Below are positions 1-64,000 of a stretch of DNA of 64,000 nt, one piece after another. Numbering within the stretch: position 1 is the first letter of the stretch; every line of letters begins with the position of its first letter. Location: NCBI RefSeq assembly GCF_021155765.1, contig NC_060114.1:4526001-4590000 (forward strand). The letters are read 5' to 3'. Position numbers and translations under genes: made by a program. This DNA is from Diprion similis (lineage: Eukaryota; Arthropoda; Insecta; Hymenoptera; Diprionidae). The notes below the pieces were generated by a model. That model was not told the origin of the DNA and searched no databases. It worked only from the letters and a program-made list of their open reading frames with translations.

Positions 1-492
1 TATGCTTTCAAATTTAAAGGCACATCGTCGAACGGTTTATAGTGTTGAAGAAATTTCCGGCAAGCAATTAATCGATTATTTCGTGCTTTCTTGAAACCAT
101 GCATATGGAATCAGAATTTCCTAAATTTCAGTATGTAGTCTTAATAGCGGAAAATTATTGATACTTTTATCACATAAATTGATATTGTATCGCATCGTTC
201 ATGAGAGTAAACAACAAAAACCGATTGTGAGGAAAAATAATCGAGTCGGTCGATTAATTGAGTTTAAAAAGTCATCGATTATACTTGATTAATCGAGGGA
301 AAATAATCAATTTAATGGAAAATCGATTATTTTTTATCATTCTTGATTCAACGATTCCTGTTTCAGAGATTTGGAAAATCCATTTAATATCATGCGCAGA
401 TGATGCTCTTGTTTTTGTTTTCTGAAAATAAAGTCTATTTTAAGGTATTACGCAAGTGCGATAGTTTCAATCAATGTTATTCCGTCGTTTAG

Positions 493-1837
493 ACCTTTGC
501 GTCAAACCATTTCATGGGAAGCTCAAAGCAGCGTATCCGGATCATTGCGCACATTGTCGGTCGACGGCAACAGCGTGATTACACATCCGATGGATTTGCC
601 CCAAAACACAGATGACGACGTCGGTTGGAGTTCAGAAAACAGTAACACGGATGACGAAGACACTTTTAGTGAAAATCCTGGACTTACTCCGGTAAGTCAA
701 TTGCTCTCTGATATAACAATTTGCTATTGAAATACTTCGGATTCTCAACAGCTGATTTGAAGGATAATTATAAATTACTACAAACTTCAGTCTGCGATTA
801 AAATTTTTGCGATCAAAAGTTTTTTCGAATCAGTTTAACCGAAGTGAGCCACACTCAAAAAGATTATAGTTACTCAGATACTTCCGTCGGGGAAACATTT
901 TACTTTCTTTTCCTCCAGATAATATTTGTTTATTCGCATCTACGAGTTGTTAAGAGTTGAAAAGCTGTTTATATTGCTGAAGTTTACACTTTACAGAGTT
1001 GAATTTTAGACGCTTATCGTCTTAGAAATGTATCTGTGAATTAGCGACGAATAAATAACAGAAAAGGAATGAGATGTAAGTTTCAGAGATTCGAACGCGA
1101 TGCATTTCAACAAGGTTCATATCATTTGTGCATAAAATTTACTCTTACAATTCGGTCGGTTAAACAAAACTTCAATCTAAGCACGACAGAAAATGATTTT
1201 AACCAAAGAGGTAAATCATTTTTAAATCGAGAAAATTAGTTAGAATATCGTAAAATCTTATGCCAAAGTTATGAATCTTTCGAATAGCAGGTATATGTTT
1301 ATGAAGGAGGAGCTTCTTGGACTACGGCACTGCGAGTTTTGAATTCGATTTACTTGCAAAAGAACTAATTCCCAAAATTCATGAAACATCAAGACGAATT
1401 GCTCGTTCCAACTAAATCTAATAAATGAAAATTTTTTTTTATAATCTCGATAAAAACAAACCTATGACCTCGTGTTACGCGACAACGTTGAAAAGCTATC
1501 GGCGGATAATTGAATATTGAGTGATTGCTCTGAAATAAAATAGGTGATTTTCAACATTATTTGACGTTTTCTTATTGGTTTATTATTTTCTGTTTCAAAA
1601 TTTTTCTAGGGAGGTAGATACATAGCTCTAGCCGATTACTGCGCGGTTGGTGAATCAGAGGTAACGATGCACGAAGGGGATAGTTTGGAACTGCTTAAGG
1701 TCGGTTGCGCAGGATGGTGGTTTGTCAAGCTAATCAGCACCGGCTTAGAAGGCTGGGCACCGGCAGCCTACTTAGAGCCAATTAGCAGGAAAACATCACG
1801 CAGCTGCCAGTCGGTAAATAGTCAAGAAACTATGTGA
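493..1837 (+). CDS. C-terminal part of an SH3-domain protein (possibly Dbs/MCF2L-type RhoGEF), 5' end outside window
   Basis: Two exons are visible, 493-691 and 1610-1837, joined in phase 0 (donor CCG|GTAAGT, acceptor TTTTTCTAG|GGAGG), ending at TGA 1835-1837. The first exon follows acceptor TCGTTTAG at 485-492 and begins inside a split codon, so the gene starts upstream of the window. It encodes an acidic Ser/Asp-rich linker. The second exon encodes a complete SH3 domain: ALADY near its start, a central GWWFVK and GWAPAAYLEP at the end, all canonical SH3 landmarks for binding proline-rich ligands. The protein ends about 18 residues after the domain. The sequence reminded me of the C-terminal SH3 of insect Dbs-like Rho guanine nucleotide exchange factors, but the DH-PH catalytic region is not in the window, so the name is tentative. 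Tks-type adaptors are an alternative. The SH3 call itself is secure. Confidence 0.75.
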
Positions 1838-2050
1838 AATAGGCGACTAACACGCTAGATTGGACCTAGTGTGTTAGAAATTTTCACTCCCACGTATCGA
1901 GCGTGCTTTTTGGAATGCCGGCAGCGCCAAGTTTCCAAAAAACGGGAATTTTAAAATCACGCGATAAGATTTGAAAAATCTTACGCTGAGTTACGCAACA
2001 TTGAAGGTTCGACGAACAAGAACAGCGTCAAAAACTATGCATCGACACTT

Positions 2051-2442
2051 GAAACAAAAAAGTGGTCAAGTTTTGAGAATCTATATCTCGACAAGCGACG
2101 GTTCAATTCGATTTCAGTTTTTCATACTCAAAAGTATGTAGACCGAGCTTCGAGAGCTTTCGCTAATGTGAGCAAAAGAGTTAACTATTTAAAATGACTG
2201 TTCGAACATTTTAAGTAAATCATTTAAGCCGCTCTTGAGATACGTTGGGCAACAGAAAATATGTCAGCGAGTGGAACGGTTAACGTTATTGTTAATAACA
2301 ATGATTCTTATTAATAGATTGTAGCAAAAACGATATTTCTAAACTAAGCTCGATCTTCATACTTTTGAATAATAAAAAATCAGTCGCATCGAACGAATGC
2401 TCACCGAGAAATAAATTCTCAGAATTCATCTTTTTTTCCGCC
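2051..2442. repeat. Hairpin-type interspersed repeat, copy A
   Basis: The left end (AAAAAAGTGGTCAAGTTTTG, then CATACTCAAAAGTATGTAG) is the imperfect reverse complement of the right end (CTTCATACTTTTGAATAA, then AGAATTCATC and TTTTTTTCCGCC). The centre contains GGTTAACGTTATTGTTAATA, shared with copies B and G. No coding capacity; MITE-like foldback. Confidence 0.55.
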
Positions 2443-3704
2443 AACTATTGGTATAATACATCCCCCTAATAAAGTACATATATAGAAGATGAAATAACGA
2501 TCGACTTGTGATTCTGAATACTACAGCTTACTGAATTCGTGAGTCACAGATGACCGGTTCTTTGGACTCGATCGCGTATTCCTCACCTGCTGAAAAGAAC
2601 CTTACGGCTTAGCCTTAAATGTTCATAATTCATTACCTGAAGCTTGAGAAGTTGATATTTAATAACGTATTGCATCGATATATTTTATTGACGAAAGAAA
2701 ATAAAACACGTATCGATTTATTGTTTCCAAAAATCAGTCTCCCAGCTGTTCAAAATTACTTTTACAATCTTTGATAGAATACGAATAGAATTTGGAAGAA
2801 TTTCGATAGAGTAGTTTACAAAAATATTATTCGTTCTAACGGGGATAAAAAATTTGCAAAATGAGTTACACGGTAGAATTGTGAAATTTTACAAATTTTT
2901 CTTCGCAGTGTTTACCAAGTCAAGAAATTTCTACGTGCTCCGAGTACCTAGTCTTAAGACTTACGTCTAATTGAATATTTAAATGAGTCGACGGACCAGT
3001 TTGGACTCGTCTTGAGCTAGTTATTGGCCATATTGCCAATTTAGAATTTAAGATATGTACCTATGATTTGAAAAAAATTGTTGAAGTCTTGTCGTTTGAC
3101 CAATCATTACTCCAGCGAAGAAAATTTTTTTACAGATTGTTGATGATAAGTGAATCGTGAGCGATAAAAAAAAAAAAAAAAAACAAACTAAATAGTTATC
3201 GATACATAATTAGTATTATACACCTATTATAATATGAACGTGACGTTTGCTAATTCACGATAATGAATAAACAGCTGACACCAAGTATTACGCAATACCG
3301 TTATAACTTATAAATATATATAGTAAATACTATATTCATAGAAAAAAGTAATTGGGAATTTGCCCGAGTATGTTTGATTAACTTATTCTATGAAATACGC
3401 CGTATAAACTGAAATGCTGTATAATTATATACTATTTACTATTACAAGAAGTCCTTACCTGTTTTGTCCCCCCCCAAATCAAGCCTGGAGAACGTATTTT
3501 TATGTACTTGACCCATCACATTTGATTTGCAAACATCACCTGATTGGGATCACTTCGATGTTCCTTGATTCTTCGTTTATCGAAAATTAATCTGCCTGAA
3601 AAACTGAATGTTCACATGTAATCAATAACCGTTCAATTGTAAATTATGCGAATGGCAAGAAGTGCGATAATTTTTACCTGAACTCGTAATAAGCAAAATC
3701 AAAC

Positions 3705-4427
3705 TACCGCATTAGCCCGAATATACGTCGACCCTCAATTTTTGAACTTTGATTCGGGACTTTTTTTTTATTTGATCCGTGAATAAGTCTAATTTCCGAA
3801 GTAAATCATCTTTTTAAGTGCATCACATAAATTGTTTGACTTGAGTCAAAGAAAATTAGACATTCTTTGAGGTATATTTATAGTCAGCAAAGACGGCAGA
3901 GAGTTCATCGATGCCTTCCTTAGCTGTTTTTATTTACCTGATTTGTTTGCGAATCCGTAGACTCCACTCTATTTGCACTCCGAACATTCATTTTAACAAC
4001 AATTCTCAATTATTAAACGCACGAAATGTCCGAAACAATTTGTGCATACCAACTTCAGACTGATGCTTTGAAACAATTGAAGCTCGAAACTTCGAATTCA
4101 AATATTACGATTGTCGGTCGATAACGGTGTTTCCAATCGATAATGCAAATCTCCTGATAACTCCCGAATATAAGTCGACCCTCAATTTTTTGGAACTTTG
4201 ATTCGGGACTTTTTTTTTTTATTTGATCCGAATATAAGTCTAATTTCCGAAGCAAATTATCTTTTTAATTATATTACATAAATTGAACATTGTTTGAGGT
4301 ATATTTATACCTGCAAATAATAAGATAATGCAAATCTTTTAAAAAGTCCCGAATATAAGTCGAGTACACTTTTTGAGGGTAAAGTCGTTTGCCAAAAACC
4401 TCAACTTATATTCGAGCCAATGCGGTA
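3705..4427. mobile_element. MITE-like element with terminal inverted repeats and internal direct duplication
   Basis: The left terminus TACCGCATTAGCCCGAATAT at 3705 is matched by the right terminus ATATTCGAGCCAATGCGGTA ending at 4427, its reverse complement with a few mismatches. TA at both ends could be a TA target duplication, as in Tc1/mariner-type insertions. Inside, about 140 bp from 3717 (CGTCGACCCTCAATTTTTGA, then TTTGATTCGGGAC) is repeated directly from about 4167. No transposase frame is present. The superfamily is not established. Confidence 0.65.
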
Positions 4428-5330
4428 TTTGCTTTTTAATCACAAGCTGTTTTATGTGATATTTTTTAAATTTTAAAGGTAGTTCCCCGGGCATTTGGTT
4501 CCCATCGCAAATCTTATAAATCAAATACAATCTTGCAAATGATTCTCAAATATTAATAATCCTCAAAGTATATTCCAGATTATTTTCAAATTTTTCGAAC
4601 GTGTAGTTCAATGGTTGAAATTTTTTTTAAAATGAACTTTCAAGCAAACATCTTTCCCAACTTACCATATTTCCACTAAATCCACGCCATTTTTTACCCT
4701 AACTTTACTGGTTACAGAGATATTAATTTCATAATAATACCTTACTTCAATTTTTAAACGAAAATATCTTAATGAGTTTTCCAATATCGGGTCTGTGCTT
4801 CGGTATAAAAATTAAACCTTTCGCAAACTATCGGCATTCTAAATCAAAAGAAATATTCACCAGGAAAAACATTTGTAAAATAAAATGACTTACAAAGGCT
4901 TCTGAGAAAATTAATGATGCACAACAGTTTTGTCTTTTATATTTTTCCTCGTTTCGCTCAAAAACCTGAAAATTGAAACCAGTTCTAAATTTTATCAACA
5001 TATTATCATTGGCTGATTAATCAGCAACTAAGGCTTAGGAGAATTTTTCCGCTCAAATTTGAACTGATCTCAGTCGATTGAACAATATTTCTGTTGTTTT
5101 CATCGATTCCCCCAAAATTTATCTGCTGAAACTACTCATATTAATAATACCTTTGAATTCTTTTCATCATGAATATTTTCAATACAATACCTGGTACGAG
5201 GTTATTTAATAACGAATCGTGATTTTGTTGAATTTGACTATAAAATCGTCCCTGGACTATAAACACAAGCAATTTTCTGTCCACTTCTTGAAGTTGCAAA
5301 CACTTTTCACTGAAACTTTTTTCTAGACGA

Positions 5331-5334
5331 TAAT

Positions 5335-5381
<47 letters not shown>

Positions 5382-5391
5382 TAACAATAAT
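5331..5391. repeat. (AAT)n microsatellite
   Basis: About 20 AAT/TAA units, the last ones interrupted by AAC. Translations of the opposite strand give poly-Ile/poly-Tyr frames that are not genes. Confidence 0.95.
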
Positions 5392-6277
5392 AACCAAGTG
5401 ATAGGAAAGCATTAACAATACTTTTAAGCAAAACGTATATAGGTAAAAATATACATATATATATATATAGACAATAATCTTGTCCACGTATAAATATATA
5501 CACACACCTAGTATTATTATTATTATAATACAAAGCATAAATTTTTCAAAATTTATTTCAATAATCACTATATACTATACTATATTTATTTATAATTTTC
5601 AATATTAAATGCAAACAGTTAGCTAATTTATTTTTTAATTTTTCTAGACAATTTGCGCAAATGGAAGACATTTTTTTCTACATTCTGCGAATACATGATA
5701 ATCAATTAAAATAAGCAGAATTAGCTTTCTTTGCTTTCGCACGCTCAAGGATATGTATAGTTGCAGAGCTTGTTAATTAAATAACGGTTCCTTTGGTTGT
5801 TCCTTGAAAATAAATTAGCTGTCTAACATACATGTAGATAGTTCAATATTAGATTATATTTTCGCAAACGAAAGCTAACGAAGAAAAATTCAGAAATCAA
5901 TTCTTCTATTTGCAGTAAATTCTCAGCAATGATTTTCAGATATAATTAATCAGGGATGGATAATGAAAATCTTCGAATATCAGACAAAACATAAAATATT
6001 CAATACTTTTTTTCGACAAGTGATTCTGTCTAAAGCAATTTCATAACTGGTGAAAATTGTTTACATCGATTTTATACAAATCAAAGAAAATTAATTTCAA
6101 TTCAAGATCAATTACTAATTTTCCAGACTTGATCTAGTTTTGAAAAATTGTACGTTACTGTAATACTTCTGAATTCTTTCAGAGGTTAATCAATCCTTAC
6201 GAAATCAGTATATTATTTATATTCCGAGACTTGGAGCTCAATATCTGTGTAATAACGATATAAAAAATAGTATAGCA

Positions 6278-6280
<3 letters not shown>

Positions 6281-6326
<46 letters not shown>
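6281..6326. repeat. (AAT)n microsatellite
   Basis: Roughly 15 uninterrupted AAT/TAA units. Confidence 0.95.
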
Positions 6327-6327
<1 letters not shown>

Positions 6328-7656
6328 TGTGTTGAGTTAGTCAGTAATTGATTAAGGATGAGGCACTGTTTGTTGAAAAAAAAAAGTATTAAATAAAAAG
6401 TAATGTATAAATGTGAGGCAAAGAATTAAGGTGGCTATAGAGATAATTTATTGTAGATAACATATACATCTTAGTACAAAAATGAATTGTTTTTTGATAG
6501 ATTTATATTATATTATATAATATTATATTATTTATTTTGAAAACAATACGGCAATTAATATCATTTATCTTTATATAATACGTGTATTAATCGTACATTT
6601 ACCACACTTGAATACAAACATACTTAATTTTAATTAGTCTGCGACGAAACGAGAAGAAAACAAAAAATCTACACACCACAGTTTGTTCTTAGGATACATT
6701 TATCATTGATACTGTGCGATGGTGTAATTCGTTGAAAAGATGTAAATTGAAAAGCAAAACTTTACAATTATAACAAATGTGAACCTCAAATTTGGTGAAT
6801 GTACGATTAACCGATCAACTCAAATGAAACACATTGTATGTAATTTGTTATTACGCAGCTGAATTACTGCTTTGTAAATAAAAAAAATCACAAAACTTAA
6901 GAATACACATTTTATCATCCGATAATACCTGTTTCGGAACATCCACTTTTCTTTTATTATTGCATAGACGTTGAGCAAATATTTAAAAAATCATAAACTT
7001 AACTGGTAACAAAGTAATCAAACCAATGCAATCATTTCAAATAATATACGCATATACTTATTGCATACATGTACCTTATATGATATAAAAATAATTCCCG
7101 TGCAGATTACCCGAAGAAACGAAAAAAAAAAAAAAAAAAACAAAAAAAAAAAAGAAGAGAAAAGTAATGTAACAAAAAATTAATTACCATTGAAGAAACG
7201 AAAACAAACAAAACAAAAATTAAATACATGTATAATGTCTTCTTGATAATCTTTGACGTGTTTATATCAAGATTAGGAACTTCAGTACCGATATCACTCG
7301 TAATAACTGATATGTTTACATGGTATTGTTACAGTATAAAAATATCGATAACTTTAAGTATCGTTACATCGCTTAGATCTATTGAATATTAATAATACGG
7401 TATCGATCACAGAATGAAACTTAATAATCAGTTCTTATTTTCAAAAGGTTTTAAGTCAATGTAGTAAATGAGAAGAATTCTTTTTTTCTTTTCATTTTTT
7501 TCGTTTTGACACAGAACCGATCGTCAAACGAACAATTCGTTTGATCTGATTAAAATCGGTTCGGTATTTCCATTGTGATCGATACTTTGTACTTAGTTTT
7601 CACCCGCTGTTTCTTTGGCTCAAAACTTAAACAATACTCAGTCTTTTCTTTTCAGA

Positions 7657-10600
7657 TTACATATCGGAGTGACTGAGAATGAGTTTCTTAGTCGGTAACG
7701 AATCAATCTCATCCATCTGATCGGCGTGCGACCTTTTTATCGGCAAAATCTTTTTAAAACTATTGCGCAACAACTCCGCATTAGCGTCGCTACACTTTTT
7801 CATGACTCCGTCCTGTACCCCTTTATTATTTTCTATCGAAACGACAGGCTCGGTTTCTACAGGTATAAAATTCTTTTTAAAAGAAGACAAAAAGCGCAGC
7901 TCATTCAATACTGTAGAAGGTTTTTGCTGATTTATCCAAGGTCTTTTGGCGTGAGGTATTTTTCTGCAAAGTTCTTGGTCGCACAACATTTTCACATCCG
8001 TGTTTTCTCTGTTCGAATTATTTTCCATCATATTTTCTACGCGGCCAGAACAATTTTTCCTGCTTTTTTCAACGCATTCGCAATTCTCTAAAGTCTCCTG
8101 TGAAACAGACTTTTCATCGTGCGAAGAATTTCCACTTTCGTAAGCATGAAGATTAGGAATCTTTGTCACCAGACTTTCAGGGTACGTTAGTTGTTCGCAT
8201 TCCTTGGATATCTTAGAGTCTAATGTATCTTCTCTCTCCTTGCAATTACTGACAACCTGAAAAGAATCGAAGCTGGAATTTCTCGAATCTTCTCTAGCCA
8301 AATCGTGACTTTTATTCAAAGAAGCACTCGAATCGCAGTTCAAAGAGGGCGAAACGATCGATCTCAGGCTTAAATTCATCACAGCTGATTGATCGATAGT
8401 TTGGGAATTTGGAGAGACCTGCTCCGCTACAAAACAATTTTTCCTCTCGTGCCTTGAAATTTCTCTGTCCGGATTCATCATCTCAATGTGTTCGCATTCT
8501 TTATCCCGTGTCTCTTTCTTCTTTGCAATACTAAAGTCGACAGGCTGTTCCATCACATTGTCAATATCGTTGCTCCCAAAGTCTGTTTCGTCATTTGCCG
8601 CATCGAATTTGCTCATGTATACGTCCATCAGTTTGAAACATTCCCCGACGACCAAGGAGCATTCGTTTTCGATTCCTTTCTTGCTTTCCCAGTAGATTTT
8701 AGTCAAGAAGTTCCATTGCTCGACGCATTCCTTCTGCGTTACCTCAAATCCTTCCACCTTCATCATCTCGGCTAATCTTCTCCAAATCGGCAGCGATCGA
8801 TCGTGGATCGATTGTCGTGCAGAATCCATTATAAACGCTTTGAGTTTGATCAGCCTTTGAACGCTGTCGGGGGTCCACAAAAATGACGAATCTCTGTTTC
8901 TCGTTTCAGAATTCAAACCTCCTGACGTGTTGAAGCACTCATCCATCAGCTGGAAATGCTGCCACTTGACAATTTCTCCCGACTCCTTTCGGCGAAGTAA
9001 TTTCTTGTACGTGTGACACAGGCTGGCGAATTTCCTACTACACTCCGCCGGCGTAACTTGATAACCAGCAGCGTTCATCTCATCAGCTATCGGCTTGCCA
9101 TATTTTCTCATAACTCTGATTTCCTTAGAGAATCGCAGTCTGACCAGCATTCTTGTCATCTCTTCGTTCCACACGAATTTGATCTTCGTTCTAAGGTTGC
9201 AAAAGTTCTCCATTTTGTTCGGCTTTACCGCCTCTCCACCCTCTGAGCGGACTATGTGGCCAATCTTCTGACGATCCCTGTTATAAACGGTCTTCAAATG
9301 ACTCCAGCGTGACGCACAAGCTTCGTAACAAACATTGTGACCAAGCCTCTGCATCGCAGAAGCGATATCCTTCCACAAAACTAGATCGTCGATGGATGGA
9401 CATTGGAATTGTATTTCTCTGTCAAGTTTCAACCGCAACAGCGAAAGCGTAGCCTCTTTTGACCATGGCATTATTCTCTCTTCTCCGTCGACGAGACTCG
9501 TGCATTCCTTGCACGTGTTTGACCTGTCTGCGACAAAACTATTGAAAACGTTTTGCATCCTGGAATCTGGGGCTGTAAAGGCTCTCCAACTCTCCTCGAA
9601 TTGCTTTACGTGCTCACCGAATGAGCTCAAAAACTTGGTCTGTTGAATTTCTACTGGGATTTCTTGTCCTTTCGAGTTCTCCTTGATGACAGTCGAATAC
9701 AGCTGGAATTCGTGTTCCGGAATTTTATCCCCAACACTAATTACAGACAAGTCTTGATCTCCTTCTCTTTCCTGTTTTGACGATGCCATGTCTTCTGTGC
9801 GGCTAATTTCGCTCTTGTCTACAATCTTTTGATCATCCTCTGAAGCTACCGTCTCTTGAAAACCACCATCGGTTTCAATTTTAGTCGGACTGTCCTGCAG
9901 TCCAGAAGAAGTTGAATTATCGACGAGTTTCTCTTTGAACTCATTCGGCGTCGATTGCCGATTTTCCACACTGACATTCATCGTTAGGTATTGTATTATC
10001 GTTTTGGTGTTCTGAGCGTTCATTTGGAACCCGCTGTGCATGTCTGCGAAATAGTTCCAATCGACTTGGTCTTTTTTAACGTATCCGCTGCTTACAGACT
10101 TTAGACAAATTTCGTAGCATTCGCAGAGTTCCATCCATTTGACCGAGCACTCGCTGTAAGTCGGTGAAAAATTGTACTTCTGCATTTGGGACGCGACGTA
10201 TTGCCACAAGATAACATATCTCTTGAACATGGCGAAAGCATCTTCCATAGGAATTCTTATGCCGATTAAAGTTTTGATCGAATCATCGCTCCAGTAAAAT
10301 TCCGCTGCTTTGTCGGGCCTTCCTTTCGATCTATCGAGTCCTGATTTTTTCAACACTCTATCCATTTGCCAAAAGTATTCGCCCACTGTGTCGAGCTTTT
10401 GATTATCAGAAATCTTTTTTAATGCGCTTTTTGCTTCTTTGCTGTACTGTCTCATCAGCTGGTCCCATTTTCGTTTACAATCTGTCCCTGACATTTGGTA
10501 ACCATGCAGAAACATCTTCCGGCTTATAAACGTGTTTATGCCTCGGTACATTTTAAGTATACTCTGTTTTTTCTCCTTGTCACTTTCGATGTATAATCTC

Positions 10601-11637
10601 AAGTCGACCAAACACTGAGTAGAATCGACGTCCCAGCAATTGTACAAAATCGTTTGATTATCATCTAAATTTTCCTCTCCGGTAGGAATTCGGGCCTTTT
10701 TACGATTGTTCTTTTCTTGTAAAGACGATGCGCTTGTACCTTCGATATCCGAGGCTGTGTTTTTAGCCTTCGCTTCGTTACCTTTGGTGACGATGTGTTT
10801 CGAATCGCCCTCATACCTCCACAATGGATCTTGCGAACTCAACTTCCGTTTTCTCACATTACTATGAGCTTTGGATTGTCTCTCATCAGGTTTTGCCTTT
10901 TTCCTCTCTGTCTCTGAATCTTTGATATTTTTGTCCAGAATCGTCTCAGCCACATTGATCGACTCGGTCAATATTTGGTGATTAGGTTCATCGTCGCTAC
11001 TCGTAATTGAAAAATCTTCTCCACATTCAAGGCTCGTCTTTTCAGTATTAACTTTCCCCGCTGCCTCGCTATGAGAATTCTTGTTTACTGGAGTAACAAT
11101 ATTACCAAAAGTCGGACTAGAATTTGATCTCGAGCTCAGGTACTCCGTCACATCTTCCATTATTTTCGAATCCACGTATTTGGATCGGAGTTTATAGAAA
11201 TCCTCAAACGCGGCGAAGTACGCCGATTTCGACAGTTCGTTTTCATCATCGATTTGAGTAAGGTTTACATACTCGGAGTAAAGAGCGTCCCATTTGGCCG
11301 AGCATTGTTTGCCCGTAACTGGGAAGCCCCTGTCGAAAAGCCGGCACGAAATATCTTCCCATAGAACAGCGGCTATGCCTAAAATATCGCCGCAATCATT
11401 GAACAATTCTTCCAACTCCATTCGGAACTTAAGTAAAACGTTGACACAATCTTTAGGAAAAGCGAAGTCGTCCGTTTTAACTTCGCAATCTCTGCTATCC
11501 AGGTCCAAACTCGTTTGGAAAATATTCTGATTCCTGGCAGGAACGATAACGACACTCTCGGGATCTCTTGAATCTGAGGTTTCGCTGTCGTCGAGTTTGA
11601 ATAATTTGACACAGTTCTCTGGATCAAAGTCTGCCAT
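7657..11637 (-). CDS. Six-repeat Myb/SANT-like (trihelix-type) DNA-binding protein, single exon, 1326 aa
   Basis: One uninterrupted frame from ATG (CAT at 11635-11637) to the stop at 7657. Six diverged copies of a helical module occur at about residues 62-155, 334-432, 448-540, 723-815, 820-905 and 919-1008. Each has the order W-x(5-8)-hydrophobic, W/I-x2-IA-x-x-M/L, a G-[YF]-x-[VM]-[TS] turn, then C-x(3)-[KRW]-[WF]-x2-L and Y-x(4)-K/R, as in Myb/SANT-like (Myb_DNA-bind_4, trihelix) and MADF-type domains. Linkers are acidic and Ser-rich. Basic clusters at 244-268 (including RKRK) and 313-317 look like nuclear localisation signals. The C-terminal third is disordered-looking with no domain I recognise. 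Likely role: nuclear, sequence-specific DNA binding, possibly of a repetitive site given six modules. The absence of introns is unusual among neighbours and could mean retroposition or TE domestication. No orthologue was recognised. The 5' UTR may contain a further exon. Confidence 0.85.
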   Translation of the reverse strand: MADFDPENCVKLFKLDDSETSDSRDPESVVIVPARNQNIFQTSLDLDSRDCEVKTDDFAFPKDCVNVLLKFRMELEELFNDCGDILGIAAVLWEDISCRLFDRGFPVTGKQCSAKWDALYSEYVNLTQIDDENELSKSAYFAAFEDFYKLRSKYVDSKIMEDVTEYLSSRSNSSPTFGNIVTPVNKNSHSEAAGKVNTEKTSLECGEDFSITSSDDEPNHQILTESINVAETILDKNIKDSETERKKAKPDERQSKAHSNVRKRKLSSQDPLWRYEGDSKHIVTKGNEAKAKNTASDIEGTSASSLQEKNNRKKARIPTGEENLDDNQTILYNCWDVDSTQCLVDLRLYIESDKEKKQSILKMYRGINTFISRKMFLHGYQMSGTDCKRKWDQLMRQYSKEAKSALKKISDNQKLDTVGEYFWQMDRVLKKSGLDRSKGRPDKAAEFYWSDDSIKTLIGIRIPMEDAFAMFKRYVILWQYVASQMQKYNFSPTYSECSVKWMELCECYEICLKSVSSGYVKKDQVDWNYFADMHSGFQMNAQNTKTIIQYLTMNVSVENRQSTPNEFKEKLVDNSTSSGLQDSPTKIETDGGFQETVASEDDQKIVDKSEISRTEDMASSKQEREGDQDLSVISVGDKIPEHEFQLYSTVIKENSKGQEIPVEIQQTKFLSSFGEHVKQFEESWRAFTAPDSRMQNVFNSFVADRSNTCKECTSLVDGEERIMPWSKEATLSLLRLKLDREIQFQCPSIDDLVLWKDIASAMQRLGHNVCYEACASRWSHLKTVYNRDRQKIGHIVRSEGGEAVKPNKMENFCNLRTKIKFVWNEEMTRMLVRLRFSKEIRVMRKYGKPIADEMNAAGYQVTPAECSRKFASLCHTYKKLLRRKESGEIVKWQHFQLMDECFNTSGGLNSETRNRDSSFLWTPDSVQRLIKLKAFIMDSARQSIHDRSLPIWRRLAEMMKVEGFEVTQKECVEQWNFLTKIYWESKKGIENECSLVVGECFKLMDVYMSKFDAANDETDFGSNDIDNVMEQPVDFSIAKKKETRDKECEHIEMMNPDREISRHERKNCFVAEQVSPNSQTIDQSAVMNLSLRSIVSPSLNCDSSASLNKSHDLAREDSRNSSFDSFQVVSNCKEREDTLDSKISKECEQLTYPESLVTKIPNLHAYESGNSSHDEKSVSQETLENCECVEKSRKNCSGRVENMMENNSNRENTDVKMLCDQELCRKIPHAKRPWINQQKPSTVLNELRFLSSFKKNFIPVETEPVVSIENNKGVQDGVMKKCSDANAELLRNSFKKILPIKRSHADQMDEIDSLPTKKLILSHSDM

Positions 11638-11894
11638 CTTGATCTGGATTAGGGAAGGAATAATAAAAAATTATTTTATTGGGGAAATTGATAGTTTATT
11701 CACTCATATTTATACATTGCAAATCGTGTTTTATCTTGATCTCAGGGTCAAGACCACTGATTAATTTAAAGGTTTGTTTAATTCCGTGATTTTGGAAAGC
11801 TCATGTAAGAATTATAACTGACAACAATAATTTCCTCCAACTATAGTTGATGGATGAAGTGAAAAATATATCATTTGTTTTATACACGGAGTGA

Positions 11895-12415
11895 AAAATC
11901 AAGCTTTGAAACGATGAACCTTCATGCTTTCGGACCTTGTAATTTTTACATGCTTTTAAAGCATGAATTTCACGAGTTTAACCGCTGAATCCATCGTTTA
12001 AAAGCAAGACTCTATTCACGGGTTAGAAGGAGGAGATCCATGCTTTAGCCGCATGGACTTTGTGGACTCGGAATGATTCAAGCCTCCAAACCATGAACTC
12101 CACCGCTTGAAACTGTGAATCTCGAGCGTTCTTCCTCTCTGCTCTAGCGGCTTATTAACACTCGAGACCAAGAGATTCACAGTTTAGAACCGTGAAAGTC
12201 TTCCTTTCGGACCGTGAGCTACTGCAAGCTTCTACCCGGTGGTATTCCTGGTCCTAAACGACGAGGTTCTTGCTGCAAAAGCATAAGTATCATGCGTTTC
12301 GAGCAGAACACCTTCCAAGCTTTAGAAGGTTGAATTCATCCTTTAAAAGGATGCTCTTTCCAAGCCTTCAAAGCTTGAGATGTTTCTATCGTTTCAAAGC
12401 TTGATTTTTCTCTCC
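11895..12415. repeat. Degenerate array of about 20 short palindromic units
   Basis: Units of about 20-40 bp each centre on a TTT/AAA-type core flanked by 3-7 bp complementary arms. Examples: CATGCTTTTAAAGCATG, CCATGCTTTAGCCGCATGG, CCTTTAAAAGG, CAAGCTTTAGAAGGTTG, CAAGCCTTCAAAGCTTG. Core and spacing recur while arm sequence changes from unit to unit. No coding frame runs through. Confidence 0.7.
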
Positions 12416-14143
12416 CTGATAGACTAATGAAAATTGGGTTTAAAACATGAGATGAGGCTGATGTTAATAATATTAACATTACAAAACATCAGGGTAAAAA
12501 TCATTATTGCGCAATTTTTAAATGACTTCCAAAGAGTCAACTTTTAGACATACTTAAAGGTGCAAAGTAACGACTTTTCCTAAACATGCATCGTTATAAG
12601 AATGGGTTCTACCGACTCAATCAAAATTGAAGGAAAAACCGGTTAAAAAGTGCCTGAGCATATAATTTACGCAAATGATATTAGATACAATTGAAAAAGC
12701 ATCTTTTCCATGGAATAGAAAATGAATTTGATCGAATTTCAATATCACAAGCAAAGATATCAACGATTTGAGAAACGATTGTAGAATTAGACGGTTCAAA
12801 ACGACTGAACTCTGGTACTTTCGACCACATTTTAATGTTCTTAGGCTTATTTTGATCGCTGACTAGATCTTCACGAATTGTTTGAAAAACTTATAAGAAA
12901 TTTTACGTTATAGTACAGTCATAAGACGCACATGTGATTGTTGACAAACGCTAATTCTACTGTATTCACGGAAAACTATTTACCTAGATCTACATCAGGG
13001 ACAAACGTTAGTGAAATACATTTCTGGAGATATCTATGGTGAATAAAATAAACCTATAAACATTAGAATCGGATGAGAAAAACTAGAATTCATTAATTTT
13101 GAAGGTACAGATTGTAAAATTTTTTCTCAAATTGTTGATAGCTTAGCGTGTGTAAGAATTATTTTCATCTACAGACGATTCTAAATACAAATAACTTATC
13201 CATTACTCGTACGTACGTAAATCTATTACATCTTTTCCCGAAAATAGAATCAAAACAAGTGAAATTAGTCTTAAAACTGGTAAAACCAAGTCTAAATACG
13301 CCAACCGTCAAAGGCCGTTGCTGAACGGGAATATTTTGCACATAAAGTATCGGCGTCGTTAGTTAAGAATTTTTACAAAATTTACCTTAACTTCGTGGCG
13401 ATTAACCGCAAGGTGTACATAAATTTGTACAGTCTTCTAAATAAAGGCACTGCGTAATTTTTTCGAAGTCTTCGACATTTGTGACAAGTAATCAAGCAAA
13501 AACAATACATAATACCATCTTGCCGGTTCGTTCTAGCAAGACACATTATTCTCTGATGCGAGATAAGATGCCCAACGCATGTATGTAAACACATGCGATA
13601 AACTCATCTTTCTGTGATTTAAATTCAAGTGCGAACAACTTCAGGTTTTCCGTTGACAATTGGAAGCGCGGGTTCGTTGAATAACAACTATTTTACTTAC
13701 CTTTGTAATGTGATAATTTACCAATTTGGACCTTTTCAAAAATTATTCTACTTACAAGTAATTCTCAGCATAAACATTATCATTTTTAACAAACAATAAA
13801 AGGACATCTAAAAATTTGCCGATATCTCGTTTTTAAGTGTTTCGAACTCTGCCTGTGTCATTCGTCGTTGGCTATATTCTTCAATTCTTCGTTATATCTG
13901 TATTGTATATATGGGGCATTCCAGGTGAAATCGAGGATGTTTCTCTGTATCTATAGAGCTTCGTATTCGCACTATACACAACAATTTGTCAGATCGCATA
14001 GCTTTGACAAGTGCATAAACTGTTTCCTAATTGATCGAAGCGACATTGTCACTTTTTGAATCCTTAGGCCTGTTCTTTTTTTTTTTTTTACCCATAAGTT
14101 GCTTATGAGTCGAATGAGTTGGCCTCTATTTATGCTTATAGCC

Positions 14144-14216
14144 GAAATATCCTTGATTACATTGAGGTTAGGTTATGTCGGAATATCCGTGATTACATTG
14201 AGGTTAAGTTATGTCG
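14144..14216 (+). repeat. 36/37-bp tandem duplication overlapping the TSEN34 start codon
   Basis: Copy 1 (14144-14180) and copy 2 (14181-14216) share ATATCC, GTGATTACATTGAGGTTA and GTTATGTCGGA with few differences. The TSEN34 ATG (14211) is the ATG of copy 2, so copy 1 carries an equivalent ATG upstream. Confidence 0.85.
14175..14192 (+). promoter_or_regulatory. Possible 5-codon uORF upstream of TSEN34
   Basis: ATG TCG GAA TAT CCG TGA lies 36 nt before the TSEN34 start and in the same local context (GGTTATGTCGG versus AGTTATGTCGG). It terminates before the main start. Whether it is transcribed depends on the transcription start site, which I cannot see. Confidence 0.4.
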
Positions 14217-16893
14217 GAGCTCATTGATTTGGCTTGGTCAAAAGAACGTGCTTACGTATGGAATGCGGAAGGTAAGTTTTTGCGCTGGACGAAAAATGTT
14301 GACAAGATTTGTGCCTATAAATTTATTAATTATCACTTAACCTATACGCCGAAGATCGATTATTGCTTTAGCACTCACCGACGTATTTAACCATCAGGAT
14401 TCACTGGTGCGTAATTCGTTTGGTTTCACAGGTCATGTTAATTTAAACAATTTTTCTCTTTTGAATTAAATATATGAAATGGTGTGATTTAAATTGTTCT
14501 GAGACGATTACTGTGATGTATATAAACAAATCGAATAAATTTTAGTCATGTTTTGTTGGAATTACTCTGATCAAACTGCTGATCAAAGCCTAAAATTCCA
14601 TGAATCCGTAGTTCATAATATAACAATTTATTTTTATAATCAAGTTGTTATTTTGCAACTTTGGATTTGATTGAAGTTTTATTTTCAAAGTTTTCGAAAG
14701 TAGTGAATTTCGTCTCAATGATTCGTTGTGGTAATCGCACTGCTATTCACACATAACACAATCCTTTGATCATTTAGAATCATTACTCGACTAATCAGCA
14801 TTTTTAACTCAGTAGAAATGTGAAAGAGAGAAGATAATTAAATACTTTTCGATCCTTTTTTATTCGTTTCTCTATTCGTAATAAAAGATATAGAATTTTT
14901 TATTCTGCATTTTTTTAAACTCTAGAAAACCAAGCTTTTCCACCGAATCTTAATCTCCCTTTTATCGATTTGGCGATGTAATATAATGAATAATTATTGA
15001 ATCTAGATTGGTTAAAGTTGAGGACCGAGTATAGAATAATAGGGGAGCTGATCGGCTGTCTTCCAAAATTGCCTCGGCAAGAAGTTTTGCTCGGCTTGCC
15101 GCTGCTTTTAATGCCAGAAGAAGTTTCCTTGATGATAGAGAAAAATATCGCTCGTTTGGTTGACTACCCGTCGATTCGCAAGCAGCCCAGCGAAGCTTTC
15201 AAAAAAATATTTCAAGAACATAGAGAAAAATTGTACAAAGAGCAGGAAGTTTGCTTGAGGGATGAAAGAAGGAAGCAGGTAGTCAATCGACGTACATTTG
15301 ACCATTGAGAGTCACTAAGGACTCCTAATTGTCTCTTTTATAATATAAATTATTGAATATAAATCTATTCAGGTGACATTGATGATGGATAAAATAATCG
15401 AGGGAAAAAAGAGAAAAATTCTTGGTGTTAGTAGTAGTAAAAAAAAATTACGCAAACAGGAAATCGATGCTGAAACTCATGCCGCTATGATGAAAATTAA
15501 CATCGATCGTGACGTTTTGTTGAACGAGGAAATGGCTAAACTGCCAAAACTGGAGCAGAGCGATGCCTTGGTTCAAACTCACACTGGTAATAATAATGAA
15601 TATTAGTGTAATATCAAACTGTCTCGCTATGTTTTTAACGTAGCTGGAATGCAAGTTTTAACATGATTTACGTCTTTTGTGATAACGATAGATGTTCAAT
15701 TTTTTTATGTTTCATTCTTTGCCAACAGCTTATCCTTGGACAACTGATGCAGAAGTGAAAAATTCGGAGTGGAAGTATCCTTTTACACCCGAAGAAGTTG
15801 TTCGATACAAAGTATACAAAGACCTATGGGAAAAAGGTTTTTACATAACCAGTGGCGAAAAGTTTGGTGGTGACTTTCTGGCATATCCAGGTGAATTGTG
15901 TGAGATATGGAAGAATCTATACCTCGTTATCTCCGTGATGAGCCCCATAGGGACCCACAATTATATAGGCAAATCAGGATACATATTTCCGAGTTTTGCC
16001 GCAGAGGCATCAGCGGCGTGCTAACAAAAAAGCATCGTAGCTGCTCAGGGTAGCTTGTACCTTGATTTGTCTGTGATTAGGGATCCCTATGGGGTACATC
16101 ATGGAAAGAACCCGGTATTTATATACATAAATATTTGAGACATCGAAGACTAGACGAAATTTTTTTACGAGTAAATACTAGAAATTTGAAAGCAACGTCA
16201 GTTTTGTGAACTTGATAAAAAAAAATCGTCACATTGCTATACAAGTTTTTGAAAAATGAATGCTTTCGTGGATGACAAAAACGAAAAAAAAAAACATCTT
16301 ATGAGATGATTTGGAAAACTGAGGAGAATCTCTAGAGCAATAACGAGAAATCGAATAAGCAAATCCAAGTCCAAAATTTCTGGAAATGTAAAGACAGTCT
16401 TACATTAGTGATTCATTTTTCTATCTAGTTCAAGTATTTGCTGTTTTGTAACCAAAGGTGGTAATACTATTTGGAACGTTTCGTAGCACATTTACAACAA
16501 ATAGTTATTGTTAATTTTCCCACTAGATCATAATTGATTCATCAAAGTAATTTTTCTGGGATTCCAAAGTTTGCGACAAGCGATTTTTTCACCTAAATCT
16601 ATTTGGTAGTTTCAAAAACGTTTTTGTTGTCTGCTTATACTCATAATTATAGTGAAATACGATGCATACGTGCATGACGGGCATTTTTATTTTCAGGTGA
16701 CCCTATAATGTTTCATTCACAAATGATAATAACATGCAGGGATCGAACAGAGGAAATACCGATTTCGGAGTTGATAGCTCATTCGCGAGTTGGATGTCAC
16801 GTACGAAAGACTCAAGTGTTTGCTACCCTGTCGGAAAATGGTGATAATGTTAAATATCAATCATTCCAATGGTCAGAGTCGTGCATAGTCTAA
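14211..16893 (+). CDS. TSEN34: tRNA-splicing endonuclease subunit Sen34 (TSEN34), complete, 301 aa
   Basis: Five exons: 14211-14271, 15007-15278, 15373-15586, 15729-15890, 16697-16893. Phases match at every junction, total 906 nt including TAA. The N-terminal domain carries the family signature LRTEYRI, then LPRQ and LGLPLLLMPEE, followed by a charged helical linker. The C-terminal nuclease domain (about residues 195-301) contains the Sen catalytic triad: Tyr235 in LAYPGDP, His243 in MFHSQ and Lys274 in VRKTQVFA. The Y-H and H-K spacings (8 and 31) equal those I recall for human TSEN34 Y247/H255/K286. The protein cleaves the 3' splice site of pre-tRNAs in the nuclear heterotetramer with TSEN2, TSEN54 and TSEN15. 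Length is close to the human 310 aa. The short first exon is supported by the fit of WNAED|WLKLR across the junction and by ATG placement. An upstream mini-ORF may tune translation. Confidence 0.9.
15930..16107. repeat. Short foldback repeat in TSEN34 intron 4
   Basis: CCGTGATGAGCCCCATAGGG (from 15933) is matched in reverse complement by CCCTATGGGGTACATCATGG (to 16104). The arms are about 42 bp with about 95 bp between them. A small MITE or its solo ends; no coding frame. Confidence 0.6.
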
Positions 16894-18119
16894 AAAGCAA
16901 TACTGTCTCAGATGTTGTGTACATACATCTAAATTTGGATCAGAGCTCAAATAACATGAAATCAACCATTCGAGAAAAATTGTAAACATTTTTTACAGCA
17001 TTTTATTTATAAGCCTTATTTGTAACAATTTGTGAATCAATTCGGCACGTAGAGTTAATTTTACCTCATCGCTGTGTACAGTTTATAAAAATTTCTCTAA
17101 GTTACTGAACGAGTATTGAGTACTTACGAGAAAATCCAGACAGAAATTAAGGTGAGATATCGTGAGAACCATAAAACACGTTACCGAGCGAAATGGTTGA
17201 CGTTAACGTCAAAAATAGTACCTTAATGTATTAAACTATTATACTGAGAAGAGTAGTCAAATGAAGCTTGATCTACATTCTTTCGAATCATCACGAACGT
17301 CACATTCGCAAAATGATCGCTTTTTAATGCGTCCGCATTCGTGCAATTCAGGGTACATCTTGCCGTAATTCTCCTGTATTTTGGCAACTGACAATGAAAA
17401 TGCATTTTACCGATCGAGATTTGGCTCGATGACTGTTCGTGATTGATTGGCCAACTCCGCATTACGCTCGTCAATCGGCAACCATGCAACAAATGTCGAT
17501 CGGCAGAACCTACACTTGATTGCCTGAATGCAGGCGGATTTTAATCAGATACAGTAATATTCATTATGATATTGAAGGAAATAATATTCAATTATGTGAC
17601 AATGACTTGCGATGCATCTGACGTAAGAGATTGGGAGGCATTGTTTCCTAACGAGCTACCTTGTTTCCGGTCTGTAGAGTGATATCAGTGATATTCATCA
17701 ATGCCAACCCTTTGCGGATACGTTGTTTTCAATCTTAAGGTGCTTATAAAGACCCGTTGTACACCTCGAAAACGCGGGGATGCAAAACTCCTATACCGCT
17801 CGAGCGATCACAGTGAAATTTGGGCAATTAATGCCTTATTTTGGCAAAAACTGGAGCGTCTTTTTACTTTTTCAAAATTTTGAAAAAAATTTCACAGATT
17901 GGTTACCACCTACAGAAATTGGCCAAATTTTCACAGTTGCACTGAATGGATCGAACTATCCGGTCTGATGCCAGTCGGCGGTGATAAAATACACATTTTG
18001 AGCCCAGTCCCATGAGATTTGATAAACAACATGCGAGTGCCATCTTATACGAATTATGTGACAATGACTGTCATTCTCCGACGTCAGCTGCATCGCCAAC
18101 CATTTGAATCGTCATAATG
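16894..18119. other. Intergenic region between the converging TSEN34 and calpain 3' ends
   Basis: TSEN34 (plus) and the left calpain (minus) converge here. From 17188 on, the DNA belongs to the left arm of the large inverted duplication and continues into the calpain stop codon. No independent gene is supported; an 89-codon frame at 17223-17492 (minus) recurs in the other arm only because the DNA is duplicated. Confidence 0.6.
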
Positions 18120-21100
18120 CTAAACCGCGAACCATACTCTGAGCAAGAACTCTTCTTCTTCGTTACAAACTAGTTTCATTCTCCCGTCGATTTTGGCATA
18201 GATACTTGGAATGACGCAGTAAACTCCGGGTTCCAATTTGAATACGTTGTAGACTTCGCGCAATCCCGGTCCTGATCCGGATCCATCTACCGGTTTGTTT
18301 CTTCTAAAGAAATCTATACCCAGTGGCGCGGATGATTGATCAGCGTCTTTCACCTGGTCAGAAATAGGAAAAAACGATTCATTTTCTCAGGTTCCTTCAC
18401 TGTCCGAATTTTCGAAATCCGTTATGTGAAGTGGAAGTGGTAGCGTACCTGATATACTTCAAACCCAATTTCGAGATATGGGGCACGTTTCATTCTCCGG
18501 TTTTTTTGCATCACTGCAATGAACATTTTGCGTTTACCATCCAGATCGTTCAAATGTTCCAACGTTACGAAAAACTGTCTGTTTCGGGACAGTATTTCTG
18601 GAAAAAAAGTAAAATTGATAGACAATTAGCTGCAGACTGTAGTCACGAATAATTTCCATCCCTTGGAATGTGAGCATATCCGGTATATTGTTTTCTCTTA
18701 GAATTCAGGCGAAATTGTACCGATCGATATTTTTTGGTGTTTTTTTTTTTTTTTTTTGGTGAAACGATTCATTGGCGATTATGTAACAAATATTGATCCG
18801 TAGAATCTACTATCAGTTACCGAAATGCGGACGGATTTTGACAATGGTCTCTACTCTGAATTGCATAAATTCAGGGGGAAAAAAGCGGGTGAAAATATTG
18901 GAAAATTATAACTGGACAGCCACTTATTCGATTAGATGGGGGTTTGTTTTGTTCATAGCATGTAAATTGAGCCGCGTTGACATATTTTTTTATTGCATAT
19001 ATTCTGTACTACCCACGATATTTCGAACAGTCGTCATTTATTCGAAAAAAAATCCTGGATCGCGGCAACAAGGCTAAAGCATCTCAGAATAGCGTCTTCA
19101 CATTTGAGGTAAATCATTCGAGCAGTTGTTTTTAGATAGCATGGGCTTCGCAAAATCTGTCATCGAACGAAACGGTTGACGTTATTGTCTATAAGATTGC
19201 GTCATGTTGATTGATTTTAACGAAAGAATATGCATACAAAGCTTGATCAACGTACTTTTAATTAAACCAGGCCTCAATTGAATCGAATTATTGGTTTCCG
19301 AGATGTAAGTTCCCGTAATTTGTTCATTTTTTCAGCCGTCCATAACTCGCATTATAACACTCGAAGGAAGAAGGTGGAATTCAATAAGTACATTGAGATT
19401 ACTCACCCGCACGATCATTGACTCCAGCAGTTAGCTCTCGACGTACCCATTTCCCTTCGAATGACACAAGGTTACATTTATCTTCAAACATGCTCTGGAA
19501 GTCAGGATAGCAAATATGTGCGAGAGAAAAATGATTCAACATCCTCTTGAAAGGTATATAAAATTCGCCGTCATTCGCCGGCTCGAAATTTAGTGCCTTT
19601 CTCATGTCTTCGTCAATCCATACTTCATCCCTGTTGAGAAAGTTATTTACAATTAATCCAATTGACTGGACGATTCACTCGATTCTTGCGACGAGACATC
19701 CCCAAGAAATATCGCTTACGAGTCTCGAAACGGTCCTCGCCACTCAGCTTCGTTACCCCACGGATTTCTCAATCGCAGTAACTCGAATCCCTTGTAATTG
19801 CTTACTTCGACGACACTGTACACATGTTTTCCCACTATGCCGCTGTCTATGTTACCAATGCCCCTAGCAAAAATGGGTTCCTGACGCTGGAAGAATTGAG
19901 GGACATTAGTCGACAGGCGTTTAAAGTCGTGAATCCAGCCTTGAGCAAATTATTCGTCATCATAACGGGTTGGAAGCAGTTGACAATTTGTCTGATATAG
20001 TGACGGAAGTTTCCACATATGAGCTTGAAAATCTTCCGAGTCGACGTGAACGTCGGTATATTTGATTGCTTACCGACTTCGACTGACATGCTATTAAAGC
20101 ACGCCGTTTTTGAGCGTGATGAAAAGTGGGAAACTTGGGCGAACGCTGAGGGTCATTCAATGGGTGGGTCACTGATATTCCGCCGGTAAAATCTTCCAAC
20201 GCTTCGGAAGCTTGACCATATTCTATGGCCTCCCAGGAACCATACAGTTTCGCGTAAGCTTTCGCGACCAGGGATGTCCAGAATTCGTTGCTGTCCGACG
20301 AACGCGCACATACCAAGCCCTCTGAATCCGTTGGTAGACGATCGTCAATCACGACGTCCACCCATTTCCCGTACCGCCAAAATCTAATCACGCATAAAAC
20401 ACTCGGAATGATTCATTGATTCGTTAAATCGCCCAAGAAAAAAAAAAAATAGAACTCTCACTGGATTCGAATTTTCCCAAAAATAGTGACAAAACTTAGA
20501 TCTAGTTAGGTCAGTCAATTTTTTTCGTGGGTAGGTTCCCTCTCCTATGAAATGACGAGTAGAGCGAGTTCTTTTACGAGTACCTGAAATGAAATATCCC
20601 AGCATAGTCTTCCTGGAAGCTTTGATCCTTCGGTACAACTTTGTATAACAATTTCGGACGCATTGCTAGACTTGACAAAGCGGCGATGACCCAGCAATCA
20701 CTGAAATCACGTTGCTTGGCATCGAATCGTGATACTCCGTCGACAAAAAATTGAGGATTGCTCACTATTTCCTGTAAACAAATAAATGCCCAGTGATAAT
20801 ATTTCTGTGCTTACTTCGGGGCTTGAATTACGATGATAGGCCAATTAGCGCCAATTCCGTCTCGGAGGAAAGATTTTCGTTCGGCAACCACATGACAGTT
20901 CGTAATTTATTTATTCTACGGCTGAGCGATTGAACTAATCGATTACTCGGAATTCCTGATTATTCTATGGATCGGGAAAATGCATAATCGCAATTTTAAT
21001 TCAATCGGTGAATCGAAAAAAACCATCGAAATCTGCAAGTTTATACTCTATCCACCATGCGTCACAAATATAGGGTATTGGACGATGAATTGGAGACTAA

Positions 21101-22365
21101 ATGTAAATGAAAATTGCTTCTTGTACCTTTGGACGTTTCCACACGACGTTCCCGGAAAATTTGCCAGTTGGAATGCCGCTAGGAAACAAGGAAGAATCCG
21201 CCGCCGGGAATTTTGGATCTTCAAACAAGACTTGCTCGGACAAACATTCTTGCTTCAGGTTGAGAAAAACTTGCGTGGCGTCATTTGGTTCGGGATGTAA
21301 TGGACTTTCTCCCAGCTGATGAAAAAGTTGAATTATTATTCGGTTATAAGATTTGTTTTCCTCATCTTCACACGATTCATGAAAAAAAATCGTTCGTACA
21401 ACAAATTGAAAAAGTAACGGTAAAACGTTTCATGTTTTTTTTTCGAATTTTCTCGAATTTTTTATAACATATATAATAATTTTGGATACTTCGAAATTTA
21501 TCTATGATATTTTCTACCTTTGCATTTTGGCTACATTTCAAATACAAAACGAAACTTCTTTGTTGTACGAATGATTGGAAAACTGTTTGAAGTATAAGTG
21601 AGTGAGTGATTTTTTTCTGAAGCAGTCAAAGTTTCCGGTACAAGCAGCGAGAAATAAATCGTTGAAACATCGATGCCAATAATAGTATCATTATTTGAAG
21701 AGTTTGATGAAAACTTCAGGGCAAGACCAATTCCAGAGGTTTCGAACAAAATACGGATTGATGAATACGTTTGGACAATATTTGGCACATTTCAGCGTTG
21801 CGTAAGTTGCCTCTAAAAATATATGCATTATGCATTATCGTTATCTTCTTTTTTCCAATTTTTAACAGCTAACTACTAGTATTCTAGAATTTTTCTATGG
21901 AATTTTGTAGTAGTTCTTGCCTAGTTTCAGAGAAAAAATTTCTACCGAAGTTGATTTTTGGTATCGATCATTAATCGATGATCCGTTCGTTATGATAGAT
22001 TGAATTCGGATCAGCCTTCGACGATTCGATCTCATTCACATTCATAAAGTAATGACGCAACTCTATTTATCCAGCAATTGTACCTTGGAAACGTTGCCTC
22101 TGCGACTTTCGTTGATTCTCGGCGACGATGTAGACGCGCCTTCGTTCCTGTGAAGAAATAACTTGTAGCGATAGTCGTTCATTTCACCAAAATAGAGGAT
22201 GCACATAATTTTGTCATTTTTCATACTGTCAGTTTTCTGAAAATTCGCTTCGCCATCAGTCGAGTCACTTTCGGAGCAAGGCTTTTACTGAAATGTGTGA
22301 ATTATTCAATCAACTTACTCTTGCGAATCGTTTTCAGGGACCTCGATGATCTTGGTATTCGACAT
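18120..22365 (-). CDS. Calpain-type cysteine protease lacking the penta-EF-hand domain, 523 aa
   Basis: Nine exons, minus strand: 22319-22365, 22084-22147, 21127-21315, 20584-20771, 20074-20383, 19720-19886, 19407-19630, 18449-18597, 18120-18353. All junction phases agree (1572 nt with stop). Residues 1-37 form a Ser/Asn-rich leader and about 80-90 the LFEDPKFP motif that precedes calpain cores. The protease core carries Cys126 in FSDCW, His287 in GKHVYSV and Asn307 in LRNPWG, so the triad is intact. KLYGSWEAIE and EDFTGG are further calpain landmarks. Residues about 397-523 form the C2-like/CBSW domain (LEPGVYCVIPS and EEEEFLLRVW near the end). The stop follows directly, with no EF-hands, whereas classical calpains have a roughly 170-residue penta-EF-hand domain. 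Expected role: Ca-regulated limited proteolysis in the cytosol. Exon 6 was chosen to start at 19886 because the alternative acceptor near 19864 breaks the frame. Confidence 0.85.
18872..19340. repeat. Hairpin-type interspersed repeat, copy B (calpain intron)
   Basis: The left end GGGGGAAAAAAGCGGGTGAA and right end TTCATTTTTTCAGCCGTCC are imperfect reverse complements. The centre contains CGGTTGACGTTATTGTCTAT. The left half and its flank (from about 18765) match the reverse complement of copy C near 35.5-35.7 kb. The element lies between calpain exons 7 and 8. Confidence 0.55.
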
Positions 22366-25300
22366 CTTGATACGATCGTATGAATCGTCGACGCAGATTT
22401 TCTATCCTTATTTGCAGTGGATTGAAGAATATGCAGATTGTACTTTCCAGTTCAAATCAATCCTCACACCTAGGATTATTGCAAGTTAATAACAACAACA
22501 ATAATAATAATCAGGGATGTGACGTAAAGCAAATTTTCCGTATAACACGATACTGGGTATCCGGCAGCAAAAAGTCGTACGCAGCCGTTCTTATTGGCTG
22601 CAGCGACGCACGCGATGCGTTGCTATACTGTGTAAAGTCATGAAGACTCTTCATTGCAGCAGGAAAAACTTATAGAGAAAACAGAAAAACCTTTTGTTGC
22701 CACAAAACGTAGAATTGATACCGTTTATTATGAAAAATATTACAATAGCAAACTTTGTACACTCAACGTTCATCCTCATCGTTCCGTTGTTAAGACTAGG
22801 GAATTTTATATCCCGTCGTTCAACTGTTGCATTTCTTTTATTGCTTCGACCTGAGCCAATATTGTAATTTCGCCCTATAGAGCAGATTAGTGCTGTACCG
22901 ATAGCGGATAGTAATCGGATGTCCGGCACATAATGAATAATAAGCTCATCAAATATTTCATTTGTCAAGTTGAAGTTCATACTTTTTCGTCAATTCATGA
23001 GCGAGTTGGCTGGGCATTGAGATTTTATAAAATTTATCAATATTTCCAAGTTAATATAATTTTTCTTGAAATTCCAAAACGGCAAATTAGAAAATTGTAA
23101 ACAAGAACTTAGACAAATCAATATTTCATTCAAAATGTGGTTATGGGGGTTTGGGTTCTAGGACTTATTTCGTTGGGATATCATTGGGTTTAATGTTTAT
23201 GCGATTTGGTTAGTTGGATTCAGCTTCGGAAGCTTGAGTCTTGAGGTTAGATGGTTTAATTGTTTAGAATATATTTTTTTTCTTTGTTTTCAGAGCTATG
23301 AAAATTCCTGAGGTGACGGGATTAAATCGACCTCAGATTTGGATTCGGCGACCCAAAAAACGCACAATAAACATGGTTTGACCTCTGGGTCCAAAACTCG
23401 ATTGTTTTTTGTGTGTTTATGTTATCCAAGTTCACTCAAAAATGAGAGCGGTAAAAAAATTAAAAATGATAGTAATTAAAATTCACGTTAAAACAACTTT
23501 TGGTTTACTTTCAATCAATTTATAGTCGACAAACATCAGGAATTGGTAAAAATAATTTCAGGAATGCAAATGTCCATTAATTTCGTGTTAAAAAACTCTC
23601 AGGGATGTTTAATTCATCGATTTGTAATCAAGAGACACCGATTCGTGATTCAAAAAACATCAGAATTTGCCGAAAACAATTCTATTTACCTCACACTCTA
23701 GGGCACTGCGAATTTTAACAAAAGCTGTTTGCGGACTAAACCATCGGCACTTGGGAAATTTATAGAGTCTACTAGTGTACAATTATTTACTATATAGTTT
23801 GAGTCTACCCTCCACCCTTCTAGGAAGAGGAGACGGATTGGACGAGGCACGAGTGACCCTCGTTACCATTTGAGGGTTGGAAATCTGTAAAAATCTTATA
23901 AATCCTGTGTACTTAGTTTCCGGAATGGCGAAATAGTTTAGAATAATGCGAATGTGATAAAGTTCCAGAATGCTATTATCGCCTGATCAAATAAGCTGGA
24001 AAGTATCGACTCACCACTCATCAACCTCTTTGATGTATGTTGTTCAACTTTTTGTTCCTCGACTCCAGTTCTCGACTGCAGGATGCACTCGGCGAAGGAA
24101 TTCAGCGAGACTGCCGAAAGGCGAACCTTGGCACAGGATTATAAGTAATGCCAGACCGGAAAATGGGCTGGAGATTACACGGAGAATCGGTGTAAACAGA
24201 AACCGCAATCTCTAGGACGAAAATAACTTCCACACGAAACTAGAGTAAAGTGCAGTTCGGTGAAAGTTGTCGGAAATATTCGAAAATCATAGGAAATGGT
24301 CGAAAGTTTAGAACGTTGTGGTAACTCGTCGAAAATCGTAGTAATTTGCATTGAAAATTATAAAAATCTACTATCCATTTTCAGTAAAAGATAATTACGA
24401 TTTCGGACGCAGACAAACAAATTGTTTCTTATCGTAGCATTCTTAGAATTTCATTTCAAAGTCCCATTAATTTGTTGAAAATAACTTAACTAAAATGCGT
24501 CAATTAGCGATTACCAACGATGAAAAAAGTTATAATTTCGTGGTAATTCATCAAATTCTGAATAAGTACACCAACTTCTCAGCAGAGACAGACCAAAGAA
24601 TCCTAATCTTGGTCACTGCTCAACGGGAAACATATTTTTTGCAGAGACAGACGTTTCAATTCGATGAATTCATTCGATTCTGACCATTCACCATGTATTC
24701 GTAACGCCGTCGACAACAGCAAGCAAATCATGAATTTGTCGATAGACAATATCACGTACGATGATATAGAAATATCTCGTCGACGCTCCAAATTCTGTAC
24801 TTTCACCTCCATCCGATTCATTTCACTTACGCGACCGGCTGACCGTTCGTCAACGTTCAAGCAATTATTGTGGGCGACTGCCTGACTAGGCAAACGAATC
24901 TCACTTTTGCCCCTGAGCCGAACCCTTGCCGCAATTCCAAATATTTGCCATGTCGAAAGTTACTCAGTTTTTGTTATCTGATGTTTGCTCGGAGCGTAGG
25001 TATTACTTGTCCAGCACGATAAATACTCTTCGGATACAACGACGACAAAAGTATTTTTGCAGTCGGTATTTTACAAAAAGTCACGTGTCTGCTCGCTTTT
25101 TCACGTTTCTGCTATTTCCTTTCGTATCTGCTACATTCGCTGGGTTTGCGAGGCCAAGATCACGTCAAGGCCAGCTTAGGATTTTCGGAAATCGGAAAAA
25201 TAGCTTTTTTGTTGATCTACGAGTTTGTCAAGTTTTAACAAAATGTCACCCGTGAATTAATGTATGAATCCTCATCCAAGTCTCAAGGAATCCTGTGTAT

Positions 25301-25864
25301 AATACCGATGTTGAAGAAGTAAGAGTTTGGGATCAGAGCCAACCATTCGTTACCCAGTTTGCGGATGTCCACTTCCTTGTTAAAAATTTACTTCTTTGTT
25401 AGAAAATTTAATAGATTCGTTCGATTTCATTCCCGCAATGGTTTGTTTTATTCAGAAGTTGACTATTTCTCTAAATTCTCGTTGAGGCACTTTGTCGTCG
25501 CAGTATTATCGGTGAATATTCGATTTTTAACAATCGCATGGATATTGACTTTAGTTTTGAAAAACCAGCCAATTTAATTGTATCATTGGCAGCAGCAAAA
25601 AAAAAATGAAAGTCATTTCAAGTGAGAAATCGATTTATCTAAGCTCTTGTTGACAATGTTACTATTTTATTTTCTGGAATTAGATGAAAAACCATCGTAT
25701 AGCTTGGGAATATTAATAAATTTTATAAACTCTCAATGTTCGGCCATCTCGCTCATATATTGATGAGAGGGTATTAAAATTCAACTGGACAACTGAAATT
25801 CCTCGACAACTTAATTTTTACTTCGTGTCAAATTCCGAAGTTTCTCGTAAAGATTGTTATTCGG
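22366..25864. other. 5' flank of left calpain and spacer between the inverted arms
   Basis: 22366-22935 is the presumed promoter of the minus calpain and the inner end of the left arm. 22936-25864 is unique spacer, except for about 260 bp near 23930-24190 that recur directly at 28315-28570. No coding exon was recognised. Frames at 24603-24893 (minus) and 24926-25255 (plus) lack any recognisable motif or splice support. Confidence 0.55.
23930..24190 (+). repeat. Direct repeat, copy 1 (copy 2 at 28315-28570)
   Basis: Shared landmarks in the same order: TTAGAATAATG, AATAAAGTTCC/GATAAAGTTCC, GACTCACCACTCA, AACCTCTTTGATGTATGTTG, TTCTCGACTGCAGGATG, GACTGCCGAAAGGCGAA, CACAGGATTATAAGTAATGC and GGGCTGGAGATTACACG. 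The copies are about 90% alike by eye and read in the same orientation, unlike the surrounding inverted arms. Confidence 0.85.
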
Positions 25865-27949
25865 GATGTGCTGGATATCCGGTTACTATCCGGTATCGGT
25901 GATGCACTAATCTGCTGTAAGAGAAAATTAAAATATCGGTACAAGTTGGAGCAATCAAAAAATGGAACGATTGAATGAAGGGATATGAAATTCCCTACTT
26001 TTAATGATATGATTAGGATGAACGTTTATTATGCAAAGTTTCCTATTTTAATATTTTTTATAATAAACGGTATCAATTCTGCGTTTTGTGGCTACAAAAG
26101 GTTTTTCTGTTTTCTCTATAAGTTCTTCCTGCTGCACTTAACAGTCTTCCCGAATTTACAGAGTTTAGCAACGCATCGCGTGCGTCGCTGCAGCCAATAA
26201 GAACGGCTGCGTACGACTTTTTGCTGCCGGATACCCAGTATCGTGTTATACGGAAAATTTGCTTTACGTCACATCCCTGATTATTATTATTGTTGTTGTT
26301 ATTAACTTGCAATAATCCTAGGTGTGAGGATTGATTTGAACTGGAAAGTACAATCTGCATATTCTTCAATCCACTGCAAAGAAGGATAGAAAATCTGCGT
26401 CGACGATTCATACGATCGTATCAAGATGTCGAATACCAAGATCATCGAGGTCCCTGAAAACGATTCGCAAGAGTAAGTTGATTGAATAATTCACACATTT
26501 CAGTAAAAGCCTTGCTCCGAAAGTGACTCGACTGATGGCGAAGCGAATTTTCAGAAAATTGACAGTATGAAAAATGACAAACTCATATGCATCCTTTATT
26601 TTGGTGGAATGAACGACTATCGCTACAAGTTATTTCTTCACAGGAACGAAGGCGCGTCTACATCGTCGCCGAGAATCAACGAAAGTCGCAGAGACAACGT
26701 TTCCGAGGTATAATTGCTGGATTAATAGAGCAGCGTTATTACTTTATGAATGTGAATGAGAAGGAATCGTCGAAGGCTGATCCGAATTCAATTTATAATA
26801 ACGAACGGATCATCGATTAATGATCGATACCAAAAACCAACTTCGGTAGAAATTTTTTCGCTGAAACTAGGCAAGAACCACTACAACATTCCATTGAAAA
26901 ATTCTAGAATACTAGTAGTTAGCTGTTAAAAATTGGAATAAAGAAGAGAACGATAATGCATAATGCATATATTTTTGAGACAACTCGCGCAATGCTAAAA
27001 TGTGCCAAATATCGTCCAAACGTATTCATCAATCCGTATTTTGTTCGAAACCTCTGGAATTGGTCTTGCCCTGAAGTTTTCATCAAACTCTTCAAATAAT
27101 GATACTTTTATTGGCATCTATGTTTCAACGATTTATTTCTCGCTGCTTTTATCGCGAACTTTGACTGCTTCAGAAAAAAATCACTCACTCACTTATACTT
27201 CAAACAGTTTTTCAATCATTCGTAAAACAAAGAAGTTTCCTTTTGTATTTGAAATGTAGCCAAAATGCAAAGTTAGAAAATATCATATATAAATAAAGTT
27301 AGAGGTTCAGCATTATGAATTATGACGATTCAAATGACTGGCGATACAGCTGACGTCGGAGAATGGCAGTCATTGTCACATAATTCGTGTAAGATCGCAC
27401 TCGCATTTTGTTTAGGATCGAAAACAAGGTATCTGCAAAGGTATGGCAATAACGAATATTATTGTACAGACTGAAAACAAGGTTGCTTGTTCGAAAACAA
27501 TGCCTCCCAATTTCTTACGTCGGCTGCATCGCGAGTCATTGTCACATGATTGAATATCAATTCAATATCATAATGAATATTACTGTATCTGATTAAAATC
27601 CGCCTGCATTCAGGCAATCAAGTGTACGTTCTGCCGATTGACATTTGTTGCATGGTTGTCGATTGACGAGCGTAATGCGGAGTTGGCCAATCAATCACGA
27701 ACAGTCATCGAGCCAAATCTCGATCGGTAAAATGCATTTTCATTGTCAGTTGCCAAAATACAGGAGAATTACGGCAAGATGTACCCTGAATTGCACGAAT
27801 GCGGACGCATTAAAAAGCGATCATTTTGCGAATGTGACGTTCGTGATGATTCGAAAAAATGTAGATCAAGTTTCATTTGACTACTCTTCTCATTATAATA
27901 GTTTAATACATTAAGGTACTGTTTTTGACGTTAACGTCAACCATTTCGC
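25865..27949 (+). repeat. Right arm of large inverted duplication, internally deleted
   Basis: Reverse complement of the left arm: 25865-27293 matches 22935 down to about 21496, and 27304-27949 matches 18120 down to 17188 with a further internal loss. The junction at about 27294-27304 brings calpain intron 2 sequence directly to the DNA at and below the calpain stop codon. The junction lies between AAAATATCATATATAAAT and CAGCATTATGA. Confidence 0.85.
26426..26707 (+). pseudogene. Duplicated calpain exons 1 and 2 without the rest of that gene copy
   Basis: Exon 1 copy 26426-26472 and exon 2 copy 26644-26707 correspond to the first 37 codons of the left calpain with only two nucleotide differences in 111 nt (Gly to Asp, Lys to Glu near the end). 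ATG, donor GAGTAAGTTG and acceptor TTTCTTCACAG are intact. Exons 3-9 of this copy are deleted. It is either a dead fragment or, because exon 2 ends in phase 0 and the plus-strand calpain core starts in phase 0 at 30060, an alternative 5' end for that gene. I cannot tell which. Confidence 0.7.
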
Positions 27950-28314
27950 AATAAAATAAACCGCTTTGCAATGAAATCGAACGTCTCTATTAGATTTTTA
28001 AGGAATGGCCGATATTTATAGGCTCTAATTTACAATTCCCATGTTTTTGTTCCAAATATGTATGGAAACCATCGTACCTTAGGAAAATATTATGGAATTC
28101 CCGGAGCACTAAGAAATGTTTCGAAATTCTTCCAAATTCTTTAAAATCCGTCAAACTCGTATGAAATCCTGTGAAATACTTATTTTTCGGAATGAAATCG
28201 AATGATTAGACTTTTATTAATTCAAAGTGATTTGAAATGAAAAGTGAACGTTTGACGATAAACTCTGGTTTCAAATTTTCGTATTTCTTTTTCTAAATTT
28301 TTAGCAAAATCGCC

Positions 28315-28570
28315 ATAGCTTAGAATAATGTGAATGTAATAAAGTTCCAACAGGCGATTATCGCCCAATAAAATAAGCCCGGAAAGTTTCGACTCACCAC
28401 TCACCAACCTCTTTGATGTATGTTGTTCAACTTTTTGTTCCTCTCCTCCAATTCTCGACTGCAGGATGGACTCGGCGAAGAAATTCAGCGAGACTGCCGA
28501 AAGGCGAAGTTTGGCACAGGATTATAAGTAATGCTGGACCGGGAAACGGGCTGGAGATTACACGCAAAAT
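28315..28570 (+). repeat. Direct repeat, copy 2 (copy 1 at 23930-24190)
   Basis: Same order of landmarks as copy 1, from GCTTAGAATAATGTGAATGT to GGGCTGGAGATTACACG. The two copies flank the spacer side and the outer side of the right arm, as if the arm had been inserted or rearranged between them. Confidence 0.8.
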
Positions 28571-29434
28571 TTATTTAAAACGGGTCGAAGTAAACTTTCC
28601 CATAAGTGTAAATTGATTTCTGTTGTGTCGTCCCGTGTTAAAAATAAATCAAATTGCCGGCATAAAGTTGTTCGATTCAGTTCTCCGTTACCGCAATAAC
28701 TGAGCTTAAAAAAAAATCTTGACACCTTCCAATATAGATATGGTAAAAAAAAAATTCAATAGCAATTTATTTATGTATTCATTTATTGATTCCCATTGCG
28801 TACACAGTACACTACAAAGAAGGTATCTGTACGTAGGGTTGGGATACTGTAGAAGTAATTTGTGTGCTAAAGAAACAGAGTTCGGTTCAAATTTATTATC
28901 CTGATACATCCCTAATCATTGATACATAATTTGATAACACAAACAAAAACAGAAACATAGAATTTCGCAGTGATATAACCAGATGGATTTGTTATACAAT
29001 GTAAGACTAGAATTTTTCTAACAACTATAACCACTTCAAAATTTGATATAAGAAAAATGATTGCGTGAATGCGAGCCATTTTACAATTATTTATAAAAAA
29101 CGACGTAATCTAAAAAAAAAAAAAATCTCTTCTCCGGCGACTACAAATATCGCATATAATAACATTTGAATGTCGCGATAAGCCGCAATCGTGAAGTAAA
29201 AATATACAAATTATAATATTTTAATTATGATTTTAATTACGATATTTTAATCGAAATACCACAAAGTGTAAGGCAGGTGTTTGTTATTTCTTATCGAAAA
29301 TGTGATACGGTTTCCAAAAACGAGCGAAGGCTGGTATAGAAAGCGCAAATAAGTCTTATCGATTTCCGTCTCTCGAGATTTGGTGTTTAATTGTTTTTCT
29401 GACTTTCGGAGTAATCAGTCCGGTTTCCGGTTGC

Positions 29435-29526
29435 ATATTCTTTATAAGCCTTTGGTCCACTCCAAGTCTCTACAGTTCCGTAGCTCACAATCAATTCAAT
29501 TCAACTCACTTCCAAAGTCTGGAAAA
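29435..29526 (+). promoter_or_regulatory. Candidate core promoter of the plus-strand calpain
   Basis: CTTTATAAGCC at about 29437 is a plausible TATA box, with an initiator-like TACAGTTCC about 30 bp on and the candidate ATG at 29527 (GGAAAAATGAGC). The match is to consensus only. Confidence 0.35.
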
Positions 29527-32500
29527 ATGAGCACCAAGGACCTTACTGTGGAAATTTCGAAGGTATATAATCGCACGTTCAATTGCTTTCATTTTCCTTT
29601 AAATAAAACATTTCTTTATACAATTGTACAGATAGGAAATTGGGATGGTTATCAGCCTCAATTTTGTTCACCAGATAATTTATTTTATAACAATATTGAC
29701 TGTTTCTTGCGTATTTCAAGTTATCCAGTATTTGATTCAAATCAAATATCAGGTATGAAATTTTTACTTCAATTTCCCCCAAATTTCAGGAAAATATTCA
29801 CAGTCAAAGTTATTAATCAAGTTTCTGGAAGAAAACTTGAACACCTTTCATGTATACCCAAAGTAATTAGATGAAATTAATTTGTAATTTGATTGGCTGC
29901 TGGTTTACTAAGCAAAATCAATTCTCCAAACGCACAAATCATTCGAATCATTCACCGTGATTTTTATAAGAAAGAAAATAACAAACTTACACGTAATCGC
30001 ATGAGCACCTTCCGTTACTGTGAACATTTTATCGACTAACAAATTAACTATGTTCTTAGACCAATAAGGAAGGTGATGGGGAATTCCAAGACTTCCATCG
30101 AATCAAAAGAGAATTGTGTTCGAAGGGAAAACTGTTCGAAGATCCACTATTTCCGGCAGTATATACTTCTTTATTTCCCAAAGAGATTCCCAAAAACCGT
30201 ACTGCATACAAGTACGTTAAATGGGTACGACCAAAGGTAAAGAATCATCTTGATCGATCGATAAAACAGACTCGGGCTGTCCGTGGTACGGATAATGTGA
30301 GATGATTAGAATTAATTTTGAAATGAAAACGATTTATACAATTAACGGTGATTTCAATGTTTCAACTCTCTATAAGGAAATTGTTAGTGAACCGAAATTT
30401 TTCGTGGATGGAGTCTCTCGATTCGATATCGAGCAACATGGGTTCGGCAATTGTTGGCTAATCGCGGCAATATCTCGACTGGCTATGGATCCAGAGCTGT
30501 TGTTCCAAGTCGTGCCTCAGGATCAGGACTTCGACGAAAACTACGCTGGAATATTCCATTTCAGGTACGTGCACATCGATTTCAGTTGCAACGGAAAATT
30601 CCGAGGGTCGTTGTGATTTGAGGTACCAACCATAAGACCTTGATTCCATGAGTTTCTTCAAATTCCTTCACCGTTTGTTTGAACCTCCCGCGCAGATTTT
30701 GGCGGTATGGAAAATGGATCGAAGTCGTGATTGATGACCGTCTCCCAAGACTTGGGACTGCTCGATCGAGTGAAGTAACTGAGTTCTGGAGCGCTTTGCT
30801 CGTCAAAGCTTACGCCAAGTTTTACGGCTCCTGGGAGGCCACCGAAGACGGTGAATCGAACGAAGCTTGGCAGGATTTTACCGGTGGTCTGACTTCGGTT
30901 TACGACTTGGACGTTGCACGGCCAATACCTTTCGAACTTTTACTGGATGCTCAGGAAAAGAAGCTGCTTATGGGATGCGGTACGCCTAAGGTACGGATCC
31001 CCAGACAAAAACCACTTTAACCCTTAACGGCATATTGGCATCCCAGAATGCCACCTGTTTTAAAACACGTTTTTACGATTTTAGAGTAGTTTTATTCGAT
31101 TTAACCGGTTTTTTTGTTGTAATTTTACGATCTTCATATGTTAGAGGATCAAAGTTTACGTTCAAATTGTTTTTATGTTTCGTTAATTTGTTTATATAAA
31201 TTAACAAATTCTGAAAAATAGCACTTTTTTTTAGAAAAAAATCTATTATTGAAGATAGTTTTAAGATTATCCTTACGATTTTTGGTAGGCAGGGGTTTTT
31301 AGGGTCGCTGATTACGAATCCGTTATCAGATTTGCAAAATTCAAAATGGCGGACACAATATGGCGGCTGTACACTTCAAATGATGGATTTTATGACCGCA
31401 AAACGATTGCAATTAATTTGAAAGTATGGAAAAGATCTTGGGTTTTATTATTTGCAAAGGTCAAACGACTTTTTGCGTTTCGGTCCGCCATCTTGAATTT
31501 CTAACTTTTGAGTGCGGATTCGTAATCTGCGACCGAGTACCAACTTTCGCTCTCGTCTAACGAGTTTTTGCACGTTTGGTCCGCCATATTAAATCCGCCG
31601 TCTTGAATTTTCAAATTTTGTGTGCATATTCGTAATCAGCGACCCCAAAAATCCTCGAGTACAAAAGTTCAAGTCGATGGTAAGTAAGGAAAAATGTGTG
31701 CCGCTAAGAGGTAATTAGACCTAGAGCAAGAAATCACCTGGAAATTAAAAAGCGTCAGCATTTTAGAGTTTCTTTCATATTTTCGTAAAAAAGTTTTTAA
31801 TCCAGTACATCTCTACGGCAATGATTTAATAAAGAACGTTAGAAAAGATAAATCCACTCACGTTTCGTCCGGTTTCGATTATTTCTCCTCCCAATTTTGT
31901 GAATGTTCAATTATTCTCACAGATTCTGAAGAAACGTGAAGGCTTGTACAGTAATCATGCCTACTGTATTACGCAAGTCTCTAAGTACAAGGGGAAAGAT
32001 ATGGTGAGGCTGAGGAATCCATGGGGTCATGAGGAATGGACAGGCCGTTTTTGCGATGAGTAAGTATTTGTGTATCTACTTCTATTTATTCCACATTTTT
32101 ACCATTCAGGAAATAACAGCAGCGATCCCGAACTTCTTAATTTGTGTTTATGAGAAAGCCCGATTAATTTTTCAAACAAAATGCAATAAGTTAGTAGTTA
32201 ATTGAACCAATTTTTTGACAGCGATCCTGTGTGGAAAGCTGATGTTGAGATGGCAAAGGCGTTGAACGTCAAGGCTGACGAAGACGGCGAATTTTGGATG
32301 CCCTTCGAATTGGTTTCGGATTATTTCGCTGCACTTGAAATTTGTGACACGCTCAATGTAGGCACAAAACAATTGGAAATCATTACTTTTGAAGGAGAAT
32401 GGAAGTACGAGACTTCTGCGAAGGGTCACTTGAGTACGTATCTTTTGAAATTGATCATCTTCATTGCAGAAACTATCATATTTCTCGTATTGTGTAAGGA

Positions 32501-33110
32501 TCCGATGTTTGAAGAAAATCTCAATTCGTTTCTGTATATTTTTCCACATCTCACTCTGGTTTTTGGGTCTTTAGTCCCAGTTCTGTGGAATAAGTTTTGC
32601 ACTATTTCTAGGAACGTTGTCACAAAATCCCCAATATCGTATAACGTTGGAAAAATCGAATCAACCGGAGGAAAACTGCACGATAATCGTGGCATTACTG
32701 CAGAAAAATCGAAGGACGAAACGACTAAAGAATCTAAGAATCGGATTCGAAATTTATCAGGTACGTCTGGGTTTTCAATAATTCCAAAGAACATATTTTC
32801 GTCGAAAATGACTATCAAGAAATCATCACCTTTTAACTTTTCCAAATAGTTGGACGATTCTGAGAAATCACCAAACCCCCTGGACATGAATTTTTTCCAA
32901 AAAAATGAGTCCATATCTGGATGCGGTCCGATTGGAACGAACCGCGAAGTTCAGCGCAAATTCGAACTGGTTCCCGGAGTTTACTGTATAATTCCTTGTG
33001 TCTACCGGGAGAGTAGCTCGAATAAGGGAGTCGAATTCCTGGCCTTTTCCGACGAAGAAGAACAATTCTTGCTCAGAGTTTTCTTGGGGAATTCAAATAC
33101 CTTGATATAA
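29527..33110 (+). CDS. Second calpain-type cysteine protease, no penta-EF-hand, 484 aa as modelled
   Basis: Modelled exons: 29527-29562, 30060-30236, 30377-30564, 30696-30990, 31923-32059, 32222-32433, 32612-32760, 32850-33110. Phases agree throughout (1455 nt with stop). The core keeps Cys97 (FGNCWLIAA), His244 (SNHAYCI) and Asn264 (LRNPWG), with the same His-Asn spacing of 20 as the left calpain. FYGSWEATE and QDFTGG follow the Cys. The C2-like domain ends LVPGVYCIIPC then EEEQFLLRVF and a stop, so no EF-hands. Exons 3 and 7 have exactly the lengths (188 and 149 nt) of their counterparts in the left gene, yet protein identity there is only about two thirds by eye: this is an old paralogue. 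The 12-codon first exon is the weakest part; the duplicated exons at 26426-26707 could substitute. A piggyBac-like MITE sits in the intron after exon 4. Confidence 0.82.
31017..31716. mobile_element. piggyBac-like MITE in a calpain intron
   Basis: The left end reads TTAA then CCCTTAACGGCATATTGGCA, followed by a small hairpin (TTGGCATCCCAGAATGCCA). The right end TGTGCCGCTAAGAGG is its imperfect inverted copy, followed by TAAT (degenerate TTAA). TTAA plus CCCTT termini with a subterminal hairpin are typical of piggyBac-type elements. Internal inverted blocks share GATTACGAATCCG/ATTCGTAATCAGCGACCCC and GCGGACC motifs. No transposase frame. Confidence 0.6.
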
Positions 33111-33265
33111 ATGTCGTAATTGTGGAATTTGCGATCGCCATTGACAGACACAGGAAATCATATCCTGTTTGCTAAAGACTTATAGCTTACAGTATCATCT
33201 CAATATTTGTAACAAGTGAACCGTGAACATTTCACAAACTCATTCTAATAGTTCACTTATTATAT

Positions 33266-33271
33266 AATAAA
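33266..33271 (+). terminator. Poly(A) signal of the plus-strand calpain
   Basis: AATAAA about 155 nt after the TAA at 33108-33110; a second AATAAA lies near 33363. Confidence 0.5.
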
Positions 33272-33881
33272 CTTGAATTCTGTAATCATGAATTTGTATA
33301 AAGCCGTTAGTAACATCAAGCGAATTCTGATCTTATCAATGAATGATGTGTATGGCGGTGAATAAATGCGTTATTGACACCATGAACTGTATAATTTTGT
33401 TCCTCTCCGAATTATTTCATCCTAGTGAAGAGCTGGTGGTTCGTCAAATCACGAGCATATGTTTCCACATGGCGTGATTACGTAAAGAATTGTGACAACT
33501 GTCATCGAAACTCATCAACTCTAAATGTCTGCACTACATCCAAAGTCACTCATGGCTTCCAGCAGCCGATGTTTACATGGAGTTACTTCGTTCAAGTCTG
33601 CAGTTATTTTTGACGTACAATGACGACGAAAATCATCATGCATTACATCGTCATCATCGTCATATCATCATATATACATAGTATTAAAGTTGGAGACCAA
33701 ATTCCAGATGTCCGGATGTTCGGATGTCCAGAAATTAAATTCTGACATAACCAAACTTTTTCTTGTTCTGACGTCACAGCTTGAGAATCTTCGACAACGA
33801 AAATTGGTCAGCAGAATTCTCCAGTTCGAAAACGGACGCTCAGATGAGAAGACGTACGGAAATCGCGTCCGTGAATTTCGA

Positions 33882-34181
33882 CCACCAGGTTTTCTATCTT
33901 TTGGATTCTGCGCTTCAGGTCTTTTACCTGGGCTATTTGGACTTTTAAGACTAGCGCTCCGTAGTTCCTGCGCTTCAGGTCCTTCACCTGGGGAATTTCG
34001 ACTTCCGGGTTACTTACTCGGTGAATTGCGACTCCTAGATCTTCTACCTGGTGATATTGGAATACCAGGACTAGCGCTCCGTGGATTCTGTGTTCCAGGT
34101 CTTTTACCTGGGAAATTTGGACTTTTAGGACTAGCGCTTCGTAGTTCCTGCGCTCGAGTTCCTTTAGCGCTCAGGTTTTCT
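33882..34181. repeat. 30-bp minisatellite, 10 units, open in two strands
   Basis: Ten contiguous 30-bp units alternate between types such as GCTTCAGGTCTTTTACCTGG and CTTTTAGGACTAGCGCTTCG, each unit being 10 codons. The plus frame (33690-34214) is open across all units and reads as Leu/Pro/Gly-rich decapeptides. The minus frame reads as Ser/Arg/Pro-rich decapeptides (RSASPKSPNFPGKRPG-like) and is broken by one TAA at about 34013. No start, splice or domain support establishes a gene on either strand; the minus reading looks more protein-like in composition. Confidence 0.85.
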
Positions 34182-34708
34182 GAGGCTTTTGTTTTAAGTA
34201 CAAACTTGTCCTGACGGCTTTGGAGGGTTTTTGAAGGACATGGTATCACGCGCTTGGTCGTAGTGCAATGAATCAGATGTGACCTGAACTTTTGACCCAA
34301 CGTTTTATTCAGCCGTCGACAACACTGCAAGGTTCTCGTATGAAATCAACAATATATTCAAGAATTTTTAGAAGCTGAAACTTGATGCCGAAAAACTTGC
34401 AAAAATTCTTCGACACGTGCCCAGATGTCTGCCAGACTGGTATTTTCTTTCACAATTTTCGGAGTGAACATGGTGGATTGAACGCAAAAAAACTGAAATA
34501 CACGTTTTTTATGATAACTTTGAGCAGATTCAAGTTAGAAGGCTGAAATCCAATATGAATCAATCATTGATCAATAGAAAACAGAAAGTCACGCAGAATT
34601 CAATCCGAACGGGGACATTTTTGGCATGCTTATCCGGCTCAGGCCCGAGAATGCGGGTAAAGCCGTAACGGGCAGCTAGTTTCATCATAAATATCTTTGA
34701 AAAGTTTT

Positions 34709-35050
34709 ATGCCGTTAGGAAAGCACAAGTTTAAAATACAGAAGTATATACCTAACGCCCAATATCAACAGGTTGATCGCTACCGCTATAATTGGTCCGT
34801 TTAATCGGCACGAAACCATGATATTGTATAACAAGCTAGTGTTGTTGACTGTTTTTTTTTTTTTTTTCTTATAAATAATCGACCATTACGGTAATGCCGA
34901 TAGGAAAACACAAGTTTAATTAAAACACAGAAGTATACATATAATATACAGCGTAATCTAAACGGGTTAATCGCTGCGGCTATAACTACTCAGTTTACCA
35001 AAAAAAAAACTATAATATTATATAAGAAGCTAGTGTTATTCACTGCTTTT
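34709..35050 (+). repeat. Two diverged direct repeat units of about 145-160 bp
   Basis: Units 34709-34852 and 34893-35050 share ATGCCG-TAGGAAA-CACAAGTTTAA, ACAGAAGTATA, GGTT(A/G)ATCGCT, GCTATAA and AGCTAGTGTT. A T-run separates them. Non-coding. Confidence 0.75.
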
Positions 35051-35085
35051 CATATTCTGGATGAAACTTTGATTCAAATAACCAC

Positions 35086-35598
35086 GAGGGTGGGTTAAAA
35101 TTCATATGCTTCATTTCGAGATTTTTGGTATTTAGACGTGTTGGATTCCTGAGAAAAATCGTTTTTTCACAATAGTTTTTCAACTTCCAATATGAACAAT
35201 TACAGTTTTCAATGATTTACCTCAAATGTGAAGACGACAATCTGAAATGCTTTATCCTCATTGCCGCGATCCTAAATTTTGTTCGATTATAGGAAGACTG
35301 TCTGACATTTAAATTCAATTTACCGTACGAAATTCACACCTCGTCTATTTAATTAACAAAAAATTTCATAATAATAAGGAAAGTGGAGCCGAAACGATGA
35401 GGATAAACTATCCGAGAATACTGTCTTCAAATTTAAAGCAAATTGTTCCCGCCGTTTTTGAGATATCGTGGGTTTTAATGAAAAAAGTACGTGAATGCAG
35501 CTCAATTTACATGCTGTGAACAAAACGAACCCCACTTCAATCGAATAAGTGGCTGTTGAGATATAAAAATGCAAAATTCACCCGCTTCTTTTTCCGCC
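35086..35598. repeat. Hairpin-type interspersed repeat, copy C
   Basis: The left end GGGTGGGTTAAAATTCATAT and right end AAAATTCACCCGCTTCTTTT with TTCCGCC are imperfect reverse complements. The right part, extending to about 35705, matches the reverse complement of the copy B region (18765-19090). Confidence 0.55.
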
Positions 35599-37619
35599 GA
35601 ATTTATGCAATTCAGAATAGATCACAGCCGAAATTCGTCCGCATTTCGATAACTGAGAGTAGATTCTGTGGATCAACATCAGTTACGTAATCGCCAACGA
35701 ATCGTGAAACACCGAAAAATGTCGATCGGTACAATGTAGCTTGAATTGCATAAATGCAGGCGGATTCATACTCTGTTAAATCGTCGCTGTAACATCGTGC
35801 ACCGCAATTTCGCGAACTGTACACCTTATTTAGATTGGAACCCTGAGTTTACTGTATCATTCCCTGTATCTATACCATAATCGACATCTCATCACTAATT
35901 AAGTTTTCAATGACTAACGCATTCCTTTTTTATTGTGTATTTTTTTACAATTTATAATGGGCCATCGCTGCATTATTCATTACAAATTCTCAGTGAATAT
36001 TGAAATTTTTTTCCATTTAGCATTATTTTGGTGATTACTGATGGTACATCATTATGCATTATTTCAATAATTGATAATGGAACACGGCTGCATTATTCGT
36101 TACATATTCAATGTATAGTGTATTTTCTCCAATCAAAAATACAACTTCACTTATGAATTTATCATTAAAAACAGTGTAAAATTAAAGGCATTTGCGGTGA
36201 TAAGATACTCAGTAAATTATAAAAAAAAAAAAAAAAACATTAAAAAAATACGACTGTTTAAAATGAAAGCAGCAACCTCTTCGTTCCCATTTTCCTTCAG
36301 TTGTCATTATTACCAATCTAGTCACCCTAATGAAATAAACTGCTAAAAGCCTCATGATGTCGTCAATTGATCCTTGGTCCCAAACCATAAGCCCCACTTC
36401 CTCTTCTCACCGACGAATAATTCCCGGCATCGGTTCAAACTCTGTCGATCAAGCTGCGCCAACTTTTGCGCGCAGCCGCCTCCTATATAAACTTGCTCCG
36501 ACCGTTATGGCGGCCATTCTCGCTCGAATCGCCATCCTGCTCACCTCGGCTAGTCTCTTTCCTCTTCTTCACGTCGTGCTTTCCGGTCGCTCACAATCCT
36601 CTCAAGGTGGATGTTCATGAGCGGCAAAAATTGACAGCAACATTTCCCACTATCAAAGCATTCTAATTGATTGACTAACCTAACCAAACCTTAGTAAATG
36701 CTGCTACTCTGCTACGTTTTGCTGCTCATCAAATTTCGGCCTTATTCGACACCGGATTGCAAAGCATTACCACCTGAATCGAGCTGGACGATAAAGTAAC
36801 CAAAGATTAGTAGAACTTTTGAGTTTCCCCCCACGTTTGTTGGTAACAGAATTTTATCGCAAGGCACTCTCGAGACAGAAAACCAACTAATTTACAGTGT
36901 TAGTTATTAATATATTAATGCTACCACTCTTACTAGTCGATTTCTTTGGCAATATTTATTTTTCTTGATCTGGTATGATCACTGATCTCTATAGGTCAGC
37001 GTTCTCGAGTTCATGAGTAGCTCTGCCTCTGTCCTGGGGAGTTTTGAGCGCTAACAGCCAATTCCGAAATGCACGATCAAAATCGAAAATGATTACACAG
37101 AACTGACCCGATCGAGAAATTCAATCATGATGATTGTTACATCGTTCTTTCTAAACACTTCGAACATTCTTACGTATAAAATGAAAATGTTATACTTGAA
37201 GATTCGATTAATTTTTTGATATAATCTGCGGTAAAAAATTGCTTGATAGTAAATTTGAGACACATTGAAGATCGTTTCAAAATCTGCTTTAACATAAGAT
37301 CATATAAAATACGTAAGCTTATTGCTCTTCGAATGAGAACAGCATCAAGAAACAATGATGATACATTATTGCTCAAATTTTGTTGTAAAAACTACTATAA
37401 TTTTATTTCTCATCGAGCAAATTTCAAATTTCCCGCCATAACTCGGGCAATCGCCGTAGTCGATTCTTTAAGGACCTCACTTGTAAGCCACTTCAAACCG
37501 AAGATAACGTGATAACGCCACTCTACATATGACTTTCCTGCACCGTGATTATCGATTATTCGACTATCGATTGAGTGAAATTTGTCTACGTTCAGACCGG
37601 CCTGATGACGTTCGATTCC

Positions 37620-37655
37620 AAGATGGCGGAGACGAATACGCCATGTTTTTTGTAA
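37620..37655 (+). promoter_or_regulatory. YY1-like motif and 10-codon uORF in the BRUCE leader
   Basis: AAGATGGCGGAGACG resembles the YY1/TSS-proximal motif. Its ATG (37623) opens a frame that ends at TAA 37653-37655, 50 nt before the main ATG at 37706, and in a different frame position. If transcription starts upstream, it would be a translated uORF. Confidence 0.4.
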
Positions 37656-37705
37656 TGTTCGCGCATTAGAGAATTTGTTTGAGGATCGTAATTCGTTTAA
37701 GCAAA

Positions 37706-40700
37706 ATGGCTGATGATGATCCGTGGTCATTAAAAGAAGACGGTTACTTAAACGTAGACACCGAGTGCAAGAGTATAATATATCATCCAAATTTAAATGT
37801 GGTTTTAATTACGACCGCCGATGCCCAAGTTTACGTCTTCGATGTCAACTCCGGGGTAATTCTGCAGAAGACTTCCTTGTCTGGTAAGATTCTACCCATT
37901 AAAATCACTCAAATTCAAAACTAGAATCAACGTTCAACCACCAAATTCGGATAAAATGGATTCATGGAAAACTTGAAACGTCGTGTACACACTTTCCATG
38001 GTCAAGGTCGCTTCCTCCAACATGTCAGACTACCTATGAATGCACGACACATTCTTTCCATCGTTTTTTTTCCGCAAGCAACTATCATCATGCGTTAAAT
38101 GACACACCACCGAACAGCCTCAAATCTCCAGATGCAGTTCTTATATTATTACTCGTCATCTTCGATTTCTTGCTCCAAGTTCCCTCACCCAGGCTTCCAA
38201 GATGTTTTCACTCTACTATCGTTTCTCTGCTTGTATTTCATTTTTCTTTGTAACAAAAATATTTCACAATTATTTGGATTTGCTGCAATACTTTCATATA
38301 TATATATATATATACATATTTTTTTATTTCTTTCCACAAGTCTACTCTATGACTCACTGATTTACTCCGTAGTCGGACTGTTTCGTTCCCTTGATCTAAA
38401 GGTAGCGAATCCCAATCTCGCGTACGTTTATTGTCTGGTAAATAATCGACAAAGTGTTAACGTTTAGTTTTGTTAACCTTCAGGCATCTTAAGATTTTAA
38501 AATATGTGTCGCTCACCGTATTTCAGACTACTTAGCGATCTCTTGCACTGCATATCTCTGAAAAGTCTAAAACAATTTTCATCTTCGTATTACAGATAAA
38601 ATTTTGTTGTATGGTTTAGGCAGACTCTTTACCTCGCAACTTCATGATTCTCTGAAATTTAATAAATCATATAACGAAGCAAAAGATATTCATATTTAGC
38701 AAATTCAACTAGATATGTAAGTTAACTTCAACTTCATCCTGAAGTTCTGAATATGCATTTGAACAAAACATTATGCAACTCGTATCAAACAAGTTTTTTT
38801 GAAAAAATTGAGAAATTTAATCACGATTCTATCAATTTATACTATTCTTTGATAAAACTGTACGCAGTGAAAACATTCTGCAATTAAACATTTGCAATGT
38901 AAGATATTTTCATCTCTGTGTAAATGTAAGATTTCTTCCTTATTTCAGTTCTTACTCGCATTTGTATGCGCTCGAAATTGGTTAGATTAATGCAACGAAA
39001 CTTTGAAGAAAAATAATTATTTACCAATTTTAGGCAAGCCAAAAATGCATTCAACCATGATTTAAAGTTTAAATATGGCAAAGCGTCGCAAGTTGCCATT
39101 GCAACTTCTGTAAATTAATTCTAAAATTGCATAAAATCAATTGTTTTCTACAACGATTTGTTACAAAAATTATTTTACTTTCAGAGTCTGTAACTGCATT
39201 TTAGGTCTTCTTTTATACGTTTACATTTTTGTGGTCCTTAAATTTTATCAACTGCGTGCAATTTGACTTACGTTTTAAAGGACTTCAAATTGAAAATATA
39301 TATCAAGTTTTGTATTTCCGGCTCCTCGATATTTTCACACTCAATATTTATACTAAGCAATCTACTGTTCTAAATTTTTTTAGATATGTTCCTAGCAAAA
39401 AAAAAGAATCCACATTAAAAAAAAAAAAAAAAAAAAAAGTGCACTTGGAAAAAATCACGGAAAGTCGCTTTGATATAATTGGTTTTGGAAAAATTATTTT
39501 CGTCAATCTTTTGTGTACACGGAACAATAAAATGTCAAAAAAATTAATTTTAGAACAATTTCTCGCGATTGTATCCAAATGAAAAAACTTTTTCCAAAAA
39601 ATTGAGTCTTTCTTGTACATCAGAAATATCTGTAATTTATAAAATTAGATTGAAATTTGTAACGAGGTAAAGAATTGTTGTAAAAAATTCTGTTTGCCAT
39701 TTCCTGGTTTTAAAACGACTTAGAAACAGCGAGATTTGCGAAACGTCAGTTAAACTTTTTATTTTTTATCGTTTAAGTGCATTTCAGATAATTCTAATGG
39801 TGAAATATGTAAATTGTTTTGTAAAATGACGTCACAAACATTAATCTCATTTTATAAATCGACAACTCTAGGATTCTGTATCACTGAAATGTGTCGTAAC
39901 AGAAGTTTGCTCAATTTTTAAACTGCGCAAGTATTTTCTCTTTTCTTTCCGAAGATGGAGAATTTGGCCCTTTTTCGACTCACGTCAATTATGAACTTTG
40001 AGTTATCATTTTTCTACTTATAACTCGATTTAACAAATAAACAAAATGTTATTGTTTCAATATTTTTTCATATGCAACAAAAATCTTGAGCTGCAAGCAG
40101 CTTAATTGATCTTTAAAAAAGTACAAACAAGTAACGATATCGTTTTTATTCCTGTCGTGCAGGTAGAACCGATGGCAAAATAACCGGAGTCTACTTAGCC
40201 GAAGGCGTTGACAAAGTTTTGTACACCGATGGTCGAGTAATCGGCGTAAGGAGCGATTACAACGGAGTTCTTTTACTCGACACAATACTACAGACCCCGG
40301 TATCTTGCAGCGAGGACAAAATAAAACTAGAGCTTTTACTCACCGAAGCGATTTTATTGCATCTGTGTCTACGATGTGTGGAGTTGCCTGTCGTCGATCA
40401 CGTTCAAGAAGTACTCCAAGAATTGTCTACAAAGATCCAAGCCGCCCAAGAGGTTCAAAAGAAGAGCATCAAAGCTCAAAAAGTAAAGCGTTTCTTGTAT
40501 CTTACAGATATTATGTCTCGATTATGAACAAATATGCCTGAAAATCTATATTCTTTATTCGTTTCATTACGAGATATTCCTATATTGAGCATTTATCAAG
40601 TTATTATATTTGTAAACTGTGAAGATCTTGTTAAAAATAGAAATATAAAAAATACTGAAAGTGCAAAATGATAGCTCAAATATCAATGCATCGTTTTGAA

Positions 40701-43700
40701 ACACTTCAAAATTGTGATAAATTAAAACCACTCTAAACTCCTGCTTACAATTCCACTAGTTTCTATTTTTAAATTCTCTAAGACTCTAACAATTTGACAA
40801 ACTCTAAGTTTTTTGTATATCAAGAATCCTAACGAAATCAATCTATTGAATCGAATGATCGAAATATTTGGTCTCGAGAGTTGTTACATGGACATTGAAA
40901 TAAGGAATTCGTTGCTGCTGTTAAAAGCTAATTTCTATCGCATATAAAGATTGATTGAACATTTTTTAATTTATATTTTCAACAGTGGAATACGGTGTGC
41001 CTAGAATTACCTCACGTTGCACTAAAGTTGGTGTGCTCAGGACTGGTAGCGGAATTGAAGCGTCAAAACAGGCATATTCCAGCACTGCCGATCGCCTCCG
41101 CTATCAACGAACAGTTGAACGGCCTATTACCAGGCCTGATACCTGAAGTCGGTCCCGCGGACAGAATACTTATGTTTAGCGAGGCTGCTCGACGAAACAC
41201 ATTTGCAAAATGGCCTCACATGAATTATAAGTGAGTCGGATTGAAATTTCAATTTATGTAATGCTCAATATTTATGCTATTTTAAATGACAATAAGCGTG
41301 TCATTTACAATTTTGTCAAAGTTCACAACCAATTTCCTAGTTTCTCAAGCACCTTACAATGCTTGGAGGATTAAAATGTTCATCAATCACGCACGTGATT
41401 TTCTTGCATTTTATTGAGTGGTATATACAAGTTGATGTCTGAAAAAGTGGGTCAAATTTGAAAATTCATATCTTGATAAATAATCGATCGATTTGAGTCG
41501 AGTTTATTTTGTTAAAAACTATATAAATCGAGTTTCGTTTACATATTTCTTCTATTAAAATCAATTCAAACATCGATTGTTTAGCTTGACGAGATGCGTC
41601 GATATCTTGTACAAGACTAAACCGATTTACTTCAAATTTAGAGACTATATTCTTGGATAGTTTAACTGATCTGCCGTAATCCGAAATTTATATTTTACTA
41701 TTTTTTAAATAAAATAGCGGCCATCGGAAGTTTGAATTCGATTTTTGATCCAAAATTGTTGATGTTTTTAATTAGTTACAAGAAACAGTTTAAAAAAACT
41801 ACGGAAGTTAAGAAAATACCAGAATCATGGCAACGTGGCTGAACTACTGAAGAATTCTGTCTCCAAATTTCAAGTACATAAATTAGTCGAATCATTTTCG
41901 AGGTATTGCGAAGCACTGCTACACATAAAATTTGAAAAAAAAAAAAATATGCAATTGAAGCTCGATTTGCATACTTTTAAAATAGAACAATCCCTTGTCT
42001 ATGTATAAGTTTTAAAAATTGGCCCCCTATTTCAGCCATCTACTCATATGCATATTACCACTTGGAAGAAAGAAAAAAAAATAAATATGAAGCGACGTTC
42101 TTTTCAGATGGGCATTGCCGGACCAAATGGCGCAAGCTGGATTTTACCATCAACCCAACTCGACGGGAGACGACAGAGCGATGTGTTTCACTTGCAACGT
42201 TTGCCTAGTTTTTTGGGAACCGACGGACGAACCTTGGTCAGAGCACGAACGCCATGCGCCTAACTGCCCGTTTGTCAAAGGAGAATACACACAGAATGTA
42301 CCTTTTTCGGTTGTTCTTGCCACCGGTCCTGCGCAAGAATCCGACGATAGTGTGGAAATAATAAGCACAACAAACGTCAAAGGACTCACTGCTACTGCCT
42401 CGCACAATGGCCTTGTCAACGTCTGGAACGTCAGCAATCAGTTACGAGTAAGTCCTTATACCGTCGAAGCTTTGATTCAACTCCACGTTTAACGAAAACA
42501 AGAAACTCGCATGAAAAATTGTCAAGTTTCGGTTTTTTTCACGTGTGCTTCGGTCGAAAAAAATTCAAAACACTCCGATATGATTTATGAAAAGTTACAA
42601 ATTTTTTTTATATAAATTGCTATAAAACGAATGCAATAATGCAATAGGAAACGCAAGTCTCACGAAAAAAGGGAGCATTGATGACTAAATATTTTGATAA
42701 TTGAACGGTTCTTTCATTAATTGAATTGGTTTGTGAAAACAATGTGGAGAATGTTTTTTACAGCTCGTTTGTTTTCAATTTACAGAAGGAAATGTCAGTG
42801 CTCGTAAGGATGAGTAACGAAGAAGCGAGCGGCAAGGAAGGGAGGCAAATTCAAGCGGCGAACAATCTGGCGTCACCGTATCTACCGACTCTTGGTTCGG
42901 AGCCGGACGCTCAGTCCGACTACAAGCCGTCGTCGGGATCGCAAAAACTGGAATTGACCGCTTTGACGATTGCAGGAGGTCCAAAGCCAGAACCTGAAGA
43001 ATTGAGCAACATGAGCACGACAGTTTCTGCAACTGTCGTGGAACCGACGAGCGGAGGATTCCGACCTTGTCTGATCTGCGGCGTGTCGGTGACATCGGAC
43101 AATTCACCTCAGATGCGAACGTTAGAAAATGTCTGGGCTGCTCTTACGGACTCAGCGCCAGCCTCATCCTTAGTTAGAGCAATGAACAGCGTGAACAGTG
43201 CAGCCAGCGATAGTCTGGACATCATGAAAGTGGCCGACCGGAGTTCGTCGACGACTTCACATCGCCTAGTCGTCTACGATTTTCACCACAAGATGGACGC
43301 TTCGCAACCGACGAAGTCGGACAAGTCGAAAGACTCTAAAAGCAAGAAAGTATCCTCTGGTACAGGGACCAGTGCCAGCTCGAACAGCGGACGCCAAGAG
43401 AGTCTCTACCAGGAACTTTTCCTCAGTGAATTCTCGTGCAAGGTTCCCGTCATAGAGGACGTCATCGAGGACGTCGTCATAGAGGACGTCGATGAAATGG
43501 TGATCGGCGCCCACTTTGACGCTCTGATAGCCTCCTCGTCCAACGGTCAGCTTCAGTGCTCGACTCCTATCAACATAGCCGTTCCTCCGACATCCCCGTT
43601 TCCATTCGACGCCAACTTCAATCCCATAAACGGTTCGGAACAGTTTGCATCGGCGTCCGACATCACCGCGCTTAACAAAAAGACGCTGGAATTGACGAGT

Positions 43701-46700
43701 GGGTTGAAAACCGAACCAGTTGTTGTTCAGACAGTTGTCATAGATGCTCCGGAGGTTCAGAGAGTCGCTTATGCCGTTTCATCCAGGGACGGAAGGCATT
43801 TGTACGTCGCTTTGTGCCCCGGACCTGATATTCCGCTTACTGATCCACCGCCCGTTCAAAACACCAATCGAATGGATGTAGACGAAGAGAGTGAATTCTT
43901 GCTTCCCAAGAGTTACATGTACTGGGATCAGAACGAGGTCAAATCGTCAAAGCCTGGTGTCAATGGGGTGGCGAGAAACAACTCAAGTGAATGTGGAGCC
44001 GTTTTACTCGTCTATGCGTTTGATCTAGGGGGTAAAGTTTTGAAGCTTATTTCTGAACCGATTGCCAGGCGAGAACTTCCAGCTTCACAAATTCCTATCG
44101 AACACGTGCTGTTGCCGCTTCAAGAAAAGAATCGAAACTCTTCCGTTTCGTCCAGTTCCACTACTGTCACTTCTTCCCAATTTGTAGACGGACCGAGAGG
44201 CCAGATTGCAATGGTCTGCAAAGACGGTGTCGTCAGAATACTAGATCTTGCCACACTGAAGACTCTCTCTGAAGCAAAACTTGAGGGTAGCAAGTTTATT
44301 TCCGCTACGTATTGCAACAGTGAGTTAAATCGATTTTAAGAGATATCGTGCTGAAATTTCTAAATTTCCAGCGTTTTTTTTGGCCAATTTCTGTGCCACG
44401 TTTTAAAGTTTGGAAAGTGAAATTTGTGTCATCACTTTGCTAAATTATTCCGATTATGTTTGAATATTTTTTCAAAAAGATATATTAAATCTTATCCATT
44501 TGTCCAACAATATTGTTTATTAACAATTATTCAGCATGCATTCAAAGTTATTCGGTTACTTCTCGGCAAAACTACAATTCTTCAAACTTGTACTATTGGG
44601 AAAAATTTTCAAATAAGCCTAATTCTTGTTCTTAGGTTTGGAAAGGTTGTGCGCATGTACAAACGAAGGTGCGCTCCACTTTTTTGCTATCGTAGAAGAA
44701 GAAGATTCTATCGAAGAGAAAGAGGATATCGACGATGTAAATATGGTCACAGAGATGGGATCGAGAAACAATGTTCACACCGCTCCTAGCACATCTACGA
44801 GCTCAGTTATCTATCAGTACGTACCTTGATTTAGTATATTTTACAGTTAGCCAACGACGTGTACCAGGTTTGAAAGTCTACGTATTCTGGTGTTTATCGT
44901 ATTCGTTGCTTTATTTTTTCTTTCTTTCAATGCAGATAAACCGCTCCGAGACTCGTGCAGAACTTATTAACCACTTTAATGCCAAAACGTCATAGATGTG
45001 GATGCGGACGAAATATTTTTGAGGTCAAGGAATCCGATTATGACTATAAAAAGTTATTTTTGCCACGTGTTCGTACAGTTTTTATCCATCAAAGTTGACG
45101 AATGTTTGACCTTTCTCAAATTGCGTTTTAGAATAAACTATCATTTTTTTTCTTCGGAATGCATTTTTCTTTCGAAAAACACTCATTAATTCTATATCTC
45201 GGTCCAAATACGCAATTTCAAGAATTACCGAGTCAATCTGATTTATCGTACAGTATGACTATAGCTAATATTGGAAAAATTAATTTAAAAAACTGTTATT
45301 CAATGTTTTGCGAAAGGAAAATTCATTCCGTAGAAAGAAAATAATAGTTTGTTCTATGACATCATTTGAGAAAATGATCAAAAATTCGTCTTAAAGCACA
45401 AAAAAGGGTCAAAACTGTATGAATGCGCGGAAAAAATAACCATTTATGGTCGCAATTGGATTCCTTGACCTCAAAAATACCTGAAACACATATTTTTGAA
45501 AGTAAATATTCACCTGAGATACTAAAAACAATGAATTACTCTATGACGCCGTGACTGATTGAATCCAAGCTTTCACGTTACTCCTTTTTAGTGTATTTCG
45601 ATGTAGCGTTTCATTCCAATGTCTATAAAAGCTTGCAGACTGGTCGGCTGATTCCAAAATTTAGGAATCGGATCCGCAAGAACCGCTTTTCACGTGAAAA
45701 AATGAATGAAAATTGGTATCAGTGTACCAACTACGAAAGAGTTTGTAACGCGTTTCACTGCACGCTAAAAATGGGGACTAAATCAAACAGCAATTGAAAT
45801 ATTTTTGCCTTTCCATTCAATTTGGAATTGGTATAGAACTGGTGAATATTCTTTTACCAATATACAGATAGAATTACGATAGCAAAACAATGCACAAATT
45901 CCTCAAATTTTTATTTGGAAATGTAATTAGATATGCGCTCGATGTGATTTGGAAGATTTCTACCGCTTATAAATTCTTATTAATGAAATTCTTTACAAGC
46001 TTTGCTCACCTCGTTACAGAGATCCTATATTGGCGCACAGAACGAATCTCTCGTACTCTGATCTGAGGATGTTGTACGAGCTGACGAGATTTAATCGACA
46101 TTCACCAGCCTATGGAGCTACCGTACCGCCTTGTTGGAGCGAGATGATGCAGGCGCAGAGACAACGTCGCCATCCTCAGCACCTTCACCAGTCGGAAGAC
46201 CAACACCACACGCGTACTTGGCGTCTTCAAAATGACGCGTAAGTAAAATTCTTGCAAATAATAATATATAAAAACTGTAAGTAAGAAGATAGATCGAAAG
46301 TCTTGCCGTTGTATTGATGTGTTGCAAAAAATTTACATAGTTTTTTACATCTATCGTAAAGGAAGAAACTTTCGACAAGAACTTGGCGTCGCAAATCTCC
46401 ATCTATTTGTTTAATGGTAATTTTAATATTGTATTCTGCAGGCCAAGTTGAAAAATGTAAAAGTTTCGATAAAAACGGGTTCAACATTTTTTACTTGTGC
46501 TATCGCAATACTTGAGTTGAAAAACATCTTACTGGATACAGATCAGTATTAGATGAAAAAAAAACATCAAAATGGCTTTCACTCGAAAGTATTTATAGAT
46601 AAGTCTTAAAAGGAGCTGTTATGTTGGTTTTATTAATTTATTCCACTAATTGTGCACAATGAAAAGAATGAAAATAATTGGTTGCCCGATTAATCGTTGC

Positions 46701-49700
46701 AGAACAACGTGGGATGAACACGTGTTTGAATTGACGTTGCCTCGGAGTGCGACGGGTACCATTGGCCACGTCGATGTGAGGTTTAGTCTTCATTCTCCGT
46801 GTCCGGAGCTTCCGGCGATCCAAGTTACCCTGCTGAAGCAAAAAATAACCGGCATCGGTTATTACAAGTCCCCGTTAACTCCTGTAGACGAAAGGATACA
46901 CTTCGATATTGGAAGTGAACAAAAAAGTGAAAATCCTGTAACCACCGAAGAATACTTGCGACAGCATAATACTGAGATTTTATGTGGTCCGATCAACCTA
47001 CAAAGATGCACAGATCTCTCCGATCATTCCGGCTGCGTCACTTTAACTAGCCCAAGACTTTTCCGATCAAAAGCGAGAACCATTCTCGTTCACATCAAAG
47101 CGCTGATCGATCCTGTCAAAGATAGAGTGAGTTCAGTGCTATTTTTCACCTTTGATTTTAGTTTTTACGATTGTGTAATCGGGACTGTTTTGATGTTTCG
47201 ATACTATTATTCAGGCAACGATGAAATCTCGAATTAATGTAATGGAGACGAAACCACAGACCTCGAAAAAACTGAAAATAGGCGAAGCTGGTCCTTTATT
47301 GCCTGGTGCCATAGTGGAAAGGCTTGCAGCGAGCGCCAACAAAAAACTGGAATGCTATATAGGTAATCGTAATAAATAAGAGCAAGCATTTGATCGCTGA
47401 ATTTATTATTGACCATCGATTTGTCGATTCGAACGTTTCTTTACAGGCTGTGATTGGATTCACGAAATATCGATAACCTTGAGATCGGTGCATTCCACCG
47501 ACGTACCAAATGAGAGAATACAGCGCTGCTCGATGTTCGATTCGAAAATGTTTATCGAAAATATACTTAACGTCGCATGCCTGCAAGGATCAGAGAAGTA
47601 CGTCAAACCGTCAATGAGTTTGGAAAGATTCAAAATATTCACTTTTTGTAACACAATTGTTACACGTTCGACAAAACTAATCGTAAGTCAGTCGACGCGA
47701 AACACTCAAACGAATGATTTGACTCATCTTTATTTTTTACAGATCACCCGTTGTGCAGTCTCTCGCGTTAGACGTGCTGATTTGGGTAGTTGCAATACAA
47801 TTGACGAGGTTGCGAGTTAATCAGAAAGTGAAGAACGCACAGTTGGAAACTATACGATCTGTACAGTCGCGTCTTTCAGATCTTTTGCGCACCGGTCTTT
47901 TACACGCCGGACGAAGTATAGCCCATAAATGTGTCAAGTTGATCATTTTGTGCAGCGAGTAAGTAGCCAAGAATTTAGTACGCTCGAGCTACGATTAGAG
48001 TATCCAAGTCAGCACCCACATTCGACTCGGTAATTCAATTATCGTTAAAAATACGATTTTCAGGGGCCTTCATAATTTGGATGAACCTTTGCCGCATGCT
48101 TTTGACGAAGCGGTCTTGTCGGTTTTAGTGACACTGCTTCCGTCAGTAGCGGGAGTTCAATGGGCGGGTTCTTTACGATGGCTAGCGATACTTATCATCA
48201 GGTTATTACCACTCGATAGGAATCACAGCGTTGCTCAGCAATGCATAACGCTGGTACAGCAAATAGCAACGGAAATGTCCAACAGAGTGAATCCTTATCA
48301 TTTACTGCTGGCGACGAGGTACGTTGATTCACTTTTACAGGCTTGAAGTCTACAAGTTCTCGTTCAAGTTGATATTAAACTTAACAATAAAAGTCGTCCG
48401 TTTGATGTAATTGTTTAATAATTTGCAAATCCAAACGTTTCGACCTCAATTATGACCAAACTCTGTTTATCGCACGATTTCTAGATTTGGATTGTACAAT
48501 ACGCCTTTTGAAATGGAATTGTTCGACGTTGAACCTCCTATGCCGGCTAAATTCAGTTCGATGCCTATAACTTATGCAAGCATAGTGACCGGAGAACAAA
48601 CCGGAGCCTCCGTCACAGCCAGTAATTCACTGCACTCGCAGGACACGATTGATCTAAGGGATCTTTTGGCGCTTCCTGCGCATCCGACAAGCGAGTTGAA
48701 AGTGCCTAGCAAGCTTCGTGCTCTTTGCGCGAACAATAATATGAAAGGCCTTCTTGAGGTATAATTTTTTTCACTATCTTATTCTTTTGTAAACAGTGTT
48801 TAGCTATGCCAAAAACAGATGAAAACTTCCTTTTGCTATTTCGGCGCAAATTTCATTTTTTATTTTTTTGAACAAAAAACAAATATTTCTTTCGATTTGA
48901 AAACGCTTTTCACAGCTCATACAATCGTTCTCTAGCATTTTCCAACTCGTGTTTATGTGCAGAAAATGTTAGAATGGCGTTTGACAAGAAGATCAACTAT
49001 TTAATGAAGATACGAAACAATTTTAAGAAAATTCATAATCCTCGGAACTAGTTTTCCACGAGTTTGCTTAAAATTTTGCACTTCTCCTTTTGTTATAAAC
49101 TTATTATAATTCTTTATCACCCATTCAGGATTCATTCGTTTCAAAATGTTTATTTCGCAACGCAACTTTGTAGATGCCGAGTAAAGTTTTTCGTTGATTT
49201 TGGCAATGCCTAACGTAGATTTTAGATTTTAGAATTAATCTTTCCACTTCTGCAAATAGGTTGAACCTCTGCACTTCACTTGTCACGCGGCATCGGATGG
49301 TACTAAAATGGAAAAAATTGATCCTGGAATAAACACAGTTAACATTGGTACAGCGCTGTATGAAAGTACCAATGCAAACACCAATAAGAGCAGCGCTAGC
49401 AATAACAACAACAACAACAACAACAGCAATAATCATAACAGCAATCCTCTACCAGACATAAAAATTATTAGCCACTCATACGTAAGTTCATCATTTTTTT
49501 CATTATTCAGTGAATGTACTTTTAAAAATCTTTCATACTTCGTACACTTCGAGCATTGTATGCAGGGTGTCTATTGCTTCTTAAATCTCCTCAAATCCTG
49601 GAATTATCCTGAAACGCAAAAATTGCTCCTTAAGTCCTGAAAAAGTTGATACGGTAAATTTTTGATCGGAAACTGCGACATTTTATTTGTAAAGAGCTGC

Positions 49701-52700
49701 CTTGTATGATTTGAAGTCTTACAGGCGACAGATCATTGTATATAAACTGCCATATAAATATTTTCATTCAATACTTAACTTGTCTTATCTTTAGAGATTC
49801 AAAAACGTGTATAAAATCAAGGATGTGAAATTTTTCTCCTAATTGCCCCAGAAATTCCTGGAATTAATCTTGGAATCGAAATTCTTGATTGCAATAGACA
49901 CCTTGTCTATGCTGATTTTTGCTTTTTTTTTTTTGCATTTTTTTTCTCAAAGATTGCGTATTTGTTGATACTGACGATATTTTATGTTGCTGTATTAAAT
50001 TATGTGATCGTTTTTGCATAAATTACTATTCCGCTTGCGAAGCATGTGTTTTTTTGTTTTTTTGTTTTTTTTTTCTGCGCAAATAATCAACAAATAAAAA
50101 CAGAACGCAAGTTCTTTGCTAAACAACGAGCTTACAGTTCGGTAAACTGTATCCTTGTCCTCATTTTCTTACTATTCTTGAAGTATTCTTACTGTTGTAG
50201 ATCGGTTGTAAAGTTTATTTAAACCAAAATTAGTCGGACATTTCGATTCATGAAAAGTCTGAGAGCAAAGTTTTGTTATAATATATATGTATATATATTT
50301 GTGTATAAAAATGTATATAAATCAATGAATAGATACAATAGTTGGAATCGATACGTTATCGTACAAATATAAAAATAATCAGATATACTTACAAAAATAC
50401 TAGTACGATAGAAAAGAAAAAAAAGAATTACTACGCGGCAAACGGTTACCGAGTTTAAAATTCTCCGCACGATCCTTATAATTGATTTTGCGTTTCTTTG
50501 AAAAGAAACTTGCATCGTGTCCTAAAACGTTTAACTAATTCTGGCTTGAGTTAAATTTATTACTAATATACGGTTCTGAGAACGTTTCTTGAATGTTTCC
50601 AATTATTACGGTACATATAATTAGACGAGTATTATTGTACAAGCGAGTAATGCGAGTGAATGTATCCCAAAGTGAATTCTCGTATAAGAGGGGGATTTTT
50701 TTTTTTTATGATAAATTTTCTAAAACTCTTTTCTTCTTGTTATCAATAATCGAAATTAAAGAACAGATTTTAGACAGTTAATTTTCTTTGTAAACGGCTG
50801 CTCTAAAAATTTACAGTGGCTTACCAATCAACTTCCGGTACCCAAACTTGTTTTCAGGTTCACAAACTTGTGGCGATACCTTGTGCTAAAAATATCTTTC
50901 TTATCGTTTGATCAGAAACAGTTATATTCGTCATATTAGACTATGGGAAAAAAAAAAATGAAAATCTCACTTTGAACTCTGCTTGGGGGTATTTTCACCA
51001 CTCTTTACTCCGCTGTTCATCAGCTTCGCATCTAATAATATTTGCACAGAACAAAGCTTTCATATGCTTATATTCGCTGTTCAAATACTCACACGAAAGC
51101 GCAATGTCGTTTCCATATTAACCCTTAGACTGCCGGGATTTGATGAGCTTTAATCCCCTTAGAAAGTCCCCAAATGGTGTGCATTAGGGTGAATCAAAAT
51201 AAAAAAAAAAATATTTTTTTTTTTTGTTTTGTTCAATCAAAAAAATTTTTTATTTTTATTTTGAATCACCCTAATATATATGCATCTTTTTTTTTCTTGG
51301 TTATTCGCTAAAATAAGGTTCCGTCGTTTGGTTGTTTTTTTGCTAAACGAAAAATCGTCCAATTTTATCTAAAGTCTGATGTCTCATATCGTGCGCCTCT
51401 TCCGTAGTACGAAAAAAAATTATACTCGTTATAGGATTTTCCGGATTTTTCCAAAACAAACGTTCAGTACACTTTGACAGTTGTTTAAATTTAACACAAA
51501 TATCAACAATTTTGTCATCAGATATTTTGGAAAGTCACCTTCGGTCCACTTATTCACAAGAAAAAGTACAAAACGTCGAGATATCTGCTTTCTGATTGCT
51601 GAAAGTCTGAAAAAACTCATTCAATACCATTTTTCCAGATATTCTCATTACCTACGTGATTATATCTATTTAAAAACTTGCTCAGGATTATTTTCAAAAA
51701 TTTTTTCAAGAAACTATTATAAAAATTGTGAAATATCGGAGAATTTTTTTCTACGGTAAAAAATTATTCTGAAACCTTGATCCGGCGACAAAAACAAACT
51801 AGTCTTTAATTTGAAAGAGTCTACGGCAACAATTCGTGCTTGTTATTACGGAGGTAACGTTTCATGCTGTAATAAAATTCGCGCATTCACATTCGAAGTG
51901 TGCTTTGGTGAGAATCGAAATAGCGAATATCCTTTGTGTCGAACGGTATATGAAACCGTAAACAATGTTGAACAAAGCGGCCAGCTTTCGTACAGCGAAT
52001 ATCTATTTGTTGCAAAATTGGTTCGGAATCGTCCATAAGTTACGCAAAGGCAGAGTCTTTATTCTTTATATTTCTTGGCTTGTAATAAAACTTTTGTAGA
52101 ATTTAAATAAACGTGTAGAACAGGGCTAAACGAGTAACTCCCACAAACTATCCAATTACATCAGCGTTACATAACGTTAGCAACTTTTGTTGAATGAAAA
52201 TTTTGAACTGTCTATAACTGAAGTATTAAATCTCGTATGTCAAATGAAACCTGTAAAACAAGTTTCGGACTCCGAGAACGAGGCTATTGGATTTTCACAG
52301 ATCCGAGAAACTATACCTTTTATCCAATTTTTAGATAAAACAGCCCAAAACTTTCACGTTTCACACTAGTTTTCCAAATTTGCCTCACCGTGAAATGAAA
52401 AGGCACAACTTATCGCTCGTGAAATGATAAACCTGTGGAAAAATTACGTGATTAGATCGTTTAAACGATTTTGTACAGACCTTTTTACAGATGAAAGATT
52501 GACAGAATTAGTTGAATACTCTAAACAGTTTGTAATTAAAACTCAAGATTTCTTTTAGATTTTTATCGATTGAAAGGAAAACCTGCGCCATAGTTTAGAG
52601 AGTATCTCTCTCTTCCTTTCTCTCATTTAAAAGGTAACGACGGTTGCCTAGGCTATGAAACATTTCGTCGTCGTTAATGTATTGTAGATAATTTCGTTAC

Positions 52701-55700
52701 GATATTTTGATTTTTGCAGATTTTAAGACGCCTTGATTCGTAATCGAACTCCATATAGAGCTACACATTTTAGGGGATCTGTATCGGGCGATTTTCGAAC
52801 AGTGTTTTAATTTCTGATACGAATTTATTTATTTTATTATTTATCTCTAATTTCAACAGGCAATGCCTATAAAATCGTACGACAGAAAGTAAAATTAGAG
52901 ATTTAAAAAATAGACGAAGCGCTTGCAGTGGCTGTAACGAAAAAATTATAGAACATTATACCGCTGCGCTAGGCAGAGAGGTAAGCGATTCCGACGAGGA
53001 CGAAGTTTGCATTAAGTGTAACAGGCATGAAAGGTGTTATATAAAGAAACTATGCGAATGGACAGCTGAAAAAGTGGGTGAATATCGGTAAATCGGGTAG
53101 ATGGAAAAATGTTTACATATATTTTTACTCTTACCGATATATATTACACAATCCTGCCTTTGGATCTGGGATCCGAAGTTGTGTTTTTCAATGTCCGATG
53201 TAGAGTTTGAAAAATTCTAGATTTAGCCAAATTGGCAGAGAATCTTTTAACGAAACTCTTGTTTCCTCGATACTTTTGTCCCAATATACTTATCGTCACA
53301 AATTATTCCAAAGAGCTCGAATCGAATGAGGTGAAATCAATGCTAACGTCACAACTTTACAACTCTGCGTCTCGTTTAACAGCAAATTGAATTTCATTCC
53401 TCAGATCGCCCAAGTCTTGTTAAATTTTCATCCTTAGCTCTCTCTCTGTACGAATTTCTTACCCGACCACTTTTCCACCTGCGTATATCTTGCATATATT
53501 TACTTTGATATCTCGCAGTTTGTAATTTGCTTCCCGTCGAGATAGCCAAGCATTTACGTATTAACTAGCCCTGAAAAGCCCGAGCCTAATTTATGGACAG
53601 CCCTTTTAACTAATCGTTCGACTATTTGCCTAGAGATAATCAACTCGAATATAAAGCCCACGTTGCGGATTTCCAACAAAAACTGAAGCTAGTTTCTAAC
53701 AGTCCTTTGGTTCTTCGTGTTACTCTTCTTGAGTTATGTTACCTACGCTTCGCAAAGTTTGACGATGATGTGTCTTGCGTTGTGTTTATTCAACAAGCTT
53801 ACCCATGTTTCATCCGTATTGTGTACTGAAAATGAACGTGTACCGTTTAATTTTGAACCGAATCGAATCGAATCCAGCGTAAACTTTAGTATTTGCTGGA
53901 ACGGCGAAGCCTATAACTTTGAAAATGTAGTTAATTGTAATCGTCTCGCAAAGTTTTTGTCGAATGAAAACGTTTTGAAACACAAAGAACAAAGAGTAGC
54001 CCTGAACCTGTCGAACAATGTACGATATAAAAGCTTAGAGCCATAGAGAGGAATGTTGTTATTTTCGTACGAAAAGTATGATTGTTTTGAAAGGAAAATC
54101 TAGATTTAGACATAGTTTAGAGTTTGCGGAGGTGAATTGATAAATGGTAAGTCGTAGGTTTTTGAGAAAGAAAACGCAAAAGAAAAATGCTATCATTTGA
54201 TGAGAAGTTTTTGTTGATTTGGTTTAATTAAATATGCATACGTAGTAGGAAGTTGTTGAAAATTACAAAAACGCAATGTCATTCGCTTGGAAATTATCGA
54301 ACTATTTGTACATTATAGAATTTGGGTGCTGTAGATCCAGATCTTCAAGCTAAGTTGACAACAAAATTAAGTAATCTACTTAGTCAATATAAAGCAGAAA
54401 TGTCAAAAAAGCCAGCGACGCTATTGTCGCTTACACCTGATGACCAATCAGACAGTGACGAGGCTAACAATGTGCCTGGTGAATTTAAAATCTGGCACAA
54501 CGCTCAAAACGATGCCTCTAACCCTCATATGATAGCTTCTTCCAAAACGAAAGAAAACTCATCGGTACCAAAAGCTAGTACAGCTACAAACAAAATTGAG
54601 GACAACCATGACAAGAAGGTAGATTTTTGTAGACGAGGATTTTCATTCTATATATTTCTCTCCTTAATACATATTCTTTATAATCATGTATCATTTTATT
54701 TTTCAAATTTAAATAGAAAACACTGTGCTCTCGACGTTGTATCATCATTTACGAGTATTTTTCTCTGTAGTTTATTAGAGACAAAAAATTTAGAAGATGA
54801 ATGTTAAAAAGGGTCCAAGTTGAAAAGATCCCAGGCATGTTGCGTAACTTGAGAAACGGGAATTTGTTTCTATGTTTTTTTTTGTTTTTTTTTTTTAAGT
54901 TTTTTGTCCAATCAATTCTTTCTTCAATTTTCAAACAGTACGTATTGTAACAGTAACTTGCTAAAAGATTTATAAAATTTATACATTCGAAATTACATCT
55001 CGACAAATAATTATGCAATTTGATTGGGGTTCGTTCGACGGGTTGCACACTTTAGAAATCCGGTGTACACCAAATTACAAGATTACAGGACTTTTGAAGA
55101 TTTCAGAAGATTGCAGAAGATTTTTTAGAAATTTTGTTAGATATTTCAAAAGATTTTAAAAGCTTACGGAAGAATTCAAAGGATTTTAATGATTTTAAAA
55201 GATTCCCAAAGTTTTTAAAGAATCTCAAAAAGATTTCCGAAATTTCAACAATTGCACTGGACAAATTGTAAAGGATTTGAAAATATTTCATAAGATTTCA
55301 CAGAGAGTGTACACCAGATTTCAAGAATGATTGAACCTCTCTGGTTTAATTCAAAAGTACGTGGATCCAGTTTCATGTTTATTTTTTTTTTATGTTTTTT
55401 TTTTTTTTCTAAATCATTGGATTCAATTAGAAGGAAACACTGTTCATTAGTCGATTGTAATAAAAAAATATCGAAATGAAACTCGATGTACACCTTTTAA
55501 ATTAAAAAAAAGTGCCGATCGAACTGAATAATCAGTTGTCGAGATCTAAATTCCCAAAATTCATCCACTTTTTCAGTCCTCTATTCATTAAAGATTCAAT
55601 AAACCGGAATATGGGTTTCTAAAAAGTAAAGCGCAATATATAAAGTCTTGTTGATCTACCTTCGGGTCTAAAATTCAAATAAACTGTACTCAGTACGGCC

Positions 55701-58700
55701 TCGGATGTCTTTTGGGTTCCTACGCAATTTTATTTGTACAGATGTAAAAGTCTTTTACCAAAGAGCTTATTTCAATTGCGCAAATCAATGATTCCTAAAT
55801 TGTTATCTAAAATGGTCGCATCTCTAACTTCGTACAATTGACTCGAGTTAATATTTCAAAGTCAAGTTGCGCCCTTTTTCCATCGATGTCATGAAAAATA
55901 CGATATTTCAAAGATGATACGAGTAATTTTGGAAAAACTGATTTTAAGTCGTTTATTATCAATGCTGAGTTTCCAAAAATTTTACGCATCGTGTTATCGA
56001 CACATGAATAAATGTATGAGATCACATACTTTTTAATTTTTCCTAAATACCTATTACTTATCGATATAATGTATTTCATTCTTGCTTTTACGCAGGAAAA
56101 AAAAGCTGAAAAAAAAAAATCTACACTTTAAAGTCACTTTATCATAGGGTTTGTGCATATATTATGTAACAATGATTTGGGCGATGAAGGGTGACGCAAC
56201 TAGTTTCCATGACGGTTGACGATTAACAGTAGCATTAAGGAATTGACGATTAAGAATACGGAAGAAAAACTGAAACCGTTTCCATAATTGAGATAATAAT
56301 TTTCTTCTGGAAAAGAATTGCTCGTTGATTTGTCGAACTTTTCAAACTCATCGTCACGTTCCTGCGATATTTTTCCCTAAGAATTTCAACTTCGTCGATA
56401 AAATTTTCAATTACTACAATATAATACTTGAAATAAAGACTTTTTCCACACTTGCCAGGGATTTGCCGGCAATCAATTCTGTCTCGCATTATTTTTCAAA
56501 TCAAAAAAGTGCAATCACAGTGACGCGCAATAATATATGGACAACCCTGATATGTCTCGTCTTTGTTACTTTCTCATCGACTAGTTCACATGCAAACGTT
56601 ACACGAGTACAGTAATATAACTAAATTGCCAATAATCGGTTCACCGATTGTAACGGCGTCCTCTTGTTTTTTTTTTGTTTTTTTTTTTGTTGTCATAAAT
56701 ACTCCTTCAGATACGTATATATCTGTTTTACAATCACATTTGAACATAATACGTGTGGTGTTCAAATTCTTATTACTTTTCATTCATCCTTTGTGCACTC
56801 ATTTGTTCAGTTAGCACTATAAAAATACCATTTTCCCAAGATATTTATAAATGTGTTCCCATCGTTGAAAATTTACACCTTTAAGTTGGTATGGAATAGT
56901 AATCGGCTGAAAAAGTTGGTGAATTTTGGAGATTTATTACTCAATAACCGATTGTTTATTGTTCAATTCGATCTGGGTCTGTTTTATTCAAAAGTATGTA
57001 CAATCAGGTACATCCATCACCGATCAAAATAGTTAACGTTATTGTCGATAACTATGCTTGCTAATTATCAATGCTGATGAAAAAGTAGCTGGATCTAAAT
57101 ACTTTCGAACAAAACAAAGACCGATGGAATTCAATAAACGATTGTACACATTTAAATTTCTAAAACTCGCCCAATTTTTCAGCCGTTTATTCATCACATC
57201 GAAGTTAGTAACGTTATCGTAACGATTCATGATGCGGAAAACCCGTAAAATCGTTATTTTGAAATCGTCTGAAATTCAGCAAACCGCAATAAAACAAAAA
57301 ACAATGAAATTTCGAAATTTCATGTCATGCAAAATCATTGTAAAATTAAGAAAATATTGATTCTTCTACTATGATTCGTTACGATAACGTTACTGACTTC
57401 AACCTCGTGTTTATTCGCATTCTATACCTTCCTACCTTCTAATTAGATGTGATAAATTTTTTGCAACTCCGCGATGATACAAAATACCTGTAGATTTTTA
57501 ACGAGTCTACACATCGCTCATCCCTAGATCATTTATGTGTGGATTTTTTTTTTTTTTTTTGTTTTTCACCTATTTTAATCAATTAGTGGTGATCTTGATG
57601 GCTTGAGATTGATGTGCGTCTGTGTAAGAGAGTTCAGCTTGTTCTTCACAACTGATAGCATGTAGTTCATCGTTCCATTTGAAAATATATTATTATTATA
57701 ATACAATTTTAGCGAGAGGACGTCGTATTTCCATGGGGGAGGCTGCTCTGCTGGCCTCCGCAACACGTATTGGTAGTCGAACGAATGCATTCCGGAGCCA
57801 GGCGTTTCGTTGTTTTGGACTTCGGTTCACCCGTGCTGCTGACCGATCTAATGATTCCTTCGTGCAGCGATTTGGTCTCATTGTCTATTGACATTTGGAC
57901 AAAGAGCGAGGAAAGCGATGGAACTCGTCTATTTGTTGCTGGAGATATCGGCACCAAGCCGTTGGTCGTTAGCGATCTACAACCGCCTCCGGTTTGCCGT
58001 TACCTTAAGGTATTATTCCTACAGTTTCATCAAAGAAATTATGATTAATGTCACGAATTTTACATAGACTGTTTAACGGTGTATAAATAATTCACAGTAA
58101 CGAGTAATTCTGGTTTGGAAAACCTGAAAAACTCAGCGATGGTAGCAAATTTTTCTTTGGTACGGAAAATCAGCAACTTGAGTTGTCGAATAATACAAAT
58201 TTTTCAAATCATTTGGTCAGAACCGCAAAACTTCAATTCGTGTTTCACATATTCCTAATAAAATATCTTGCGAATGTATGATTTGGTCAGAATCTCAATT
58301 AAAAGATTTTTCAAATATATTTTTCCTACCAGTTGTCTCTTTTTTTACAATTTATTTTATTTCTGAAATTTAGCAACCGTTTCAATTCGTACTTAATAAT
58401 ATTAAGAAACTGGATTTAATTCTCTGTCTCAACGAAATTTGATAGTTGCATTATTCATTTGAGTAACAATAAATACCTTTAAGCCGGTAAAAGAAAACAA
58501 AAAGAAGAATTTGATTCGTTTGAACTCTTGTATTTGCCGAATTAACGCCAGCTATTTGAATCTATACGATTATTATTCGCACACTCCTAAAAAAAACCGA
58601 AGGTATTCGCGACAGTTCATCGTTGCTTTTAAAAAAATGGACCAAAACTAATCGCATCGATGTTTCTTCATCAGATTACGACAATTGGTCGTTACGGTAT

Positions 58701-61700
58701 GTCTACGACAAGGTGCAAAATACCGTTAGGCATGTTTTACGGACACATGCTCGTTCTGCCCGGCGAAGATTACTCCGAATTGAACTCTTCCCAAGTCGCA
58801 CACAGCAGTAGTACGGATGCGAATATGTACGCATCCATAGAAGCTCAGTGTAGCATTTTGTCCGCTCTTGCCGAAGATGTGCAGTGCAGGTATTTTCATC
58901 TGTTTATTATTCTACTACCTTGAGTTGAACTGCGAAAATTATTTATTATGTGACTTACAGAGAAGAGGTGAAAATAAAAGTAAGAAATTAGTCGGAGTTT
59001 CACTTTTAAACTAATCTAAAAATCTTAATCATTATTATCACCCACTTATTCTAACAGAAAGCCATTCGTTTCTCTAGGTTCAGCTTGGCAACGGAACGAT
59101 TGAAAAGTCTTTTAGACCCTCTGTTGTGTACAGAAACGCCAAACGTTGTTCACATGCAAAATTATTTACATCAAAGTAAACCTTGGAACGAAAATATCGA
59201 ACAATCGTCCGCAAAGATTTTGTCCACGTATCAAGTAAGCACCGAAAATTGGCAGGTTTTATTAAAGCTTGGCGTAACGATGCAAACTGAAATGATATTT
59301 TCCTTTTCAGGAGTGTATAACGTTTCAACATCAGCTTAATATCGTTCGAGGTGTTTGGCGACGACTCGAATCCTCGAGAGGATCCCAAGATACCCCTGTA
59401 CTTTCTTTGGGCAGCGCACCCACCGATAAACTGAAAGTTCTCGGAGAAACTTTACTCGACATTCTTCTCTACACCGTTTATGAAATCGGTCCTGTGCCTA
59501 GCGTAAGTATAAATTGCAATATCTATTATTACAAACATAATCTATGCGATAATGTGTGTTTCAGTTACAATTCTCTCGATGTGACTCGAAGTCGTATTAT
59601 AATAGCACAACGGCATAAGATTCCTTAATTCTTTACAGATTCCTATGACACTTTGTGACGTATTTACACCAATAATCTGCGACAAGTTCTTCCATTCTAT
59701 TTGCGTCGTAACTGCCGCGCCTAGGCTACAACTTTATGCCGTGGCATTGTTGGCTCGTGTCGCGGGCCATCAACCGTGGTGGGGAGACTTCCTGGCGAAC
59801 ACATTGATCAATTTGTACTCTGCGTCTTGCACTCACATATTTCCACAAGACAGGTCAGTGTGATACGACGCAGTTATTTTTAAAAAATCCTTTAAAATCA
59901 CTGACATACTTTTATTATGGATCTGAGGGGTCGCCTGATTTTTTTTTTACTTGAGAAGGGTCCTGAATTTGAGAACCATGAAAAACACTGCTCTAGACCT
60001 TGAAACGTTGAGATCTTGTGGAAATTTCAATCCGTTACGTGACGCGATGCTCAAAACATCTTGAAAGTGGTCACTCCGTTAACCCCGATTAAAATTCCGA
60101 TTTTCATAATCAAATTACGAATTTCCAGGGTGTTCATACTGTTGACATTCCTTGGACGCAAGTCACTGATAGCAGGAGCCAACAAATCATCGGTGATAGA
60201 CGCAATGGTTCGGACGTTGGGAAGGCTGTTAGCTCCTTTGTCTTTTGCTCAAGGATCGAACGCGAGTCGTTTGGATACAACCCTGATCGGTTGGGTTTTA
60301 CTTTTTCTTTCAGTTTGTTTGGACACAACTGCGACCCAACCAGTTGCGCAAGAAGAAAATAACGAGAAATACAAAGATCAAGGTATTGCGATGACAAGTT
60401 TTTGAAGATCGTACAGCATATTTAGTTACCGAGACAATTTAAAATAGGACGAATAAACACAAAGCAGGATTGAGACGATTTCAAAATTTTGCATGTTTTA
60501 TAGCTGTGTCTACAAGATGGGAATTCATTCAGGGAGAATCGGCAATGCAACGGAAATTTGTTAACGCTAGTCGTTCTTCGGCCTCACGAAGTTATCGCAG
60601 AAAACTACAAAAACGTTTAATGCATCATAAACAACAGCTCCAAAATCTCGAACAGGCCAAAAAAGCTTTAAACGCTTCAACGCAAGTACAAGTTAGTAAC
60701 AATTCAATTTATTGAAACAGAAGTATTCCAATTTTCATTTATTTACGTTTGTGTACCTCGAAGGTCCACACTTGCTTTTTACATAGTTATTACTCCGACT
60801 TAACAACTGATAATGTGTAGAAGAACTATTCAAATTAAATTTTAAATTTAAAATTTTTTTGGTGAGAATGACTGTTAAATATGACAAAGGTTCATTATTT
60901 TCAGGCTTTGTCTGCCCTTTCGTCGCAGGCTGCGTCTTTGTCTAGCAAACTTGAAGCGGCGTTTAAACAGCAGGAACACTTTTTTAAAAAAACATTGAAA
61001 CAGCATTCTGCAAAACATTGCAAGGATCTTCTAAGCATTAGACGAAACGAATCCCAACATTTGTCTCGTAGTCCACGGTTGCAGCCACAGTCTTGCTCTA
61101 GGTACGTTTGTTTATACCTAAAAACAAAGAATCAGTCGCTTTATTGATTTATAAGATTAAATTTTTTACTCAGATACAAGAACAACGTATCGTGTAAATC
61201 TACGAAAAATTCTTCGCCATTCCTGTTTCTGTCCAGATTACAAAAAGGATCACAAAATTGCTTTTCAGATTGGTAGACCAAAAGTTTTCTAACAGACTTT
61301 TTAATCAAACTATATCATTCTAGGTAGTTCACAAGTTTAATTTTAGAATAAGCATTTTTAGATATTTTTTTAATATCTACGATTTGAAATTACATTTATC
61401 CGAAAAATCAGAAGTGTTTCAACATTAACGCTTTATATTTTCGATAATCGCAGTAAATCTGAGGGATTGGTAGAAGCAGAAACTGAACCTGCAGGGAATT
61501 TGTCACACACGCATTGTTTGCCAGTCGCCCGAAGTCTTGTGGCTCTTATATTGAATAATGCTGCCAATGTTGATATGTTCCTCTTGGCCTGCAAAGTGAG
61601 TACTCGATTCAATTATGACTAGGAACAGATTAAATTTCACAAAGTTTGAATAAATACGAGCAGGTTCACCATCCAATTCACAATTTACGATCTTTTCAAC

Positions 61701-63993
61701 TATGTAATCCATTTCGGGCTGGATCCTCAGAACCGTGAAAAAAACACGTTTATTTCGATGTTCCCCAATCATTGTTTCATGTTTGATGTTTTTTAGTGTA
61801 AGCTCGCAGATGTTTCTTCTTCCTCTTTTTTTTCCTCTCCTTTCAGATAAAAGAATCGATTTTTCTTCTTAGAAGTGAGGTATAATCAATTTTTTAAACA
61901 GTAACATGTATTTTTGTCTCGTCGAAACACGTTTACTTTATTAATATTCGTGGCTCTACGTATCATATGATACTGATACATGGTCGTTAACTTATGCTCG
62001 TATGTATTTTCGAACAATTGAATTAATTATGAAACGGTGGAACTTATCATTGATCCGACTCAAACACATGTAATTTAACAATTTGAACGGCTGTTGAAAC
62101 ATTCAAATGAATTTAGGTCGTTGCTAGATTAATCGTCTCTACACGCCCAGCGATCAGTTTGGGCGAACTTATGACCGAGGAACAATTGTTCAAATTAATC
62201 AGGCTTGGAACTGGCGCTTCAGATGCAGCGTGGGCGTCACATGCGGTTTCGTGCCTTTTGCAAGATTTGTTGGAAGGTATTTGTTCTAGAAAATAATCAT
62301 ACTCCGTTTAATCAAGTCTATGGCTGAGCGAAATTCGATGACTCTGAAAAAACATCAGCTTTACAGTTATTGGTCTTTAGTACAAACAAATTAGAAATGT
62401 GATATATTTATACAACAACACTCAAGTTTTATTAATGCAAAATATGCAAAAAATGCATTATTGTTAACAAATAAGCCTGTGATAATACGTAAGTTTGTCA
62501 TAAAATTGAACTTTTTATTTAGTATTCGCTTGATAAGGAAAAAAAAAAAAAAAAAAAAATCGTTGATCAATATTCAGATCAATACATAACGGTCAGAAAT
62601 TCAAACATCGATCCTTACTTCACTACTTTTCTACATTTGTTTCGTCCCATTTTATAAGGCGGGAGACTATTTCCTAAAACGGCGTCAGGGCACGAAGGAA
62701 GCCCGTCGGAAGAAAGTTTCGACTCTTCGTTGGCGGCCGAAGAAAACACCGCCACAGACGAAGACGCGGCAGGTGCAGCCCAAGCAAGTTGTTCCGCAAC
62801 TACATTCGCTAATGAAATTACCGAGGCTGATTTCGATGGGGACGAGGACACGCAAGACAGTGTTGCCATTACTTCCGCCAGTGCCTCGACGTCTAAATCA
62901 AATGGCTTTACGCTTCCCTCCTTACTCGAATCAGACGACAGCGAACTTGAAGATTTTCTAGACGACATTTTGGAGCGCGGAAGAAATTTACTTAAAAAAG
63001 GAAACGCAGTATCTAAATTTCCTACTTCTGCTGGCTCAGGGTAAATGCAAAAGATCAACTATTCCTCGGCGAGTTTCAGGGTGGCAACTTGAAAGTGGAA
63101 AACTTGAGAAACCAGGAGATGTCAGAAAATTTAGTTTGGCACAGAGACGTGGTGGATTTTTGCAAATCTTCTTCTGCTTCTTCTTCTTCTTCCTTTGTGG
63201 CTATTCCCCTTGAGAGGACGTGCCAAAATGTTGCAAATAATTGAATTTTTTTTTTAATTTTGTGAAACTTTTGTTCAATTTTGGTCATTTCGGTGAACAA
63301 TGTGAACTCTCAATATTTTTTCGACTATTACTACCAATTTAAACTAGCCGTTCATTAGGGTGGTTCAGAATGTAAAGTATTTTTTCGCTCTTACCTCTTC
63401 GTAGGGGAAAAGCCTAATTTTGATTATGGAATCGCGAAAAAATCTGGGAAATTTCAAATCCAAATTGAGTGGCTACCCTGAGTCTTGATTATTTTGAAAT
63501 ATAATTTGATTTCAACAAAACTAATCAGAATAACAATTTAATTTTAGCAGCATTTCTCTGGCCGTTGATACGAGGCTCGAATATGGCGTTGAAACAGGGG
63601 TAGAAATTGCTCTCAGGAGATTGTCGACGTTGGGTGCATGCAACTTACCGCTGAGTGTAAATGCCACGATCCAAGTACGTCTCATTCAACTCATTCAAAC
63701 TTTGAATATGTCATATGTCTCGAGAAAACAAAACGTTATTTGAACTCTGGAGAAATTTCGTTTTTAATTCACATTGTTACTCCGTTTGCATTTGGCTCGA
63801 CTAACTCGTCTTTAATACAACTATGCGACAGGTTCCATTAGAATCCAGCCGCTACACGCAGCCGGAAGCAATGAGAAATTCTGGCTGGACGGACAGAGCT
63901 CAAGACAATTGGAACACAAATGACACAGTTCCTTCTAGTCTGCGCATGCTGACTCGCTGTTTTGAAAAAATATTCACAGATTTGTATCTACAA
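37706..63993 (+). CDS. BIRC6: BRUCE/BIRC6, N-terminal 2596 codons in 28 exons (continues beyond window)
   Basis: Giant E2/E3 hybrid ubiquitin ligase and inhibitor of apoptosis on internal membranes. Exons: 37706-37883, 40163-40482, 40986-41230, 42108-42447, 42786-44319, 44636-44816, 46020-46238, 46703-47126, 47215-47362, 47447-47690, 47743-47958, 48064-48318, 48485-48758, 49260-49481, 54319-54618, 57713-58009, 58675-58889, 59078-59234, 59311-59502, 59639-59853, 60129-60382, 60504-60691, 60905-61101, 61454-61595, 62117-62276, 62659-63040, 63548-63674, 63832-63993. All phases agree. The start MADDDPWSLKEDGYLNVD, the WD40-like propeller strands (VYVFDVNSG, VNVWNVS), the BIR domain (C274, C277, H294, C301) and the conserved block MHSGARRFVVLDFG/DIW match the human family. 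Exon 5 (511 codons) is low-complexity; exon 14 has poly-Asn; exon 26 is acidic/Ser-rich. The UBC domain is expected downstream. Exon 10/11 splice choice is uncertain. Confidence 0.92.
37884..40162 (+). other. BRUCE intron 1 (2.3 kb)
   Basis: Donor CTG|GTAAGAT, acceptor GTCGTGCAG. Contains an AT dinucleotide run (38295-38319) and an A-run (39419-39438). No exon or other gene recognised. Confidence 0.6.
41437..42040. repeat. Hairpin-type interspersed repeat, copy D (BRUCE intron 3)
   Basis: The left end TCTGAAAAAGTGGGTCAAAT and right end TTGGCCCCCTATTTCAGCC are imperfect reverse complements; CTTTTAAAATAGAAC on the right pairs with the TTTATTTTGTTAAAAAC region on the left. Confidence 0.5.
42108..42447 (+). 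other. BIRC6: BIR-domain exon of BRUCE
   Basis: Acceptor TTCTTTTCAG, donor CGA|GTAAGT. It encodes W249 through R361. The zinc ligands follow C-x2-C-x16-H-x6-C (CFTC, then SEHERH, then PNCPF), the canonical BIR arrangement, preceded by MAQAGFYHQP and GDDRAMCF. BIR domains bind IAP-binding motifs of caspase-9, SMAC/Reaper-type proteins. All ligands are intact. Confidence 0.95.
45013..45483. repeat. Long imperfect palindrome in BRUCE intron 6
   Basis: Arms of about 138 bp, 45013-45150 and 45345-45483, are reverse complements. TTTTTGAGGTCAAGGAATCC pairs with GGATTCCTTGACCTCAAAAA without mismatch. CGTACAGTTTTTATCC pairs with GGGTCAAAACTGTATG. The loop is about 195 bp. Foldback/MITE-like, no coding frame. 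Confidence 0.75.
49396..49437 (+). repeat. Asn-codon microsatellite inside BRUCE exon 14
   Basis: About 14 AAC/AAT/AGC codons in frame encode an Asn/Ser tract. The exon is otherwise conserved-looking and phase 0 at both ends, so this is probably an expandable disordered loop. Confidence 0.85.
51183..51275. repeat. 93-bp palindromic MITE
   Basis: ATTAGGGTGAATCAAAATAA is repeated inverted as TTATTTTGAATCACCCTAAT, separated by an A/T-rich loop. A related single end TTAGGGTGGTTCAGAAT occurs at 63356. Confidence 0.85.
53064..53482. repeat. Hairpin-type interspersed repeat, copy E (BRUCE intron 14)
   Basis: The left end AGCTGAAAAAGTGGGTGAAT and right end TACCCGACCACTTTTCCACC are imperfect reverse complements. 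Interior pairing was not fully traced. Confidence 0.4.
54960..55578. repeat. Probable hairpin repeat, copy F, interrupted
   Basis: The right end AATTCATCCACTTTTTCAG pairs with the family's left terminus. ATCTCGACAAATAATTATGC on the left pairs with AATAATCAGTTGTCGAGAT on the right. The degenerate tract 55085-55300 lies within. Confidence 0.4.
55085..55300. repeat. Degenerate short tandem tract (GATTTTAAAAGATT-like)
   Basis: Repeated GATTT(T/C)A-AAGATT units of roughly 10-14 bp, e.g. AAAAGATTTTAAAAGC, AAAGGATTTTAATGATTTTA, AAAAGATTTCCG. Poorly phased, non-coding. Confidence 0.6.
56903..57186. repeat. Hairpin-type interspersed repeat, copy G (BRUCE intron 15)
   Basis: The left end CGGCTGAAAAAGTTGGTGAA and right end CGCCCAATTTTTCAGCCG are near-complementary. 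TCAAAAGTATGTA pairs with AAATACTTTCGAAC. The centre reads AGTTAACGTTATTGTCGATA, close to copies A and B. This is the clearest copy and defines the termini. Confidence 0.7.
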
Positions 63994-64000
63994 GTAAGTA

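Follow-up and report, generated by a model that had tools for sequence, protein, structure and literature searches.

Partial gene duplicates, or duplicated pseudogenes, that arise by inverted segmental duplication are the closest described counterparts of the locus reported here. In these, as in our case, the start region, the first exons and the introns were copied, the body of the gene is absent, and the parent gene lies adjacent. Nothing essential separates our locus from them; here the 3′ flank is kept as well, so that the gap in the copy is internal and not terminal.

Two other systems show a more limited likeness. For palindromes of mammalian sex chromosomes, two reports (PMC3723533, PMC8981503) describe gene conversion from arm to arm, and our locus resembles these palindromes in having inverted arms, parts of which are much more similar than the sequence around them. 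In contrast to those described there, the arms here are short, their identity is patchy, and conversion is deduced and not observed. For Drosophila yakuba, a report on tandem duplications (PMC5460883) describes new expression patterns through exon shuffling. Similarly, the partial copy at our locus lies upstream of another gene, to which it could supply a promoter and first exons; unlike those duplications, it has the opposite orientation to its source, and any transcript from it would be hypothetical. We found no description of this locus in the literature at the level of titles, which is no proof that none exists.

The window, by which we mean the whole 64-kb stretch of DNA analyzed (4526001-4590000 of contig C10), was compared with itself by BLAST. 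Positions 21496-23137 paired in inverted orientation with 27294-25614 (88.6% identity, 1,688 columns, E = 0), 17188-17738 with 27949-27412 (92.0%), and 18023-18118 with 27414-27319 (92.7%). The three matches were mutually collinear, and the same arms came from a separate self-comparison. The initial annotation had described two blocks that recur inverted and in order and had proposed a dot-plot as a check; the blocks are borne out, and a comparison of this type recovered the collinear inverted matches. Its outer limits, 17188 and 27949, also stand. Its inner limits, 22935 and 25865, do not, because homology continues at lower identity to 23137 and 25614; the arms thus reach ~200-250 bp further inward, and they enclose a spacer of 2,476 bp (23138..25613) instead of the loop of roughly 2.9 kb that had been proposed.

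In the left arm, which reads on the minus strand, the 5′ block (21496..23137) holds most of intron 2, exons 1-2 and the 5′ region of a calpain gene, here called L, followed by a relic of a hAT transposon and the DNA upstream of this relic. The repeat-rich 3′ block (17188..18124) is situated behind the stop codon of L. In the right arm, on the plus strand, the inverted copy of the 5′ block (25614..27294) runs from the upstream DNA through the hAT relic, the 5′ region and exons 1-2 into most of intron 2, and the 3′ block, delimited by self-BLAST and alignment, occupies 27312..27949. The earlier treatment of 17188-18120 as one shared block holds for its flanking parts but not for ~17735-18023, which is found in the left arm only. 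Near its outer end, each arm also contains a perfect palindrome of 16 bp, TTGACGTTAACGTCAA (17197-17212 and 27925-27940).

An assembly artefact could mirror a sequence in this way. However, the window contains no N, and the arms differ locally by up to 23%, with indels and an insertion private to one of them. Such mismatches, indels and a private insertion do not fit a mirrored assembly, and misassembly seems unlikely in the extreme.

The genome was searched with 25614-27300 and with 17188-17734; among the limited candidates scored, no further copy similar to the arms in both length and identity was found, which makes a local segmental duplication more likely than a spreading repeat. Outside both arms lay 4 of the 6 matches to 25614-27300 and 41 of the 43 to 17188-17734, counts that are lower bounds; these matches covered only pieces of up to ~225 bp, at 68-91% identity. 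The whole segment is therefore not a high-copy repeat, although its 3′ block holds dispersed repeat pieces, matched by all five fetched stretches. Searches for RNA genes gave no match at gathering scores with Rfam in 16000-36500 and no gene with ARAGORN in the window. Elsewhere in the window, an open frame of 1,337 codons on the minus strand (7657-11670) contains six Myb/SANT-like domain stretches.

The parent gene L (18120..22365, minus strand) is intact and was modeled with nine exons that encode 523 amino acids with Peptidase_C2 and Calpain_III domains (Pfam, E = 9.9e-95 and 1.3e-21). Exons 1-5 lie at 22319-22365, 22084-22147, 21127-21315, 20584-20771 and 20074-20383, and exons 6-9 at 19720-19886, 19407-19630, 18449-18597 and 18120-18353. 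The exon borders of this gene, like those of gene R below, were picked by eye; all introns of L have GT/AG borders, and the model forms a single open frame.

A second, intact calpain gene, R (29527..33110, plus strand), which the initial annotation overlooked, starts 1.6 kb past the right arm. Its model, made by eye and matched by Pfam (E = 1.9e-92 and 1.6e-25 for the two domains), has eight exons that encode 484 amino acids, beginning with a short first exon (12 residues) that ends in phase 0. R is a paralog of L; the two agree in 227 of 474 aligned columns, a count that includes the stop. Behind R, an open frame of 196 codons contains imperfect direct repeats (33902-34164), in pairs that align over 83 columns with 88% identity and over 89 columns with 78%.

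When L was aligned with m-calpain 1df0, Cys, His and Asn were found in the columns that we take to be catalytic; where L has the Cys, 1df0 carries Ser. By their Peptidase_C2 domain with these residues, L and R belong to the calpain family. No EF-hand family was among the Pfam matches of the two models at E ≤ 0.001, and both models stop after Calpain_III; as modeled, neither would be a classical calpain with a C-terminal penta-EF-hand.

The calpain family has many members in this genome: in a Pfam search, 36 matches to Peptidase_C2 were listed at the level of exons, spread over six contigs (C3, C6, C10, C11, C12 and C14). One of them, L063 (C10:3352500-3358500), resembles R but has several stops in its exon matches and is apparently a decayed paralog. 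Another, L054 (C10:4804500-4814000), is a further calpain gene ~260 kb from L, whose N-terminus, as read by eye, is apparently encoded by one exon, compared with two in L. A search for L-type or R-type N-termini in 11 calpain-containing stretches (L054-L064, two of them overlapping) gave seven alignments with a best score of 35, obtained without a chance control, and none was accepted as homologous.

Alignment of the arms bears out the earlier claim that exons 3-9, from intron 2 to the stop codon, are missing from the right arm while the 5′ region, exons 1-2 and the 3′ flank remain. From the equivalent of ~21496, in intron 2, the right arm jumps to the equivalent of ~18125, beside the stop codon, so that ~3.37 kb of L, with exons 3-9, is absent. 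In its place stands a junction (27295..27311, plus strand) with some ten bases of filler, at which ATTATGA is repeated. Where L has its stop codon, TAG, the matching site of the right arm reads CAG. As intron 1 and most of intron 2 are present together with the 5′ region and the 3′ flank, the right arm is a partial gene duplicate made at the DNA level.

The two exons that remain are open. Exon 1 (26426..26472, plus strand) has the donor GTAAGTTG, the same as in L, and exon 2 (26644..26707, plus strand) ends in phase 0 with the donor GTATAATT. The truncated copy cannot encode the L protein because exons 3-9, and hence the catalytic domain, are absent. It is most likely a truncated pseudogene with no product of its own.

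We consider the following course of events the best explanation, with a probability of about 0.65. A segment with gene L and its 5′ and 3′ flanks would have been copied long ago in inverted orientation to a place between L and the oppositely oriented paralog R. The gene body, from intron 2 to the stop codon, would have been lost in a single deletion of end-joining type, either during the duplication or later; that there is just one junction, with filler bases and a short repeat, was counted in favor of this explanation. The arms would then have diverged, by 17-23% where undisturbed, two stretches would have been re-homogenized by gene conversion between the inverted arms, and a repeat would have inserted into the left arm and not into the right one. 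The right copy would be left as a pseudogene.

The copy might instead have been born with its gap, if replication had switched templates, read L backwards in two parts and then gone back, so that a 255-bp segment was duplicated on either flank. Such a segment does lie in direct orientation on either side of the right arm, at 23933..24187 and, on the far side, 28315..28570 (both plus strand), with 26 mismatches in 255 positions, which is within the range of the arms; its middle is strongly conserved, and a genome search found only these two copies. However, the two copies do not abut the right arm but lie 1.4 kb and 0.37 kb away from it, with other DNA between, so that they may record a separate event, and a later simple deletion accounts for the gap equally. 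We regard an origin by template switching as possible but doubtful.

Another inverted pair, at 25396-25458 and 27952-28001, lies near the outside of the right arm and might mark the ends of a transposable element that captured and moved it. The first member is part of a dispersed repeat, matched by all seven fetched stretches at 79-86%, one of which also matches 27952-28001. However, 156 bp lie between one end and the arm, the pair is just 77% alike over 66 columns, no target-site duplication was recognized by eye, and a genome search with 27925-28320 matched only itself. Capture by a transposon is thus very improbable.

The divergence of the arms is uneven. The initial annotation was right about the inverted duplication but missed that the divergence is a mosaic and that the left arm has a private insertion. 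In the hAT relic, 50 of 298 positions are mismatched, and upstream of the relic 46 of 202 (17-23%). In intron 2 the figure is 33/587 (5.6%), in intron 1 6/171, in exon 2 2/64 and in exon 1 0/47, while the 260 bp before the start codon, taken here as a putative promoter, have a single mismatch. The 3′ block has 31/535 and 9/101 mismatches and contains one perfect run of 197 bp.

Stretches with at most one mismatch reach 393 bp in the 5′ block, around the start of the gene (22233-22625, 1 mismatch), and 217 bp in the 3′ block; each of these lengths was reached in 0 of 20,000 permutations, as was the perfect 197-bp run of the 3′ block (17281-17477). In the 5′ block, which entered the permutations only up to 22780, perfect identity extends over 215 bp at most, a length reached in 12 of 20,000. 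Uniform divergence of the arms is rejected and the near-identical tracts lie beyond chance under it, but the permutations do not separate gene conversion from constraint, which could yield the same tracts.

Two features favor conversion. The 197-bp run is situated in the 3′ flank, where it overlaps sequence that has dispersed relatives (68-69%) and for which constraint would be a poor explanation, and the part of intron 2 that was kept shows much lower divergence than the hAT relic. The divergence changes steeply near the boundaries of repeats, at ~22626 (hAT relic) and ~17574-17582 (a small dispersed repeat), a placement that constraint on the non-repeat DNA or faster change of the repeats would also explain. 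Within the preferred explanation, gene conversion between the arms is probably, on balance, the cause.

The hAT relic of the left arm covers 22632..22935, of which 22632-22748 matches hAT sequence directly and the remainder was assigned through alignment with the right arm. Three genomic stretches, L048-L050, are 77-78% identical to left-arm 22632-22748, and 80% (138 columns) and 87-91% (35-38 columns) identical to the right arm; an open frame in L048 matches Pfam Dimer_Tnp_hAT (E = 2.2e-21). The homology on the hAT side might represent older, independent copies of a repeat, but the arms are collinear through the relic and for ~200 bp beyond, and for that reason we set this reading aside as less probable. 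Two of the hAT-bearing stretches, L048 and L049, lie ~45 kb apart on contig C2; positions 938-2201 of the former and 175-1438 of the latter, one inverted relative to the other, show 100% identity along 1,264 bp or more, the identity reaching the end of the fetched L048. The pair may be very recent copies or an inverted duplication.

The left-arm insertion (17735..18023, ~288-289 bp), which faces a gap in the right arm, is one of the terminal arms of an inverted-repeat element that is dispersed in the genome. Of the 69 genome matches listed, from 40 of 1,084 candidates scored, 66 fall on it or on part of it. About two fifths of the spacer is also matched elsewhere in the genome (43 matches listed, itself included), at positions 2-288, 683-756, 796-1050, 1074-1342 and 2248-2336 of the 2,476.

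The position of the truncated copy suggests another possibility, in which the right arm would act as an alternative promoter and 5′ exon pair of R. Its exons at 26426-26472 and 26644-26707 would be spliced to R exon 2 (30060), and R would gain a 37-residue N-terminus of L type in place of its own 12-residue one. Orientation and order suit R, the two exons have stayed open with GT/AG borders kept, the frame joined to R is open through R exon 2, and the sequence before the start (1/260) and exon 1 (0/47) are nearly unchanged. Exon 2 and R exon 1 also agree in phase, but such agreement is expected from their common descent. Both differences in exon 2 alter the protein (G to D and K to E). Moreover, R has its own first exon, a layout that we read by eye also in L054, and so does not need the right-arm donor. 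Between donor and acceptor there are eight AATAAA and two ATTAAA, a count of little weight that comes without a chance expectation. Splicing of these exons to R is thus rather unlikely in our judgment. We would say much the same of a living copy whose promoter and two N-terminal exons serve R, so that R would be regulated in the manner of L and have a second possible N-terminus, while conversion from L would hold the borrowed promoter close to its source.

The initial annotation also proposed that the arms could form a cruciform and give rise to double-stranded RNA; a hairpin transcript of this kind might regulate L. Long inverted arms are indeed present. However, L and the truncated copy both point away from the spacer and would yield the same sense sequence, so that a transcript through both arms is not expected from gene orientation, though read-through or antisense transcription may occur. 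The reading of a cruciform or a source of double-stranded RNA is thus not supported, and we consider a hairpin RNA that regulates L highly implausible.

The locus is confirmed as an ordinary inverted duplicate of part of a gene, with divergence that is a mosaic. Its value lies mainly in being a clean example of such a duplicate, in whose arms old sequence alternates with sequence that was apparently renewed. Should the right arm indeed supply R, the locus would offer a modest example from nature of a promoter common to paralogs and kept alike by gene conversion.
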